A DNA stretch of 64,000 nt from Janthinobacterium lividum (GTDB lineage: Bacteria > Pseudomonadota > Gammaproteobacteria > Burkholderiales > Burkholderiaceae_D). Made by a program: the position numbers and the translations under genes. Location of the stretch: NCBI RefSeq assembly GCF_034424625.1, contig NZ_CP139976.1, positions 5,828,001-5,892,000 on the forward strand. The letters are read 5' to 3'. Numbering within the stretch: position 1 is the stretch's first letter; the number at the start of each line of letters is the position of its first letter. The notes below the pieces were generated by a model that was not told where the DNA came from, did not search any database, and worked only from the letters and a program-made list of their open reading frames with translations. Below are positions 1 through 64,000 of the stretch, piece after piece.

Positions 1-2183
1 ATGATGTCGTCGCCGATTTCGCTGATCAGGTCCGTGCGCTTGATGTTCCAGTAGTCGGCACTGAAGGTCCAGTGCCGACTCGGCTCAAGCACCAGACCGG
101 CCGTGAACTGGCGGCTGCGCTCCGGTTTCAGCTTGTCGTTGCTGTAGCGGCGCGTATCCCAATTATCGGCGCAGACGGAGTAATCATTGTTCTCGCTCGC
201 GCAATACACGGGATCCGGCAGCGTCGCCGTACTGCTGTAGGCAGTGGGCCGGTGCAGGTCGGACATCGATGGTGCGCGGAAGCCCTTGCCGGCCGAAGCG
301 CGCAGCAGCACCTGCTTGCTGGGCATGTAGGTCAGCCCGATCTTCGGACTGAGGGCGCCGCCCACCTGCTGGTAGTGGTCATAACGCCCCGACAACTGCG
401 CCTGCCACTGTTTGGTAAACGGCAGCAGCAATTCGCTGTAGATGGCTTGCACCATGCGGCTGTCGCTGGTGGCCACGCCGCCTTCAGGCGCCGCGTCGTT
501 ATTGATGTTGTCGCTCATCAGCAACGCCGAGGGACGGAACTCGGTGCGCTCGCGGCGCACTTCGCCGCCCACGGCCAGCGCCATGTCGCCGCCACCCAGG
601 GCCATCAGCGCGCGCGATGCCTTGAAGTCGAGCGCATCCATGGTGCCGCGCGCATGCCGTACTTCGTCATTGACCTGAATGCTGTCGAGCAGCGCCTTGC
701 CCTTCGCGCCCGATGGGCCAAACGGGTTGATGTCGCCGGAGGCGATACCTTCCAACAGCTTGTCGTACAGGACATAACCATGCGTGTCGCGGTCCTTCAC
801 GACGTTGACGCTGTGATTGAAGCCCACGTCGTAATCCCAGCCGGCGAGCGTGCCGCTGGCGCCCACCACGAAGCGCTGGCTCTCGCTGGTCAACTGGCTG
901 GTGCGCATGCCCGCCTCGTTCAGCCGCATGCGCAGCTCCAGTTCGCGCGCAGTCGGATTGCCGTCTTCGTCGACGATGCTATCGAGGCCGGTATTGGCCA
1001 GCTGCGGCACCTTGCTGTAATCGAGATAGCCGATCACGCGCGCCGACGAGCCCACGTAATAGCTGCGCGAACGGCTCAGCGCCACTTCCGCGTACAGCTG
1101 GTGCTCGTTATTCAGTTTCAGTACGCCGCGCGTGAGCAGGTTCTGCTTGTCCGTCTTCGGATACAGCTCCGTGTCGCCCATGTAATCGTAGGTACAGGCA
1201 TCGACGCCGCCCGTTCCCGCTGGCAGGTACAGATTGGCCGGCGGCGAACAGTTCGGGATCGACGGATTGATCTGCCGGCCGCTGATCGGCTGGCCATTGA
1301 GCAGGAAGCCCTGTTCCTGCAAATAGTCGCGCTGCTCCCCCGACAGGCGGATATTCGCCGGGCTGGTAAAACTCGACAGCAAATGCCCCAGGCGCTGCGG
1401 AACCTGCAGGTTCGGAATGAACTTGCGTTGCGAGGAACTGAGGCGGTCGGTTTTTTGCAGGTCGACCACGGCGAAGATATTGTAGCCATCCGTGCCCAGG
1501 TCGCCCGTGCCGGCAGTGATGCTGGCCGTGCGCTTGCCGGCGCCGCCTTCATCGGTGCGGCTGCCGTAGACGTTCAGCTCCACGCCCTGGAAATCCTTGC
1601 GCGTAATGAAATTGATCACGCCGCCGATGGCGTCCGTGCCATACAGGGCCGAGGCGCCATCGAGCAGCACTTCCACGCGCTGCAGGGCGGCGGCAGGAAT
1701 GTTATTCAGATCCACGCCCGCATCGTCACCGGGCGAGGCAAAATTGGCCATGCGCCGGCCGTTGAGCAGCACCAGGGTCGATGACGTGCCCACGCCTCGC
1801 AGGTTGGCGCTGTTGAAGCCGCGCTGGTCGCCGCCGATATTGATGCTGGCGCCGTCCGTCAGGCCTCCCACGTTGGCCGACACGCGCGCCATCAGCTCGG
1901 CCGCCGTCGTCACGCCCGCCTTTTCGATCTCGGCGCGCGTGATGATCTGCACCGGCAGCGCCGTCTCCGATTCCAGCCGCTTGATGGCCGACCCCGTGAT
2001 TTCCACGCGCTGCATTTTTTTCGGTGCGGCGTCGCCGTCCTGCACCTGCTCCTGTGCCTGCGCGCCGCCGGCTAGCATGCCCAGCGCCGCCGACACGCTC
2101 AGGGCGCCCAGCGCCAGTCGCACGCCTTGCGCCAGCACCGACTCGCGTGGCAAGGAGCCGCCGTCTTGTCTTTTCATGTGCAT
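1..2183 (-). CDS. TonB-dependent outer-membrane receptor (C-terminus beyond left edge)
   Basis: About 727 residues are visible and the gene runs off the left edge without a stop. Reading leftward from 2183 there is a signal peptide ending near AGGAQAQ, a short spacer, a plug domain (ALPVQIITRAEIEKAG, LRGVGTSSTLVLLNGRR, VEVLLDGASALYGTDAIGGV are typical plug motifs) and then many alternating beta-barrel segments. Three in-frame ATGs lie at 2189, 2183 and 2177; the GGGGAG about 7 bases before 2183 favours that one. It should import a scarce substrate through the outer membrane using TonB energy. It lies 31 bases downstream of the RpiR regulator gene on the same strand, so the two may be co-transcribed, and both diverge from a deacylase/permease pair. 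The substrate is unknown; peptide or N-acyl amino acid is my inference from context. Confidence 0.93.
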   Translation of the reverse strand, partial: MHMKRQDGGSLPRESVLAQGVRLALGALSVSAALGMLAGGAQAQEQVQDGDAAPKKMQRVEITGSAIKRLESETALPVQIITRAEIEKAGVTTAAELMARVSANVGGLTDGASINIGGDQRGFNSANLRGVGTSSTLVLLNGRRMANFASPGDDAGVDLNNIPAAALQRVEVLLDGASALYGTDAIGGVINFITRKDFQGVELNVYGSRTDEGGAGKRTASITAGTGDLGTDGYNIFAVVDLQKTDRLSSSQRKFIPNLQVPQRLGHLLSSFTSPANIRLSGEQRDYLQEQGFLLNGQPISGRQINPSIPNCSPPANLYLPAGTGGVDACTYDYMGDTELYPKTDKQNLLTRGVLKLNNEHQLYAEVALSRSRSYYVGSSARVIGYLDYSKVPQLANTGLDSIVDEDGNPTARELELRMRLNEAGMRTSQLTSESQRFVVGASGTLAGWDYDVGFNHSVNVVKDRDTHGYVLYDKLLEGIASGDINPFGPSGAKGKALLDSIQVNDEVRHARGTMDALDFKASRALMALGGGDMALAVGGEVRRERTEFRPSALLMSDNINNDAAPEGGVATSDSRMVQAIYSELLLPFTKQWQAQLSGRYDHYQQVGGALSPKIGLTYMPSKQVLLRASAGKGFRAPSMSDLHRPTAYSSTATLPDPVYCASENNDYSVCADNWDTRRYSNDKLKPERSRQFTAGLVLEPSRHWTFSADYWNIKRTDLISEIGDDI

Positions 2184-2214
2184 TGCCATTCTCCCCAATG
2201 ATGATGCCTGATTT

Positions 2215-3297
2215 TTATAATGACTTTGAGACTGCCTTGCGTTGCTTTGAAGCTGTTTTCCGGGGTCCCTGCACGCCATGCTCGCCGCCGTACAGATAGG
2301 CGGCGATGACTTCGCTCAGACGGGCCGCTTTTTCAACGTTCTTCTTGTTCGACACCATCAGCGCCACAGCCAGCGCTTCGATCATGGCCAGCGCCGTGCT
2401 GGCGCTGCTGGGCAGGACGGGGTGTGTGCTTTGCGCATACAGCGCGTGATCGGCCAGTTCGGCCAGGGGCGAGGCGGGCGAATCCGTGAGCGCCACGATG
2501 CAGGCGCCGCGGTCGCGCGCGAAGCTGGCCAGGCCGATGCAGTCGAGCGTGTAGCGGGGAAACGAGATCACCACCAGCACGTCGTGCGCCGTCAGGTTGA
2601 CCAAATGGCCGGCCGCCACTTCCGAGCCGCCGATGCCCACCACCTCCACCACATGCGGGCAAAATGGCTGCAGATGCTGCACCAGCATGCCTGCCAGGTT
2701 GGCCGACAGGCCAAAACCCATCACATACACCACCCTGGCGCGCGTCAGGCGGCGCACCACGGCCTGCATGGCGTGCGGCGACAGGGCATCGGACGTGGCG
2801 GCGATATTCGCGGCCGCATATTCCAGGCTTTCCGTGATGGGCGACGTGGTGCGCGCGCGGCGCTCTATCGTGCGGCGCAATTTGTCGACTGGCTGCAACA
2901 GCGATTGCAGGGTTTCGGCCATGGCGCCGCGCATGGCCGAATAATTCTTCTGGCCGATGTCGCGCGCGAAGCGGCTGATGGTGGCCGTCGATACCTGGCA
3001 GCTGTCGGCCAGTTCCTCGATGCCCAGCGCCGTCACCCGCATCTGGTTGCGCAGCAGGTAGTCGGCGATCTGCCGCTGCGAAGCCGAGCCGCCGGCCAGC
3101 ACGTGCATCAGCGCCTGCCCCAGCGGAGACTGCGCGAACGCGGCATCGGGCGACGCCAGCATGCCAGCCCGTGGCGTGTGGGGACTGCTGCGTGCAGGAT
3201 TGGCGGATGCTCTCATATCACTGGCGGCCTGTATTCTGGGGTACTGCGGATCACTGGCGGAAGGCGAAATCGGGTCGCTGGAACTTACTGTACTCAT
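2215..3297 (-). CDS. MurR/RpiR-family transcriptional regulator
   Basis: 360 residues. An N-terminal helix-turn-helix of the RpiR type (about residues 70-140; GIEELADSCQVSTATISRFA is the recognition region) is followed by a SIS sugar-isomerase-like domain (about 175-320; VYVMGFGLSANLAGML and DVLVVISFPRYT). RpiR proteins bind small metabolites through the SIS domain and repress or activate adjacent catabolic operons. The first 60 residues are low-complexity and longer than usual. The open frame could start at TTG 3318, but neither it nor ATG 3297 has a good ribosome-binding site; ATG 3297 is chosen. The gene is divergent from the M14 deacylase gene (120 bases apart) and leads into the TonB receptor gene, so it probably controls both arms. 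Confidence 0.9.
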   Translation of the reverse strand: MSTVSSSDPISPSASDPQYPRIQAASDMRASANPARSSPHTPRAGMLASPDAAFAQSPLGQALMHVLAGGSASQRQIADYLLRNQMRVTALGIEELADSCQVSTATISRFARDIGQKNYSAMRGAMAETLQSLLQPVDKLRRTIERRARTTSPITESLEYAAANIAATSDALSPHAMQAVVRRLTRARVVYVMGFGLSANLAGMLVQHLQPFCPHVVEVVGIGGSEVAAGHLVNLTAHDVLVVISFPRYTLDCIGLASFARDRGACIVALTDSPASPLAELADHALYAQSTHPVLPSSASTALAMIEALAVALMVSNKKNVEKAARLSEVIAAYLYGGEHGVQGPRKTASKQRKAVSKSL

Positions 3298-3315
3298 ATC
3301 AAAAAGAAAACTCAA

Positions 3316-3359
3316 CAAATATTTGTAAAAGGATTTTCATTGATTTACTTCGTGAAAAT
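3316..3359. promoter_or_regulatory. Candidate operator for the RpiR regulator
   Basis: In the 120-base divergent spacer there is an inverted repeat ATTTTCA (3333-3339) / TGAAAAT (3353-3359) with 13 bases between the arms, and beside it a perfect 10-base palindrome CAAATATTTG (3316-3325). AT-rich inverted repeats of this kind are common targets of RpiR regulators. That this protein binds here is inference from position. Confidence 0.4.
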
Positions 3360-3417
3360 ATTGCTACATAATCGACCGAAATCCATCAACCGCGCCCCGT
3401 TTTGGGGCGAATTCACC

Positions 3418-4554
3418 ATGCAAGTACAACAGCACCCCATCTCCACCGCGCACGCCAGCGTAGCGTGCCAATTGAGCAGCTTTCACTTCGGCACCGCGGC
3501 AGCCACCAGCCGCAGCGGCAAGAAGGTCTACATCCAGGCGGCGCTGCATGCGGATGAAGTGCCGGGCATGCTGGTGTCGCAATTTTTGCGCCGCGAACTG
3601 CTGGCGCTGGAGGCGGCGGGCAAGGTGCATGGCGAAATTATCCTGGTGCCGGCCGCCAATCCGATCGGCCTGGCGCAAGCCATCCATGGCGCGCCGTTCG
3701 GCCGCTTCGACCTGACCACCGGCATCAACTTCAACCGCGCCTACCGCCACGTGGCCGATGAATTGAAAACCACGCTCGATGGCCAGCTGGGACAGGATGC
3801 GCAAGCCAACGTGGCGCTGATACGCGAGCATGCGCGCGCGGCCGTCGCCGCCTGGCGGCCGGGCACGGATGCGGAGACCTTGAAGAAAACCCTGCTGGGC
3901 ATGGCCATCGACGCCGACATCGTGCTCGACCTGCATTGCGATAACGAGGCGGCCCTGCACATTTACACGGGCACGCCGCTGGCGGCGCAGATCGCGCCCC
4001 TGTCCGCACTCTTGGGCGCGCGCGCCGTGCTGCTGGAACTGGCGGCTGGCGAAGAGCCGTTCGACGAAGCGTGCAGCCGGTTGTGGTGGGATCTCGGCGC
4101 GCACTTCGGCGGACGCTATCCGATTCCCGCCGCCTGCCTGTCGACCACGGTCGAGTTGCGCGGCGAAGTGGAAGTGAGCTACGCCCTGGCAGAGCGCGAC
4201 GCCGCCGCCCTGCTGCGCTTTCTCGCCATCGAGGGCGTGCTGGAGATAGCCGGCGCCGGCGACGATCTGCCCGCGCCGCAATGCGAACCGACGCCGCTGG
4301 CCGGCGTAGAACCGATCCTTGCGCCGCATCATGGCGTGCTGGTGTATCTGCGCGAAATGGGCGACGTGCTGGCCGCCGGCGACGCCGTGGCCGACCTGAT
4401 CGACCCCGTCAGCGGCGAGACGACAACCTTGCGCTGCACCGTGGCCGGCGTCTTTTTTGCGCGCAGCGCCCACCGCCACGTCCTGCGGGGCATGAACGTC
4501 GGCAAGGTCGCCGGCGCCGTCGCCTTCCGCGGCGGCAGCCTGCTGAGCCAATAA
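3418..4554 (+). CDS. Succinylglutamate desuccinylase/aspartoacylase-family zinc deacylase (M14)
   Basis: 378 residues. The zinc-binding HxxE motif is H44-E47 (ALHADEVPG), the third ligand is likely H173 in LDLHCDNEA, and the general base is likely E246 in VELRGE. The C-terminal third (about 300-378) resembles the beta-rich domain of AstE/AspA proteins. Members remove acyl groups from N-acyl amino acids (N-succinylglutamate, N-acetylaspartate); some act on dipeptide-like amides. ATG 3418 starts at the beginning of similarity; the open frame continues far upstream through the regulator gene but that part is antisense. The stop at 4554 abuts the ATG of the permease gene at 4555, so the two are translationally coupled. 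No signal peptide: a cytosolic enzyme acting on what the permease brings in. The exact substrate cannot be read from sequence. Confidence 0.85.
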   Translation: MQVQQHPISTAHASVACQLSSFHFGTAAATSRSGKKVYIQAALHADEVPGMLVSQFLRRELLALEAAGKVHGEIILVPAANPIGLAQAIHGAPFGRFDLTTGINFNRAYRHVADELKTTLDGQLGQDAQANVALIREHARAAVAAWRPGTDAETLKKTLLGMAIDADIVLDLHCDNEAALHIYTGTPLAAQIAPLSALLGARAVLLELAAGEEPFDEACSRLWWDLGAHFGGRYPIPAACLSTTVELRGEVEVSYALAERDAAALLRFLAIEGVLEIAGAGDDLPAPQCEPTPLAGVEPILAPHHGVLVYLREMGDVLAAGDAVADLIDPVSGETTTLRCTVAGVFFARSAHRHVLRGMNVGKVAGAVAFRGGSLLSQ

Positions 4555-5961
4555 ATGTCACAAAAAAGCGCCATGAGAAAATTCAAGCTCCCCAATACCT
4601 TCGTCCTGCTGTGCGGCATCCTGGCCATGATCGCCCTGGCGACATGGCTGGTGCCGGGCGGGAAATTCGATACCCAGCTGGTCAACGGCAAGCAGCTGAT
4701 CATCCCCGGCACGTTTCACTATGTCGACAACAAGCCTCAGGGACTCGCCGCGCTGATGATGGCGCCCATCAAGGGCTTCGTCGACGCCAGCCTGATCATC
4801 GGCTTCGTGCTGATCGTCGGCGGCGCCTTCGCCGTGCTGCAAAAAACGGAAGCCTTCGATTCGCTGATTAAGGCCGTCGCCAAGGCGCATACCAGTTCGC
4901 GCTTCGTGCGCGCCGCCATCATCCCCGTCTTCTTCACGATGTTCTCGCTGGGCGGCGCCACCTTCGGCATGAACGAGGAAGCGATTCCCTTCATCCTGAT
5001 CTTCGTGCCGCTGGCCCTGGCCCTGGGCTATGACACCATCACGGGCGTGTCGATTCCCTTCATCGGCTCGCAAGTGGGATTTTCCGCCGCCTTCCTGAAC
5101 CCGTTCAACGTCGGCATCGCGCAGGGCATCGCCGGGGTGCCGATCTTTTCCGGCATCGGCTACCGCCTGATCGTGTGGGCCATCGCCACGGCGGTCAGCA
5201 TCGTGTTCTTGATGTGGTACGCGGCGCGCATCAAGCGCCATCCGGAAAAAAGCCCGACCTACCTGCTCGATATCGAAAAGCGCAGCGAGCACACATTGGA
5301 CCTGAACAGCTTTGCCGGCATGACGCGCACGCACCGCGCGGTGCTGTGGATTTTCATGGCAACCTTGCTGACGATGGTCGTCGGCGTCGTCAAGTACGAC
5401 TGGTTCATCGATGAAATCGCCGCCCTGTTCCTGGTGATGGCCATCGTCGTCGGCCTGGTCGGCCGGCTCGACATGGACAGCCTGGTGGCATCGTTCGTGC
5501 AGGGCGCGCGCGACATGGTCAGCGTGGCGCTGGTCATCGCGCTGGCGCGCGGCACCATGATCCTGGCGCGCGACGCGCAGATCATCGACACCATGCTGCA
5601 CGCATTGACGCCCCTGGTGGCGTCGTCGAGTCCCATCTTCGCCGCGCAAAAGATGTTCTTCATGCAGTCTGTGATCAACTTCTTCATCCACTCGGGCAGC
5701 GGCCAGGCGGCTCTCACCATGCCCATCATGGCGCCGCTGGCCGACCTGGTGGGCGTGACGCGCCAGACGGCCATCCTGGCCTTCCAGTTCGGCGAATTCA
5801 CCACGCCGATGATCCCCACTTCCGGCATCACTGTCGGCGTGCTGGCGCTGGCGCGCGTGCCCTGGATTACGTGGGCCAAGTGGATGATTCCGCTGCAGCT
5901 GATTTACCTGGTGCTGGCGCTGCTGTTGCTGATTCCGCCCTGCCTGATGCACTGGCAGTAA
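4555..5961 (+). CDS. YfcC-family inner-membrane permease
   Basis: 468 residues with about 12 hydrophobic segments and the glycine-rich re-entrant stretches of the YfcC/DcuC-like group (FTMFSLGGATFGMNEEAIPF; FIGSQVGFSAAFLNPFNVGI; FIHSGSGQAALTMPIMAPLA). Homologues are annotated as putative basic amino acid or C4-dicarboxylate carriers; few are tested. ATG 4555 follows directly after the deacylase stop; a second ATG at 4573 is possible. Its coupling to an M14 deacylase suggests it carries either the N-acylated substrate inward or a released product. A hairpin terminator follows. Confidence 0.88.
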   Translation: MSQKSAMRKFKLPNTFVLLCGILAMIALATWLVPGGKFDTQLVNGKQLIIPGTFHYVDNKPQGLAALMMAPIKGFVDASLIIGFVLIVGGAFAVLQKTEAFDSLIKAVAKAHTSSRFVRAAIIPVFFTMFSLGGATFGMNEEAIPFILIFVPLALALGYDTITGVSIPFIGSQVGFSAAFLNPFNVGIAQGIAGVPIFSGIGYRLIVWAIATAVSIVFLMWYAARIKRHPEKSPTYLLDIEKRSEHTLDLNSFAGMTRTHRAVLWIFMATLLTMVVGVVKYDWFIDEIAALFLVMAIVVGLVGRLDMDSLVASFVQGARDMVSVALVIALARGTMILARDAQIIDTMLHALTPLVASSSPIFAAQKMFFMQSVINFFIHSGSGQAALTMPIMAPLADLVGVTRQTAILAFQFGEFTTPMIPTSGITVGVLALARVPWITWAKWMIPLQLIYLVLALLLLIPPCLMHWQ

Positions 5962-5966
5962 AAAAG

Positions 5967-6000
5967 GCCACGGCGATGCACAATCGCCGTGGCTTTCTTA
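5967..6000. terminator. Bidirectional terminator between permease and hydrolase genes
   Basis: Perfect 11-bp stem GCCACGGCGAT / ATCGCCGTGGC (5967-5977, 5983-5993) with a 5-base loop, a T-rich tail on the plus strand and an A-run at 5961-5966 that serves as T-run for the minus strand. It separates two convergent genes. Confidence 0.85.
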
Positions 6001-7263
6001 TTTTCTATACGCCTGTCCGTAGGCGCCATGGACGCCGCCCTTTGCCCAGTCGGCCATCAAGTCGTAAAACCCGGGCGTGATGATGGTGGGCTTGCGCGTT
6101 CCATCCGGCGCCTGAGCGTAGCTGCGCATGCCGTGATCGGCCTGCGGAAAAAGGTAGACGGAGATGGCCTGGCCCTGGCTGCGCAATGCCGTCAGACGCT
6201 CCACGGTGACGGCTGGCGGCGCCTGGCGGTCGTCCTCTGCCAGGGCCCATAACTGCGGCGCCGTCACTTGACTTACAACCTGCACGGGATCGAGCGACCA
6301 GTCGATATCGAGCTTGTCGAACCGCGGTATGCCATTTTTGCGCAGTTCATCAGCCGGCATGCCCAGCAACACCCCCGTGTAGCCTCCCTTGATGAGGGAA
6401 AACCACGGTTCCTTGCCAAACTGCTGCTGGAATGCCGACAGGTCGCCCAGTCCATCCCTGTAGCCGGATTTGACGATTCTGGCCGTGATATCCGTCGCCG
6501 TCCTGGCCTTGGCGATGACGTCGCCGCCATAGCCTTTGTCCCGCAATTCCATGGCGACCTGCGCCGCATCCTGCTCCGTGATATCGGCCACCAGGCCGTA
6601 GCCGATGCCGAGAAATTGCGCCTTGGCGCGCGCCAGCGCCAGCGGGGCGATCCAGCCGCCCTGGCTCACGCCCATCAGGCCGAAGCGGCCGTAGCGCCCT
6701 TGCGCCAACCGTTTTGCTTCGCGCGACGCGGCCACCAGGTCATCGGCCAGGCGCGGAAAATTCTGCGTATATTCGCCTTCGGACAGCCCCGTGCCGCGCT
6801 TGTCATACACGAAAACGGACACGCCCCGTCCAACCATCTGATAGGGATCGCGCGCGCGGTCGATCCAGCCGCTGCCTTCGGAACCATGGGCATACACGAC
6901 CAGCGGCGTGTCCTTGCCTGCGCCCGGCGCTTCCATCAAACGGCCCGCGAGCATGACGCCATGCGATTCAAAGCGCGTATTCGATTCGGCCAATGCCACT
7001 TTCGGCCAGCGCCCCTTGCCGCTGACAAGCACCGCGTCCTCTCCGCAGACAACCAGTGCCCCGGCATCCTGCGTGTTGCCAACGGTCCCGTCGCTGAAGG
7101 TATAGCTGTACCCTTTTCCCCCTTTGGTGACGGCGACAAAGCCCGTCTGGTCCTGGCGAAAAATGCCCGTCTCGCAAGGCGCCGGGCTGAATGCATCCGG
7201 CATGGGCGCAGCAGTCGCCGAGAACGATACGGCAAGCAGAGGCCAGAAAAAATTTGAGGTCAT
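5998..7263 (-). CDS. Exported alpha/beta hydrolase (serine hydrolase)
   Basis: 421 residues. A short signal peptide (FFWPLLAVSFSATAAP) suggests periplasmic or secreted location. The core has the alpha/beta-hydrolase order: oxyanion region VVYAHGSEGSG (about 122-132), VYDKRGTGLS (about 152-161), nucleophile elbow GVSQGG with S200, and a late histidine in ADHGMRSY. The N-terminal 90 residues are a beta-rich extension seen in dienelactone-hydrolase-like and acyl-peptidase-like exported hydrolases. Substrate unknown; ester or peptide bond cleavage is the family range. It stands alone between a convergent terminator and the acetyltransferase gene. Confidence 0.85.
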   Translation of the reverse strand: MTSNFFWPLLAVSFSATAAPMPDAFSPAPCETGIFRQDQTGFVAVTKGGKGYSYTFSDGTVGNTQDAGALVVCGEDAVLVSGKGRWPKVALAESNTRFESHGVMLAGRLMEAPGAGKDTPLVVYAHGSEGSGWIDRARDPYQMVGRGVSVFVYDKRGTGLSEGEYTQNFPRLADDLVAASREAKRLAQGRYGRFGLMGVSQGGWIAPLALARAKAQFLGIGYGLVADITEQDAAQVAMELRDKGYGGDVIAKARTATDITARIVKSGYRDGLGDLSAFQQQFGKEPWFSLIKGGYTGVLLGMPADELRKNGIPRFDKLDIDWSLDPVQVVSQVTAPQLWALAEDDRQAPPAVTVERLTALRSQGQAISVYLFPQADHGMRSYAQAPDGTRKPTIITPGFYDLMADWAKGGVHGAYGQAYRK

Positions 7264-7358
7264 GGGATCAGGGTCCGATAGGGGGCTGTCGCGTTGTTGA
7301 TCAAGAAAACGGAAATATCAGGGCAGGACCGGGGCCGCGCGCAAACGGCTCCAGCTGC

Positions 7359-7784
7359 TCAACGCCGATAAATATCGGGAAGATACCGCTCCATCAGCGT
7401 CTCCGGCCTGAGCGGCGCCGTAAAGCCGTGACGCGCATACAAGCCATGCGCCGTGCTGGTGGCCAGCATGAAACGGCGCAAACCCTGCAAGTCGGGATGC
7501 GCCATCACGGCCTCCATCAGGCGCTTGCTGTAGCCGCGGCCGCGGCACTCTTCCAGCACATACACGTCGACCAGATAGGCAAACGTGGCGTAGTCGCTGA
7601 CCACGCGGGCGAACGCCACTTGACGGCCGTCCAGCGTGCCGCCGAAGCATAGCGAATGGTCAATAGCGCGCTGTACGGTGGCCTGCGCGATGCCGATGGC
7701 CCATGTCGATTGCGTACTGAGAAAATGGTGAATGGCCGGAACGTCAAGTTCCGCCTTGTCGCTACTGATCTTCAAGTGTGGCAT
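7359..7784 (-). CDS. GNAT-family N-acetyltransferase
   Basis: 141 residues from ATG 7784, which has AGGCGG about 8 bases upstream; the frame is open further upstream, but that part is proline/serine-rich and unlike a protein start. The acetyl-CoA binding motif A is ECRGRGYSKRLMEAVM and the C-terminal ARHGF strand-helix is typical. The closest recognised group is the small GNAT proteins with the YxxHGFxxL ending (YARHGFTAP). It transfers an acetyl group to an unknown amine. No obvious partner among its neighbours. Confidence 0.85.
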   Translation of the reverse strand: MPHLKISSDKAELDVPAIHHFLSTQSTWAIGIAQATVQRAIDHSLCFGGTLDGRQVAFARVVSDYATFAYLVDVYVLEECRGRGYSKRLMEAVMAHPDLQGLRRFMLATSTAHGLYARHGFTAPLRPETLMERYLPDIYRR

Positions 7785-7944
7785 CACGCTGTCCGCCTGT
7801 CGTGGGAAAAGCCGATCATCGGCGATTTGCGCGCTGCTGTCACCTGAGCAGGAAAGAATCGGGCTGCCGCCCCTTCTGACTGCTGATGACGGGGGTACTC
7901 TGCCTGCTGCTGCCGTAGCTGCGACTGGCACGCTGCCGCCATGC

Positions 7945-8151
7945 TTACAGGGCGGCTTTCTCTTCGGCGTTCAGACGCTTGGCGCTGACATACACAGTAT
8001 GCATGGTGGCTTGATCGGCGCTGGCGACGAAGGTCACGGAAGCGGCCGGCGCGGCGCGGAACTTCGGCACGGCGGCGGTGGCCAGGCTGGTAGCAGCGGC
8101 GATGGCGATGATGGCGACGAAGATGGCTTCCATGTTTTTAGCGATGTTCAT
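7945..8151 (-). CDS. Small hydrophobic exported protein, unknown function
   Basis: 68 residues from ATG 8151, preceded by AAAGGAC at a spacing of about 6. Residues 8-24 are a hydrophobic alanine/isoleucine segment (FVAIIAIAAATSLATAA) that could be a signal peptide or an anchor, followed by a short charged tail ending KRLNAEEKAAL. I recall similar short proteins in Oxalobacteraceae, but no function. It is monocistronic, divergent from argH. The frame is open upstream to 8265 without a credible start. Confidence 0.65.
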   Translation of the reverse strand: MNIAKNMEAIFVAIIAIAAATSLATAAVPKFRAAPAASVTFVASADQATMHTVYVSAKRLNAEEKAAL

Positions 8152-8385
8152 GATGGTGTCCTTTGGGTGGCTGGTTGTCTGCTGCGATGATTGAACTGTA
8201 GACCGATCCCCCCTGAACTGCCATCGGATTGCGACCAAACGCACGATTCGCGGGACAGAATACAAAAAGCCCGGATGAAACGCACAACGTGCCCGCGTCG
8301 TGGCATTTGAGGCTTGCGAGCCCCATTCCTGGCCATTTCAGCGCCCTGCAAGGTCCTAAAAGCCCTACCGCCGGCCAACCTTGTT

Positions 8386-8409
8386 TATAATCGCCGTACA
8401 CTAAAGGAC
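8386..8409 (+). promoter_or_regulatory. argH -10 element and ribosome-binding site
   Basis: A perfect TATAAT lies at 8386-8391, 25 bases before the argH ATG, and AAGGAC at 8404-8409 is at suitable spacing. No good -35 hexamer is seen at the matching distance. The short leader suggests simple constitutive expression. Confidence 0.5.
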
Positions 8410-8416
8410 TTCTTTC

Positions 8417-9814
8417 ATGACTGATCAATTCTCCAAAAAGGGCGAAGCCTGGTCGGCCCGGTTTTCCGAACCGGTCTCGGACCTCGTCAAGCGCTACACA
8501 GCTTCTGTATTTTTTGATAAGCGCCTGGCGCTGTTCGACATCGAAGGCTCGCTGGCCCATGCGGAAATGCTGCATGCGCAAGCCATCATCAGCCCGGCCG
8601 ATTACGCGGAAATCCAGCGCGGCATGGCGCAAATCTCGCAGGAAATCGCCGCCGGCCAGTTCGAATGGCTGCTGGACCTGGAAGATGTCCATCTGAATAT
8701 CGAAAAACGCCTGACCGAACTGGTAGGCGACGCGGGCAAGCGCCTGCACACGGGCCGTTCGCGCAACGACCAGGTGGCGACCGACATCCGCCTGTACGTG
8801 CGCGCCGCCATCGACGACATCACCACCCTGCTGGCGACGTTCCGCAGCGCGCTGACGGACCTGGCCGAGCAGCATGCCGACACCATCATGCCGGGCTTTA
8901 CCCACATGCAGGTGGCCCAGCCGATCACCTTTGGCCACCACATGCTGGCGTATGTTGAAATGTTCGGCCGCGACGCCGAACGCATGGCCGACTGCCGCAA
9001 GCGCGTCAACCGCCTGCCGCTGGGCGCCGCCGCGCTGGCCGGCACCACCTTCCCCATCGACCGCTTGCGCGTGGCAAAAACGCTGGGCTTTGACGATGTG
9101 TGCCACAACTCGCTCGACGCCGTCTCGGACCGCGATTTCGCCATCGAATTTTGCGCCGCCTCCGCCGTGCTGATGATGCACGTGTCGCGCATGGCCGAAG
9201 AACTGGTGATCTGGATGAGCCCACGCATCGGTTTCATCGACATCGCGGACCGCTTCTGCACCGGCTCGTCGATCATGCCGCAAAAGAAAAACCCGGACGT
9301 GCCGGAACTGGCGCGTGGCAAGACGGGCCGCGTGTACGGCCACCTGACCGGCCTGCTGACCCTGATGAAAGGCCAGCCGCTGGCCTACAACAAGGACAAC
9401 CAGGAAGACAAGGAACCGCTGTTCGACACCGTCGACACCGTCATCGACACCCTGCGCATCTTCGCCGACATGGCCGGCGGCATCACGGTGAAGCCGGAAG
9501 CGATGCGCGCGGCAGCCCTGCAGGGCTATGCCACGGCGACCGACCTGGCCGATTACCTGGTCAAGAAAGGCTTGCCGTTCCGCGACGCCCATGAAGCCGT
9601 GGCCCTGGCCGTACGCGCCTGCGTCGATGCGGGCTGCGACCTGGCTGACCTGTCGCTGGAGCAGCTGCGCGCCTTCTCGCCACTGACGGGCGAAGACGTG
9701 TTTGAAGTGCTGACCCTGGAAGGCTCCGTGGCCGCGCGCGACCACGTGGGCGGCACCGCACCAAACCAGGTGCGCGCCGCGATTGCCCGCGTGCGCACGC
9801 AGCTGGAAAAATAA
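8417..9814 (+). CDS. argH: Argininosuccinate lyase
   Basis: 465 residues, normal full length. It cleaves argininosuccinate to arginine and fumarate, the last step of arginine synthesis, in the cytosol as a homotetramer. The fumarase/aspartase superfamily signature [12 protein letters not shown] is intact, as are [13 protein letters not shown] and the TFGHHMLAY region. The gene is monocistronic with its own promoter and a strong terminator. No sign of transfer or damage. Confidence 0.98.
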
Positions 9815-9830
9815 GCGGCTTCCATCCCGC

Positions 9831-9866
9831 AAACGCCCCGCTGCAGCGCTGCAGCGGGGCGTTTTT
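9831..9866 (+). terminator. Rho-independent terminator of argH
   Basis: A long GC-rich stem AACGCCCCGCTGCAGC / GCTGCAGCGGGGCGTT is followed by TTTT. The A-run on the left also lets it stop the convergent ACT-like gene. Confidence 0.9.
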
Positions 9867-10522
9867 CATTGCGCGACGATCTTCGACAGCACGGAAAAGG
9901 CGGCCCCCGTCTGTGATGCTTCCAGCAGCAAGGTCAGTTCCGTGTAGGTGCAGATGATATTGATCAGATTGATGCGCTCCCAGGCCAGGCGCTTGAGGAT
10001 GGCGTGATACACGCCTGGCGTATAGCAGGTCTCGGGCGCCAGGTGCAGGGTCACGGCCGTCACGCGCTCCAGGCGCGCCAGTTCCTGCTCGCCGCCGAAG
10101 ACCTCTTCCACCAGCGCGTGCAGGCTGCGGCTGCAGATCACCATCACCTCGTTGACGCCGCGCGTGACCGTGATGAAGGTGCCGCGCTGGGGTGCGGCCA
10201 GCGCCAGCAACTGGCGCTGGCAGTCATAGGTCTGGTCGGAATAGCGGTAGGTAAAAATCATCAATTCACTGCGCGTGGAAAGTTCTCCCGCGCGGTGCGC
10301 CAGCACGATTTCGCCGCTTTTCTGCTGCGGCATCCGTTCGGCCAGGCGGCGCAGCGCCATCACCACGGCGGCCTGCCCCACCGGTTTCCATAAGTCGCTC
10401 TGCAATTGCGGCTGCAGCTGGCGCGCCAGTTCCGACAGGTTCAGCAAGCCGCGGCCCAATCCCTCGCTGAGAAAGGCCGATTCCATCACGATCTGTTCCA
10501 CTTTGGTCGCTATCGAAAGCAT
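9866..10522 (-). CDS. ACT-domain-like regulatory protein
   Basis: 218 residues from ATG 10522. The N-terminal half is helical (residues 1-75, KVEQIVMESAFLSEGLGRGL) and may be a helix-turn-helix-like module. The C-terminal half contains two stretches with an ACT-like beta-alpha pattern (TVTRGVNEVMVICS; VYHAILKRLAWERINLINII followed by TELTLLLE), as in the regulatory tail of aspartate kinases. ACT domains usually bind amino acids. An open frame extends upstream to 10729, but it is low-complexity and unlike coding sequence. No Shine-Dalgarno is evident at the chosen start. Function unknown; position next to argH could be coincidence. Confidence 0.65.
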   Translation of the reverse strand: MLSIATKVEQIVMESAFLSEGLGRGLLNLSELARQLQPQLQSDLWKPVGQAAVVMALRRLAERMPQQKSGEIVLAHRAGELSTRSELMIFTYRYSDQTYDCQRQLLALAAPQRGTFITVTRGVNEVMVICSRSLHALVEEVFGGEQELARLERVTAVTLHLAPETCYTPGVYHAILKRLAWERINLINIICTYTELTLLLEASQTGAAFSVLSKIVAQ

Positions 10523-11193
10523 AGTTCGTCGGGCCGGTGATTCCGGTGCACGCACCAGGAGCCGGCAACCCTTCCTGAAAAAAGGATGCACTGCGCCAGC
10601 GGCCGCGCCGGGCGGCGCGGTCGGACTCGCGGAAAAGAACCCCCTCGCGGGGGGAAGAACCGGCTGGCGGCGGCTAGGAAGGCGGATGCAGCATGAATGC
10701 CGCTCCAGAGGGGAAATGGCTGAAACCAACAGCAGAAAACAGAACTGACGTCATGTGAAACTCCCGAATTTTTTTCCCGATGCGCTGTATCTGGACGCGG
10801 TCATTGCCGCGTGCGCTTTTTTTGTCTTCGCCTGGTCCGTTGGGGCCACGCGAATACCTAGTGTAGATCGCAACATTTAGAAAATGCAACAGTGTTTTTC
10901 CAACAGAACGCGCCATTAGGGGAAGTAGTCCAAAACAAAAGTTACAGCTTGTGGTAGATCAAACTTTGCGCTGATGTAGCACCGACAAATGTTCAATTCT
11001 TAACAAAAATTCGCGTAGTGACCCATTTCTTGAATTTTTTGACATGGCGATATCGACAAGTTTAGTGTCCCCCTACCCGGCGTCATGCCACCACAAAACG
11101 GCAGGCTATCCGCCTGTCAGGCACGCCGGGGTGGCCATCAGGCATCGCGGCCAGCTCATTCACCATTTCCTTAACCGATACCATGGAGCAGAA
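10523..11193. other. Intergenic region upstream of the metalloprotease gene
   Basis: The left half (10523-10850) is GC-rich with no credible gene. The stretch 10860-11045 is markedly AT-rich and holds several possible -10 boxes, a sign of a regulated promoter for the M4 protease. From 11070 to 11150 there are short hairpins (for example GCAGGC/GCCTGT) in what would be the 5' leader. I could not match them to a known riboswitch. Confidence 0.5.
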
Positions 11194-13725
11194 ATGAATT
11201 TACGTTTGACGATAGTTGCCGCATCCATCGCCGCCCTGCCGCTGATGGCTACCACGGCAGACGCCGCCACGCCGCTGCCACAGACCCTGATGGCCGCCCC
11301 GGTCGCCCTGGCTTCTCCACAAGAGACCGCCAGCCTGGTCAACAAGCTGGCTGCGCAGGCGCGCAGCCGCGGCCTGAATACCGAACATGGCTTTGCCGTC
11401 GGCGCCCAGCATCCTGGCGTCAGCGGCACACGCGTGAGCCGCGTGCAGCACACCTACAAGGGTTTGCCCGTCTTCGGTTCCGAAACGGTCGTGGTCAGCA
11501 ACAGCGCCGGCGACATCGTCAGCGAATCCGTGTCGGACCGCGCTTCCGGCCTCGGTAGCGGCGGTGTCAATTCCGTCACCCGCAGCGCCACCACCGATAT
11601 CGACACCACGCCCGCCATCAGCGCGGCGGCAGCCATCGCCGCCGCCGTGGACAGCATTGGCGTGCGCGCCGTCGACCACGTGCCGCCGCATGCGCAACTG
11701 CTGATCTACCCCGTCATGAAAACCGTGCGCGTGGCCGGCGCCGAGAACAAATCGGAAGCCGCGTTGAACGCCCTCGACGTGCAGGACGTGGTCGACCACT
11801 ACGAACTGGCCTATCTGGTGCAGACGCGCATGATCAGCGGTAACAAACCCGTCTACTACGACACCGTCGTCAGCGCCAAGGATGGCCGCATCCTGCGTCA
11901 ATGGAAAGCCCTGAAAACCGTGGCCGGCATCGGCAACAGCCAGTACAACGGCCAGGTACCGCTCAACACCACGCTCACGGGCAGCACCTACACCATGAAG
12001 GACCCCAGCCGCGGCACGGGCGGCAGCTTCGGCGGCATGGCCATCACGAATGCCAATCACGGCACCAGCTCGGGCAGCGTGTACAGCAGCACCAGCAATA
12101 CCTGGGGCGACGGCCAGCAATACATCAACGGCGGCAGCACCACCAACGCCAATGGCCAGACGGCGGCCGTGAACGCGATGTGGGGCCTGATGAACACCTA
12201 CGACACGCACAAGAATGTGCTGGGCTGGTCCAGCCTGGACGGCAACAACACGGCAACCCACATCGCCGCCCACGTCAACACGGCCTACGACAACGCCTAC
12301 TACGACAGCAGCTGCAAGTGCATGTACATCGGCGACGGCGGCAGCTCGTTCAACAACCTCGGTTCCATCGACGTGATCGGCCACGAAATGGGCCACGGCA
12401 TCACGGACGCCACCTCGGGCCTGATCTACTCGCAAGAGTCGGGCGGCTTGAACGAATCGAGCTCGGACATCGCCGGTGAAATGGTGGAAGCGTATGCGCG
12501 CGCCGGCGGCACGGGCACCACGATCCCCAACACGGGCAACGATTGGATGACGGGCAAGGAAATCGCCAAGAATGGCCAGCCGCTGCGTTGGCTGTACAAG
12601 CCAAGCAAGGATGGCAGCAGCCCGAATGCGTGGAGCAGCACCATCAAGAACCTCGACGTCCACTACAGCAGCGGCCCGAACAACCGCATGTTCTACTTCC
12701 TGTCGCAAGGGTCGAACTCCACGTCCAGCAGCGACTACTACAGCTCCTACCTGAACAAAAGCCCGCTGGCCATGACCGGTATCGGCAGCGACAAGGCTTA
12801 CCGCATCTGGTTCAAGGCCGCCACCACCAAGTTCACTTCGTCGACCAACTACGCCGACGCGCGCAACAAGGTGCTGCTGGCAGCCGAGGAACTGTATGGC
12901 GTGGGCAGCGCCGAGGCGATCGCCGTCAAGCGCGCGTATGCGGCCATCAACGTGGGCGCCGACGTCGATGAATCGACGACGGGCGGCGCGGTGACCATCA
13001 CCAGCCAGCCGGCCAGCATCACCGTCGCACCGGGCGCCACCGCCTCGTTCGCCGTGGGCGCGGGCGGCGGCACGGCACCGTACACCTACAAGTGGTACCG
13101 CAACGGCGCCGTGATCAGCGGCGCCACATCGCCCGCCTACAGTTTCACGACCGTAGCGGCCGACAGCGGCGCCGTCTTCAAGGCCACGGTGACGGATTCG
13201 TCCTCGCCTGCCGTGACGGCCACGTCGAACAACGCCACGCTGACGGTGGGCACGAGCAGCGCCACCGAACGCGTGACGAACGGCGGCTTCGAGTCCGGCG
13301 CCACGGGTTGGAGCGGCACCACGGGCGCCATCGGCACCTTCACGGGCCAAACCGCGTACGAAGGCACGAAGTACGCCTGGCTGGGCGGCAATGGCACGAC
13401 AGCCAGCGAATCGCTGACGCAAAGCGTGGCCATTCCGGCCGCCGCCACCTCGGCCAGCCTGAGCTTCGCGCTGCATATCGACACGGCTGAAACGGGCAAT
13501 ACCGTGTACGACAAGCTGGTCGTCACCGTGAAGAACAGCGCCGGCACGGTGCTGGGCACCCTGGCCTCGTACTCGAACGTGAACAAGGCTGCCGGCTACC
13601 AGATCCGCACGTTTGACCTGATCGCCTACAAGGGCCAGACCGTGCAGATCTCGTTTGCCGCGACCGAGGACGCATCGCTGCAAACCTCGTTCGTGATCGA
13701 CAAGGTCAGCCTGGTCACCCAGTAA
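11194..13725 (+). CDS. Secreted M4 (thermolysin-like) metalloprotease with C-terminal beta domains
   Basis: 843 residues from ATG 11194, which has GGAG at good spacing. Order: signal peptide (1-25, ending TTADA), fungalysin/thermolysin propeptide (about 45-230, including VQHTYKGLPVFGSETVV), M4 catalytic domain (about 260-590) with zinc ligands H397, H401 and E421 (HEMGH, then GGLNESSSD) and the second catalytic histidine near H490, an immunoglobulin-like domain (about 600-685) and a galactose-binding-like beta-sandwich (about 690-843). Such enzymes are made as zymogens, exported by Sec and usually released by type II secretion. It directly precedes a type II-like operon, 250 bases away and behind a hairpin, so separately transcribed. 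Confidence 0.95.
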   Translation: MNLRLTIVAASIAALPLMATTADAATPLPQTLMAAPVALASPQETASLVNKLAAQARSRGLNTEHGFAVGAQHPGVSGTRVSRVQHTYKGLPVFGSETVVVSNSAGDIVSESVSDRASGLGSGGVNSVTRSATTDIDTTPAISAAAAIAAAVDSIGVRAVDHVPPHAQLLIYPVMKTVRVAGAENKSEAALNALDVQDVVDHYELAYLVQTRMISGNKPVYYDTVVSAKDGRILRQWKALKTVAGIGNSQYNGQVPLNTTLTGSTYTMKDPSRGTGGSFGGMAITNANHGTSSGSVYSSTSNTWGDGQQYINGGSTTNANGQTAAVNAMWGLMNTYDTHKNVLGWSSLDGNNTATHIAAHVNTAYDNAYYDSSCKCMYIGDGGSSFNNLGSIDVIGHEMGHGITDATSGLIYSQESGGLNESSSDIAGEMVEAYARAGGTGTTIPNTGNDWMTGKEIAKNGQPLRWLYKPSKDGSSPNAWSSTIKNLDVHYSSGPNNRMFYFLSQGSNSTSSSDYYSSYLNKSPLAMTGIGSDKAYRIWFKAATTKFTSSTNYADARNKVLLAAEELYGVGSAEAIAVKRAYAAINVGADVDESTTGGAVTITSQPASITVAPGATASFAVGAGGGTAPYTYKWYRNGAVISGATSPAYSFTTVAADSGAVFKATVTDSSSPAVTATSNNATLTVGTSSATERVTNGGFESGATGWSGTTGAIGTFTGQTAYEGTKYAWLGGNGTTASESLTQSVAIPAAATSASLSFALHIDTAETGNTVYDKLVVTVKNSAGTVLGTLASYSNVNKAAGYQIRTFDLIAYKGQTVQISFAATEDASLQTSFVIDKVSLVTQ

Positions 13726-13736
13726 GCGGCTGAACA

Positions 13737-13770
13737 TGCGGGCAAGCCATCGCGACAAGGCTTGCCCGCA
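13737..13770 (+). terminator. Hairpin after the metalloprotease gene
   Basis: TGCGGGCAAGCC / GGCTTGCCCGCA is a perfect 12-bp stem with a 10-base loop, 11 bases after the stop. There is no T-run, so it may act as a weak or mRNA-stabilising structure. Confidence 0.6.
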
Positions 13771-13975
13771 CGGCACGATTGATTTCCTGGCAATTCCAGT
13801 CTACCCTGAAGCAGTGATTGCATCTTGCCTGCTGCTGGTACCCGCGACGAATTGAACTTTTTTTTGGATTGTTCCTGACCGATGCCTACTTCGACCTTGT
13901 CCGCACGCGCATTCCCCTTTTCACATCACCCCATTTTGACGCCCCAGGCCCTCGCCATGCTCGCCTGAGCCGACG

Positions 13976-15169
13976 ATGCAGTTCCACCTTCAGGTGCAGG
14001 GCCCGGCGGGCAGCCAGGCGCTGGCCATCGACGCCGCCAGCGAGGCCGAAGCGATCCGCGCGGCCGTGCGCGGCGGCTGGCGCGTGCTGGCCGTCGACGC
14101 TGGCGCTGCGCAGGAGACGGGCGTCGCGCTGCGTCCCGGCAAACAGGGCCTGCCTCTGCTGCAATTCAGCCAGGAGCTGCTGGCCCTGCTCGAAGCGGGC
14201 CTGAACCTGGGCGAGGCCATGGCCACCCTGCATAACAAGGAAACGCGACCAAGCGCAAAGGCCACGCTGGCCGCCATCGTGCTCACCTTGCAACAGGGCC
14301 TAAGCTTTTCCGACACCCTGGCCGGTTTCCCCGACATCTTCCCCGACATTTACATCGCCACCGTGCATGCGGCCGAACGCTCGGGCAACCTGCCCGAGGC
14401 GCTGGCGCGCTTCGTCGGCTACCAGCTGCAGTTCGACGCCATCCGCAAGAAACTCATTTCCGCCGCCATCTACCCGTGCATGCTGCTCGTCGTCGGCGGC
14501 CTGGTGACCCTGTTCCTGCTCGGCTACGTGGTGCCCAAATTCAGCGTCGTCTACGAAAGCTCGGGCCGCGAGATTCCCTGGATGTCGCAAATGCTGCTCG
14601 GCTTTGGCCAGACCCTGGCCGCGCATCCGCTGCTGTGCGCCAGCGCGCTGGCCGCCGTGGTGGCCGCCGTGGTCTTCGGCATCGCCAATGCCGGCGCGCG
14701 CCAGGCCCTGGTCTTGCGCCTGCTGCGCCTGCCCGTGCTGGCGGAGAAGGCTGCCGAATTCCGCCTGGCCCGCTTCTATCGGGCTCTCAGCCTGCTGCTG
14801 CATGCCGGCATCCCCCTGCACAAGGCGCTGGCCATGGTCGCGCCCATGCTGCTGCCGGCGCAGCAGGAGCAGCTGGCGCAGGCGCGCCGCGCGGTGCAGG
14901 AAGGCATGCCGTTTTCCACCGCGCTGGAACACGCCGGCATGGCCACGCCGGTGGCGCAATCGCTGCTGAAAGTGGGCGAGAACACGGGCCGCCTGGGTGA
15001 CATGCTGGAACGCTCGGCCAAATTCCACGACGAGGAATTCGCCCGCTGGGTGGACTGGGCCTCGCGCCTGCTCGAACCGCTCTTGATGACCATCATCGGC
15101 GTCGTCATCGGCGGCGTGGTGGTGCTGATGTACATGCCGATCTTTGAACTGGCCGGGAGCTTATCGTGA
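13976..15169 (+). CDS. Type II secretion/type IV pilus inner-membrane platform protein (GspF/PilC family)
   Basis: 397 residues, the usual length. Two T2SS-F domains (about 60-180 and 265-385) with three membrane spans (around 165-190, 215-240 and 365-390). Motifs FSQELLALLEAGLNL, ERSGNLPEAL, GIPLHKALAM and ENTGRLGDMLE are diagnostic of the family. It forms the platform that the ATPase turns to assemble pseudopilin or pilin. First gene of a ten-gene operon; ATG 13976 is preceded only by a weak GAG. The next gene begins 25 bases after its stop. Confidence 0.95.
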   Translation: MQFHLQVQGPAGSQALAIDAASEAEAIRAAVRGGWRVLAVDAGAAQETGVALRPGKQGLPLLQFSQELLALLEAGLNLGEAMATLHNKETRPSAKATLAAIVLTLQQGLSFSDTLAGFPDIFPDIYIATVHAAERSGNLPEALARFVGYQLQFDAIRKKLISAAIYPCMLLVVGGLVTLFLLGYVVPKFSVVYESSGREIPWMSQMLLGFGQTLAAHPLLCASALAAVVAAVVFGIANAGARQALVLRLLRLPVLAEKAAEFRLARFYRALSLLLHAGIPLHKALAMVAPMLLPAQQEQLAQARRAVQEGMPFSTALEHAGMATPVAQSLLKVGENTGRLGDMLERSAKFHDEEFARWVDWASRLLEPLLMTIIGVVIGGVVVLMYMPIFELAGSLS

Positions 15170-15194
15170 CGGTTTTTACCATGTGGTGCCTGCC

Positions 15195-16892
15195 ATGAAC
15201 GCGCGCGACGAAGAACGGGCCGTGCTTGATGCTGCCATGCTGCGCCGGGCCCACGCCAGCGCGCTGGAACAGGGCCGCCCGCGGATGGCCGTGCTGCAGG
15301 AAATGGCGGCCTTGCCGCCCGAAGTCTTTTTGCGCCAGCTGGCCGCCCTGTTCCGCTACCCGGCCTGGACGATGGCCGAGCTGCAAGCCGCCTTGCCCGC
15401 CTTTGCCCTGCTGCCCTACACGGATTGCGCCCAGCGCGACTGCGTGCTGCTGCAGCCGGGCGTCCCCGGCGCGCCGCCCGTGCTCGTCGTCGGCAACCCG
15501 TTTGCGGAAGACCTGCTGCAGTGGGCCGACTTCGCCCTGTCCACGCCCTTCACGGTAGCGCTGGCGCACCCGGACGACCTGGCCGCCTATCTGCTGCAGC
15601 AGGAAAGCGTGCAGCAGGCGATGCAGGAAATGCAGCACGGAGATGACGTGCCGGGACTCGACCAGAGTATCGAGGATATCTCGCTGATCCGCATCAGCGA
15701 AGACAGCAGCCCCGTAGTGAAACTGGTGAACTCCACCATCTACGATGCCCTGAAATTCCAGGCCAGCGACATCCACCTCGAATGCGACGTGGCCAGCCTG
15801 GTCATCAAATACCGCGTCGACGGCGTGCTGGTACAGGCAGGCCAGGTGCAGGGACTGGCGATGGCCGAGCAGATCATCTCGCGCATCAAGGTCATGGCCG
15901 ATCTCGACATCGCCGAGCGCCGCATCCCGCAGGACGGCCGCTTCAAGGTGCGCGTGAAAGGGGCGGAGATCGACTTTCGCGTCTCCATCATGCCGAATAT
16001 CTTTGGCGAGGACGCCGTGCTGCGCCTGCTGGACCGGCGCGCGCTGACGGAAGCGGCGCAAGCGCTGCGCCTGGAAAGCCTGGGCCTGAACGAGGACGCC
16101 ATCGAGCAGATACGCCGCCTGGCCGCCAAGCCGCACGGCATGCTGCTGGTGACCGGGCCCACGGGTTCCGGCAAGACCACCACCCTGTATGCGGCCATCA
16201 CGGAAATCAATACGGGCCGCGACAAGATCGTCACCATCGAAGACCCCGTCGAATACCGCTTGCCGCGCGTGCTGCAGATACCCGTCAATGAAAAGAAGGG
16301 ACTGACGTTCGCGCGCGGCCTGCGCTCCATCCTGCGCCACGATCCCGACAAGATCATGATCGGCGAAATCCGCGACGATGAGACGGCGCAGATCGCCGTG
16401 CAGGCCGCGCTCACGGGCCACCTGGTGTTTACCACCGTGCACGCGAACAACGTCTTTGATGTGGTGGGCCGCTTCCTGCACATGGGCGTGGACGCCTACA
16501 GCTTTGCGGCGGCCCTGAACGGCATCGTGGCGCAGCGCCTGCTGCGCCTCAATTGCGCCCATTGCGCCGTCGATGCCAGCGCCGAGGTGCTGGCCGATGC
16601 GCAGCAGCTGCGCGACAGCGGCCTGGCCCTGCACCAGGTGCAGGACTGGCAATTCATGGCCGGCAAGGGCTGCGGCCACTGCCGCGGCACCGGCTACAAG
16701 GGCCGCAAGGCCGTCGCCGAAGTGCTGATGCTCAGTGACGCCATGCGCGAAATGATCTGCACGCGGGCGCCCTTGAGCCAGATGAAGGAAGAAGCGGCGC
16801 GCAACGGCTTTCGCCTGGCGCGCGAAGCGGGCCTGGATCTGGTGCGGCGCGGCGAAACCACTTTAGCGGAGCTCAATCGTGTCACTTATTGA
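15195..16892 (+). CDS. Assembly ATPase (GspE/PilB family)
   Basis: 565 residues. N-terminal domain (1-140) like MshEN/GspE-N but divergent, then the T2SSE ATPase core: Walker A GPTGSGKT at 321-328, an Asp box (TIEDPVEY), Walker B region IMIGEIRDDETA, His box TGHLVFTTVHANN. A tetracysteine zinc site (C454, C457, C493, C496) is present. That motif marks assembly ATPases (GspE, PilB, MshE) and is absent from PilT retraction ATPases. ATG 15195 is the first in-frame start compatible with the preceding gene; its stop overlaps the next gene by 14 bases. Confidence 0.95.
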   Translation: MNARDEERAVLDAAMLRRAHASALEQGRPRMAVLQEMAALPPEVFLRQLAALFRYPAWTMAELQAALPAFALLPYTDCAQRDCVLLQPGVPGAPPVLVVGNPFAEDLLQWADFALSTPFTVALAHPDDLAAYLLQQESVQQAMQEMQHGDDVPGLDQSIEDISLIRISEDSSPVVKLVNSTIYDALKFQASDIHLECDVASLVIKYRVDGVLVQAGQVQGLAMAEQIISRIKVMADLDIAERRIPQDGRFKVRVKGAEIDFRVSIMPNIFGEDAVLRLLDRRALTEAAQALRLESLGLNEDAIEQIRRLAAKPHGMLLVTGPTGSGKTTTLYAAITEINTGRDKIVTIEDPVEYRLPRVLQIPVNEKKGLTFARGLRSILRHDPDKIMIGEIRDDETAQIAVQAALTGHLVFTTVHANNVFDVVGRFLHMGVDAYSFAAALNGIVAQRLLRLNCAHCAVDASAEVLADAQQLRDSGLALHQVQDWQFMAGKGCGHCRGTGYKGRKAVAEVLMLSDAMREMICTRAPLSQMKEEAARNGFRLAREAGLDLVRRGETTLAELNRVTY

Positions 16893-17667
16893 ACGCCTTA
16901 CCCGCGCCACCCTGTGCCTGCACCTGGCGCCGCACGGGCTGCACGGCGTGCTGCGCCGCGCCGGCCGTCCCGTGCCCGACAGCGCCTTCCACCTGCCCAT
17001 TACGAACCCCGACGCCAGCTGGGAAGTGGCGCTGGCCGCCCTGCGCGGCTGGCTCGAACAGCACAATGAAAAAAAACTGCCGTTGGCCGTCAGCCTGGCC
17101 AGCCGCTGGTGCGCCATGCTGATGGTGCCGTGGAGCGGCGCCCTGCTCGACCGAACCAGCGCACAGCGCTTCCTGCACAGCCAGTTCGCTGCCGTCTACG
17201 GCGATGGCGCGCGCGCCTGGCGCCTGGCTGCCGACGATGCGCCCTATGGCAAGCCACGCCTGGCCTGCGGCATCGATGCGGCCCTGCTGCACGGCGTGCA
17301 GGAGGCGGCGGCCGCGCATGGACGGCGCTGCCTGTCCCTCGAACCCATCGTCGGGCCGGCCTGGCGCAGCATCGCCGGCGGCAAACCTGCCGCCTTCGCC
17401 CTGGTGGAAGCGGGACGGCTGCTGCTGGCAACGACGGGCGGCGGGCGCATCACGGGCTTGCATAGCCAGTCCTGCAGCGCCGCCTGGGGCGACGAACTGG
17501 ATCGGGCGTGGCGGCGCTGGAACTTGCGCGCACCACAACTGGACGAGATCGAACACGTGGCGCTGCTCGACTTGAGCGGCATGCCGCAGGACGAGCTGCC
17601 GGCACGCTTCCAGCCCCTTCCCGTGGCCGGCGCCGCCCACCTGATGCGGGAGGCAGCATGGGCCTGA
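16879..17667 (+). CDS. PilM/GspL-cytoplasmic-like assembly protein
   Basis: 262 residues, no membrane segment. By position (between the ATPase and a PilN-like protein) and by its actin-fold-like pattern it fits PilM or the cytoplasmic half of GspL, which links the ATPase to the inner-membrane ring. Sequence similarity is too weak for me to see an ATP-binding motif. Start is GTG 16879, supported by GGAG 7 bases upstream; it overlaps the ATPase gene by 14 bases and the next gene by 10. Confidence 0.7.
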   Translation: MSLIERLTRATLCLHLAPHGLHGVLRRAGRPVPDSAFHLPITNPDASWEVALAALRGWLEQHNEKKLPLAVSLASRWCAMLMVPWSGALLDRTSAQRFLHSQFAAVYGDGARAWRLAADDAPYGKPRLACGIDAALLHGVQEAAAAHGRRCLSLEPIVGPAWRSIAGGKPAAFALVEAGRLLLATTGGGRITGLHSQSCSAAWGDELDRAWRRWNLRAPQLDEIEHVALLDLSGMPQDELPARFQPLPVAGAAHLMREAAWA

Positions 17668-18200
17668 GCCGCCTGGAATTGCTGGCGCCCGGCGCAGTGC
17701 AGACGTTCAAGGGCTGGCGCCTGGCCCTGTGCCTGGCGGGCGGCTTGCTGCTGCTGCCGGCCGCCGGGTACTGGCTGGTGCAGGCACAGGAAACGCGGCG
17801 CCTGGAAGCGCAGCTGGCGCAGCTGCAGCCCGCGCGTCCCGTGCGCGCGCCCTTGTCCGCCAGCCAGCAGCGCGAACGCGACATCGAACTGAAACAGGTG
17901 GCTGCCGCCGTGCGCCAGCTTAACCTGCCCGTCACGCGCCTGGTCAAGACCGTGCAGGCGCCGCGCGACGTGCGCGTGGCCTTGCTGGGGCTGGACCTGA
18001 ACGCACAGCAGGGACAGGATGGCGCCAGCGTCCTGAAGATCGCCGCCGAGGCGGAAACGCCGCAGGACATGCTCAACTACCTGGCTTTCCTGAACCAGCA
18101 GCCCATGTTCAGCTCCGTGTATCTGCTCAAGCACGAGATGAATGCGAACGCCCCCGAACACCCTTACCGTTTTCAGCTGGAGGCGCAATGGCGGCAATAA
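17658..18200 (+). CDS. PilN-like inner-membrane assembly protein
   Basis: 180 residues: a short cytoplasmic N-terminus, one membrane span (about 20-43, LALCLAGGLLLLPAAGYWLV), a coiled-coil (about 45-95), and a small alpha/beta periplasmic domain ending FQLEAQWRQ. This is the PilN/GspL-periplasmic layout. ATG 17658 has GGAGG 4-5 bases upstream and lies inside the previous gene. It should pair with the PilO-like protein encoded next. Confidence 0.75.
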   Translation: MGLSRLELLAPGAVQTFKGWRLALCLAGGLLLLPAAGYWLVQAQETRRLEAQLAQLQPARPVRAPLSASQQRERDIELKQVAAAVRQLNLPVTRLVKTVQAPRDVRVALLGLDLNAQQGQDGASVLKIAAEAETPQDMLNYLAFLNQQPMFSSVYLLKHEMNANAPEHPYRFQLEAQWRQ

Positions 18201-18808
18201 AACCCGTATTCAAAGCCAGCACGCCCGTGGCCCGCACGCGCCTGCAGCTGCGCATGCCGCCGCGCCTGGCGTGGGAAGCGCAACGTTTGTGGCGCACCCT
18301 CGGCTGGCCCAGCGCCCTCGGCGCGGCCTGCCTGGCGCTGGCCGCTTTCGCCATGCAGCAGGGCGATGCGCTGGCCGCACGCCAGCAGCAATTGGCGGCG
18401 CAACTGGCCGCTGCTGCCAGACAGTCGGCGCTGCCGCCGGCACCCATCACGCTCGATGCCGATGCGGACAGCCTGGCCGCCTTTCACGCCTACCTGCCCG
18501 CGCATGACAGCATTCCCGACCAATTGAAGGCCTTGCTGGAAGTGGCGCAAAAGAGCGGTGTCACCCTGGCCAAGGCCGACTACAAGCCGCAGGAAGACGG
18601 CAACACGGCCTTCCTGCGCTACCAGATCACCCTGCCCGTCAAAGCCGAATACGCGCAGTTGCAGACCTTTATCGTCGATGCCCTGCAGGCGCTGCCCACC
18701 CTGACGCTCGACTCCGTGCTGTTCAAGCGCGAGCAGATCGAGGCGGGCGAGATCGACGCGCGCATCCAGTTCATCCTGCTGGTGAAAAAGCCGGAGGTGC
18801 GATCATGA
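18188..18808 (+). CDS. PilO-like inner-membrane assembly protein
   Basis: 206 residues: a basic cytoplasmic tail, one membrane span (about 38-57), a coiled-coil (55-80) and a ferredoxin-like domain (about 100-205; YQITLPVKAEYAQLQTFIVD is the PilO/GspM-like strand-helix). ATG 18188 is preceded by GGAGG and overlaps the previous gene by 13 bases. Expected to form a heterodimer with the PilN-like protein in the periplasm. Confidence 0.75.
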   Translation: MAAIKPVFKASTPVARTRLQLRMPPRLAWEAQRLWRTLGWPSALGAACLALAAFAMQQGDALAARQQQLAAQLAAAARQSALPPAPITLDADADSLAAFHAYLPAHDSIPDQLKALLEVAQKSGVTLAKADYKPQEDGNTAFLRYQITLPVKAEYAQLQTFIVDALQALPTLTLDSVLFKREQIEAGEIDARIQFILLVKKPEVRS

Positions 18809-19338
18809 AGAAAGTCGTGTTGGCCGGCGCGGCCGTGGCGACCCTGCTGGCCGCCTTCTTCGCACCGGAAGACGAAGGCAGCATCGTCGGACCAGCCACC
18901 GCCACCACGCGCCAGGTGGAACGGGTACCGGCGGCGCTTGCGGTGGCCACGCCACCTGCGCCCCCGTCCGCGCTGGCCATCCATCCACGCCGCGCGCTCG
19001 ACGATGAAGAGGCAGCGACCCTGTTCGCCAAGCAGAGCTGGCAGCCGGAGACGCCGAAAAAGATCATGCTCGACCAGCAGGCAGCCCAGGCTGCACTACC
19101 CGCTGTCCCCGTCGATGCGAACGCGCCGCCACCGCTGCCCTTTCAATTCCTAGGCCGCTTTGTCGACGAAGGCAAGGCGGCCTATTTCCTGCAAGCGGGC
19201 GAACGCAACGTGGTGGCGCGCCCCGGCGACACGCTTGAAGAGCGTTACCGCTTCGACGGCGTGGTGCAGGGCGCCCTGCAATTTACCTATCTGCCGCTCA
19301 ACCTGAAACAGACACTCGCCGTAGGGGACCTCAATTGA
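18805..19338 (+). CDS. PilP/GspC-like connector protein
   Basis: 177 residues. An N-terminal hydrophobic segment (residues 3-19) acts as signal or anchor; a proline/alanine-rich linker (30-110) follows; the C-terminal 60 residues (PLPFQFLGRFVDEGKAAYFL onward) match the HR/PilP-type beta domain that binds the secretin N0 domain. No lipobox is seen, unlike classical PilP. ATG 18805 overlaps the previous stop (ATGA) behind GGAGG. It bridges the inner-membrane ring to the secretin. Confidence 0.75.
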   Translation: MKKVVLAGAAVATLLAAFFAPEDEGSIVGPATATTRQVERVPAALAVATPPAPPSALAIHPRRALDDEEAATLFAKQSWQPETPKKIMLDQQAAQAALPAVPVDANAPPPLPFQFLGRFVDEGKAAYFLQAGERNVVARPGDTLEERYRFDGVVQGALQFTYLPLNLKQTLAVGDLN

Positions 19339-21257
19339 AACGACGCGCCGCACGTAAGTCTCGTACTATCCTCACCCTGCTCCCGGTGCTGTCCCTGCTG
19401 GCCGCCTGCGCCGGCAACCAGGCCTATAACGATGGCCAGGCCATGCTGGGCGCGGGCCGCACGGAACAGGGCCTGGCCCTGCTGGAACAGGCGGCACAGG
19501 CCGAACCGACCAACGCCAAGTACCGCATCGCCGTCACCAGCGGCCGGATGCGCGCGCTGAACAAGCTGAATGGCGCTGCGGAAGCGCTGCGCCGGCAGGG
19601 CAAGCTGCCCGAAGCGCAGGCGTTGTACCAGCAGGCGCTCGCGCTGGACGCCAGCAACGACGTGGCGCAGCGGGGCTTGGCCGGCGTGGTGCAGGATGAA
19701 CGGCACCGCAAGCTGGTGCAGGAGGCGCAGGCCAGCTACCAGCGCGGCGGCGAAGCGAATATCGCGCAGGCGCAGGAAGCCTTGCGCCAGGTGCTGCAGG
19801 AGCGCCCCGCACAGCGCGAGGCGCTGGCCCTGAAAAACCGCATCGGCGAGGCGCAATCCAAAAGCCTGCCGGCCGGCGGCAAGCTGGCGGCCGCCTACCG
19901 CAAACCCGTGACCCTCGAATTTCGCGACGCGTCGCTGCGCTCCGTGTTCGATCTTCTCAGCAAGGTCTCGGGCCTGAACTTCGTCTTCGACAAGGAGGTC
20001 GACCCTGCCCTGCGCGCCACCATTTCCGTGCGCGACACCAGCATCGAAGAAGCGATTGCCATGCTGCTCGGCGCCAACCAGTTGGAACAAAGCGTCACCA
20101 GCGACAAGTCGATCACGATCTACCCGAACACGCCGCAAAAGGTGAAGGATTACCAGCAGCTCGTGGTGCGCACCTTCTTTCTCGCCAATGCCGACGTCAA
20201 GACGGTGGCGTTTTCCATCAAGACCCTGCTCAAGGCCAAGGATGTCGTCACCGACGAGCGACTGGGCATCATCATGCTGCGCGATACGCCGGAAATGGTG
20301 CGCATGGCCGAGCGCATCATCAACGTGCAGGACCTGGCCGACCCGGAAGTGATGCTGGAAGTCGAGGTACTGGAAGTCAAGCGCACGCGCCTGATGGAAC
20401 TAGGCGTGCGCTGGCCAGACCAGGCCAGCCTGACACTGGCTGGCGTCGCAGGTAGCACGGGAGGACTCGGCGGCCTGAAGGTGGCGGACCTGCACCGCAT
20501 CAATGGCGACAATATCAACCTGGGCATCGGCGGCGTCACCCTGAACGCCAACAAGACGGACAGTGACAGCAATATCCTGGCCAACCCGCGCATCCGCGTG
20601 CGCAACAAGGAAAAGGCCAAGATCCTGATCGGCGACCGGGTGCCCGTCATTACCGTCACGACGAATAACGGCGTCAGCTCCGACAGCGTCAATTACATCG
20701 ACGTGGGCTTGAAGCTCGACGTCGAACCGAACGTCTACCTGGACGACGAGGTGGCCATCAAGATCAACCTGGAAGTGTCGAACGTGGTCAAGGAAGTGAT
20801 CAGCAAGACGGGCACGCAGGCTTACCAGATCGGCACGCGCAGCGCTTCCACGGTGCTGCGCCTGAAGGACGGCGAGACGCAGGTGCTGGCGGGCCTGATC
20901 AGCGACGAAGACCGGGGCACGGCCAACAAGGTGCCCGGCGTGGGCGAGCTGCCCGTGCTGAACCGCCTGTTCGGCAGCCAGAAGGATGACGCCATGCGCA
21001 GCGAGATCGTGCTGTCGATCACGCCGCGCCTGCTGCGCAGCATCCGCCGCCCGGACCTGACGACGGCCGAATTCAATTCCGGCACCGAGGCATCCGTGGG
21101 CGGCCGCGCCAGCGTGGGCGGCACGCCGGAAGCCATCACCGCGCCCGAGCAGGCCCCACCGCGTACCGGCTCGCCCATGACGGGCGGCGACGAAGCGCCC
21201 GTCGCCGGCGACAAGGCCAGCGCCACGCCACAGGCCACGGTCAAAGGTGGCCAGTGA
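19335..21257 (+). CDS. Outer-membrane secretin lipoprotein with TPR-like N-terminus (MshL/GspD family)
   Basis: 640 residues. Signal peptide with lipobox LAAC; residues 30-165 form TPR-like helices (repeats AEAL..QGKLPEAQALYQQAL); then a secretin N-terminal domain (about 195-260, VTLEFRDASLRSVFDLLSKV), an N1 domain and the secretin core (about 355-565) with the hallmark VLAGLISDEDR. The C-terminal 60 residues are low-complexity. Start is TTG 19335 in a TTGA overlap with the previous stop, backed by AGGGGA 6 bases upstream. It forms the outer-membrane ring of the machine. TPR plus secretin in one chain resembles MSHA-type rather than classical GspD secretins. Confidence 0.92.
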   Translation: MKRRAARKSRTILTLLPVLSLLAACAGNQAYNDGQAMLGAGRTEQGLALLEQAAQAEPTNAKYRIAVTSGRMRALNKLNGAAEALRRQGKLPEAQALYQQALALDASNDVAQRGLAGVVQDERHRKLVQEAQASYQRGGEANIAQAQEALRQVLQERPAQREALALKNRIGEAQSKSLPAGGKLAAAYRKPVTLEFRDASLRSVFDLLSKVSGLNFVFDKEVDPALRATISVRDTSIEEAIAMLLGANQLEQSVTSDKSITIYPNTPQKVKDYQQLVVRTFFLANADVKTVAFSIKTLLKAKDVVTDERLGIIMLRDTPEMVRMAERIINVQDLADPEVMLEVEVLEVKRTRLMELGVRWPDQASLTLAGVAGSTGGLGGLKVADLHRINGDNINLGIGGVTLNANKTDSDSNILANPRIRVRNKEKAKILIGDRVPVITVTTNNGVSSDSVNYIDVGLKLDVEPNVYLDDEVAIKINLEVSNVVKEVISKTGTQAYQIGTRSASTVLRLKDGETQVLAGLISDEDRGTANKVPGVGELPVLNRLFGSQKDDAMRSEIVLSITPRLLRSIRRPDLTTAEFNSGTEASVGGRASVGGTPEAITAPEQAPPRTGSPMTGGDEAPVAGDKASATPQATVKGGQ

Positions 21258-21724
21258 AACCACGCGGCTTTACTTTCATCGAGCTGATGATCACCCTGGC
21301 GATCATGGCGACCCTGGCCACGGTGGCCGTGCCCATGGCGCAGGTGGCCCTGCAACGGGCGAAGGAACAGCAATTGCGCAGCGCCCTGATCGAAATGCGC
21401 GAAGCGATCGATGCCTATAAGCGCGCCTCGGACAATGGCCGCATCAAGCTGTCGCTGGGCGCTTCCGGCTACCCGAAAAAACTCGAGGAACTGGTCGAAG
21501 GGGTGCCCGACCAGCGCAGCGTCTCGAAGCAGAACATCTATTTTTTGCGCCGCCTGCCGCGCGACCCGTTCCAGCCCAGGGAAGAAGGCAGCGCCGCCGA
21601 CAGCTGGAGCAAGCGCGCCTATGCCTCACCGCCCGACAATCCCAGCGAAGGCGAGGACGTGTTCGACGTCGCCTCGCGCTCGACCAAGGTGGGCCTGAAC
21701 GGCGTGCCGCTCAAGGAATGGTGA
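21254..21724 (+). CDS. Major-type pseudopilin (GspG-like)
   Basis: 156 residues. Class III signal peptide KPRG then FTFIELMITLAIMATLATVA: cleavage after glycine, phenylalanine at +1 and glutamate at +5. A C-terminal globular part with LRRLPRDPF and DVASRS is like GspG. Start is GTG 21254 overlapping the secretin stop (GTGA), behind AAGGTGG. Needs a prepilin peptidase that is not encoded here. Confidence 0.88.
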   Translation: MKPRGFTFIELMITLAIMATLATVAVPMAQVALQRAKEQQLRSALIEMREAIDAYKRASDNGRIKLSLGASGYPKKLEELVEGVPDQRSVSKQNIYFLRRLPRDPFQPREEGSAADSWSKRAYASPPDNPSEGEDVFDVASRSTKVGLNGVPLKEW

Positions 21725-22113
21725 ACTTGATGCCCTCTTCTATCTCACGCCGCGGCTTTACCCTGGTCGAACTGCTGGTGGTGCTGGCGATCATCTCGCT
21801 GCTGCTGACGATTGCCATTCCCCGCTATTTCGGCTCGGTGGAAAAATCCAAGGAAGTCGCGCTGAAGGAAAACCTGCAAGTGCTCAGGAGCGGCCTAGAT
21901 AAATACTATGCCGACAAGGGCGAGTATCCGGCCGCGCTGGCCGACCTGGTGACCCACCATTACTTCCGCAGCGTGCCGCTGGACCCCGTCACGGAGTCCG
22001 CCACCACCTGGCAGCTGATCCCTTCGCCCAATGGCGAGATCGGCGGCGTGGCCGACGTGCGCAGCGGCGCCAAGGGCAAGACGCGCGAGGGCATCCCCTT
22101 TGAGCAGCTCTGA
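21718..22113 (+). CDS. Second pseudopilin (GspG-like)
   Basis: 131 residues from ATG 21718; ATG 21730 is also possible and the ribosome-binding site does not decide. Prepilin leader ending RRG, mature FTLVELLVVLAIISLLLTIA with glutamate at +5. The mature domain (YYADKGEYPAALADLVTHHY, SVPLDPVT) is close to the GspG core. It overlaps the previous gene by 7 bases. Two GspG-like subunits in one operon suggest a filament of mixed composition or a paralogous minor subunit. Confidence 0.88.
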   Translation: MVNLMPSSISRRGFTLVELLVVLAIISLLLTIAIPRYFGSVEKSKEVALKENLQVLRSGLDKYYADKGEYPAALADLVTHHYFRSVPLDPVTESATTWQLIPSPNGEIGGVADVRSGAKGKTREGIPFEQL

Positions 22114-22636
22114 TTTTCGACGCCGCGCACGGGGCTTCGCCTACATCTGGACCCTGATGCTGGTGGCCTTCATGGGCGTGGGCCTGGTGCTGGCCAGCGA
22201 GCTGTTTGCTACGGCCGCGCGGCGCGACAAGGAGCGCGAGCTGCTGTTCATCGGCCATGAATTCCGCAATGCGCTGGGCCGCTACTACGACAGCACGCCG
22301 GGCGACGGGCGGCCCCGCTATCCCTTGACCTTGCAGGAACTGCTGCGCGACCCGCGCTTTGCCAACGCCCGGCGGCACTTGCGCCGCCTGTATGCTGACC
22401 CTGTCACGGGCAAGGCGGAATGGGGTGTGCTGCGGCAGGAGGGACGCATCGTCGGCATCCATTCGCTGTCGCCACAGCTCCCCATCAAGCAGGACAATTT
22501 TCTCGACGAAGACGCCAGCCTGCGCCGCAAGCAGCGCTACGCGGACTGGCAGTTCACGTATCCGCACGACCTGGTGCTGGCCCCGCCCGATGCCGCCGGC
22601 GGCGCGCCCGGGCTCAAGCCGAAAAGCGCAAACTGA
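22100..22636 (+). CDS. Minor pseudopilin lacking Glu+5 (GspK-like position)
   Basis: 178 residues from TTG 22100, the only start in frame that gives a proper prepilin leader (short basic tail SSSDFRRRARG); GAGGG lies 8 bases upstream. The mature part begins FAYIWTLMLVAFMGVGLVLA, with tryptophan in place of glutamate at +5. In type II systems the pseudopilin without Glu+5 is GspK, which caps the pseudopilus tip; the same role is inferred here. The rest (about 45-178) resembles no domain I recognise. Overlaps the previous gene by 14 bases and ends the operon; 45 bases later the M24 peptidase gene starts with its own strong ribosome-binding site. Confidence 0.78.
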   Translation: MSSSDFRRRARGFAYIWTLMLVAFMGVGLVLASELFATAARRDKERELLFIGHEFRNALGRYYDSTPGDGRPRYPLTLQELLRDPRFANARRHLRRLYADPVTGKAEWGVLRQEGRIVGIHSLSPQLPIKQDNFLDEDASLRRKQRYADWQFTYPHDLVLAPPDAAGGAPGLKPKSAN

Positions 22637-22681
22637 TATCATGCCCGCATTCCATATTCAGCATCGAGCAAAGGAGCAGGC

Positions 22682-23905
22682 ATGAGCATAGGTGGCACTT
22701 CCATCGAACAGGCATTGGCATCGCTGTCGGACATGACGGGCGGCATGGTCGCCATCGGCAAGGACGAACATGCGCAACGCATCGCCAGGGCGCAGGCATT
22801 CATGCGCAAACAGGGCATCGCCGCGGTCTACCTGAACGCGGGCGCCAATCTCACCTATTTCACTGGCACCAAATGGTATGCCAGCGAACGCATGGTGGGC
22901 GCCATCCTGCCGGCCAGCGGAGAGATCGAATACATCGCCCCCGCCTTCGAGGAAAGCACCTTGCAAGGCTTCATGCTCATCGAAGGCAAGGTCAATTGCT
23001 GGGAAGAGCATGAAAGCCCGTACCAGCTGTTCGTCGACGTACTGGCGCGCATGGGGATAGCTCAGGATGAAGCTGCGCCGCCACGCGTGGGCATCTGCGA
23101 AAGCGCCGCCTTCTTCATCTACGACGGCATCAAGCCGCTGGCTCCCGGCTACGCGCTGGAAAACGCGCGCGCCGTCACCGCGTACTGCCGCAGCCGCAAG
23201 TCACCGGCGGAAATCGCCCTCATGCAGCGCGTGATGGACATGACCCTGGCCGTGCACGTGGCCACGGCCAGCATGCTGTACGAAGGCATCACGACGGTGG
23301 AAGTGGAAGAATTCATCCAGCGCGCGCACCGCAAGGTGGGCGCGCCCCGCTCGTATTTTTGCATCGTGCTGTTCGGCGAAGCGACGGCCTACCCGCATGG
23401 CGTCAACTACGTACAAACCTTGAAAGCGGGCGACACGGTGCTGATCGATACGGGCTGCCAGGTGATGAACTACATCTCCGACATCACGCGCACTTATGTG
23501 TTTGGCGCCATCAGCGAGCGCCAGCGCTCCGTATGGAACAGCGAAAAGGCGGCGCAGGCCGCCGCATTCGCGGCCGCCCGGCTGGGCGTTCCCTGCGGCG
23601 ACGTGGACCGCGCCGCGCGCGTCTCGCTGGAGGCGGATGGCTTCGGCCCCGGCTACAAGCTGCCCGGCCTGCCGCACCGCACGGGCCACGGCATCGGCCT
23701 CGATATCCACGAGTGGCCTTACCTGGTGGGCAATGACACGACGCCGCTCGACGTGGGCATGTGCTTCTCGAACGAGCCGATGATCTGCATCCCCGGCGAA
23801 TTCGGCATCCGCCATGAAGACCATTTCTACATGACGGATGCCGGTCCGCGCTGGTTCACGCAGCCGGCGCACAGCATCGATGATCCGTTCGGTCTGCAGG
23901 CTTAA
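22682..23905 (+). CDS. M24-family aminopeptidase P/Xaa-Pro dipeptidase-like peptidase
   Basis: 407 residues. N-terminal creatinase domain (about 30-170) and C-terminal pita-bread catalytic domain with all five metal ligands visible: D in LIDTG, D in ISDITR, H in GHGIG, E in SNEPM, E in RHEDHF. Cleaves a peptide bond N-terminal to proline, or acts as a related dipeptidase, in the cytosol with Mn or Co. ATG 22682 has AAGGAG 5 bases upstream. It ends in a TTAA shared with the stop of the convergent chemoreceptor gene. Confidence 0.93.
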
Positions 23906-25482
23906 GCTGCCTTCGTCAACGCCAGCCTCCGTGCCGCCGGCACGGTGGCAATCGGCGCCAAACCACCCTGCGCCAGCTTGAACACGGCCAGCGCCGTACC
24001 CAGTTGCACGGCCTGTTCCTGCAGCGATTCGGCGGCCGCCGACGCCTCTTCCACCAGCGCGGAGTTTTGCTGCGTCATCTGGTCCATGCTGCCGATGGCC
24101 ACGCCGATATCGCCGATGCCGGCGCTTTGCGCCTGGCTGGCGGTACTGATTTCGGCCATGATGTCGGCCACCTTTTTCACGGAATCGACGATCTGGCCCA
24201 TGGTCAGCCCCGCCTCGTCGACCAGCTTCGAGCCGACATTCACCTTGGCCACCGAATCGCCGATCAATTGCTTGATTTCCCGCGCCGCTGCCGCGCTGCG
24301 CTGCGCCAGGTTGCGCACTTCGGATGCCACCACGGCAAAGCCGCGCCCCTGCTCGCCCGCGCGCGCCGCTTCCACGGCCGCATTCAAGGCCAGGATATTC
24401 GTCTGGAAGGCGATGCCGTCGATGACGCCGATGATGTCGACGATGCGTCTGGATGAATCATTGATCTCGCCCATGGTGGTGACTACCTGGCTAACAACCT
24501 GCCCGCCCTTCACGGCAACCGAAGATGCCGACACCACCAGTTCATGCGCCTGGCCCGCGTTGGCGGCATTGTCGCGCACGGTGGAGGTCAGGCTGTCCAT
24601 GCTGCGCGCCGTCTGATCCAGGCTGCCCGCCTGCGATTCCGTGCGCGCGGCCAGGTCCGCATTGCCCTGGGCGATTTCGGCACTGGCCACTTGGATGGTT
24701 TCGGCCGACGCCTTGATACCGGACACCATGCCGGCCAGCCGGCCGCGCATCTCCTTCAATGCCGCCAGCAGACTGGCCTGGTCGCCCGCCTCGGTGGCGA
24801 TCTCCATCGACAGGTCGCCATCGGCCACGGCGCGCGCGATCTGGCGCGCATATTCGGGTTCGCCGCCCAGCTGCTGCCAGATGGCGCGCACGACGAAATG
24901 CGACACGGCCACCAGGCAGACGATGACGGCCAGCGCCACGGCGATGCTGGTATTGAGCGCATTGCGCACATTCGCCGCACTGCGTTCGATGCCCTGCTTG
25001 AACTGCAATTGCGCCTGTTCGTTGGTCTTTGCCAGGTCCGTATTGAGCACCGCCAGCGCGCCCTGCATGCGCGCCACGGTCGCTTGCGGGTCACCCTCTT
25101 CCATTTCCAGCATGATGCGCGCCGCACTCAGGGCCGGCGCATAGTAGGCATCGAATTCCCTGGCCAGGCGCAGGCCCTGCTCGCGCTGGCCAGGGATCGC
25201 CGCGAAGTCGCCCAGCCTGGCGCGCAGCTTGACTGCCTGGCCGCCGACTTGCCCGATACGCTCCTTGTCGCCTTCACTGACGGCATCGCGCAGGGCGTCG
25301 CCGACGGCGGCCACGTCCAGGGTCAGCGACTTGGCCATGTCGAGCACGGGATAGTCGGCGCTTTCCGTGGCGTGGATGGAATTGAGCGTGGCCGTGGACA
25401 GGTAGGCGCTGACGGCCAGCCCCAGCCCGAAAATCATGGCCGAGACGACAGGCAGCGCCCATATCTTGCGTTTGATGCTCAT
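23902..25482 (-). CDS. Methyl-accepting chemotaxis protein
   Basis: 526 residues. TM1 (about 10-30), a four-helix-bundle type periplasmic domain (35-185), TM2 (about 190-210), HAMP (210-265) and a signalling domain with the conserved hairpin [20 protein letters not shown] and [17 protein letters not shown]. No C-terminal CheR-docking pentapeptide is seen. ATG 25482 has AGGAG upstream. It is the last gene of a porin/binding-protein/receptor set (65 bases after the binding-protein gene), suggesting it senses something linked to those two. Confidence 0.95.
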
Positions 25483-25547
25483 TGCTGTCTCCTGATGTTA
25501 TCTCGTGCAAAAGACGGCATGCGTCGCCGCATGCCGTCATGGCGGCC

Positions 25548-25955
25548 TTATGGCGTCGTCAGCACCACTTTGACGGTGCCGTCGACGGCACTCTTCTCGA
25601 TATAGCCGATGGCTTTCGGATCGGCGGCCACGGCCTTCTTCACGTCGGCGCTATTGGCCACTTCCTTCGGCAAGGTCGCCTTGCCCGTGAAGACCAGCTT
25701 GGACCACAGGGCCTTCGCCTGCGACGGCTCCTTGTCCGTCACCTTCTTGTAGAACTCCGCGCGCACGGGGGCGCTTTCCGGCTGGTCGACCGGCGTCATG
25801 GCCGTCGATTTACCGAGGAAGAATTGCGCCACCTGTTCGTTCGTCATGGCGCCGGCGGCGCTCTTCGGATTGACCACCACGACCACTTCGGCCATGACGG
25901 GAACAGCGGTCGACAGCGCCAGCAAGGCAGCCAGACTCAAGATCATTGGTTTCAT
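25548..25955 (-). CDS. Small phosphate-binding-like periplasmic protein (PstS-like fold)
   Basis: 135 residues with a signal peptide (1-23, ending VPVMA). The mature part carries motifs of the short PBP-like proteins annotated as phosphate ABC transporter substrate-binding protein (NEQVAQFFLGKS, WSKLVFTGK, AIGYIEKSAV). At this length it covers only about one lobe of a PstS protein, so it is probably not a classical transporter receptor. AAGGAG precedes ATG 25955. It sits 10 bases downstream of a porin gene and upstream of a chemoreceptor gene; no permease or ATPase is nearby. Confidence 0.85.
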   Translation of the reverse strand: MKPMILSLAALLALSTAVPVMAEVVVVVNPKSAAGAMTNEQVAQFFLGKSTAMTPVDQPESAPVRAEFYKKVTDKEPSQAKALWSKLVFTGKATLPKEVANSADVKKAVAADPKAIGYIEKSAVDGTVKVVLTTP

Positions 25956-25965
25956 GCGGCGCTCC

Positions 25966-27228
25966 TTAGAAAACGAAATCGATGGCGGCGGCAGCCACCG
26001 TGACGGGGCCATGGAAACCCGGCTTGGCTTGCACGAACAGGCCCGGGCCATTCTTCGGCTTGATGCGGTCGATCTGCACTTTCAGCGCGGCCGAACGGTG
26101 GAAGTCCCAGCGCACGCCGATGCTGTCCGTCGATTGCTCCAGCTGATTGCGCATATATGCGAGGGTGTCGACGCCGGCCGACAGGGCGCGCAAGGTCGGC
26201 GTGCAGGCGGCTGGATAACCGGCAGGACAGGATGAGGGCACGGTGTTGTTCACGCGGCCATCGGCCTTCAGGCTGGCGTGGCTGTAGTACGGCAGGAAGG
26301 CGCCGATGCGGTAGCCGCCCATCACGTACCACGAGGTGCTGTCGCTGACATAGCTGTCCGTCTTGCGCTTCGCATATTCGGACTGCACCAGCACATTGTT
26401 CCAGTCCAGGCCCAGGCCCACGGACGTAAACGATGCCTTCTTGTCCTTGACTTCCAGCGCATCGGCCAGGGCGCCCAACTGGGCGATCCTGTAGCCGCTG
26501 CCGGCCGCGCGCAAGCTGCCCATCAAGGTATTCAGGCTGGGCGAATCGTTGATCGTCAGTTTGGTCTCGGCCCGGCCGAAACGCACGGTGACGGGACCAT
26601 GTTCGGCCACCACGTTAAGGGCGACGATGGACTTGCCTTCCACCTGCACGGTCGAATCAGGCCCCGTGGCCAGGGTGGCCTTGGTGCGGCCCAGCGCCAG
26701 CTGCGTGGTGATGCTGGTGTCGCCCGCGCTGAACTGGTAGGTGCCATCGATGCCATCGATGCTGTTCAGGGGAACCTGCGAATACATTTCGCCGGGCGGA
26801 CGCAGCATGGTGTTGGCATAGCCGACGTTACGGTAATCGGAAATCATGAAGACAGGCAGGCCCATGCGGCCGACGCGCACGCTGAAGCTGTCCGATACCT
26901 TGGCCTTGGCAAAGGCCCACGCCAGTTCGGCGCCAAAATCGTCTTCGCCATCCTTGCGCGCCAGCCCTTGCACGGTGGCCGACAGCCAGGGATTGACGGT
27001 GACATTGGCCTGCAAGCCCAGGTTGGAATCGACGCCCGTGCGGGCGGTGCGGTCTGCGCCGGCAGCCTGGTTCGGGCGCGCGAACTGCGCGCTGTCGGTA
27101 TCGGCCATGGTCATGGCGGCGGTGCCGTAACCGCTGATCTTGACCGCGGGACCAGGGGCCTCTTCGGCATAGGCATGGCTGATGGCCAGGGGCATGGCCA
27201 GCAGGAAAATCAGGACGTGTTTATTCAT
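25966..27228 (-). CDS. Outer-membrane porin-like beta-barrel protein
   Basis: 420 residues from ATG 27228. Signal peptide (1-22, ending SHAYA), then alternating amphipathic strands and a terminal aromatic residue (AAIDFVF), the outer-membrane sorting signal. The pattern KISGYGTAAMTMADTDS near the N-terminus and the GLGLDWNNVLVQSEYAKR region look like betaproteobacterial phosphate/anion-type or general porins. First gene of the three-gene set with the small binding protein and the chemoreceptor. Confidence 0.85.
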   Translation of the reverse strand: MNKHVLIFLLAMPLAISHAYAEEAPGPAVKISGYGTAAMTMADTDSAQFARPNQAAGADRTARTGVDSNLGLQANVTVNPWLSATVQGLARKDGEDDFGAELAWAFAKAKVSDSFSVRVGRMGLPVFMISDYRNVGYANTMLRPPGEMYSQVPLNSIDGIDGTYQFSAGDTSITTQLALGRTKATLATGPDSTVQVEGKSIVALNVVAEHGPVTVRFGRAETKLTINDSPSLNTLMGSLRAAGSGYRIAQLGALADALEVKDKKASFTSVGLGLDWNNVLVQSEYAKRKTDSYVSDSTSWYVMGGYRIGAFLPYYSHASLKADGRVNNTVPSSCPAGYPAACTPTLRALSAGVDTLAYMRNQLEQSTDSIGVRWDFHRSAALKVQIDRIKPKNGPGLFVQAKPGFHGPVTVAAAAIDFVF

Positions 27229-27500
27229 AGTAATTAAATACCCGTAGCGGTGAACGTTAATCATGGAATGGGACTCGCGGTCGATGGCTCACCGGCCGTA
27301 AAAGGCCGGGTCCGTTTTTTTCGCGCCGCCATCGCCTTGGGCGTCCATGGCGGCGTGACCAGTGAGTAAAACCATGCTACAGAGAAAAGGTTTTACGTTG
27401 GAAAGTTTTCTTGAGGCAATGAGCGAATTCGCCCATTTCCATGAAAAAAGCACGCGTTCTAGAGGGGTTTATCTAAATAGCACGCCGTGCAAAACCACAC
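27229..27500. other. Structured leader/promoter region of the porin gene
   Basis: Contains two hairpins: CGCCGCCAT / ATGGCGGCG (27324-27332, 27347-27355) and ACCGGCC / GGCCGGGT (27291-27297, 27304-27311) followed on the plus strand by TTTTTTT (27315-27321). On the porin mRNA they would be in the 5' untranslated region. A 49-codon open frame at 27374-27523 is not convincing. Confidence 0.5.
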
Positions 27501-27664
27501 TTAGAGCCTATCCCAGTAGATGAATACATCCCCCGCTGGCGCGCCTCAGAAGCGGGGACTGCGTTGATCGTCGTCGCGTGGCTCGCCACGCGTCCTCCTC
27601 ACGCCTTGTCCGCGCTCCTGATGTGCTGCCAGCAGAAGACGCTCCCTACTGGGATAGGCTCTTA
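27501..27664. mobile_element. MITE-like element with 16-bp terminal inverted repeats
   Basis: Perfect 16-bp inverted repeats GAGCCTATCCCAGTAG (27504-27519) and CTACTGGGATAGGCTC (27646-27661) enclose about 126 bases with no coding capacity. Each end is flanked by TTA (27501-27503 and 27662-27664), consistent with a 3-bp target duplication. Inside are hairpins CCCCGCT/AGCGGGG and CGCGTGGC/GCCACGCG. Three-base TNA duplications and GAGCC-type tips are seen in some IS5-group elements; that affiliation is inference. Confidence 0.65.
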
Positions 27665-27716
27665 GCCTATATTTTTCATACACTTATGGATAATTCAAGA
27701 CGAAAAGAATCCGCAT

Positions 27717-27754
27717 AAAAAAAGCGCCGCCCGCGCGAAGATCGCGGGCGGCGC
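27717..27754 (-). terminator. Terminator of the paa operon
   Basis: On the minus strand a perfect 12-bp stem GCGCCGCCCGCG / CGCGGGCGGCGC (27743-27754 with 27724-27735) is followed by seven Ts (27717-27723), 40 bases after the paaZ stop. Confidence 0.92.
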
Positions 27755-27793
27755 CGTTCAAACCAATCCTGCCAGAGACGCTTACTCTCGGAC

Positions 27794-29845
27794 TTACTCG
27801 CGCTTCGACACCAGGGTCAGAATATCGTAGCTGGCCACCAGTTCCTCGTTCTGGTTCGTCACCTGCACGTCCCACGCGACCACGCCCTGGCCCACGCCAA
27901 ACACGTCCTTGCGGTTGCGGTCGACCTTGCGCTTGCACGTCAGGCGGGCGCGGATGGTGTCGCCAATCGCCACCGGCGCGACGAAGCGCAGGTTGTCCAG
28001 GCCATAGTTGGCCAGCACAGGACCGACGCCTGGCGAGACGAACAGGCCGGCGGCGGCCGACAGCACAAAGTAGCCGTGGGCGATGCGCTTGCCGAACTGC
28101 GACTCCTTGGCCGCGATTTCATCGAAGTGCATGTAGAAGAAGTCGCCCGAAATGCCGCCGAAGGCGACGATGTCGGCTTCGCTGACGGTGCGGCGGTGCG
28201 TGAGCAGCGAGTCGCCCGTCTTCAAGTCCTCGAAGTGCTTGCGGAACGGGTGGATCGGGCTTTCATTGACGTCCGCGCCGCGCACGTATTCGCCGGTGAT
28301 GGCCGCCAGCATGGTCGGCGAGCCTTGCACGGCCGCCCGTTGCAGGTAGTGGCGCACGGCGCGCACGCCGCCCAGCTCTTCGCCGCCGCCCGCGCGGCCA
28401 GGGCCGCCGTGCTTCAGTTGCGGCAGCGGCGAGCCATGGCCCGTCGAATCGACGGACGCCACGCGCTCGAGCACGTGCACGCGTCCATGCGTGGCCGCCA
28501 CTTGCGGCACCACGCGCGCGGCGATCTTCGGATCGCGCGTCACCAGGGTGCTCACCAGGCTACCCTTGCCGCGCGCTGCCAGGGCCAGCGCTTCATCGAT
28601 GTCCTTATAGCCCATCATGGTGCTGACGGGGCCGAACGCTTCCACGTCATGCACGGCATCGTTGCCGAAAGCGTCGCGGCACAGCAGCAGGGTCGGCGAG
28701 AAAAAGCTGCCGTCAAGGGCACCATCGCCCAAAGGACTAAAACCGTCAGCCGCGCCGAACACCACTTCATTACCTTGCGACAGGGTGGCGACCCGTTCGG
28801 CCACGTCGTTCTGCTGTTCCTTCGACGCCAGCGCGCCCATGCGCACGCCCTCGATGGACGGATCGCCCACCACCACCTTGGCCAGGCGTTCGCGCAGGCG
28901 CGTGCCGACGGCGTCCATCAGGTGCTCGGGCACGATGATGCGGCGGATGGCCGTGCACTTCTGGCCCGATTTCCCCGTCATCTCGCGCACGACTTCCTTG
29001 ACGAACAGGTCGAATTCCACGTCGTCTGGCGTGACGTCCGGCGCCAGGATGGCGCAATTGAGCGAATCGGCTTCGCCGTTGAAGGGCACGGATTGGGCGA
29101 TCAGGTTCGGATTCGTGCGCAGCTTGGCGGCCGTGGCGGCCGATCCCGTGAATGTCACGAAATCCTGGCCATTCAGGCGGTCCAGCAAGTCGCCCGTGGA
29201 ACCGATCACCAACTGCAAGCTGCCGGCCGGCAGCAAGCCCGATTCATGCATCATGCGCACGACGGCCTGCGTCAGGTAACTGGTCGCCGTGGCCGGTTTG
29301 GCGATGCAGGGCATGGCTGCCAGGAAGCTGGGCGCGAATTTTTCCAGCAAACCCCAGATGGGGAAATTGAAGGCGTTGATGTGCACGGCCAGGCCGCCGC
29401 GCGGTACCAGGATGTGCGTGCCGGCGAAACCGCCTTTTTTACCGAGCGCGATGGCCGGGCCTTCGTGCAGCACGTTCGACGACGGCAACTCGTGGCTGCC
29501 CATGCTGGCGTAGGCGAACAGGGTACCCGTGCCGCCTTCAATATCGACCCAGCTGTCGGCACGCGTGGCGCCCGACAGGTGCGAAATCGCATACAGTTCT
29601 TCCTTGCGCTCGACCAGGTACAGGGCCAGCGCCTTCAGGCGCGCGGCGCGCTGCTGGAAGTCCAGCGCCATCAGGCCCGGCACGCCCGTCTTGCGGGCAT
29701 ACGTGACGGCTTCGTCGAAGTCGATCTTTTCCGCATGCGTGTGATAGATGACGCGGTTGTTCAAGGCGCTGTGCAAGGGCACGGCAGCGCTTTCGCCCAG
29801 CCAGCGGTCGGCGATCAGGCTTTGCAGGGTGGATATATGAGCCAT
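27794..29845 (-). CDS. paaZ: Bifunctional oxepin-CoA hydrolase / 3-oxo-5,6-dehydrosuberyl-CoA semialdehyde dehydrogenase
   Basis: 683 residues, normal for fused PaaZ. N-terminal aldehyde dehydrogenase domain (about 1-520) with the cofactor-binding TFTGSAATA and the catalytic cysteine in [10 protein letters not shown]-terminal MaoC hot-dog hydratase domain (about 540-680) with the catalytic [14 protein letters not shown] region. It hydrolyses oxepin-CoA to open the ring and oxidises the aldehyde with NADP. Last gene of the catabolic cluster, 32 bases after paaY. No truncation. Confidence 0.97.
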
Positions 29846-29877
29846 GTGGTTTACTCCTATGTTGGTTTACTGCGTGC

Positions 29878-30492
29878 TTACTGCGCTGCTGCGTTCTTGT
29901 GCAAATGCAGCGGCAAGGCGGATTCGAAATTCAGGCGCTGGCGGCCGGCCTCGACTTCCGTCAGGGCCTCCACCTCGCGCATCGTCTGCATGGAACGCAC
30001 GGCCAGTTCGTGATATTGGCCCGTGCCCGAGCTTTTCCATTTGATTTCATCGTCGGTCAGCGCGCGGATGATCTTGGCCGGCGTGCCCACCACCATGCTG
30101 CGCGGCGTGACGATCATGCCCGCCTTCACAAAACTCATGGCCGCGACGATGGATTCCTCGCCGATGACGGCGTTATCCATCACCACGGCGTTCATGCCGA
30201 CGAGCGCATTGCGGCCGATGCGGCAGCCATGCAGCACGGCACCATGGCCGACATGGCCGTCGACTTCGACCACCGTGTCGCAGCCGGGGAAGCCGTGCAT
30301 GACGCAGGTGTCCTGCAGGTTCGCGCCCTCCTCCAGGATCAGGCGGCCGAAGTCGCCGCGGATCGAGGCCAGCGGACCGATATAGCAGCGCGGACCGATG
30401 ATCACGTCACCGATCAGCACGGCCGACGGGTGCACATAGGCGCTGGGGTGGACGACGGGGGTGACGCCGTTGATTTCGTAGACTTTGACCAT
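29878..30492 (-). CDS. paaY: PaaY gamma-carbonic-anhydrase-fold thioesterase
   Basis: 204 residues, left-handed beta-helix of hexapeptide repeats ([20 protein letters not shown] onward). PaaY removes CoA from dead-end ring-hydroxylated CoA thioesters in the phenylacetate pathway, protecting free CoA. ATG 30492 ([10 protein letters not shown]) matches the family start and has GGAAAG upstream; an upstream in-frame start at 30510 is less likely. Lies between the transporter genes and paaZ. Confidence 0.93.
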
Positions 30493-30547
30493 ACTCACTT
30501 TCCAATACACATGTTGCGCAAGCTATTTCTAAACGCAACGTAGAGCT

Positions 30548-30588
30548 GGGGTCAGACGGGGACGCCGGGTCCCGACGGGTCTGACCCC
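30548..30588. repeat. Palindromic repeat GGGGTCAGAC...GTCTGACCCC
   Basis: Ten-base perfect arms (30548-30557, 30579-30588) with a GC-rich centre that can pair further (CCGGG/CCCGA). It lies just after the livF stop and before paaY, so it could attenuate transcription between transporter and distal paa genes. I recall very similar palindromes scattered in Oxalobacteraceae genomes; this needs a genome-wide count. Confidence 0.6.
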
Positions 30589-30594
30589 GGATTT

Positions 30595-31329
30595 TCACAT
30601 GCCCAGATAGGCACTTTGCACCTGCTCGTTATGCAGCAATTCAGGCCCCGGACCGGACAGCGTGATGGCGCCCGTCTCGATCACGTAGCCCACGTCGGCG
30701 ATCGACAGGGCGGCGTGCGCGTTCTGCTCGACGAGGAAGATGGTGATGCCCTGGTCGCGCAGCTCGGCCACGATACGGAATATCTCCGCGATCAGGAGCG
30801 GCGCCAGGCCCATGCTCGGTTCATCGAGCAGCAGCAGTTGCGGACGGCCCATCAGCGCGCGCGCCATGGCCAGCATCTGCTGCTGTCCGCCCGATAACGT
30901 CCCGGCCAGCAGCAAGCGCTTTTCCTTCAGTATCGGGAACAGGCCGTACATGCGCTCCATGTCACCGGCCACGTCCTGCGGTGGGCGTGTAAAAGCCCCC
31001 AGGCGCAGGTTGTCTTCCACCGTCATGGGGCCGAACACTTGCCGCCCTTCCGGCACCTGGCAGATGCCGGCGCGCACGCGCCTGTCGGCGCTCATGCGGC
31101 TGACGTCCTGGCCGGCGAAGGCGATGCTGCCGGCGCTGATCGGCTGCACGCCGGAGATCGCCCGCAGCAGGGTTGTCTTGCCGGCGCCATTCGCGCCCAC
31201 CAGCGCCACCAGCTGGCCCTGACGCACTTGCAGGTCGATGCCGTGCAAAGCCTGGATGCGGCCATAATGACTGGTCAGGCCGGCGATATCGAGCACCAGC
31301 GGAGTCTGAGGTATTTCCATTGTCATCAT
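30595..31329 (-). CDS. Branched-chain-type ABC transporter ATPase (LivF-like)
   Basis: 244 residues. Walker A GANGAGKTT, signature LSGGQQQMLAMARALM, Walker B LLLLDEPSMGLAP and the H-loop residue region IFLVEQNAHAAL. It pairs with the LivG-like ATPase. Start ATG 31329 overlaps the LivG stop (ATGATGA). Being inside the paa cluster, the transporter probably imports phenylacetate or a related aromatic acid rather than leucine; this is inference. Confidence 0.93.
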   Translation of the reverse strand: MMTMEIPQTPLVLDIAGLTSHYGRIQALHGIDLQVRQGQLVALVGANGAGKTTLLRAISGVQPISAGSIAFAGQDVSRMSADRRVRAGICQVPEGRQVFGPMTVEDNLRLGAFTRPPQDVAGDMERMYGLFPILKEKRLLLAGTLSGGQQQMLAMARALMGRPQLLLLDEPSMGLAPLLIAEIFRIVAELRDQGITIFLVEQNAHAALSIADVGYVIETGAITLSGPGPELLHNEQVQSAYLGM

Positions 31330-32081
31330 GCCGCCACCCCCAGATATGCCGCCACCACGTCGGGATTGGCGCGCACTTCGGCGGCGGTCCCTTCGGCCAG
31401 CTTCTTGCCATAGTCGAGCACCAGGATATGGTCCGACAGATTCATCACCAGTTTCATGTCATGCTCGACCAGCACCACCGTCACGCCCGATTGCGCCACC
31501 TTGCGGATCAGCGCTTCGATCTCGCCCGTTTCCGTGTGGTTCAGGCCCGCGGCCGGTTCATCGAGCAGCAGCACTTTCGGCTTGGCCGCCAGCGCGCGGG
31601 CAATTTCCAGGCGCTTCAAGGCGCCATACGACATCTGTCCCGCCTCGTCATCGATATGCCGGCCCACGCCGACGAATTCCATCAGGCCCGCCGCCTCGTC
31701 GCGGCAAGCCGCATCCGCGCGGCGCACGGACGGCAAACGCAGCATGGAAGCGAACAGGTTCTGGTTCAGGCGCAGATGCGCGCCCACCATCACATTGTCG
31801 ATAGCCGTCATGTTCATGCACACTTGCAGGTTCTGGAAGGTGCGGCTCATGCCGCGCCGCGCCAGCGCATCGGGCGGCATGGCGGCCACGTTCTCGCCAT
31901 TGAGCAGGATTTCTCCCTTGCTCGGCGTGTAGACGCCCGTGATCAGGTTGAACAGGGTCGTCTTGCCGGCGCCATTGGGCCCGATCACGGAGTGGATATT
32001 ACCCTCCTTGACGGTAAAGCTCACATCCTGCACCGCGTGCACGCCGCCAAAGCTCTTGCTCAGATTGTTAATCGTCAGCAT
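31326..32081 (-). CDS. Branched-chain-type ABC transporter ATPase (LivG-like)
   Basis: 251 residues. Walker A GPNGAGKTTLFN, signature MSYGALKRLEIARAL (a variant of LSGGQ typical for LivG), Walker B LLLDEPAAGLNHTE, H-loop VVLVEHDMKLVM. One base separates it from the permease gene upstream and it overlaps livF. Part of the five-gene transporter embedded in the phenylacetate cluster. Confidence 0.93.
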   Translation of the reverse strand: MLTINNLSKSFGGVHAVQDVSFTVKEGNIHSVIGPNGAGKTTLFNLITGVYTPSKGEILLNGENVAAMPPDALARRGMSRTFQNLQVCMNMTAIDNVMVGAHLRLNQNLFASMLRLPSVRRADAACRDEAAGLMEFVGVGRHIDDEAGQMSYGALKRLEIARALAAKPKVLLLDEPAAGLNHTETGEIEALIRKVAQSGVTVVLVEHDMKLVMNLSDHILVLDYGKKLAEGTAAEVRANPDVVAAYLGVAA

Positions 32082-32082
32082 C

Positions 32083-33087
32083 TCATACCTCCTGCGCCGG
32101 TGGTTTTGCCGCGCCTTCGGGGGCTTTGGGTACCTGCGGCACTCCTGCCCGTTTGCGTGACCGGCTGGCCAGGCTGGGCACGAGGCCTTTCGGCATGAAG
32201 ATCATGGTGGCCATCAGGATCACGCCAAACACCACCGTTTCCCAGCCTTCAAAACTGGACAGCAGTTGCGGCAGGATAGTCAGCAGGGCCGCGCCGATGA
32301 TGGAGCCGAAGATCGACGCCATGCCGCCCACCACCACCATCGTCACCAGCTCGATCGAGTGGAAGAAGCCCGCCAGGTTGGGCGTGATGAAACCGATGTA
32401 ATGGGCACTGATGCTGCCCGCGATGCTGGCAATGACAGCCGACAGCACGAACACGCGTACCTTGAAGCGGGTCGTATCGACGCCGACCACGCGGGCCGCC
32501 ACTTCCGAACCGTGGATGGCCTGCAGCGCGCGGCCGACAGGCGAATCGATCAGGTTCAGGGCCAGCCACGTCACCAGCAACAGCAGCACGGCGCACAGGA
32601 TGTACCACGATTTTTCGCCGGCGATTTCCAGCCCGGCGACCGAGAAGGCGGACACGCCGATGCCGTCAGGGCCGCCCGTCCACTGCGTCTCGTTGTTGAT
32701 GACGATGGAAATGATGATGCCCAGGCCCAGGGTCGCCATGGCCAGGGTGTGGCCCTTGAGTTTCAGCACGGGACGCGCCAGCAGCAGGGCCAGCAAGCCC
32801 GTGGCAACCGCTCCTGCGGCCAGCGCGGCCAGCGGCGGCCAGCTGTAGTGCGTGGTCAGCACGGCAGACGCATACGCGCCCAGGCCGTAGAAACCGGCGT
32901 GGCCCAGGCTGATCTGGCCCGTATAGCCCATCAGCAGGTTCAGGCCGATGACGACGATGGCGTTCAGGGCAATGCGAATCGCCACGTCATAATAGAACGC
33001 ATTGGTGAGGAACAGGGGCAGGATGGCCAGCACCAGGGCCAGCAACAACAGGCCACCGTGGCGTGAGCGGGCAAAGAAACTCTTCAT
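32083..33087 (-). CDS. Branched-chain-type ABC permease (LivM-like)
   Basis: 334 residues with about nine membrane spans and the LivM family motif NLLMGYTGQISLGHAGFYGL. The C-terminus has a basic, proline-rich tail. ATG 33087 overlaps the LivH stop (ATGA). It forms the membrane channel with the LivH-like protein. Confidence 0.93.
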   Translation of the reverse strand: MKSFFARSRHGGLLLLALVLAILPLFLTNAFYYDVAIRIALNAIVVIGLNLLMGYTGQISLGHAGFYGLGAYASAVLTTHYSWPPLAALAAGAVATGLLALLLARPVLKLKGHTLAMATLGLGIIISIVINNETQWTGGPDGIGVSAFSVAGLEIAGEKSWYILCAVLLLLVTWLALNLIDSPVGRALQAIHGSEVAARVVGVDTTRFKVRVFVLSAVIASIAGSISAHYIGFITPNLAGFFHSIELVTMVVVGGMASIFGSIIGAALLTILPQLLSSFEGWETVVFGVILMATMIFMPKGLVPSLASRSRKRAGVPQVPKAPEGAAKPPAQEV

Positions 33088-33962
33088 ACACGCTCCGAAT
33101 TTTTAGCGCCAAACAAGCCTTGCGGCAGGAAGAACAGGATCAATAAAATCAGCACAAAGGGGACGGCATCTTTATAAGCCGACGAGATGTAGCCGGCCGT
33201 CATGGCTTCGGCGATGCCGAGGATCAGGCCACCGGCAATCGCGCCCGCGCCGCCACCCAGGCCGCCGAGGACGGCGGCGACAAAGCCTTTCAGGCCCAGC
33301 ATGATGCCCGCGTCGTAAGACGTATACGTGATCGGTGCAACGAGGATGCCGCCGGCAGCGCCCAGCAGGGCCGACAGGCCAAACGAGAACAGCAGCACCT
33401 TGCGCGTGTTGATGCCCACCAGTTGCGCGGCCAGCTTGTTGTGGGAGGTGGCCAGCATGGCCTTGCCCATCAGCGTGCGGCCGAAGAACCAGCCCAGCAC
33501 CAGCACGATGACGACGGTGACGCCCAGCACCCACAGGCTTTGCGGCAGCAGGCTGGCGCCCAGGAACTCGATCGGCGCGTCGCCGGAAAACGCTGGCAGC
33601 GAATGCGTGTCCTTGCCCAGCCAGATTTGCACCAGGCCGCGCAGCACGAGCGAGGCGCCAATGGTGATGATCAGGAGCGTGATGACCTGTGCATTTTGCG
33701 CCGGTTCGATCACGGTTTTTTCCATCAGCAGGCCAACGATACCGGTGGCGATGACGGCCAGGATGATGGCCAGCGGCAGCGGCACGCCGGCGGCCGACAT
33801 CACGGCAGCCAGCATCCCACCCAGCATGATGAATTCGCCCTGGGCGAAATTAATCACGCCGCTGGTGTTGTAGATGATGGTGAAGCCCAGCGCCGCCAGC
33901 GCGTAGGCGGAACCGACCGTCATCCCGGAATACAGAAATTGTAGAAATTGTGCGACTTCCAT
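33084..33962 (-). CDS. Branched-chain-type ABC permease (LivH-like)
   Basis: 292 residues, about eight membrane spans, family motif IIYNTSGVINFAQGEFIMLG near the N-terminus and the cytoplasmic EAA-like loop around TRKVLLFSFGLSALLGAAGG. Starts 72 bases after the binding-protein gene. Channel partner of the LivM-like protein. Confidence 0.93.
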   Translation of the reverse strand: MEVAQFLQFLYSGMTVGSAYALAALGFTIIYNTSGVINFAQGEFIMLGGMLAAVMSAAGVPLPLAIILAVIATGIVGLLMEKTVIEPAQNAQVITLLIITIGASLVLRGLVQIWLGKDTHSLPAFSGDAPIEFLGASLLPQSLWVLGVTVVIVLVLGWFFGRTLMGKAMLATSHNKLAAQLVGINTRKVLLFSFGLSALLGAAGGILVAPITYTSYDAGIMLGLKGFVAAVLGGLGGGAGAIAGGLILGIAEAMTAGYISSAYKDAVPFVLILLILFFLPQGLFGAKNSERV

Positions 33963-34034
33963 GGTGTCTCCATTATGTTCGGCTATGCGCGGACCGCCTT
34001 CGAGGGCGGCCCGCGCAGGTACTTCTCGCTTACA

Positions 34035-35186
34035 TCATTTCGACAATTGCCATTCGCCGTTCTTCACTTCGACCATGCGGAAAGCCGACAGATCCAGGCC
34101 CATGTGGTCTTTGGCCGACATGTTGAAGACGCCCGTCGTGCCGACAAAACCCTTGGTCGACTCCAGCGCCGCCCGCACTTTGTCGCGGTCCGTGCCGCCG
34201 GCGCGCTTGATGGCGTCGACCGACAGGTTCAGGGCGTCGAGCGCATAGCCGCCAAAGGTCGATGGGTCGATCTTGTAGCGGTCCTTATACGTCTTGTCGT
34301 AGCCGACGACGATAGCCTTTTGCGCATCGCTGTCCGGCAGCATGGCGCCGATCAGGAGGGCTGGCGTTGGCAGACGCACGCCTTCGGCGGCCTTGCCCGA
34401 CAATTTGAGATATTCGTCGGACGCCACGCCATGCGACTGGTACAACGGCAGCGCGGCCATGCCCAGCTGGCCATAGTTCTTGGTCACGACCGCCGGGCCC
34501 TGGCCCAGGCCGAAGACGAAGACGGCTTGCACGCCAGCAGTATTCTTGATGCGCGTGAGCTGCGCCGTGATGTCCGTGTCTTTCGGGCCGTAGGTTTCAT
34601 CGGCCACCAGCGTGATGCCGTATTTCGAGGCGACGATTTGCGATTCCTTGCGGCCCGAAGCGCCAAAGCCGCTCGTTTCCGACAGCAGGCCCACCTTGCT
34701 GATGCCGCGCTTCTTCATGTCCTCGAACACCTTCTCTGCCGCCATGCGATCCGTATGCGGCGTCTTGAACACCCATTTCTTGACCGGGTCGATGATGACC
34801 ACGGCGCCGGCCAGCGAGATGAACGGCATGCTGGCGCGCTCCACCAGCGGCGCCATCGCCATCGTCGCGCCGGTGGTGGTGCCGCCGATCAGTACATCGA
34901 CCTTGTCGGACTCGATCAGGCGCTTGGTAAAACCGTTGGCCTTGGCGGCATCGCTGCCGTCATCGTAATGCACGAGTTCCAGCTTGCGTCCCAGGACGCC
35001 GCCGGCCGCGTTGATCTTCTCGATATACAGCTGCAGGGTTTTCAGTTCCGGGTCGCCCAGGAAGGCGGCAGGTCCCGTGACGGACAGCACGGAGCCGATC
35101 TTGATGTTATCGGCCGCATACGCGCCCACGGCGGACATGGCCAGCACGCCGGCGATCAGGGTTTTCTTGAAGATATTGGCAATCAT
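34035..35186 (-). CDS. Periplasmic substrate-binding protein of the Liv-type transporter
   Basis: 383 residues from ATG 35186 (GGAG upstream). Signal peptide (1-23, ending VGAYA), then a type I periplasmic binding fold (Peripla_BP_6): IKIGSVLSVTGPAAFLGDPE, GGTTTGATMAMAPLVE and GGYALDALNL are typical. Similar proteins bound to aromatic catabolic clusters take benzoate or phenylacetate-type acids. First gene of the transporter block, 77 bases after paaJ. The ligand cannot be read from the sequence. Confidence 0.92.
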   Translation of the reverse strand: MIANIFKKTLIAGVLAMSAVGAYAADNIKIGSVLSVTGPAAFLGDPELKTLQLYIEKINAAGGVLGRKLELVHYDDGSDAAKANGFTKRLIESDKVDVLIGGTTTGATMAMAPLVERASMPFISLAGAVVIIDPVKKWVFKTPHTDRMAAEKVFEDMKKRGISKVGLLSETSGFGASGRKESQIVASKYGITLVADETYGPKDTDITAQLTRIKNTAGVQAVFVFGLGQGPAVVTKNYGQLGMAALPLYQSHGVASDEYLKLSGKAAEGVRLPTPALLIGAMLPDSDAQKAIVVGYDKTYKDRYKIDPSTFGGYALDALNLSVDAIKRAGGTDRDKVRAALESTKGFVGTTGVFNMSAKDHMGLDLSAFRMVEVKNGEWQLSK

Positions 35187-35263
35187 TGTGGTCTCCACCA
35201 GGTTGGCACTACGGTCAAATTGGGTGGTGCTATCTTGCACCTTGTTTTATATACTGCTTTCTT

Positions 35264-36469
35264 TTATACGCGTTCAATAACGATGGCAATACCCTGCCCC
35301 ACGCCGATGCACATGGTGCACAGCGCATAGCGCCCGCCCGTTCGTTCGAGCTGGTTCAGCGCGGCCATCACCAGGCGCGCGCCCGATGCGCCCAGCGGGT
35401 GGCCGATGGCGATCGCACCGCCATTCGGATTTACGTGGGCCGCATCGTCCGCCAGCCCCAGGTCGCGCGTCACCGCCAGTGCCTGCGCCGCAAACGCTTC
35501 ATTGAGTTCGATCACGTCCATCTGCTCAATGCTCAATCCCGTTTGCGCCAGCACCTTGCGCGACGCGGGCGATGGACCAAAACCCATGATGCGCGGCGCC
35601 AGCCCGGCCGTGGCCATGCCCAGTACCTTTGCGCGCGGCGTCAGTTTGTATTTGTCGACGGCGGCGGCGGACGCCAGCAGGATGGCGCAGGCGCCATCGT
35701 TCAAGCCCGAGGCATTGCCGGCCGTGACTGTGCCGTCCGGCTTGACCACGCCCTTGAGCTTTGCCAGCATGTCCAGCGAGGTATCGGGACGCGGATGTTC
35801 ATCCATCGTCACCATTTTCGGCTCGCCTTTTTTTTGCGGCACGGCGACGGGCACGATTTCGCGCTCGAACACGCCTGCCGCGTGGGCGGCCGCCCAGCGC
35901 TGCTGGCTGCGCTGGGCCAGCGCATCCTGGTCGGCGCGGCTGATGCCAAATTCCACGGCCACGTTTTCCGCCGTTTCCGGCATGGTGTCGATGCCGTACT
36001 GCGCCTTCATCTTGCCGTTCACAAAACGCCAGCCCAGGGTCGTGTCTTCGATTTTCGCCGCGCGCGCAAACGCGCTGTCGGCCTTGCCCATCACGAAAGG
36101 CGCGCGCGTCATGCTTTCCACGCCACCGGCGATGATCAGTTCCGCCTCGCCCGCCTTGATGGAACGGGCAGCCATGCCGACGGCATCCAGGCTGGAGCCG
36201 CACAGACGGTTGATGGTATTGGCGGGTACTGCCGCCGGCAAGCCGGCCAGCAGCGCAGCCATGCGGCCCACGTTGCGGTTGTCCTCGCCCGCCTGATTGG
36301 CGCAGCCGTAGAACACGTCGTCGATGGCGGCCCAGTCGACGGACGGGTTGCGGGCGATCAGCGCGGCAATCGGCAGCGCACCCAGGTCGTCCGCGCGCAC
36401 GCTGGACAGCGCGCCGCCATAGCGGCCAAACGGGGTGCGTACGGCGTCACAGATAAAAGCGTCATTCAT
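35264..36469 (-). CDS. paaJ: 3-oxoadipyl-CoA / 3-oxo-5,6-dehydrosuberyl-CoA thiolase
   Basis: 401 residues, the normal thiolase length. Catalytic residues: nucleophilic cysteine in NRLCGSSLDA, histidine in GGAIAIGHPLGASG, and the second cysteine in CTMCIGVGQG. It performs the thiolytic steps that release acetyl-CoA and succinyl-CoA at the end of the phenylacetate pathway; PcaF of the beta-ketoadipate pathway is nearly identical, so context decides. 26 bases from paaK. Confidence 0.95.
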   Translation of the reverse strand: MNDAFICDAVRTPFGRYGGALSSVRADDLGALPIAALIARNPSVDWAAIDDVFYGCANQAGEDNRNVGRMAALLAGLPAAVPANTINRLCGSSLDAVGMAARSIKAGEAELIIAGGVESMTRAPFVMGKADSAFARAAKIEDTTLGWRFVNGKMKAQYGIDTMPETAENVAVEFGISRADQDALAQRSQQRWAAAHAAGVFEREIVPVAVPQKKGEPKMVTMDEHPRPDTSLDMLAKLKGVVKPDGTVTAGNASGLNDGACAILLASAAAVDKYKLTPRAKVLGMATAGLAPRIMGFGPSPASRKVLAQTGLSIEQMDVIELNEAFAAQALAVTRDLGLADDAAHVNPNGGAIAIGHPLGASGARLVMAALNQLERTGGRYALCTMCIGVGQGIAIVIERV

Positions 36470-36495
36470 GTCTGGTTCCTTGTTCGGGCGAGCTA

Positions 36496-37824
36496 TCAGG
36501 AAAAAATCTTCGGGCGCTGGTCAACCACGCGGCGGGCCTTGCCCGTCAGGGTGCGTTCGATGCCGGCGGCGGCCACGAGGCGCACGCGCGTGCTCACGCC
36601 CACGTGTGTCTTGATGCGGTGTTCCAGCTCGCGCGCCAGCGCGTCCGTTTCACTGGCCGAGATGGTGGCAGTGAGGTCGATACGCAGCTCGGCGACCACT
36701 TCCAGCTTGTCGAGGTGGCCGTCGCGCGTGACCACCAATTGATACTGTGGCGCCAGCTTCGGCATTTTGAGGATCAGCTCTTCGATCTGCGTGGGGAAGA
36801 CGTTCACGCCGCGGATGATCAGCATGTCGTCCGAGCGGCCGGTGATCTTGCCGATGCGGCGCATCGAGCGCGATGTCGGCGGCAGCAAGCGGGTCAGGTC
36901 GCGCGTGCGGTAGCGGATGATGGGCAGCGCTTCCTTCGACAGCGAGGTAAACACCAGCTCGCCCTCTTCGCCGTCCGGCAGCACTTCGCCCGTTTCCGGA
37001 TCGATGATTTCCGGGTAAAAATGGTCTTCCCAGATGACGGGACCGTCCTTGCTTTCGATGCATTCGGATGCCACGCCAGGGCCCATCACTTCGGACAGGC
37101 CGTAGATGTCGACGGCGTCGATGCCGGCACGCGCCTCGATTTCCGAGCGCATGGCGTCCGTCCACGGCTCGGCGCCGAAGATGCCCACCTTCAGCGACGA
37201 TTCGGCCGGGTCCAGACCCTGGCGCGTGAATTCCTCGATGATGTTGAGCATGTACGATGGCGTAACCATGATGATCGACGGTTTGAAATCCTGGATCAGT
37301 TGCACCTGCTTTTCCGTCTGCCCGCCGGACATCGGAATGACCGTGCAACCCAGGCGCTCGGCGCCGTAATGCGCGCCCAGGCCGCCCGTGAACAGGCCAT
37401 AGCCGTAGGAGATATGCACCATGTCTCCCGCGCGGCCGCCGCCGGCGCGGATCGAGCGCGCCACCACGTTGGCCCAGGTATCGATGTCGTTCTGCGTGTA
37501 GCCGACCACCGTGGCCTTGCCCGTGGTGCCGCTGGACGCGTGGATGCGCACCACCTGCTCGCGCGGCACGGCGAACAGGCCGAACGGATAATTGTCGCGC
37601 AAGACTTTTTTATCGGTGAACGGGAATTTGGCCAGGTCGGACAGCGATTTCAGGTCGTCCGGATGCACGCCCGCTTCGTCAAAAGCGGCGCGGTAATGGG
37701 GCACGTTGTCATACGCGTGCTTGAGCGTCCATTTCATGCGTTCGAGCTGCAGCGCCTGCAGTTCATCCTTGCTGGCGCGCTCGATCGGCTCGAGGTCATT
37801 CGGTGCTGGGGTTCTCTGGACCAT
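36496..37824 (-). CDS. paaK: Phenylacetate-CoA ligase
   Basis: 442 residues. AMP-binding P-loop SSGTTGKATVVGYT, adenylation motif YGLSEVMGPGV, and the C-terminal swinging domain with GRSDDMLIIRGVNVFPTQIE. It makes phenylacetyl-CoA from phenylacetate, CoA and ATP, the entry reaction and also the step that creates the effector of PaaX. 68 bases separate it from paaI. Confidence 0.97.
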   Translation of the reverse strand: MVQRTPAPNDLEPIERASKDELQALQLERMKWTLKHAYDNVPHYRAAFDEAGVHPDDLKSLSDLAKFPFTDKKVLRDNYPFGLFAVPREQVVRIHASSGTTGKATVVGYTQNDIDTWANVVARSIRAGGGRAGDMVHISYGYGLFTGGLGAHYGAERLGCTVIPMSGGQTEKQVQLIQDFKPSIIMVTPSYMLNIIEEFTRQGLDPAESSLKVGIFGAEPWTDAMRSEIEARAGIDAVDIYGLSEVMGPGVASECIESKDGPVIWEDHFYPEIIDPETGEVLPDGEEGELVFTSLSKEALPIIRYRTRDLTRLLPPTSRSMRRIGKITGRSDDMLIIRGVNVFPTQIEELILKMPKLAPQYQLVVTRDGHLDKLEVVAELRIDLTATISASETDALARELEHRIKTHVGVSTRVRLVAAAGIERTLTGKARRVVDQRPKIFS

Positions 37825-37892
37825 CTCTGTCTCCTGATTCGGTTCTATAACTATGTAATTCGTTCCGGCAGTTCAAGCCTGCTCTCGTACCT

Positions 37893-38339
37893 TCAATTGC
37901 TGATGACTTCACCCGCCACGCGAATCGACTTGCCACGGAAGAGCGCGATGGCGCGCCCTTCCTGGTTGCTGACCTTGACGTCGTAGACGCCGCTCTTGCC
38001 GGCCAGCGCCTGCTCGACGGCGTGCGCCGTCAGCACGTCGCCTTCGCGGCCCGGCGCCAGGTAATCGATGGTGCAGCCGGCTCCCACGGTGTTCATGTTG
38101 TAGCTGTTGCAGGCAAAGGCGAAGGCGCTGTCGGCCAGGGCAAAGATAAAACCGCCATGGCAGGTCTGGTGGCCATTGAGCATGTCTGGACGCACCGTCA
38201 TCGTCATGCGCGCATGGCCGGGTCCCACTTCGGCCAGGGCGATGCCCATGGCGGCGGTGGCGTTATCGCGCGACAGCATGGAGGCAGCGGCCGCTTCGGC
38301 CAGGGCTTGTGCGGTCATGTTGTGGTCTTCATTCGGCAT
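37893..38339 (-). CDS. paaI: PaaI hot-dog thioesterase
   Basis: 148 residues from ATG 38339, which overlaps the paaH end and has GGAG 9 bases upstream; ATG 38318 (141 residues) is an alternative. Hot-dog fold with NGHQTCHGGFIFALADSAFA, the family catalytic region with a conserved aspartate. It cleaves phenylacetyl-CoA ring-hydroxylated derivatives, acting as a safeguard when the pathway stalls. Open frame further upstream is the paaH coding region in another frame. Confidence 0.93.
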   Translation of the reverse strand: MPNEDHNMTAQALAEAAAASMLSRDNATAAMGIALAEVGPGHARMTMTVRPDMLNGHQTCHGGFIFALADSAFAFACNSYNMNTVGAGCTIDYLAPGREGDVLTAHAVEQALAGKSGVYDVKVSNQEGRAIALFRGKSIRVAGEVISN

Positions 38340-39897
38340 AGAAGCGATCTCCATTGGCAAGTTTGCGGCGCAGCAGCGGCGAGACCCGGTAGCGGTCTTC
38401 GCCATAGCCTTGCGCCAGGTGGTGCAGCACCGACACGATGTGCTGGACGCCGACGGCATCGGCCCAGGCCAGCGGTCCACGCGGATAATTGACGCCCTTC
38501 TGCATGGCGATATCGACGGCGGCCACCGTGCACACGCCCTGGTTGACGGCGTCGGCCGCCTCGTTGGCCAGCATGGCGACAGTGCGCATGACGGCCAGGC
38601 CAGGCACGTCGTCCAGGCGCGTGACGATGAAACCGGCCGCCTGGAACAGGCCGACGACGGCCGCATAGGCGGCGTCGCTGCACTGGTCGGCGCGGGCCAC
38701 GGCAATGCGCCTGGCACCGGCGTAATCGAGCGCCAGGTCGAACAGCACCGTGTCCGGATGCTGGTTGTCGTGCGCGCGCTGGGTGGCGCTACGGCCATCG
38801 GTCAGGTAAATCGCGGCGCCATGGCAATGCAGGGCCGGCGCCTCATCGTGCGCCTGGCCTTCCTGCGTCACGCGGCGGCTGACGGTGATGCCCGCCTGCT
38901 CCAGGCGCTGCACCAGGCTGTGGATGATGCCGCTGTGGCCACGGCCATCGCCACCGATGGCGGCCGACAGGGCGACGAATTCTGGCTTGGCCTGCGCGCC
39001 TTCCGCCTGCGCCACGGGGGCAACGGCGCCTTCGCCATACAGGTAAAAACCGCGGCCCGATTTGCGGCCGAGGAAACCGGCGTTGACCATTTCCTGCTGC
39101 AGCACGGACGGCGTGAAGCGCGGATCGTTGAAATAGGCGCCGAACACGGATTGCGTGACGGAGAAATTGACGTCATGGCCGATCAGGTCCATCAGCTCGA
39201 ATGGCCCCATGCGGAAACCGCCCGCTTCGCGCAGCACGGCATCGATGGTGGCGGCGTCACCCGCCTGTTCGTTCAGCAGGCGCCAGCCTTCCGCGTAAAA
39301 CGGACGAGCGACACGGTTGACGATGAAGCCGGGCGTCGATTTTGCATGCACGGGGTTCTTGCCCCAGGCAATCGACGTGTCATACACGGTGGCGGCCACT
39401 GGCTCGCTGGTGGCCAGGCCACTGATCACTTCGACCAGCGCCATCAGGGGTACGGGATTAAAGAAATGCATGCCGACCAGGCGTTCCGGGCGGCGCAGCT
39501 TGGCGGCGATGGCCGTGACGGAAATCGACGACGTATTCGTCGCCAGGATGCAGTCGTCGCCGACCAGCGCTTCCAGTTCCGCGAACAGGCCGCGCTTGAC
39601 GTCGAGGTTTTCCACGATGGCTTCCACCACCAGGGATGCATCGCTCACATCGGCCAGGCTGCCGGCCGCCTGCAGGCGCGCCGTGGCGGCAGTAGCTTCG
39701 TCAAACGTCATGCGACCCTTCTCGGCCAGCTTCGCATACATCTTGCCGATATCGGCCAGCGCCTTGCTGACGGCTTCTGCGCGCGTGTCGTACAGTTTTA
39801 CGCGGTAACCGGCGGCGGCGGCCACCTGCGCGATGCCGGCGCCCATGGCGCCGCTGCCGATGACGGCGACGATACTGTTGTTGTCCAAAGCTGCCAT
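38329..39897 (-). CDS. paaH: 3-hydroxyadipyl-CoA dehydrogenase
   Basis: 522 residues from ATG 39897. NAD-binding motif VAVIGSGAMGAGIAQV, then a 3-hydroxyacyl-CoA dehydrogenase C-terminal domain (NRVARPFYAEG onward) and a second copy of that domain near the end (about 410-515), a normal layout for PaaH, which is longer than the fatty-acid enzymes. Oxidises 3-hydroxyadipyl-CoA. One base separates it from paaG. Confidence 0.95.
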   Translation of the reverse strand: MAALDNNSIVAVIGSGAMGAGIAQVAAAAGYRVKLYDTRAEAVSKALADIGKMYAKLAEKGRMTFDEATAATARLQAAGSLADVSDASLVVEAIVENLDVKRGLFAELEALVGDDCILATNTSSISVTAIAAKLRRPERLVGMHFFNPVPLMALVEVISGLATSEPVAATVYDTSIAWGKNPVHAKSTPGFIVNRVARPFYAEGWRLLNEQAGDAATIDAVLREAGGFRMGPFELMDLIGHDVNFSVTQSVFGAYFNDPRFTPSVLQQEMVNAGFLGRKSGRGFYLYGEGAVAPVAQAEGAQAKPEFVALSAAIGGDGRGHSGIIHSLVQRLEQAGITVSRRVTQEGQAHDEAPALHCHGAAIYLTDGRSATQRAHDNQHPDTVLFDLALDYAGARRIAVARADQCSDAAYAAVVGLFQAAGFIVTRLDDVPGLAVMRTVAMLANEAADAVNQGVCTVAAVDIAMQKGVNYPRGPLAWADAVGVQHIVSVLHHLAQGYGEDRYRVSPLLRRKLANGDRFYAE

Positions 39898-39898
39898 A

Positions 39899-40690
39899 TC
39901 AATGTCCCTTGAATTGCGGTGCGCGCTTTTCCATGAAGGCGGCAACGCCTTCGCGGTAATCGTCGCTGTTACCGAGATCGCTCATCATGCGCGCTTCCAG
40001 CGCCAGCTGCTGCGGCAAGGTATTGGCGCCGCTGGCGGCCAGTGCCTGCTTGGTGTAGGCCAGGCCCTTGGTCGGCGCCGTGGAAAAGTGCACGGCCAGC
40101 TTGCGCGTTTCTTCCGCCAGTTGGGCATCCTCGACGCATTTCCAGATCAAGCCCCAGTCTTCCGCTTTTTCCGCCGTCAGTTTTTCACCGAGCATGGCCA
40201 GGCCCATGGCGCGCGCGGAACCGATCAGGCGTGGCAGGAAGAAGGTGCCGCCCGTGTCCGGGATCAGGCCCAGCTTGCAGAACACTTCGACGAAGCTGGC
40301 CGACTTGCCGGCGATGACGATGTCGCAAGCCAGCGCCAGGTTGGCGCCCGCGCCGGCGGCCACGCCGTTGACGGCGCAGATCACGGGCATCGGCAGCGCT
40401 TTCAGGGCCAGCACCAGCGGCGCATAGTTCTTTTCCACCGACTCGCCCAGGTCCACGCCCTTCGAGCCGGGTTCCACGGCGCGGTCGGACAGATCCTGGC
40501 CCGCGCAAAAGCCGCGGCCCGCGCCCGTCAGCACGAAGACGCGCACGGTACTGTCGGCGTTCACTTTCGCAATCGCGTCGCGCACTTCCTCGTGCATGGC
40601 TTGCGTAAAACTATTGAGTTTGTCGGGACGGTTCAGGGTCAGCGTGGCGATGCCCTGCTCGATGGTAAAGAGGATGTTTTGGTAGGTCAT
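39899..40690 (-). CDS. paaG: 1,2-epoxyphenylacetyl-CoA isomerase
   Basis: 263 residues, crotonase fold. Oxyanion loop GAGRGFCAGQDL and the catalytic region AVNGVAAGAGANLALACDIV; residue LIPDTGGTFFLPRL is typical of PaaG. It converts ring-epoxide to oxepin-CoA and can also shift double bonds downstream. No separate paaF is found in the cluster, so either this enzyme or another crotonase elsewhere must hydrate 2,3-dehydroadipyl-CoA. Confidence 0.95.
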   Translation of the reverse strand: MTYQNILFTIEQGIATLTLNRPDKLNSFTQAMHEEVRDAIAKVNADSTVRVFVLTGAGRGFCAGQDLSDRAVEPGSKGVDLGESVEKNYAPLVLALKALPMPVICAVNGVAAGAGANLALACDIVIAGKSASFVEVFCKLGLIPDTGGTFFLPRLIGSARAMGLAMLGEKLTAEKAEDWGLIWKCVEDAQLAEETRKLAVHFSTAPTKGLAYTKQALAASGANTLPQQLALEARMMSDLGNSDDYREGVAAFMEKRAPQFKGH

Positions 40691-40740
40691 GGCGTCTCGC
40701 TTGTGTAATAGGTAAGGCAGGGCCCGTGCCCTGCACCGGC

Positions 40741-41820
40741 TTATTCAGCCTGGTCGAAGTCGACCACGACCTTGTCTGTGAGAGGAAAACTCTGGCAGCT
40801 GAGGACAAAGCCGCGCGCCACTTCGTAGTCTTCCAGCGCGTAGTTGACATCCATTTCGACTTTGCCGTCGAGGATCTTGCAGCGGCAGGTCGAACATACG
40901 CCGCCCTTGCACGAGTAGCGCATGTCGATGCCTTGGCGCAGGCCCGCGTCGAGGATGGATTCCTTGTCCTTGTCCATCGTGAAGGTGGTGTGGTTGCCAT
41001 CCATAATGACGGTCACTTCCGTTTCCTGCACCACGCCCGCGTCGAGCTGCGCGCGCGGCTTGTGGGCGTTTTTCGGGATGCTGGCGGCGAACAGTTCGAT
41101 CTTGATATTCTGCTTGGGCATGCCGGCAGCCTGCAGGGCAGCGGAGACACCGAGCATCATGTCTTCCGGGCCGCAGATGAAGGCGTTGTCGTAGTCTTCG
41201 ACTTTGATCCAGTGCTGCAGGAATTGCTCGCATTTTTCCTGCGTGATGCGGCCGTTGAACAATTCGATGTCCTGCTGCTCGCGGCTCATCACGTAGACCA
41301 GGTTCAAACGCTCCAGGTACACGTCCTTCAAGTCCGTCAATTCTTCCTTGAAGATGACGGACGACGAGGCGCGGTTACCGTAGAACAGGGTGAAGCGGCT
41401 CAAGGGTTCCGTCAGCAGGGTGGTCTTGATGATGGAGAGGATGGGCGTGATGCCGCTGCCGGCCGCGAACGCCAGGTAGTGCTTGCGGTTGACGCAGTCG
41501 AGCGGCACGTTGAAGTGGCCCATGGGCGGCATCACCTCGATGGTGGCGCCGGCTTTCAGGGTATCGTTCGCCCAGGTGGAGAAGGCGCCGCCCGGCGTGC
41601 GCTTGATGGCCACGCGCAGGGTGCCGTCCTGCACCGCCGAGCAGATGGAATACGAGCGGCGCACGTCTTCCGCATTGATATTGGCGCGCAGGGTCAGGTG
41701 CTGGCCCTGCTGGAAGCGGAACTGCTGCTGCAGCTCGGCTGGCACGTCGAACGTGACGGCGATGGTGTCGCGCGTTTCGTTGCGCACGTTCGCTACGCAC
41801 AGCGGATAAAATTTACTCAT
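40741..41820 (-). CDS. paaE: Phenylacetyl-CoA epoxidase reductase subunit
   Basis: 359 residues. N-terminal FAD/NADPH reductase module (about 1-240; RRSYSICSAVQDG for FAD, FAAGSGITPILSII for NADPH) and C-terminal plant-type 2Fe-2S ferredoxin with CKGGVCSTCRCK and the last cysteine in LSCQ. It feeds electrons to the PaaAC di-iron centre. 40 bases after paaD. Confidence 0.97.
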   Translation of the reverse strand: MSKFYPLCVANVRNETRDTIAVTFDVPAELQQQFRFQQGQHLTLRANINAEDVRRSYSICSAVQDGTLRVAIKRTPGGAFSTWANDTLKAGATIEVMPPMGHFNVPLDCVNRKHYLAFAAGSGITPILSIIKTTLLTEPLSRFTLFYGNRASSSVIFKEELTDLKDVYLERLNLVYVMSREQQDIELFNGRITQEKCEQFLQHWIKVEDYDNAFICGPEDMMLGVSAALQAAGMPKQNIKIELFAASIPKNAHKPRAQLDAGVVQETEVTVIMDGNHTTFTMDKDKESILDAGLRQGIDMRYSCKGGVCSTCRCKILDGKVEMDVNYALEDYEVARGFVLSCQSFPLTDKVVVDFDQAE

Positions 41821-41860
41821 GCTTCATCTCCAGTTTCTTCGGAACGTGTGCCTGATTTTT

Positions 41861-42394
41861 TTAGTGGCACTTGAAGTAGTCAAACGGTTCGCGGCAAGCC
41901 AGGCACTTGTACAGGGCCTTGCACGGCGTGGAGCCGAACTGGCTGGTCAGTTGCGTATGCGTCGAGCCGCAGTTCGGGCAGATCACGTCCAGCTTTGGCA
42001 TCGTTTGGCGCTTGACGCCACCTTTCAAGCCGCTGATGTCGATCACCTGCTGCTGCGGCGGGGCGATGCCATAGCCTTTCAGCTTGGCCTTGCCCGCTTC
42101 GCTCATCCAGTCCGTGGTCCACGCGGGCGCCAGCTGGTTCACCAGGGTCACCTTGGCCACCCCATGGCTGCGCAAGGCATCCGTGACGGCGTCGGCGATC
42201 ACCTGCATGGCCGGGCAGCCCGAATACGTGGGCGTGATCGTCACGATGCATGCGTCGCCATCCGTGACTTCGACGGCGCGCACGATGCCCAGGTCCACCA
42301 CCGAAATGACGGGGATTTCCGGGTCCGCGACGTCGCCGAGCCAGGCCCAGACCTGGGCGGCGTCCAGCGCCGCAGCGCCAGCGGCCGTGTTCAT
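41861..42394 (-). CDS. paaD: PaaD, iron-sulfur/di-iron maturation protein of the epoxidase
   Basis: 177 residues. N-terminal MIP18/DUF59 domain (DPEIPVISVVDLGIVR; TYSGCPAM with the conserved cysteine) and a C-terminal zinc-ribbon-like CPNC...CLAC. PaaD is required for an active epoxidase, probably by cofactor assembly. Start ATG 42394 overlaps the paaC stop (TAATG). Confidence 0.95.
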   Translation of the reverse strand: MNTAAGAAALDAAQVWAWLGDVADPEIPVISVVDLGIVRAVEVTDGDACIVTITPTYSGCPAMQVIADAVTDALRSHGVAKVTLVNQLAPAWTTDWMSEAGKAKLKGYGIAPPQQQVIDISGLKGGVKRQTMPKLDVICPNCGSTHTQLTSQFGSTPCKALYKCLACREPFDYFKCH

Positions 42395-43146
42395 TACCAC
42401 TCCGCCCCGGGATAGGCGCGCTGCAGGAACTGCATCTCGGCCAGGATAAACCCCAGGTGCTCCGTGTGCGTTCCCTGCTTGCCGCCCTTTTGCATCCAGG
42501 CGTCGGGCGCCGGCATGACAAGCGTCGCCTCGGCGAAGATCTCGGCCACGTGCTCCAGGAAAGCCCGGCGCAGCACGTCCGATGGCGGCGCGATGCCGGC
42601 GGCAACCATGGCCTGGTCGACGGCGTCGTACTTGAACATCTCGCCCGTGTACATCCACAGCTTGTCGGCGGCAGCCTGCGTCCTGGCATGGCTGTCGGCC
42701 GTGCCGTCGCCGAGGCGCACGATCAGGTCACCGCTGCGGCGCAGGTGATAGGTCACTTCCTTGATCGACTTTTGCGCCACTTCGACGATGCGCGCATCCG
42801 TCGATTTCGTCAGTTCCAGCAGCTGGAAGTAGTGCCAGCTGTCGAAGAAGAACTGGCGCATCATGGTGTCGGCATAGTTACCGTTCGGCTGTTCGACCAG
42901 CAGGCAGTTCTTGAAATCGTGGGCGTCGCGCAGGAAGGCGATGTCGTCCTCGTCGCGGCCCGCGTTTTCCAGTTCGGCCGCATAGCTGAACCATAGACGC
43001 GTCTGGCCCAGCAAGTCCAGCGCCACGTTGGTCAGCGCCATGTCTTCCTCCAGTGCCGGCCCCTTGCCGCACAGCTGCGACAGCTGCTGGCTGAGGATCA
43101 GGGCATTGTCGCCCAGGCGCAGCAAGTAGTTAACTTTGTCATCCAT
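42394..43146 (-). CDS. paaC: Phenylacetyl-CoA epoxidase structural subunit
   Basis: 250 residues from ATG 43146 (GGGAG 8 bases upstream); GTG 43164 and ATG 43161 are upstream in-frame alternatives. Ferritin-like helical protein (MDDKVNYLLRLGDNALILSQ...) that pairs with PaaA but has lost most iron ligands. Between paaB and paaD. Confidence 0.95.
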   Translation of the reverse strand: MDDKVNYLLRLGDNALILSQQLSQLCGKGPALEEDMALTNVALDLLGQTRLWFSYAAELENAGRDEDDIAFLRDAHDFKNCLLVEQPNGNYADTMMRQFFFDSWHYFQLLELTKSTDARIVEVAQKSIKEVTYHLRRSGDLIVRLGDGTADSHARTQAAADKLWMYTGEMFKYDAVDQAMVAAGIAPPSDVLRRAFLEHVAEIFAEATLVMPAPDAWMQKGGKQGTHTEHLGFILAEMQFLQRAYPGAEW

Positions 43147-43160
43147 TGCCGGCGCTCCCA

Positions 43161-43445
43161 TCACAGGTTCTTGACTTCTTCCGGCATCGGGAAGAAGGTG
43201 GGATGACGGTACACCTTGCTGTTCGACGGCTCGAACAGGGCGCCCTTGTCGCCGGGGCTGCTGGCGACGATATCGGCCGCGCGCACCACCCAGATGCTCA
43301 CGCCTTCATTGCGGCGCGTGTAGACGTCGCGCGCATGGTTGACCGCCATGGTGGCGTCGGAAGCGTGCAGGCTGCCCACATGCTTGTGCGCCAGGCCGTG
43401 CTGGCTGCGGATGAAAACTTCCCACAAAGGCCATTCTTTGCTCAT
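43161..43445 (-). CDS. paaB: Phenylacetyl-CoA epoxidase subunit B
   Basis: 94 residues from ATG 43445 (MSKEWPLWEVFIRS). Small conserved bridging subunit that holds PaaAC heterodimers together; motif HKHVGSLHASDATMAV and YTRRNEGVSIWVV are diagnostic. The stop overlaps the upstream alternative starts of paaC. Confidence 0.96.
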   Translation of the reverse strand: MSKEWPLWEVFIRSQHGLAHKHVGSLHASDATMAVNHARDVYTRRNEGVSIWVVRAADIVASSPGDKGALFEPSNSKVYRHPTFFPMPEEVKNL

Positions 43446-43473
43446 GTTGCTATCCCCTATCTGTCTTATGTAT

Positions 43474-44463
43474 TTACGCTGCCGCTTTGTTAGCAGCTTG
43501 CTTGTCTGCATACGCGACCAAGGCATCGCGGAACCATTCGCCGTCTTCATACGCTTTCACGCGCGTTTGCAGGCGTTCGCGGTTGCATGGGCCATTGCCC
43601 TTCAGGACATTGTTGAACTCGGACCAGTCGATCTCGCCGAATTCATAGTGGCCCGTTTCCGCATTGAATTTCAGGTCGGGATCGGGCACGGTCAGGCCCA
43701 GGTATTCGATTTGCGGCACGGTCTGGTCGACCATGCGCTGGCGCAATTCATCGTTCGAGAACAGCTTGATGCGCCATTGCGCCGATTGGGCGCTGTTGAC
43801 GGAAGCGGCGTCGGACGGGCCGAACATCATCAGCGATGGCCACCACCAGCGGTTCAGCGCATCCTGCGCCATGGCTTTCTGCGCCGGCGTACCCTTGCAC
43901 AGCGACATCATGATGTCGTAGCCCTGGCGCGCATGAAATGATTCTTCCTTGCAGACGCGGATCATGGCGCGCGCATACGGCCCATACGAGCAGCGGCAAA
44001 GGGGAATCTGGTTGATGATGGCGGAACCGTCGACCAGCCAGCCGATGGCGCCCATGTCGGCCCACGACAGGGTCGGATAATTAAAGATGCTGGAATACTT
44101 GGCTTTGCCCGAGTGCAAGGCGGCCAGCAAGTCGTCGCGCGACACGCCCAGGGTTTCCGCGGCGCTGTACAGGTACAGGCCGTGGCCCGCTTCGTCCTGG
44201 ATCTTGGCCAGCAGGATCGATTTGCGTTTCAGGGTCGGCGCGCGCGTGACCCAGTTACCTTCGGGCAATTGGCCGACGATTTCCGAGTGCGCGTGCTGCG
44301 AAATCTGGCGGATCAGGGTCTTGCGGTAGGCATCCGGCATCCAGTCCTTGGCCTCGATCTTGATGCCTTCGTCGATGCGTGCCTGGAAAGCGCGCTCTTC
44401 TTGACCCATGTCGTCGAGGGAACGGACGTTCTTGAGGCCGGTTTCAACCATTTGTGCGTACAT
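43474..44463 (-). CDS. paaA: Phenylacetyl-CoA epoxidase catalytic subunit
   Basis: 329 residues from ATG 44463 (MYAQMVETG). Di-iron ferritin-like oxygenase; iron-ligand regions [13 protein letters not shown] (ExxH) and [13 protein letters not shown] (ExxH) are both intact. It inserts one oxygen to form the 1,2-epoxide of phenylacetyl-CoA. First gene of the leftward paa operon, divergent from paaX across 267 bases. Confidence 0.98.
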
Positions 44464-44522
44464 GATCTGTCTCCCATGTCTTTGATTTTGCGCAGCAACG
44501 CGGTGCGATGAACAGATAATAC

Positions 44523-44577
44523 GATACAAAAAACGATTTGCATACACTTGATATGAATCATTTTAAAAATTCGTATC
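44523..44577. promoter_or_regulatory. Candidate PaaX operator/promoter region between paaA and paaX
   Basis: AT-rich spacer with inverted GATAC (44523-44527) / GTATC (44573-44577) arms and, between them, the palindrome TGATATGAATCA (44549-44560). PaaX of Escherichia coli binds imperfect palindromes containing TGATTC. The match here is partial, so the exact site is uncertain. Confidence 0.35.
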
Positions 44578-44730
44578 TTGTGCAGCTTTTTTGTGCGTAT
44601 GATATTGCTGATGAGAAAACACTACAGAGCGCCACCAGCGCTTCCGGCAAATTATTGCCGCGCTACCCGCGCAGCCAAGTAAACTGCTGCTTTTATTGAT
44701 TCGACCGCAACACGGCCAGACCGGAACCAC

Positions 44731-45660
44731 ATGAAGAACACCCGCTGCACGGCATGGATAGCCGATTTCCTGGAAAGCGACCCACCGCGCTCGAAGTCCC
44801 TGGTGATGACCATCTTTGGCGACGCCATCGTGCCGCGCGGCGGCGCCATCTGGCTGGGCAGCCTGATCGAACTGCTGGCGCCATTCGGCGTCAACGACCG
44901 TTTATTGCGTACCAGCGTGTTCCGCCTGGCGCAGGAAGGCTGGCTCAGCTCGCAGCGCGATGGCCGCCGCAGCGCCTATACGATACGCCCGGAGGCGCTG
45001 GCCCGCTTCGAACGCGCCTATCGCCGCATTTATGCACCGCTGGTCGTGCACTGGGATGGCAGCTGGACCCTGGTGATCGGGCCGGCCGGCAGCATCGGCG
45101 CTGCCGAGCGGGGGGCGCTGCGCAAGGAATTATTGTGGGCGGGCTATGGTTTGATCTCTCCCGGCATCTTTGGCCATCCGGCCAGCAATACGGAGGCGCT
45201 GGAAGATATCCTCGTGCGCAACGAGGTGCAGGGCAAGCTGTATGTTTGCCACACAACAGAGTTGCCGGGCGTCAGCACGCGCCCCCTGCGCGACATGGTG
45301 GGCGACTGCTGGGACTTGTCGGAAGTGATGGCTGGCTACGAAAAATTCATCGCCAGCTTCCAGCCGCTGCTGACCCTGCTGCAAGAAGCGCCCGTGTTCG
45401 ATGCCGAGCAAGCGTTCGTCATCCGCTCACTGCTGACGCACGCCTACCGCCGTGTGCAGTTGCACGACCCGCAATTGCCCGTCGAACTGCTGCCCGAGCC
45501 GTGGCCGGGCACGCAAGCCTATGCCCTGGCGCGCGACCTCTACCGCCTTACCTACGCGGCGGCAGAGGAACATATTCTGGCCACCCTGCGGCGCGAGGAT
45601 GAGCAGGCGGCATCTGTCGAGCCATGGTTTTTTGAACGTTTCGGCGGACTGAACACCTGA
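44731..45660 (+). CDS. paaX: Phenylacetate degradation repressor PaaX
   Basis: 309 residues, normal length. N-terminal winged helix (about 20-85; RTSVFRLAQEGWLSSQRDGRRSAY), central dimerisation region and C-terminal PaaX domain. GntR-like repressor released from DNA by phenylacetyl-CoA. Divergent from paaA, the standard place to control both directions. Confidence 0.95.
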   Translation: MKNTRCTAWIADFLESDPPRSKSLVMTIFGDAIVPRGGAIWLGSLIELLAPFGVNDRLLRTSVFRLAQEGWLSSQRDGRRSAYTIRPEALARFERAYRRIYAPLVVHWDGSWTLVIGPAGSIGAAERGALRKELLWAGYGLISPGIFGHPASNTEALEDILVRNEVQGKLYVCHTTELPGVSTRPLRDMVGDCWDLSEVMAGYEKFIASFQPLLTLLQEAPVFDAEQAFVIRSLLTHAYRRVQLHDPQLPVELLPEPWPGTQAYALARDLYRLTYAAAEEHILATLRREDEQAASVEPWFFERFGGLNT

Positions 45661-45670
45661 CAAAACGTCC

Positions 45671-45742
45671 ATGGCGGCGTTGCAGGGCCTGGGCGTACGT
45701 TCGTACTGCCTGCGGCCCTGCGCCTTGCCCTGGCCATTTTTC
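45671..45742. repeat. Long intergenic stem-loop between convergent genes
   Basis: Nested arms GCAGGGCC (45682-45689)/GGCCCTGC (45714-45721), GGGCGTACG (45691-45699)/CGTACTGCC (45702-45710), and outer ATGGC/GCCAT, followed by TTTTT on the plus strand. Could terminate paaX. It resembles dispersed palindromes I associate with Oxalobacteraceae, but I cannot count copies. Confidence 0.6.
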
Positions 45743-45771
45743 AGGCGTTCAGGATTTGCTCACTACTGCGT

Positions 45772-46032
45772 TCACTGCTTGTTCATGGCGACGACCTGCT
45801 TGGCCCCCGCCAACAAATCCTGCCCCAGCTTTTCCAGCGCATTGGCCTGCACCAGCATGGTGTCGAGGATGGCGGCATTGAAGGTGAATTCGGCCGGCGT
45901 CGTGTAGCCGGGGAAACGTATGATGCGCAGCAATTCCTGCAAGGTCGTACCCTTGCCCAGGTGCGCCAGGGCATCGCTGAGGGCGCTGACTTTCTTTTCC
46001 AGTTCGCGTATGTGTTTGCCGTTGTCATCCAT
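45772..46032 (-). CDS. Conserved small helical protein, unknown function
   Basis: 86 residues, GGAGAG before ATG 46032. N-terminal amphipathic helix/coiled-coil (HIRELEKKVSALSDALAHLG) then ALEKLGQDLLAGAKQVVAM near the end. Charged, no signal peptide or membrane span. Convergent with paaX and divergent from the M14 carboxypeptidase gene. I do not recognise the family. Confidence 0.75.
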   Translation of the reverse strand: MDDNGKHIRELEKKVSALSDALAHLGKGTTLQELLRIIRFPGYTTPAEFTFNAAILDTMLVQANALEKLGQDLLAGAKQVVAMNKQ

Positions 46033-46173
46033 GATGCTCTCCCCGTATTGGAGCTATCACGTTAGCAAAGCGCGTCCATCGTCGTTTGCGCCAGCACAAA
46101 GACCACCGCAAAACAGGTATCATCGCGCCATTGCACACGATGCAAAACCCATACGTTTTTATCAGGAACACAC

Positions 46174-47298
46174 ATGACCATTAAAATCAGCCAGCAATTC
46201 GATGCCGGCGCGATCGAGGTGCTGCGCGCCGACGATGCCCAATCCATCGAGCTGAACATCCGCAAGGATTCCCACGCCGACATCACGCAGTGGTTTTACT
46301 TCCGCCTGCAAGGCGCACAAGGCGAGGCATGCACGATCCGCTTCATGAATGCAGGCAAGTCAGCCTACCCGGACGGCTGGAAAGATTACCAGGCCGTGGC
46401 CAGCTACGACCGCGAAACCTGGTTCCGCGTGCCCACCAGCTTTGATGGCACCGTGATGACTATCGAACACACGCCCGAGGAAGAAAGCGTGTACTACGCC
46501 TACTTCGAGCCATACCCATGGGACCGCCACCTGGCCCTGATCGACAGCGCGCAAGCGTCGCCGCTGGTACGCTTGATCGACCTGGGTAGCACCGTCGAAG
46601 GCCGCGACATGAACCTGCTGGTGGTCGGTGACGCCGATGCAGAGAAGAAAGTCTGGATCATCGCGCGTCAGCATCCCGGTGAAACGATGGCCGAATGGTT
46701 TGTTGAAGGCATGCTCGAAGCCTTGCTGGACCAGGCCAATCCGTTTGCCCGCCAGTGCCTGCAGGACGCCGTCTTCTATGTGGTGCCGAACATGAACCCG
46801 GACGGTTCCGTGCACGGCAACCTGCGCACCAACGCGGCCGGCGCCAACCTGAACCGCGAATGGATGACGCCGACCATGGAGCGCAGCCCGGAAGTGTTCC
46901 TGGTAAAACAAAAAATGCATGAAATCGGCTGCGACCTGTTCCTCGACGTGCATGGCGACGAAGGCTTGCCTTACGTCTTCGTGGCTGGCAGCGATGCGCT
47001 GGAAAATTTCACGCCGGCACAAAAGGCCGAGCAAGACCGCTTCATCGCCGACTTCAAGGTGGCCAGCCCCGACTTCCAGGATGAACACGGCTATGAAGAC
47101 GGCCCGTTCACGCCGGAAGTGCTGACCATGGGTTCGCCCCATATCACCCACGCCTTCGGCTGCCTGTCGCTGACCCTGGAACTGCCGTTCAAGGACAACG
47201 CCAACGATCCCGATCCGCAAACGGGCTGGAGCGGCGCCCGCAGCGCCGCCCTGGGCGCTGCCGTATTGCAACCGATCCTGGCCACCTTGCGCGCTTAA
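46174..47298 (+). CDS. M14-family cytosolic carboxypeptidase (CCP6-like)
   Basis: 374 residues. An N-terminal beta-sandwich (1-130) as in cytosolic carboxypeptidases, then the M14 zinc domain: HPGE (first two ligands, in ARQHPGETM), third histidine in LDVHGDEG, NMNPDGSVHGN, and the late catalytic glutamate in LSLTLELPF. Bacterial members of this CCP group are largely untested; the eukaryotic ones remove C-terminal glutamates from tubulin. No signal peptide. Monocistronic, followed by a terminator. Confidence 0.92.
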   Translation: MTIKISQQFDAGAIEVLRADDAQSIELNIRKDSHADITQWFYFRLQGAQGEACTIRFMNAGKSAYPDGWKDYQAVASYDRETWFRVPTSFDGTVMTIEHTPEEESVYYAYFEPYPWDRHLALIDSAQASPLVRLIDLGSTVEGRDMNLLVVGDADAEKKVWIIARQHPGETMAEWFVEGMLEALLDQANPFARQCLQDAVFYVVPNMNPDGSVHGNLRTNAAGANLNREWMTPTMERSPEVFLVKQKMHEIGCDLFLDVHGDEGLPYVFVAGSDALENFTPAQKAEQDRFIADFKVASPDFQDEHGYEDGPFTPEVLTMGSPHITHAFGCLSLTLELPFKDNANDPDPQTGWSGARSAALGAAVLQPILATLRA

Positions 47299-47313
47299 GC
47301 CTTACCGCAGTCA

Positions 47314-47345
47314 CGCGGCCCGACCTCGCAGGCGGGCCGCGCTTT
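47314..47345 (+). terminator. Terminator after the M14 carboxypeptidase gene
   Basis: Perfect 9-bp stem CGCGGCCCG (47314-47322) / CGGGCCGCG (47333-47341) followed by CTTTTC. Lies between convergent genes. Confidence 0.8.
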
Positions 47346-47349
47346 TCTC

Positions 47350-48675
47350 TCAGCCCTTGGCTACCTTGCGCAAGGCTTCCACCAGCCGGTCCAGATGCGA
47401 CTCGGGCGTAAAGATGCCCGGCGTCACGCGCACGCAAGCGCCGGAAGCGAGACCGTCGCGCGGCACGGCAAAGATGCCGTGTTCCTGTACCAGCTTTTTC
47501 GACAGCGCATAGCTGTCGGCCACGCTCGTCTTGCCCTTCAGGCGGAACGAAGCGATGGCGCTCGTCAGGCGCGGATCGGCTGACGCCAGCACCTCGATGC
47601 CTTCGATGGCGCGCGCCGCTTCCACCCAGCGGTTGCGCAGCAGCCGCAGCCGCGCCTGCTTGTTGGCCACGCCGATCTGCGCATGCAAGTCCAGCGCCAC
47701 CGGCAAGCTCAGATAAGCGGCGAAATTGACCGTGCCCGTGTGCACGCGCGTGCGGATATCGTCGCCCGCCTTTTCTCCCCGCAGTTCCCCCATGTACGGA
47801 TCGATATCGGCCACCCTGCCCCGCTTGATATACGCAGCGCCCACGCCGACGGGCGCGCCTATCCATTTATGCAGGTTAATGCCGGCAAAATCCGCCTGCA
47901 GGTCAGGAATCGTCATGTCCAGCTGGCCGAAGCCGTGCGCCGTATCGACGATCACGTCGATGCCCCGTGCGCGTGCCAGGCGGCTGATCTCGGCCACGGG
48001 CAAGACCATGCCGTTGCGGTGATTGACGTGCGTGAGCAGCATCAGTTTCAAGGTCGGATGGCGTTCCATGGCAGCAACATAGGCGGCGATGACGCCATCA
48101 TGCGTAAACGGTTCCGGCATGGCAATCGACACGACTTGGGCGCCGCGCCGCTGCTGCAGCCAGCGCGTGACGGTGATCATATTGTCGTAATCGATGTCCG
48201 CGTACAGCACCGTATCGCCGGGACGCAAGCGGTTATAGCCGGCGATCAGGACTTGCAGCGCTTCCGTGGCGCCCCGCGTCAGCACGATTTCATCGATGCC
48301 CACACCCAGCGCCCTGGCCGCCGCCGCGCGCGCCGCCTCGAAGTCGGCCGGAAAGCGCATGCGCGCATACCAGGCATTGTCGCGGTTGACCATGGCCAGC
48401 TGCTGCTCGTAGTGGCGCAGCACGGGCCTGGCCATCGAACCCCAGAAAGCATTGTCGAGTTGCACGATGGCATCGGTCGTGTCGTACTGCGCGGCCACGG
48501 CCTGCCAGTAAGCCTGGTTGCTGGCCAGGGCATCCGGCGTGGTGCCGGCCGGCACCGATGGCAAGGACGAAGGCAGGGCGGCAGATGCTGCCGCAGCCGA
48601 TCCTGCGCCCGCCGCCATGGGCAGCGCTGCCGCCAGCGAACCCGCGCGCAACAGGGCGCGGCGTTGTGGATTCAT
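47350..48675 (-). CDS. Tat-exported PLP-dependent class V aminotransferase-fold enzyme (PvdN/isopenicillin N epimerase-like)
   Basis: 441 residues from ATG 48675, which has AAGGGAG 6 bases upstream. Twin-arginine leader NPQRRALLRAG followed by an alanine-rich hydrophobic stretch, so export is folded with PLP bound. The catalytic core has VLTRGATEALQVL, VDTAHGFGQLD and the PLP lysine K270 in NLHKWIGAP. This matches PvdN, the periplasmic PLP enzyme that modifies pyoverdine in pseudomonads, and the epimerase-like group. Located 12 bases after a TonB receptor gene, so co-transcribed. No pyoverdine synthesis genes are in the window; the substrate is probably something brought in by that receptor. 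Confidence 0.88.
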   Translation of the reverse strand: MNPQRRALLRAGSLAAALPMAAGAGSAAAASAALPSSLPSVPAGTTPDALASNQAYWQAVAAQYDTTDAIVQLDNAFWGSMARPVLRHYEQQLAMVNRDNAWYARMRFPADFEAARAAAARALGVGIDEIVLTRGATEALQVLIAGYNRLRPGDTVLYADIDYDNMITVTRWLQQRRGAQVVSIAMPEPFTHDGVIAAYVAAMERHPTLKLMLLTHVNHRNGMVLPVAEISRLARARGIDVIVDTAHGFGQLDMTIPDLQADFAGINLHKWIGAPVGVGAAYIKRGRVADIDPYMGELRGEKAGDDIRTRVHTGTVNFAAYLSLPVALDLHAQIGVANKQARLRLLRNRWVEAARAIEGIEVLASADPRLTSAIASFRLKGKTSVADSYALSKKLVQEHGIFAVPRDGLASGACVRVTPGIFTPESHLDRLVEALRKVAKG

Positions 48676-48686
48676 CGTCATCTCCC

Positions 48687-51098
48687 TTAGAATTTCACTT
48701 TGTACTCGACGTACAGGTTACGCCCGTCCGTGTCGTACGGCGCATTGCGCGAATAGATCAGACCGCGGCTGGCCTGGAAGGTTGCTTCGTCAGGATACTT
48801 GTCCAGCACGTTGTCGATACCCACGCGCACGGACTGCTTGTCGCTGATCTTGTAGCTGGCCGCCAGGTCGAGGAATTGCATGGCGCCAAAACGCTGGAAG
48901 ATATCGCCCGTGGCATTGCCGGAATTGTCCGTCCACGCGCCGTAATAGCGCACGCGAGCCAGGGTATTCCAGTTGCCCAGGTCATAGTTGCCGCTGATGG
49001 TGGCTTTCTGGCGCGGCAAGCGCTCCTCGAAGACCTGGCGCTGGGCCGCATTCGTCACCAGGCTGGACTTGCCGTCGTCGACTTTCGTCGTGTTGTAGTT
49101 GTAGGCCAGGGTCAGGTTCAGCTTGCCGTCGCCGATACGGCTCAGGTGGCTGCCGACGATATCGATGCCGCGCGTGGTGGTGTCGAAGTCATTCGTGAAA
49201 TAGCTGACCGAGGTGTAACGCAGCGGATTAGCCACGCCGGCCGGCACGGCAAACGCGGCGGACGTGCTGAAGCGGTCGCTGACCTTGATGTCATACACGT
49301 CGACGGAACCGGAGAAGCCCGCCGATGTCTTCCACGTAAAGCCCAGCGACAGGTTCTTCGATTTTTCCGGCTTCAATGCCTTGGCGCCCAGCAGGATGGC
49401 CAGCGGATCGTTGTTGGCCAGGCGGCCGCTGGTAAACAGCAGCAGGGTCTTGGTGTCGAGGCCTTGATTCGTGCTGTTGGTGTTCGACTGGCCCGGCGTT
49501 GGCGCACGGAAACCTGTCGAGTAGGAACCGCGCAAGGCCATGTCTTCTCTCAAGGCATAGCGGGCCGACAACTTGCCGTTGACGGTGCTGCCGAATTCCG
49601 AGAAATGTTCATAGCGGGCCGCGCCGCCCAGGCTCAGGGCCTTCGTGACGGGCACTTCCACGTCCAGATAGGCCGCATAGCTGTCCTGGCCCCAGCTGCC
49701 CGCCTGGCGGTCGCTGAAGCCTGGCGCGCCATTCGCATTCGCGTCGAGGCCGATGGCCGCGCCCGGCCCCACCGTCCAGGACGCCACGTCGCCCGCCTTC
49801 ACGCCATAGGTTTCATTGCGCGCCTCCGCGCCGAAGGCGATGTTGACCGGTTGCGGCAGGGACGCTACGGGCAATTCATAGTTGAAGTTGGCGTTGAGAA
49901 TCTTTTCCACCTGCGACAACTGGCCCAGGTAAAACGATGTCGGGCTGCCCTGTCCCATCGAGGCGTTGATGGAATTGGCCAGGTTGTAATCGATGCGGTT
50001 GCGCCCCCAGGACGCGCTCACGTCCCAGCCGAAGCGGTCGTTGAAATGACCGCGCACGCCGGCCACCACCTGTACATCATCCTGCTCGTTCGAATAGCTG
50101 GGGCTGAAGCCCAGCGGATAGATGCTGCGCAAGTCCCAGCCAGGGAACAGGCTGCTGGTTTTATACGCGCCCGTGCTGGTGTCCGGGTTGCGCCAGTTGA
50201 AATCCGAGGTGCCGTCACTGCGGCTGAACAGACCGAAACCGTACAGTTCCGTCGTGTCGGACAGGGCCATGCTGGCGTTGAAGCCGATGCGCTTGCTGTC
50301 GAGTTCCGGCTGGCCCCAGCGCTGCACGGGATTCGGTACCTTCAGTTCCGGATGCGCATTCTGAAAAGCAATCGCGTCGGCCCGCTGGCGCGTGCGCGAC
50401 GTGGGGTCGGACTTGGCCAGCGCGCCGAAAATCGTCGCCTTGCCCGTCTCGCCAAAGGCAAAGCCCGTCTTCAGGTTCACTTCATTGCCCTTGCCGTCGC
50501 CTTCCGAATATTGCGAATGGTGCACGGAGACCTCCGTGCCGAGCGTATCGTCGAGAATGATATTGATCACGCCGGCAATCGCATCGGAGCCGTACTGGGC
50601 GGAAGCGCCGTCGCGCAGCACCTCGATGCGCTTGATGGCGGAGACGGGAATCTGCGCCAGGTCCGGCGCCTGCGCGCCGCGCGCGCCGAGCAAGGCGCTG
50701 CGGTGAAAACGCTTGCCATTGACCAGCACCAGTGTCTGGTCCGGCGACAGGCCGCGCAAGGTGGCGGGGCGCACGAACACTTGCCCGTCAGCCATCGGCA
50801 GACGCTGCACCACGTATGAAGGCACGAGTTGCGCCAGCACATCGTTCAAGTCCGACGATTCAACGGCGCCGATATCTTCGCGGTTGAACACATCCACGGG
50901 CGCCATGGTGTCGAACTGCGTGCGGTTGCTGCCGCGCGTGCCCGTCACGATCACGGCTTGCGGAGCTTCACTGGCGTCGCTGGCGGAAGCTGGCGCAGCG
51001 GGCGCGGCGCCATGGGCTTGGGCCGGATGGGCGAACAGGGCGTTCATGGCACACAACAGGGCCACCGCGCGGGCGATGCGGGTACGGGAGTAGGTCAT
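48687..51098 (-). CDS. TonB-dependent outer-membrane receptor
   Basis: 803 residues from ATG 51098; GTG 51110 is a possible start and neither has a clear ribosome-binding site. Signal peptide (ending AHPAQAHG), plug domain (VIVTGTRGSNRTQFDTMAPV; RRDG-like LVNGKRFHRSALLG; VLRDGASAQYGSDAIAGVIN), 22-strand barrel, terminal VEYKVKF as outer-membrane signal. First gene of a two-gene unit with the exported PLP enzyme. Substrate unknown; siderophore or peptide suggested by the partner. Confidence 0.95.
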   Translation of the reverse strand: MTYSRTRIARAVALLCAMNALFAHPAQAHGAAPAAPASASDASEAPQAVIVTGTRGSNRTQFDTMAPVDVFNREDIGAVESSDLNDVLAQLVPSYVVQRLPMADGQVFVRPATLRGLSPDQTLVLVNGKRFHRSALLGARGAQAPDLAQIPVSAIKRIEVLRDGASAQYGSDAIAGVINIILDDTLGTEVSVHHSQYSEGDGKGNEVNLKTGFAFGETGKATIFGALAKSDPTSRTRQRADAIAFQNAHPELKVPNPVQRWGQPELDSKRIGFNASMALSDTTELYGFGLFSRSDGTSDFNWRNPDTSTGAYKTSSLFPGWDLRSIYPLGFSPSYSNEQDDVQVVAGVRGHFNDRFGWDVSASWGRNRIDYNLANSINASMGQGSPTSFYLGQLSQVEKILNANFNYELPVASLPQPVNIAFGAEARNETYGVKAGDVASWTVGPGAAIGLDANANGAPGFSDRQAGSWGQDSYAAYLDVEVPVTKALSLGGAARYEHFSEFGSTVNGKLSARYALREDMALRGSYSTGFRAPTPGQSNTNSTNQGLDTKTLLLFTSGRLANNDPLAILLGAKALKPEKSKNLSLGFTWKTSAGFSGSVDVYDIKVSDRFSTSAAFAVPAGVANPLRYTSVSYFTNDFDTTTRGIDIVGSHLSRIGDGKLNLTLAYNYNTTKVDDGKSSLVTNAAQRQVFEERLPRQKATISGNYDLGNWNTLARVRYYGAWTDNSGNATGDIFQRFGAMQFLDLAASYKISDKQSVRVGIDNVLDKYPDEATFQASRGLIYSRNAPYDTDGRNLYVEYKVKF

Positions 51099-51497
51099 GG
51101 AGAGGGTCACTATGCAGGTTGAATCAACAACAACGCGTCACGGCAAGACTCGCATCTTGCATGAAATATCACGAAGTTCAGCTTACTTACATTAAAAGCA
51201 TCTAAATAGCGCAGATAACGTCAGATGGCGACATCATACGAAGGCAATATTTCATCCGTATGACGAGCTGATCACTACTACCAAGCCGCCGCATGCACAC
51301 TGCCCCGGCGGCCGGCGGCGACTGGCATTCCCCTGACCGCCAGTTTGCATTCGCGCGCAGAGAGAAACATGCGGTGGCAGCGAGAGGGCAAATGGGGGGC
51401 AACAACGAGACAATTCGATAGATTTCCTACAATCAACACTCCCTATAATGCGACCGCGCAACGACACGCATGCTTGTCGCTATATTAGGTTGTGAAG
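51099..51497. other. Intergenic region upstream of TonB receptor and lipoprotein genes
   Basis: Divergent promoter region. TATAAT at 51444-51449 lies about 50 bases before the lipoprotein gene. I looked for an iron-box-like palindrome upstream of the receptor gene and saw none that was convincing. No coding sequence or RNA gene seen. Confidence 0.45.
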
Positions 51498-52499
51498 ATG
51501 AAGAAACAAACCATACTGTGCGCGCTCGTCAGCCTGCTCACCCTCTCCGCTTGCGGCGGCGGAGGTAGCGGAGGTAGCGGCGGGAATGGCAGCAATCCGG
51601 ATCCTAAACCGGTGGTGCCACCGACACCGGTGCTGGCATCCATCAATGCCGCAGATGCATTAAAGAAATTCCTGGGCAGCGACCTGACCATCTCGAATCT
51701 GGCCTCCAATGATGGCTATCTGGGGTCGGCGATGTTAATCGTCAGCCAGGAATTCGGACAGCCTGCACCATTCATTACCAATGGCGTATCGCAACAAGCG
51801 GCGTCCGTCAAAGTCATTTCACTGCTGCGCAGCAATGCCAGCGGCAAGCTGCTATACCGGAACACCTGGAAACTGCATCTGGACGCAAACATGCAGCCCA
51901 TCGGCATGGCACTCGGCTATGCCGATGCCGGCTACAAAGCGTGCATGTCCGTCACGGGCCACGAAGCATTGCCCGCTCTCAGCAATGCATCCGGCACGTA
52001 TTTTTCGGGCGTGCAAACGTCGGCGTATGTCGAAGGTTTCAAAGCGGGGAAGTACGCGAATTACTGCGACCCCAGCGCCACCACGACCACCAATGTGGAA
52101 TGGTCGGTTGCGGCAGGTTCGCCAAATCCCTATTTCTGCCTGGCCATGCCTGGCAGCATGTCCAAGACCAAGACGCGGATCTGCGTTCCAGTCGATGCGG
52201 CCGGCACGCAGAATAATTCCGCATGGGTCCGACTTTACAACGAGGACGGCAGTGTCGCGATCGACTACAAGAACACGGTCCTGAATAAACCGGTGGAACA
52301 ATTGGGAACCGCCGTCGATGCCAACAACTATTGGTACGGCGCCGTATGGCGTCCGCAAGACGGCTATGTCTACCAGCGCTACCAGGATAGCAAATTTGCA
52401 TCCGAGCAAGCATGCAGGGACCAGACGGCAATTAACTGGAAAGCCACCTGGGACGCCTCGAATATTGCGTGGATGTGCGTCAACGTCAAAACGACGTAG
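51498..52499 (+). CDS. Putative lipoprotein, unknown function
   Basis: 333 residues from ATG 51498 (GTG 51492 also possible). Lipobox LSAC with C19, then a glycine-rich, proline-containing linker (20-45) as in surface lipoproteins. The remainder (50-333) is a globular domain with several paired cysteines (YANYCDP, YFCLAMPG, RICVPVD, WMCVNV), which suggests disulfides and extracytoplasmic location. I recognise no domain. Stands alone between a TonB receptor gene (divergent) and pmbA (convergent). Confidence 0.8.
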   Translation: MKKQTILCALVSLLTLSACGGGGSGGSGGNGSNPDPKPVVPPTPVLASINAADALKKFLGSDLTISNLASNDGYLGSAMLIVSQEFGQPAPFITNGVSQQAASVKVISLLRSNASGKLLYRNTWKLHLDANMQPIGMALGYADAGYKACMSVTGHEALPALSNASGTYFSGVQTSAYVEGFKAGKYANYCDPSATTTTNVEWSVAAGSPNPYFCLAMPGSMSKTKTRICVPVDAAGTQNNSAWVRLYNEDGSVAIDYKNTVLNKPVEQLGTAVDANNYWYGAVWRPQDGYVYQRYQDSKFASEQACRDQTAINWKATWDASNIAWMCVNVKTT

Positions 52500-52513
52500 A
52501 ACGGTAAGGTAGT

Positions 52514-52549
52514 CCCCCGGCCTGCCGGCAACCATGCCGCCGGCCGGGG
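52514..52549 (+). terminator. Terminator after the lipoprotein gene
   Basis: CCCCGGCC (52515-52522) / GGCCGGGG (52542-52549) stem with further pairing inside (GCCGGC/GCCG), in the 66-base gap to pmbA. No T-run follows, so strength is uncertain. Confidence 0.55.
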
Positions 52550-52565
52550 TGTGTCAGGGCGGGGC

Positions 52566-53918
52566 TTAACCGCCCGCCACCACCATGCTCTCGATGAGGA
52601 TGGAGCCGGTTTCCTTGGTGCCGCGGCGCAAGGCGTCCGCGCCCACGGCCACGATGTTGCGCAGCATGTCCTTCATGTTGCCGGCGATGGTGATTTCTTC
52701 CACCGGATACTGGATCACGCCGTTTTCCACCCAGAAACCGGAGGCGCCGCGCGAATAGTCGCCCGTCACGTAATTGGTTCCTTGTCCCATCAGTTCCGTC
52801 ACCAGCAAGCCCGTGCCCAGCTTTTTCAGCATGGCACTAAAATCGTCGCTGGCTGCCGTCTGCTTCGAAGTCAGGTACAGATTGTGCGAGCCGCCCGCGT
52901 TGCCCGTCGTCTGCATTCCCAGCTTGCGGGCCGTGTAAGTCGACAGGAAATAGCCTTGCACCACGCCATCCTTGACGACGTCGCGGCTGACGGTTTTCAC
53001 GCCCTCTTCATCGAACGGGGCCGAACCGACGCCGCCGATCACGTGCGGGTCTTCGAATATCTGCACGTGCGACGGCAGCACTTGCGTGCCCAGGGAATCG
53101 TTCAGGAAAGTGGACTTGCGGTACAGGGCGCCGCCCGAGGTCGCTTGCACGTAGGTACCGAGCAAACCGGCCGCCAGCGGCGCCTCGAACAGCACGGGAC
53201 AGGTGCGCGTGCCCAGCTTGCGCGCGTTCAGGCGCGACAGGGCGCGCTCGGCGGCGTAGCGGCCGATGGCTTCCGGGCTCGACATTTTGGAGGCGTCGCG
53301 CACGGACGAATACCAGTCGTCGCGCTGCATCTTGGCGCCCTTGCCGGCGATGGGCGCCACGGACAGGGTGTGGCGCGAAAACGGGTAGCCGCCGATGAAG
53401 CCGCGCGAATTGGCGGACACAAAGTGCGATTGCTGCACGTGCACACCGGCGCCTTCGCTGTTCGTGATGCGCGGATCGACGGCAAACGCGGCCGCTTCGG
53501 CCCGCTGGGCCAGCACGACGGCTTCCTCGGCGGAAATGAGCCAGGGATAGAACAGTTGCAAATCGCGGGGGGCCATTTCCAGCATGTCGGCGTCGGCCAG
53601 TCCCGCGCAATCGTCCTCGGCCGTGAAACGGGCGATGTTGTAGGCGGCGTCCACCGTGGCGCGCAGGGCGGACGGCGAGAAATCGGAGGTGCTGGCATTG
53701 CCGCGCTTCTTGCCCACAAACACGGTCACGCCCATGCCCTTGTCCTTGTTTTGCTCGATCGTTTCGATCTTGCCTTTTCGGACAGAAACGGACAGGCCAC
53801 CGCCTTCGCTGACTTCGACGGCAGCGTCGGTGCCGCCCGCTTCCCGCGCAAAAGACAACACATCACGGGCTAGTTGCTGCAATTGCTCTTGACTATGGGT
53901 AAATACGGAGTCGTTCAT
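52566..53918 (-). CDS. pmbA: Metalloprotease-regulator subunit PmbA (TldE)
   Basis: 450 residues from ATG 53918. Family motifs: VEVSEGGGLSVSVRKGKIET near the N-terminus, AGNAGGSHNLYL, and GDYSRGASGFWVENG near the C-terminus. PmbA forms a heterodimer with TldD that processes microcin precursors and degrades CcdA; the zinc-binding HExxxH is carried by TldD, not by this subunit. tldD is not in the window. Divergent from darP across 92 bases, a common arrangement in betaproteobacteria. Confidence 0.96.
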   Translation of the reverse strand: MNDSVFTHSQEQLQQLARDVLSFAREAGGTDAAVEVSEGGGLSVSVRKGKIETIEQNKDKGMGVTVFVGKKRGNASTSDFSPSALRATVDAAYNIARFTAEDDCAGLADADMLEMAPRDLQLFYPWLISAEEAVVLAQRAEAAAFAVDPRITNSEGAGVHVQQSHFVSANSRGFIGGYPFSRHTLSVAPIAGKGAKMQRDDWYSSVRDASKMSSPEAIGRYAAERALSRLNARKLGTRTCPVLFEAPLAAGLLGTYVQATSGGALYRKSTFLNDSLGTQVLPSHVQIFEDPHVIGGVGSAPFDEEGVKTVSRDVVKDGVVQGYFLSTYTARKLGMQTTGNAGGSHNLYLTSKQTAASDDFSAMLKKLGTGLLVTELMGQGTNYVTGDYSRGASGFWVENGVIQYPVEEITIAGNMKDMLRNIVAVGADALRRGTKETGSILIESMVVAGG

Positions 53919-54010
53919 GCGCTGTTTTCTTCGGAAAGCCGCTAAAAAGGTTATCATAGCAGTCGTTTACAGTTTACAGGTGCGGCCTACGCGGCCAATC
54001 CCGCCTTATC

Positions 54011-54610
54011 ATGCCAAATCCAAACCGGGGAGCTTGCGGCTTCCAATCGACCGAATTCGAACAGGAATATGAACGTCCTTCGAAGTCGGAACTCAAGCGC
54101 CAGATGACCGTCCTGCAAAAGCTGGGCGAAGAACTCGTCAATGAGGCACGTGACCGCGTCAAGCGCGTCCCGATGCCGGAAGACGTGCGCGACGCCATTC
54201 TCGAATGCCAGCAAATCAAGGACCACGAAGGCCGCCGCCGCCAGCTGCAATACGTGGGCAAGAAGATGCGTACCCTGGATGAGGAAGAAGTTGCCGCCAT
54301 CCAACGCACCATCGATAGCTGGAAAGGCTTGTCGAAAGCCGACACGGCCAATATGCACGCGATGGAGCGCCGCCGCGACAAACTCTTGACGGATGACAAG
54401 GCATTAACCGTCTTGCTGTCGGAAAACCCGGAACTGGACGTGCAGCACCTGCGCACCCTGATCCGCAATGCCCGCAAGGAGCAGGCCGAGAACAAGCCAC
54501 CAAAAGCTTACCGTGAAATCTTCCAGATCTTGAAAGAGATCGCCAAGAAGAACAACAGCGGCAAGAAAGATGCCAATGAAGATGACGTTGAGCAAGAAGA
54601 AGACGAATAA
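54011..54610 (+). CDS. darP: Ribosome-associated assembly factor DarP (YjgA/DUF615)
   Basis: 199 residues. All-helical DUF615 protein: SKSELKRQMTVLQKLGEELV, RRRQLQYVGKKMR and HLRTLIRNARKEQ match the family. DarP binds late 50S precursors and promotes maturation of the peptidyl-transferase centre. The C-terminus is very acidic (EDDVEQEEDE). ATG 54011 lacks a strong ribosome-binding site. Monocistronic with a terminator. Confidence 0.95.
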   Translation: MPNPNRGACGFQSTEFEQEYERPSKSELKRQMTVLQKLGEELVNEARDRVKRVPMPEDVRDAILECQQIKDHEGRRRQLQYVGKKMRTLDEEEVAAIQRTIDSWKGLSKADTANMHAMERRRDKLLTDDKALTVLLSENPELDVQHLRTLIRNARKEQAENKPPKAYREIFQILKEIAKKNNSGKKDANEDDVEQEEDE

Positions 54611-54636
54611 ACCCCAGCTCCAGGGCTTGGGTTGAC

Positions 54637-54663
54637 AAAAACCGGGATCAGCCCGGTTTTTTT
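54637..54663 (+). terminator. Terminator of darP
   Basis: AAAACCGGG / CCCGGTTTT stem (54637-54645, 54652-54660) followed by TTT, just before the mog start. Confidence 0.9.
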
Positions 54664-54683
54664 ACGACATAGACAGGTGCCCC

Positions 54684-55313
54684 ATGACCACGATAGAAGA
54701 CGAATTGATTATCGGCCTCGTGTCGATCTCGGACCGCGCCAGCGGCGGCGTGTATGAAGACCTGGGCATCCCGGCCCTGGAAAGCTGGTTGTCCGCCGCC
54801 ATCCGCACGCCTTTCCGCCTGGAAAAACGGCTGATCCCGGACGAGCGCTCGCAGATTGAAAACACCCTGATCGACATGGTCGACCTGAGCCACTGCCATC
54901 TGATCCTGACGACGGGCGGCACGGGCCCGGCGCGCCGCGATGTGACGCCGGACGCCACGCTCAGCGTCGGGACCAAGGAAATGCCCGGTTTCGGCGAACA
55001 GATGCGCCAGATCAGCCTGCGCTTCGTGCCGACGGCGATCCTCTCGCGCCAGGTGGCCGTGATCCGCGAGACGCCAGAGCGTGCCGCCCTGATCATGAAC
55101 TTGCCGGGCCAGCCGAAAGCCATCAAGGAAACCCTGGAGGGACTGAAGGACGCTGACGGGAATCAATTGGTGAACGGCATCTTTGCCGCCGTGCCGTATT
55201 GCATCGACCTCATCGGCGGCCCCTACATGGAAACCGACCCGGCCATCTGCAAGGCCTTCCGTCCCAAATCGGCGCTGCGTCCGGCGCAACCTTTACCTGA
55301 GGAAAATACATGA
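54684..55313 (+). CDS. mog: Molybdopterin adenylyltransferase
   Basis: 209 residues, slightly longer than the E. coli enzyme. MoCF fold: VSISDRASGGVYEDLG, the substrate-binding TTGGTGPARRDVTPDAT, and LPGQPKAIKETLEGL. It adenylates molybdopterin to prepare molybdenum insertion. Its stop overlaps the start of the esterase gene (55310) by 4 bases, so both are translated from one message. Confidence 0.95.
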   Translation: MTTIEDELIIGLVSISDRASGGVYEDLGIPALESWLSAAIRTPFRLEKRLIPDERSQIENTLIDMVDLSHCHLILTTGGTGPARRDVTPDATLSVGTKEMPGFGEQMRQISLRFVPTAILSRQVAVIRETPERAALIMNLPGQPKAIKETLEGLKDADGNQLVNGIFAAVPYCIDLIGGPYMETDPAICKAFRPKSALRPAQPLPEENT

Positions 55314-55978
55314 GCACCTTGCTGGAAACCATAGAACTCGACAGCGCACCGAATCCCACCGTCTCCATCATCTGGATGCACGGCCTGGGCGCGGACGGCA
55401 ACGACTTCGTGCCCCTGGTGAAGGAACTCGATTTGCGCGGCTGCCCCGCCATCCGCTTCATCTTCCCCAGCGCCGGCACCATGCCCGTCACCATCAACAA
55501 CGGCTATGTGATGCGCGCCTGGTACGACATCCTCGTGAGCGACCTCGTGCGCCGCGAAGATGAAGGCGGCTTGCGCGCCTCGCAGGCACAGGTCGAAGCG
55601 CTGATCGCGCGCGAAAAGGCGCGCGGCATTCCCGCCAGCCGCATCATCCTGGCCGGCTTCTCGCAAGGCTGCGCCATGACCTTGCAAACGGGCTTGCGCC
55701 ACGCGGAACCGCTGGCCGGCCTGATGTGCCTGTCCGGCTACCTGCCGCTGGCCGACAAGACGGCGGCCGAACGCACGCCGGCAAGCCTGCAGACGCCGAT
55801 CTTCATGGCGCACGGCACGGCCGACCCCGTAGTCCCGATCGCCCGCGCGCAGCAGTCGCGCGACTTGCTCACCGACATGGGTTACAAGGTGGAATGGCAC
55901 GAGTACATGATGCAGCACTCGCTGTGCCAGGAAGAGATCGACGCCATCGGTGCGTGGCTGAAAAAAGTGCTGGCATAA
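55310..55978 (+). CDS. Carboxylesterase/acyl-protein thioesterase-like alpha/beta hydrolase
   Basis: 222 residues, the usual size for the phospholipase/carboxylesterase group. Motifs: WMHGLGADGNDF, nucleophile GFSQGCAM, aspartate in HGTADPVVP, histidine near EYMMQHSL (HS). No signal peptide. Hydrolyses short acyl esters or removes acyl groups from proteins; true substrate unknown. Translationally coupled to mog, a recurring but functionally obscure neighbourhood. Confidence 0.93.
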   Translation: MSTLLETIELDSAPNPTVSIIWMHGLGADGNDFVPLVKELDLRGCPAIRFIFPSAGTMPVTINNGYVMRAWYDILVSDLVRREDEGGLRASQAQVEALIAREKARGIPASRIILAGFSQGCAMTLQTGLRHAEPLAGLMCLSGYLPLADKTAAERTPASLQTPIFMAHGTADPVVPIARAQQSRDLLTDMGYKVEWHEYMMQHSLCQEEIDAIGAWLKKVLA

Positions 55979-55983
55979 AACAA

Positions 55984-56011
55984 AACAGGCGCGGTATGCG
56001 CCGCGCCTGTT
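55984..56011. terminator. Terminator between esterase and Deg-type protease genes
   Basis: AACAGGCGCGG / CCGCGCCTGTT (55984-55994, 56001-56011), perfect 11-bp stem with a 6-base loop, between convergent genes. Confidence 0.8.
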
Positions 56012-56034
56012 GTCTTGCCAAACGCCGGGAACGA

Positions 56035-57588
56035 TCAGTTTTCCGGCGTTTTTTCATTCCAGATTTTCAGCATGTCGGGCGATGCTTCCGAGCGGATGCC
56101 GTTATCCGTCAGTATCGATTCCGTCGCTGCCAGCATGTCCTTGCGGGGCACGACGACCAATTCCGCATCGCGCTGCTGGAAACGGAACGTCAGCAACTCA
56201 TCCGTCTGGTCGCGCAGCAAGGCCACCAGGTGCGCCAGGCTGCGCACGCGCACGCCATTGACGGAATCGACGACCGAGAAGAAACGGGTGCTGTAGCCAT
56301 TCATCAGCTTGTGCGGGAAGAACGGCGCGGCGATCACCACCAGCTCTTCGCGCTCGCTGTCGGGCGCATCGCCGCGCCGCGTGGCCAGCGGATTGCCGGC
56401 AAACGCCATGCCGCCCAAAATCGTTGGGTTGCCATTCGGCGCCGCCATGAATTCCGTGGTGGCGCGCGAAAACACCATGGGGCCGAAGATGAAATAGGAT
56501 GGGTAATTGCCCTGCAGGCCGGCAATGAGCATCGGGTGCGCGGCCGAGACGGGCACCTTGATTTTCAGGGGCGCGCCCTGGCGCACCACCGTCAACGGCA
56601 GTTCGCCATCTTTCGCCAGCTGCTGCACCCGGTACTGGAAACGCACGCGGCTGTTGGCATTCAGCTTGACCATGCCCTGGTTATCGATGGGAAAATCGCC
56701 GATATGCGTGATGACATCCCACTCCTTGAGCGGATAGGCGGCATCCTTGCTGGCCGGCGACATCACGACGGCGCCCTCGACGCCCTTGGCCAGTTTCAGG
56801 TAGGTGCGCAGCGCCGGATTTTCCAGCGTTTGCGTCACGTCGCGCATGGCCGGCTTGCCCTTGGGCGCGCCACTTTCCTGGTCGCGCAGGAACAGCTCGA
56901 TTTCCTCGTTGGGGATGATGTAGCCGATGTTTTGCGCATTGAGCATGCCGGCAAAGGCCAGGCCGATCATCTTGTCGCCGGCAATCACGGGGCCGCCGCT
57001 ATTGCCCGGGTTGATGGCCGCATCGATCTGGATGCGCAGGCCGGAGACAGGAAAGTTGTAGCGCACGAATTCGATGCGCGAGACGATGCCCTTGGTAATC
57101 GACAGCGAGGTGCCGCCCGTCGGATAGCCATACGCCAGCACGGCATCGCGCACGTCCGGCAAGACATTGGCGCGCGGTACCGCTTTGTGGCTGGCGAAAA
57201 AACTGTCGTCATCGATTTTCAGCAAGGCCAGGTCCATGCCGCGCGAGATGGCCAGCACGGTCGCCGGGATCTTGTCGCCCGCGCCATTCGCCTGGATCTG
57301 CACCTGGCTGGCATAGCCGACCACATGCGCATTGGTGAGGATGCGGCGGCCTTCGATGACGACGCCGGAGCCCGTCACTTCTTGCGGCGCCGCCTTGCTC
57401 CACGGTTTATACGGATCGGGCCCGCGCAGGGTGGAAAACACCTTGACGACGGAATTTTCCAAGGCGGAAGCGCTGGCGCTGGCGGCCGTCTCGGCGGCAA
57501 GCGCACGCACCGTCATCAAGGGACAAAAAGAAAGGGCCAGCGCCAGGAAGGCGCGGCCCATCAGGGTGAAGCACGGACGAGTTTTCAT
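56035..57588 (-). CDS. Periplasmic Deg-type serine protease with PDZ-like C-terminus
   Basis: 517 residues from ATG 57588. Signal peptide (1-30, ending ALAAE). Trypsin-like domain (about 45-260) with the triad H88 (TNAHVVG), D119 (MDLALLK), S197 (PGNSGGP). A PDZ region (about 275-370, including EWDVITHIGDFPI) and a further beta-rich C-terminal domain. The long C-terminal part is as in plant Deg9-type and some bacterial Deg proteases rather than in DegP. Monocistronic. Confidence 0.93.
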   Translation of the reverse strand: MKTRPCFTLMGRAFLALALSFCPLMTVRALAAETAASASASALENSVVKVFSTLRGPDPYKPWSKAAPQEVTGSGVVIEGRRILTNAHVVGYASQVQIQANGAGDKIPATVLAISRGMDLALLKIDDDSFFASHKAVPRANVLPDVRDAVLAYGYPTGGTSLSITKGIVSRIEFVRYNFPVSGLRIQIDAAINPGNSGGPVIAGDKMIGLAFAGMLNAQNIGYIIPNEEIELFLRDQESGAPKGKPAMRDVTQTLENPALRTYLKLAKGVEGAVVMSPASKDAAYPLKEWDVITHIGDFPIDNQGMVKLNANSRVRFQYRVQQLAKDGELPLTVVRQGAPLKIKVPVSAAHPMLIAGLQGNYPSYFIFGPMVFSRATTEFMAAPNGNPTILGGMAFAGNPLATRRGDAPDSEREELVVIAAPFFPHKLMNGYSTRFFSVVDSVNGVRVRSLAHLVALLRDQTDELLTFRFQQRDAELVVVPRKDMLAATESILTDNGIRSEASPDMLKIWNEKTPEN

Positions 57589-57679
57589 TGAGCTTGTTGG
57601 CAATGGAAGGGAAGTAAAATTATATATTGAATAATTGCAACTTCATTACACTTTGTCCATCTTTGCCCGAAGAACTATT

Positions 57680-58246
57680 CTAATCGGGCATGGGCGGCAC
57701 GCCCAATGCCGGCACGGCCGTCTGCGCGCCATTCATCACCATGGCCAGGAAGGTGTAGTAGCCATTGATACCCATCAAGTCGACCACGCCGTGCTCGCCA
57801 AACAGCGCCAGCGCCCGCGCATACGTGGCATCGCTGACGCGCTTGTTCTGCTGCAGCTCGACGCAAAAGTCGTGCACGGCTTGCTCATCTTCTTTCAGGG
57901 CCAGGGGCATGCGCCGCGCGGCAATGGCGTCCACGGCCGCTTGCGCGATGCCGTTCTGCACGGCCAGCGGCGCGTGGATGGCCCACTCGACTTGCTGGTC
58001 CCACTGGCGCGCCGTCACAAGGATGGCCAGTTCCGACAGCCGCGTGCCGATGGCGCTGCGGTAGCGCAAATATTCGCCCATGCGCTGCGCCGTTTCCATC
58101 AGTTCGGGACTGCGGATCAGCGGCACGAAGGGGCCGTACAGGGCACCGCGCGGACCATCGATGATGGCTTGCGCGGCCGCGCGCTGCTGGGCGTCGAGCT
58201 GGTTCAGCGGCAGCGGCGGCAAACGGTCGATATCGCTACCGGCCAT
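57680..58246 (-). CDS. Carboxymuconolactone decarboxylase-family protein
   Basis: 188 residues. AhpD/CMD helical fold: LSELAILVTARQWDQQVEWAIH is the core helix pair, but the CxxC redox pair of AhpD is absent, so it is of the decarboxylase/unknown subgroup. ATG 58246 overlaps the stop of the FAH-family gene (ATGA). Last gene of a four-gene operon with a radical SAM enzyme, an MFS permease and the FAH hydrolase. Substrate unknown. Confidence 0.88.
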   Translation of the reverse strand: MAGSDIDRLPPLPLNQLDAQQRAAAQAIIDGPRGALYGPFVPLIRSPELMETAQRMGEYLRYRSAIGTRLSELAILVTARQWDQQVEWAIHAPLAVQNGIAQAAVDAIAARRMPLALKEDEQAVHDFCVELQQNKRVSDATYARALALFGEHGVVDLMGINGYYTFLAMVMNGAQTAVPALGVPPMPD

Positions 58247-59094
58247 CAGGCAGTCCAGGCGACCACGTCCTGTTGCTGTTCGCCGAGGCCGGCGATACCC
58301 AGGCGCATGCTGTCGCCCTTCTTCAGGAAGCGCTGCGGCTTGCGGCCCTGGCCCACGCCCGGCGGCGTGCCCGTGGCGATGACGTCGCCCGGTTCCAGGG
58401 TCATGAATTGCGACAGGTAGCTGACGATCTGCGCCACCGTGAAGATCATGGTTTGCGTATTGCCGGTCTGCATGCGCTTGCCGTTGACTTCCAGGTACAG
58501 GTCCAGATCCTGCTCATCGATGACTTCATCGCGCGTCACCAGCCACGGGCCGACGGGGCCGAAGGTGTCGCAGCCCTTGCCTTTGTCCCACTGGCCGCCC
58601 CGCTCCAGCTGGAACGAGCGCTCGGAAATGTCGTTGACGACGCAGTAACCGGCCACGTATTTCAGTGCATCCGCTTCGCTCACGTATTGCGCGCGCGTGC
58701 CGATGATCACGCCCAGCTCCACTTCCCAATCCGTCTTTTTGGAGCCTTTTGGCAGCACGACATTGTCGTCCGGGCCATTCAGGCAAGTAATGGCCTTCAT
58801 GAAGACGATGGGTTCGGCCGGGATAGCCATGCCGGACTCGGCTGCGTGATCCGCGTAATTGAGGCCGATGCCGATGAACTTGCCGACTTTCGCCAGCGGC
58901 ACGCCGAAGCGTGGATTGCCGCGCACCAAGGGCAGCGTCTTTTCGTCCAGCTTGGCCAGCTTGCGCAGTGCCTTGTCGGACAGTTGCGCGCCGTCAATAT
59001 CGGCAATCACGCCGGACAGGTCGCGCAGTTTGCCTTCTTCATCGATCAGGCCCGGTTTTTCCTTGCCTGGACGTCCATAACGAACGAGTTTCAT
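58246..59094 (-). CDS. Fumarylacetoacetate hydrolase-family protein
   Basis: 282 residues. N-terminal small domain (MKLVRYGRPGKEKPGLIDE) and FAH core with GKFIGIGLNYADHAAES, metal-binding EVELGVIIG and GDVIATGTPPGVGQG. Family members cleave or decarboxylate beta-diketo acids, or act as ureidoglycolate lyase-like and acylpyruvate hydrolases. The start at 59094 is fixed by family alignment and lies 56 bases inside the end of the MFS gene. Its pairing with a CMD-like protein suggests breakdown of a cyclic or keto-acid intermediate. Confidence 0.93.
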   Translation of the reverse strand: MKLVRYGRPGKEKPGLIDEEGKLRDLSGVIADIDGAQLSDKALRKLAKLDEKTLPLVRGNPRFGVPLAKVGKFIGIGLNYADHAAESGMAIPAEPIVFMKAITCLNGPDDNVVLPKGSKKTDWEVELGVIIGTRAQYVSEADALKYVAGYCVVNDISERSFQLERGGQWDKGKGCDTFGPVGPWLVTRDEVIDEQDLDLYLEVNGKRMQTGNTQTMIFTVAQIVSYLSQFMTLEPGDVIATGTPPGVGQGRKPQRFLKKGDSMRLGIAGLGEQQQDVVAWTA

Positions 59095-60379
59095 AGTCTT
59101 CCTTGGAGTTGATCATTGCCGCTGTGCAGGCTGCCATTTTACCGGATGGTCCGGCACGCCTGTAGCGGTGAATGAAAAACATCGCAAGTCCAGGTAGTTG
59201 CAAGGCGGCCAGCACGCCAAACGCCGCCTGGTAAGCCTGCGGCGGATACTGCTGCTGGCTGTTCAGTGGCCAGCAGCCGAGGATCAAGCCAAAGCCCGCC
59301 TGCACCAGGAAGGAGCCCGTGAAAATGAGCAAATTGAGGCAAGTGGCCGCCCTGCCCGTCAAGCTGGCCGGCATGCTTTGCGCGACGATCGCATACTCGA
59401 GCCCTGTCACCGTGCCCAGCAGGGTAAACAGCACGGATAGCAAAGGCAGGCTGGGCAGCACATTGCACGCCATCGCCACTTGCACGGCGACAAACAGGAC
59501 GATGCCCACGCCCGCCACCTGCATGGGTGCAATACCGCGCCGCCCCGCCCACTCCGTCAGCATGCCCATGCCGATGGCGCCGAAGATGACGGCCGCCATG
59601 CCGAGGTACAACAGATATGCCACGCTGTCATCGGACATGCCGCCCACGTCGGCCAGCCAGCGCCCCACCCACAAGCCTTGCACGCCAAAGAACACCGTGT
59701 GCGGCAACAGGATCAGCGCGATGGTGCGGCGAAAGGCCCGGTCACGGTAGACACTCCACACGCTGACCTTGTTCATGGCAGCGACGGACGCAGGCAGGGC
59801 CGGCGACAGCAGGCGGATCAGCAAACCGATGGCCAGCGCCGCCAGCGCCAGGCCCAGGAAGACGCCACGCCAGTCCATGTAGTGCAGGGCCAGCTTGACG
59901 GGCATGGTGGCCGTGGCCGCGCCCAGGCCACCCACGGCGATCAGGTAGCCATGCACGGAAGGCAGACGCGATGGCGCGATGGCGCTCGAGATCGCCTTCA
60001 CGGCCGCCATGAAACAGCCGCCCAGGCCCGCCCCCATCAGGGCGCGCGCCCACATCAGTTCGGTAAAGCTGTGGCCCCGGCTGAACAGCCACACGCCCAG
60101 GGCGGCCAGCGCCAGCAGCCACAGTTGCACCGTGCGGGGGCCGTAGCGGTCGAGCGCCATGCCAACTGGCAATTGCACCAGCGCAAAGGCGAGAAAGAAG
60201 GCGCTGGTCAGCAGGCCCAGCTGGGCTGGCGTCAGGGCGATGGCGCCCAGTAATTCCGCCGTCAGCACGGCATTGACGCCGCGCAACAGGCACGACAAGT
60301 AGTGCCCGAGCGCGAACGGCAGGAACACGAGGCAAAACACGGCCACGCCGGAACGGGAAGAGCCGCCGGCGCCGTGCAT
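59039..60379 (-). CDS. MFS permease
   Basis: 446 residues with 12 membrane spans and the loop 2-3 motif GMALDRYGPRTVQLWLL (a variant of GxxxDRxGxR). The last ~40 residues (after FFIHRYRRAG) are hydrophilic and run 56 bases into the next gene in another frame, longer than usual; a lost stop codon is possible. It starts 2 bases after the radical SAM stop, so strongly coupled. Substrate unknown. Confidence 0.92.
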   Translation of the reverse strand: MHGAGGSSRSGVAVFCLVFLPFALGHYLSCLLRGVNAVLTAELLGAIALTPAQLGLLTSAFFLAFALVQLPVGMALDRYGPRTVQLWLLALAALGVWLFSRGHSFTELMWARALMGAGLGGCFMAAVKAISSAIAPSRLPSVHGYLIAVGGLGAATATMPVKLALHYMDWRGVFLGLALAALAIGLLIRLLSPALPASVAAMNKVSVWSVYRDRAFRRTIALILLPHTVFFGVQGLWVGRWLADVGGMSDDSVAYLLYLGMAAVIFGAIGMGMLTEWAGRRGIAPMQVAGVGIVLFVAVQVAMACNVLPSLPLLSVLFTLLGTVTGLEYAIVAQSMPASLTGRAATCLNLLIFTGSFLVQAGFGLILGCWPLNSQQQYPPQAYQAAFGVLAALQLPGLAMFFIHRYRRAGPSGKMAACTAAMINSKEDYETRSLWTSRQGKTGPDR

Positions 60380-60381
60380 GC

Positions 60382-61746
60382 TCAGGCGGCCTGTGCCAGG
60401 CGGATGATTTTATGCGGCACGTGCGGCACGGGTTCATCCGTTTCAAAGAAGAATTTCTCCTGGCCAAAGGCTGGCTTCAAATCGTCCATCCACGTCGCTT
60501 CCGCATCGAACTTGGCATAAAACGGCCGGCGCACCCAGTCCGGGTTGCGCGCCTGCAAAAATTGCAGGGCAAACAGTTTTTCGCCATGGATGGTGACGAT
60601 GCCGTCGATGACGATCTTGCCGGGGAAGGCGCTCATGGAAGGCCCGCGCACCGTGCGCGACAGGCCCGACACCATCTGGTAGGCGGCCTGGAAAATCTCG
60701 TGCGCCTTCGCCAGGGGCAACTCGAAATAGCCGCGCGGGCCCGTGTCCCGTTCGACAAACATGTAATACGGAATTGCCCCCAGGCGCGTGCCCGTCTGCC
60801 ACAACTCGGCCCAGCTTGCCGGATCTTCATTGATGTGGCGGATCAGCGGCCCCTGCATGCGCAAGGTGGCACCCGTGGAGACGATGCGTTTCACGGCTTG
60901 CTGGGCGATGTCCTGGCGCAACTCGACGGCATGGCTGTAATGGCCCATCACGGCCAGGTTCTTGCCCGCCTTGACGATGCGCTCGAACAGGCGCATCAAG
61001 TCGTCCGCATCGCGGTCCGACACGAAGCGCTGCGGCCAATACGCCACCGCCTTGGTGCCGATGCGAATGTTCTGGATGTGTTCCAGGCCCGGCGCCAGCA
61101 GCGGCTCCAGGTAGGCAGCCAGTTGCCGCGTATTCATGATCATCGGGTCGCCGCCCGTGATCAGCACGTCCGTCACTTCCGGATGCAGTTGCAGGTAGGC
61201 GGCCAGCTCATGCGACTCGCGCGCATCGAACTTCATGTCGTCCATGCCGACGAACTGGGGCCAGCGGAAACAAAAGGTGCAATACGCGTGGCAGGTCTGT
61301 CCCGCGCTGGGGAAAAACAGCACCGTTTGCGCATATTTATGCTGCAAACCGCGCACGGGCGCATCGTTGACCCGGGGCACGTTGTGCGTCATCTGGCCGG
61401 CCGGATGGGGATTCATGCCCAGGCGCAAACCATGCACATAGGCGTCGATGGCGGCCTTGTCGCGCTGCACCAGCACCAGCTCGCGCAAGTGCGCGTACTG
61501 CTCGGGCGGCAGCATGTCGCGGTGGGGGAAGACGAGGCGGTAGATGGGATCGTCCGGGATGTTGTTCCAGTCGATCAACTGATCGAGTACATAAGCATTG
61601 GTGCGAAATGGCAAGACGTGCGACACCACTTGCACGGCTTCGCGCTGCTCTTCCGGCAGCCATTCCCACTGCCGCGCCTGTTGAATGGTGTGCCGCGTGT
61701 ACGGCTTGAACTTGGGTGAAAACGGCTCGGTAATGGGTGCGGACAC
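60382..61746 (-). CDS. Lysine 2,3-aminomutase-family radical SAM enzyme (KamA family)
   Basis: 454 residues from GTG 61746, supported by AAGGAG 6 bases upstream. Radical SAM cluster cysteines C152, C156 and C159 (CHAYCTFC), GGDPMIMNTRQL for SAM, and near the C-terminus FPGKIVIDG, whose lysine is the likely PLP-binding residue. Family members move the amino group of lysine or related amino acids; EpmB is a distant relative. Upstream spacer is 282 bases without clear elements. No beta-lysine acetyltransferase gene is present, so this is not the usual osmolyte operon. Confidence 0.9.
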   Translation of the reverse strand: MSAPITEPFSPKFKPYTRHTIQQARQWEWLPEEQREAVQVVSHVLPFRTNAYVLDQLIDWNNIPDDPIYRLVFPHRDMLPPEQYAHLRELVLVQRDKAAIDAYVHGLRLGMNPHPAGQMTHNVPRVNDAPVRGLQHKYAQTVLFFPSAGQTCHAYCTFCFRWPQFVGMDDMKFDARESHELAAYLQLHPEVTDVLITGGDPMIMNTRQLAAYLEPLLAPGLEHIQNIRIGTKAVAYWPQRFVSDRDADDLMRLFERIVKAGKNLAVMGHYSHAVELRQDIAQQAVKRIVSTGATLRMQGPLIRHINEDPASWAELWQTGTRLGAIPYYMFVERDTGPRGYFELPLAKAHEIFQAAYQMVSGLSRTVRGPSMSAFPGKIVIDGIVTIHGEKLFALQFLQARNPDWVRRPFYAKFDAEATWMDDLKPAFGQEKFFFETDEPVPHVPHKIIRLAQAA

Positions 61747-62028
61747 GATCTGCTCCTTGCCTGTAAATAGCGATAACTTTCATGAAACCAGCCCCATATC
61801 GGCCAATTCCAGCTTCTTCCTCCCCCATGCCCGGCCAACTCGGCATGCTGTGAAAGTCATCATAGTTCTTGCTGCTTGGAACCAAATTGCTACATATCAA
61901 CATACCGTCGATACGTTGCACGCTGCCTACAAGCAACACCTTAGTTTGTTCCATCGCAATTTGATGGAACCGCCGGCGACGTAAATTACGACTTGGCAAC
62001 ACATCCCTCGATATCACAAGGAGCTTTC

Positions 62029-62487
62029 ATGAAACGCTTATTCACGGGTAGCCTGCTGTGCCTGGCATTTGCCGGCGGCAGCGTCAGCGCCGCGGTTGAA
62101 CCAACGGAAAAAGACGCCATCGCCATGGCCGAACGGGGCGCCGCCTTCATGAAGGCGCATGGCAAGGAAGAAATGATGAAGAAAATCACGGCGAAAGACC
62201 CGGACTTCGTGCAGGGCTCGCTGTATGTGGACATGCGCGACATCAAGACGGGCATCGTGCTGGCCCACCCCATCAATCCTTCCATCGTGGGCAAGGATTT
62301 GACGGATGTCCCTGACGCGAATGGCAAGAAATATCGCCGTGAAATCATCGAGCTGGCGCAAAAGCAGGGCAAGGGCTGGGTCGATTACCAGTACAAGAAC
62401 CCAACCAGCGGCAAGATCGAACCGAAGACCACGTACATCCTGCGCGTCAACGACGTGGTGCTGGAAGCGGGGATCTACAAGAAATAG
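62029..62487 (+). CDS. Exported single-Cache-like sensor protein
   Basis: 152 residues from ATG 62029, AAGGAG 5 bases upstream. Signal peptide (1-21, ending GSVSA) and one Cache-type domain ([49 protein letters not shown]). This domain is usually found inside chemoreceptors and kinases; here it stands alone and soluble. It lies 68 bases before a chemoreceptor gene, probably in one transcript. Confidence 0.88.
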
Positions 62488-62555
62488 GGCAAGGGCGGCG
62501 CGCACGAACGCCGCGCGCCGCCTGCGGTTGGAACAGCCATAGCCAGGAGTCAAGC

Positions 62556-64000
62556 ATGCTCAATCGATTACGCATCGGACCAAAATTATTGCTGGCGCCC
62601 ACCCTGGTCCTGCTGCTGCTGATACTCAGCTCGACCGGCGCCTGGTATGGCATGGTGCGGCAAAATGCCTCGCTGGAAAACATGGTACGGGTGCGCATCA
62701 CGCATTTGAAGGCGGCCGCCGACGTACTAGGCGAGGCCAGGCATGTGCACGGCAATATGTACCAGTTGCTGTCGTGGACGAATGGCAGCTTCGCCAAGGC
62801 CCGCCTCGATACGCTGGAGCAACAGATCAAGGCGCGCCATGCGGCCATCGGCACCCAGCTGGGCACGCTGCGCGCCACGGCCACGGGCGCCGAACGCACC
62901 CTGGTCGATGCGGCCATCACGGCCCTGGCCGGCTATCGCAAGGCGGTGCTGGAAACCATGGAAATGGCGCAGATGGACCAATCGATCGCCACCAATTCCA
63001 TGCTCAAGGCGGAAACCCAATTCGTCCAGTTCAATACGCAGCTGACACAACTGTCCGCCTTGGAAACGACGCTCAGCAGCCAGGCCCATGCGACGGCCAG
63101 CGCCGAGTTTCGCACCTTGGGCTGGAGCCTGCTGTTGACGGTGCTGCTGTCGATCCTCGTCTCCATCGTGGTGACCATGCTGGTGCGGCGCGCCATGCTG
63201 GTGGAAATCCGCGGCATTGCCGACGCCGTGCAAAACTTGGCGGCGGGCAAGCTGATGGCCGGCGCCCCCAAGCAGGGCAATGATGAAATCGCCGCCACGT
63301 CGCGCGTGCTGGACCAGACCATCGCCCACCTGAACCAGACCTTGCGCACCATCATGGACGCCGTGCAATCGATCGACACGGCCTCGCGCGAAATTGCCAC
63401 CGGCAATCTGGATCTGTCGGCGCGCACGGAAATGCAGGCCAGTTCGCTGGAAGAAACGTCGAGCGCCATGGAAACGCTGACGCAAGCCGTGAATGACAAC
63501 GCAGACAATGCCCAGCTGGCCTGCGAGCTGGCGGGGCAAGCATCGACCCTGGCCGTGCAAGGGGGCGCGTCGATGCAGCAAGCCGTGACGACGATGGCGA
63601 CGATACGGGCCAATTCGCGCCAGATCGTGGACATTATCGGCGTGATCGATGGTATTTCCTTCCAGACCAATATCCTCGCGCTGAATGCGGCGGTGGAAGC
63701 GGCGCGCGCGGGCGAACAGGGCCGCGGCTTTGCCGTGGTGGCGTCCGAAGTGCGCACCCTGGCGCAGCGCTCGGCCCAGGCGGCCAAGGAAATCAAGACC
63801 CTGATCGCCACCTCGGTCACTACCATCGATGGCGGCAGCGTAGCCGTGCAGCAGGCGGGCGACAGCATGGACGCCATCGTGGCCTCGGTGCAGCAAGTCA
63901 ACGAGATCATCCAGCGCGTGAAACAGGCCAGCGCCGAGCAGGCCTCGGGTATCACGGAAGTGAATCAGGCCGTCACGCAAATGGATGACGTCACCCAGCA
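62556..64000 (+). CDS. Methyl-accepting chemotaxis protein (C-terminus beyond right edge)
   Basis: 481 residues visible from ATG 62556 (AGGAG upstream). TM1 (about 12-32), helical periplasmic domain (35-185) of the four-helix type with no Cache fold, TM2 (about 190-210), HAMP and most of the signalling domain ([37 protein letters not shown]). Runs off the right edge before the end. It may use the exported Cache protein encoded upstream as a separate sensor unit. Confidence 0.95.

Follow-up and report, generated by a model that had tools for sequence, protein, structure and literature searches.

A ten-gene operon of Janthinobacterium lividum belongs to an unnamed type II secretion-like family and adjoins a likely cargo protease

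The window, meaning the whole stretch of 64,000 nucleotides of Janthinobacterium lividum DNA that was analysed, contains a compact set of genes for a pilus- or pseudopilus-like machine. Which kind of machine is it, and what does it handle? The original prediction described a complete core that neither classical type II secretion system (T2SS) nor type IV pilus naming fits, and left its job open between export, adhesion and DNA uptake. We consider it probable that this set of genes forms a secretion machine dedicated to its own cargo, from an unnamed T2SS-like family, with the adjoining M4 metalloprotease as its likely cargo. Gene content, the separate clades, the absence of GspG and the co-occurrence with M4 were observed directly; export is our interpretation.

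All ten ORFs lie on the forward strand at positions 13976–22636, in the order F-E-M-N-O-P-D-G1-G2-K. Neighbouring ORFs overlap by a few bases throughout, given a start of E at TTG 15144, so that the predicted overlapping operon was confirmed. The other possible start of E is ATG 15195, and the domain calls for E were made on a slice from 15171, which is no start codon. F (13976–15169) is an inner-membrane platform protein similar to GspF/PilC (T2SSF, 174 bits). E (15144–16892) is an assembly ATPase similar to GspE/PilB (T2SSE, 417 bits, and trees), with PilB among its closest PDB matches. D (19335–21257) is a TPR-containing secretin (Secretin, 133 bits; STN, Secretin_N and TPR domains; tree), and its lipobox was read directly from the sequence. 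G1 (21254–21724) and the short G2 (21718–22113) are pseudopilins with Glu+5 and an N_methyl domain, scoring 34.8 and 52.0 on the GspG model (cut-off 88.85).

The remaining components were harder to name: M, N, P and K had no Pfam matches at all. M (16879–17667) is an actin-like cytoplasmic protein with a confidently predicted fold (AF2, pLDDT 90.8). In Foldseek, the cytoplasmic domain of EpsL had the best E-value (1.9e-12, vs 3.6e-11 for PilM) and the best target-normalised TM score (0.66); by query-normalised TM score, some PilM chains reached 0.65–0.68 vs 0.61 for cytoplasmic EpsL. The fold of M fits both PilM, as had been predicted, and the GspL cytoplasmic domain, the latter at least equally well. 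N (17658–18200) resembles PilN or the periplasmic part of GspL, as the N proteins of two relatives scored 22.0 and 23.8 on PilN (cut-off 22.8) and M and N are fused as a single ORF in 12 loci. The PilO-like O (18188–18808) was scarcely above its cut-off (PF04350, 22.6 vs 22).

P (18805–19338) is a single-pass protein with a Pro-rich linker and a small C-terminal domain; it occupies the PilP/GspC position and belongs to a conserved family. It had no PDB match, and Pfam searches of 17 family members found neither GspC nor PilP. On these results, P as a proven PilP was discarded.

The N-terminus of K (22100–22636, TTG start) resembles that of a prepilin but lacks Glu+5, as had been predicted for one subunit. 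In the K family, Glu+5 was found in 0 of 77 sequences by a simple pattern that was mis-sited in at least one row (L050). The AF2 model shows a long N-terminal helix (pLDDT 80.3). Foldseek matched nothing at E 0.001, and a PDB profile search gave merely weak pilin-helix matches (best E 0.0014). Homology to GspC (for P) and GspK (for K) was not detectable, and GspC, GspH, GspI, GspJ and GspK were not detected in the operon. K is a candidate tip subunit of the pseudopilus.

The ATPase and the secretin each fall in a fully supported clade (SH-aLRT 100 in both cases), apart from the Gsp, MSHA-type and TfpB-like parts of the same genome, and gene order is conserved. This bears out that neither classical naming fits: the operon belongs to an unnamed type II secretion-like family. 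In a second ATPase tree, seven rows were left out, mostly because of long branches or odd letter composition. None of F, E, D, G1 and G2 reached an equivalog cut-off for Gsp, Pil or Msh. F reached 245.5 on GspF (cut-off 424) and E reached 482.7 on GspE (630.25) and 465.3 on PilB (675.65). D reached 151.9 on PilQ (284.35), 149.8 on GspD (351.35) and 99.7 on MshL (250.2); the MSH comparison used NCBIfam profiles. The canonical GspE and GspD of the same genome pass their equivalog cut-offs.

Sampling of 100 genomes of the host's order gave 45 with a strong secretin match; of 299 genomes of the phylum, 6 had one, and these six belong to the same order. A locus labelled 'Desulfovibrionales' (L078) sits among Gallionellaceae in both trees and was left out as evidence of family spread.

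With the canonical T2SS (Gsp/Out/Xcp), the operon shares F, E, a secretin, a GspL/PilM-like M, pseudopilins and a subunit without Glu+5. True GspG occurs in sister loci, where L019 (178.3) and L021 (173.7) exceed the equivalog cut-off of 88.85; together with the M-N fusions, these traits mark the family as T2SS-like. The operon differs in its sub-threshold Gsp scores, its TPR secretin, the split of M and N, the separate ATPase and secretin clades and the lack of GspG in the window copy.

Could the operon instead encode a pilus on the cell surface that serves adhesion or DNA uptake, with the M4 protease as an unrelated passenger or a pilus trimmer? The TPR secretin and the split M/N/O/P genes resemble type IV pili, as do the PilO domain at its cut-off and the matches of E to PilB and of M to PilM. 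A common clade of the operon ATPase with the TfpB/PilB-type group (p 0.46) or with both rows of the MSHA-type pair (p 0.166) was not rejected; nor was one with GspE. Against a pilus, GspG passes its equivalog cut-off in both sister loci tested, and no retraction ATPase or major pilin was found among the ten genes. As predicted, the ten genes also include no peptidase, PilT or adhesin, and PilA is absent too. The genome has its own, separate MSHA-type, TfpB-like and Gsp ATPases and a separate MSHA-type secretin (MshL model 250.4, cut-off 250.2). The MSHA features originally seen in the operon were not confirmed by its MshL score, although the ATPase test leaves an MSHA-type clade at the p value given above. 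Membership in MSHA or classical type IV pili was discarded because the equivalog cut-offs were missed and such loci lie elsewhere in the genome. Overall, a surface pilus appears unlikely.

The missing peptidase, which the original prediction had singled out, is no special feature. The genome has four Peptidase_A24 genes elsewhere (best at C1:1267572). According to an excerpt of PMC6668835, MSH loci all lack a peptidase, a trait the operon shares, and T2SS and type IV pilus peptidases can be shared. Short T2SSE-family ATPases at C1:1165–1167 kb were taken for PilT/PilU.

The missing large pilin could be specified further. A true GspG lies upstream of F in 50 of 54 testable loci of relatives. 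This PF08334 GspG was not found in the window operon, nor in any of the 14 named window-type loci or the 26 fetched regions. The description as a complete core was thus wrong, because the window copy is without the GspG of its relatives. The major pseudopilin is likely supplied in trans, by the GspG of a sister system at C1:1877 kb or by that of a second operon copy on contig C2; otherwise, G2 took over its role. The sister system's GspG was present in 28 of 28 operon-positive vs 4 of 12 operon-negative Janthinobacterium genomes. The suggested borrowing draws on this co-occurrence, while the canonical Gsp system has a GspG too.

The second copy lies on the 440-kb contig C2 and is 99% identical. 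E, N, O, P, D, G1 and G2 show no amino-acid difference between the copies, and the protease (71% of residues) and K have diverged, a pattern in favour of a cargo-linked machine. Searches of plasmid records gave one match for the operon (14% covered at 75.8%) and none for the C2 flank, which does not establish C2 as a plasmid.

Because the C2 copy carries a GspG and the window-type regions do not, the window copy might be a decaying or non-functional form after GspG loss, and in two of 26 other genomes the secretin frame that was matched contains one stop. We regard such decay as very improbable, since all ten frames are open in the window, the secretin is retained at 73–96% identity in 26 other genomes and seven proteins are identical between the genome's own copies.

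The candidate cargo gene lies directly upstream of the operon (11194–13725, forward strand). Its ORF was listed from 11044, and the ATG ahead of the signal peptide is at 11194. It encodes a secreted, thermolysin-like M4 metalloprotease with Peptidase_M4, M4_C and FTP domains and a weak Ig-like domain (Ig_3) in Pfam; the HEMGH motif and the signal peptide were read directly from the sequence. In a set of 40 Janthinobacterium genomes, 30 M4 genes matched strongly (E below 1e-29); they were present in 28 of 28 operon-positive and 0 of 12 operon-negative genomes (Fisher 1.8e-10, uncorrected for relatedness). Six weak matches (E 4e-4 to 9e-4) were not counted. In 25 of the 26 fetched regions, M4 lies 5' of the operon and shares its strand; the same holds for both copies of the genome itself and for G061, which is counted among the 28 on the genes M4-F-E-M-N at a contig end. 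The 26th region (G040) has two tandem M4 genes ~4 kb upstream. Among named loci, M4 was upstream in all 14 window-type loci, whose contigs also supplied 14 of the 26 fetched regions, vs 0 of 54 other testable loci. The operon unit should be lengthened 5' to take in the protease gene. This co-occurrence also speaks against the surface pilus. It could mark a single co-inherited island.

The gap between M4 and F folds strongly. A strong hairpin lies at 13737–13770 (forward strand), and the stretch 13726–13790 folds at -30.7 kcal/mol (z -3.5). A terminator scan found no terminator-like site. The hairpin may be a sign of two transcription units or of an attenuator; as a strong structure dividing M4 from F, it counts against the cargo reading.

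Exported-protein genes also adjoin several sister systems. Of 71 testable loci, 18 have a PEP-CTERM-like protein ≤450 bp downstream of K (by pattern; two checked by Pfam). The other 53 have no PEP-CTERM gene there, and other cargo was examined in a minority of loci. RHS/SpvB-like proteins adjoin five of six permuted loci, and some sister systems adjoin large proteins with a common C-terminal region. Judged from gene neighbourhoods, these genes and the M4 co-occurrence would point to protein export, and leaving the job open appears too weak.

It is improbable, even somewhat more so than a pilus, that the machine serves many exoproteins as a second, general T2SS and that M4 is merely its most visible neighbour. 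A recognisable cargo gene is often absent at sister loci, and the canonical T2SS of the genus exports many enzymes, as stated in part of PMC10470514. The one-to-one M4 linkage in 40 genomes and the other linked exported proteins at sister loci speak against this reading.

Two systems were likened to the operon by description, without sequence comparison. Hxc of Pseudomonas aeruginosa, an additional T2SS beside Xcp with its own effector LapA (excerpt of PMC5646246), is likewise an extra T2SS with a dedicated effector. The Pul/OxpG system of Geobacteraceae, which multicopper oxidase secretion needs, shares the small number of pseudopilins (two or three each in Pelobacter; excerpt of PMC3543383). 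Our literature searches found no paper on the operon's family apart from this Geobacter lead. Pul/OxpG was reportedly termed an 'atypical type II secretion system' by Mehta in 2006.

For a dedicated secretion machine, the following route may be proposed. Sec would carry the M4 protease into the periplasm, where it would fold. E, acting via M-N-O-P and F, would build a short pseudopilus tipped by K, which would drive the cargo out by way of the TPR secretin D. The genome's PilD-type gene would provide the prepilin peptidase in trans, and GspG of the C1:1877 kb system or of the C2 copy, or else G2, would provide the major pseudopilin. More tentatively, the whole family may consist of modular single-cargo machines with a lineage-own cargo gene alongside, whose Janthinobacterium protease branch has lost its own major pseudopilin and uses a sister's GspG with a private tip and cargo. 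If true, two secretion machines would have one filament subunit in common and keep tip and cargo private.

According to part of PMC10470514, a canonical gspE mutant of J. agaricidamnosum, a species where the F-to-K operon is not established, is still strongly proteolytic, with three proteases up and two down in its secretome. The operon is a candidate route for such persisting activity. It belongs to an export-like family that reaches nearly half of the order's sampled genomes by its secretin and whose tested components curated equivalog models leave unnamed. The finding bears on two open questions, namely how type II systems choose their cargo and whether pseudopilins of one machine can replace those of another. 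In this one genome, two near-identical engines differ in their proteases and in part in their tip subunits, and sister systems adjoin other exported proteins. Hence, cargo choice is testable here by single-gene removal.

The operon (window 13976–22636, + strand) comprised ten ORFs in the order F-E-M-N-O-P-D-G1-G2-K, which established the gene content of the original prediction. The contig that bears it is 6.32 Mb long, the genome has a second contig of 440 kb, and protein matches at 92–98% carried Janthinobacterium names. Pfam and NCBIfam recognised the platform protein F, the ATPase E, the secretin D and both N-methyl pseudopilins (G1 and G2), and barely O; M, N, P and K were identified by neither. 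F, E, D, G1 and G2 all stayed under each Gsp, Pil and Msh equivalog cut-off of NCBIfam. The canonical GspE and GspD of the same genome exceeded their own cut-offs (684.2 and 627.7 bits), and an MSHA-type secretin elsewhere in the genome just passed (250.4 vs. 250.2). By curated definitions, the operon fell outside canonical T2SS, MSHA and T4aP, bearing out the earlier view that neither canonical T2SS nor T4P naming fits.

The model of M (pLDDT 90.8) had the actin-like fold common to the GspL cytoplasmic domain and PilM. In Foldseek, cyto-EpsL was top by E-value with PilM near, and some PilM chains were ahead by query-normalised TM. M and N were fused in one ORF, as in GspL, in 12 of the 84 family stretches scanned; M was a separate ORF in 58, and 14, contig ends among these, gave no M match. 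K, the candidate tip subunit, lacked Glu at +5 in 77/77 family members by a simple pattern.

A secretin-alignment scan of named genomes confirmed at least 479 stretches, and gene order was strongly conserved among the best 80, which were retained. In the ATPase tree, 28 family rows and one row not recruited as family formed one clade (SH-aLRT 100). A second ATPase tree gave a corresponding 29-row clade, with 17 canonical GspE rows in a clade of their own, and the secretin tree a clade of 28 family secretins (SH-aLRT 100 for the 29-row and the secretin clade); family rows had been chosen by secretin similarity, which favours their clustering. The distinct system proposed originally is thus matched by separate clades for ATPase and secretin, with conserved gene order. 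For the ATPase backbone, joining the family in one clade with GspE (P=0.44), with the TfpB/PilB-type group (P=0.46) or with the MSHA-type pair (P=0.166) was not rejected. Of 100 genomes sampled from the window's order, 45 had secretin matches with E up to 1e-60. The survey of its phylum (299 sampled genomes, three best candidates scored in each) gave 6, all in that order. One contig labelled Desulfovibrionales (L078) fell among Gallionellaceae in the first ATPase tree and in the secretin tree; the label is probably a binning error.

PF08334, the GspG family, was found three times in the genome: in canonical Gsp, in a sister system of the same family (6.32-Mb contig, 1877 kb) and behind a second operon copy on the 440-kb contig. 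The same search did not find it in the window operon. GspG exceeded the equivalog cut-off in two sister loci, and the GspG behind the second copy matched solved GspG structures. Among the 66 named loci not of the window type, 54 were testable (10 lacked an F ORF, 2 lay at a contig edge), and 50 had GspG directly 5' of F. None of the 14 named loci of the window type had it there, nor was GspG found in 26 fetched regions of the window type (14 on the same contigs as the named loci; region L179 stops before D). Sister-type GspG (>240 bits) was present in 28/28 Janthinobacterium genomes with a window-type operon vs. 4/12 without (Fisher P=6.4e-6, uncorrected for kinship), a pattern that fits borrowing of GspG from a sister system.

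Immediately 5' of the operon lies an M4 metalloprotease gene (11194–13725, + strand) with an Ig-like domain and, by reading of the sequence, a signal peptide. The genome holds two strong M4 genes, one beside each operon copy, plus a borderline match at another site. Across 40 Janthinobacterium genomes, 30 strong M4 genes were spread over 28, exactly the operon carriers (27 via secretin search, G061 via a contig-end piece), which established the linkage; of the 12 operon-less genomes, G058 and G067 are <90% complete. In G040 (L226, 2526–7657), a tandem M4 pair lies ~4 kb 5' of the operon, with other ORFs in between. A highly stable hairpin lies just 3' of the window's protease gene (13737–13770), where the terminator scan found no terminator-like site.

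The two operon copies matched without gaps over 8595 bp at 99.15%. Of the 73 mismatches, 12 were confined to the initial 43 bases and 31 fell past 22082, with none across 18087–22082; the proteases 5' of the copies have 71% of residues in common. Such a distribution is what one expects when two older loci undergo gene conversion of their core, with protease and tip subunit left divergent. It suggests, short of proof, that specificity lies in these two parts. G+C was 66.6–69.6% in three 2-kb windows (14001–20000) and 60.2–65.6% elsewhere in the window, including the operon end; given also the patchy presence in the genus, the operon may have been acquired from a higher-G+C relative.

Exported-protein neighbours were looked for at a minority of family loci. 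PEP-CTERM genes adjoin the sister system at 1877 kb, and a pattern search found a PEP-CTERM-like gene ≤450 bp 3' of K in 18 of 71 testable loci (directly 3' at L019, 16887–17384, and 17 further loci), hinting at a link of the exporter family with PEP-CTERM surface proteins. A third family system of the genome (L022, 108–17453; 440-kb contig, about 320–340 kb) has the permuted order O-P-D-G1-G2-K-F-E-M-N and a secretin bearing a cohesin domain; GspG was not found there. It adjoins a 2317-aa SpvB/TcdB-mid/RHS-like protein. Of the five relatives fetched, four have a neighbour of this kind; the domain scan covered these four, and at L193, the remaining one, no large ORF was seen in that position. 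Six near relatives (L036, L037, L038, L041, L046 and L055) encode large proteins 5' of F with a common C-terminal region of ~170 residues (weakly in L055), which may be a domain for sorting or anchoring. Ig-like domains were present in all three of those scanned (L036, L038 and L055). Several lineages thus carry their own exported-protein gene beside the system.

On this evidence, the operon machine probably works like a T2SS. E and F would assemble a pseudopilus with K at its tip, peptidase and GspG would be supplied from elsewhere in the genome, and the M4 protease would be the cargo. The best published lead, judged by description, is the Geobacteraceae Pul/OxpG variant (PMC3543383). For J. 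agaricidamnosum, PMC10470514 reports that strong milk-agar proteolysis persists in a canonical gspE mutant, with three proteases up and two down in its secretome. The phenotype would allow for another exporter of proteases, a role for which the operon, if present in that species, would be a candidate.
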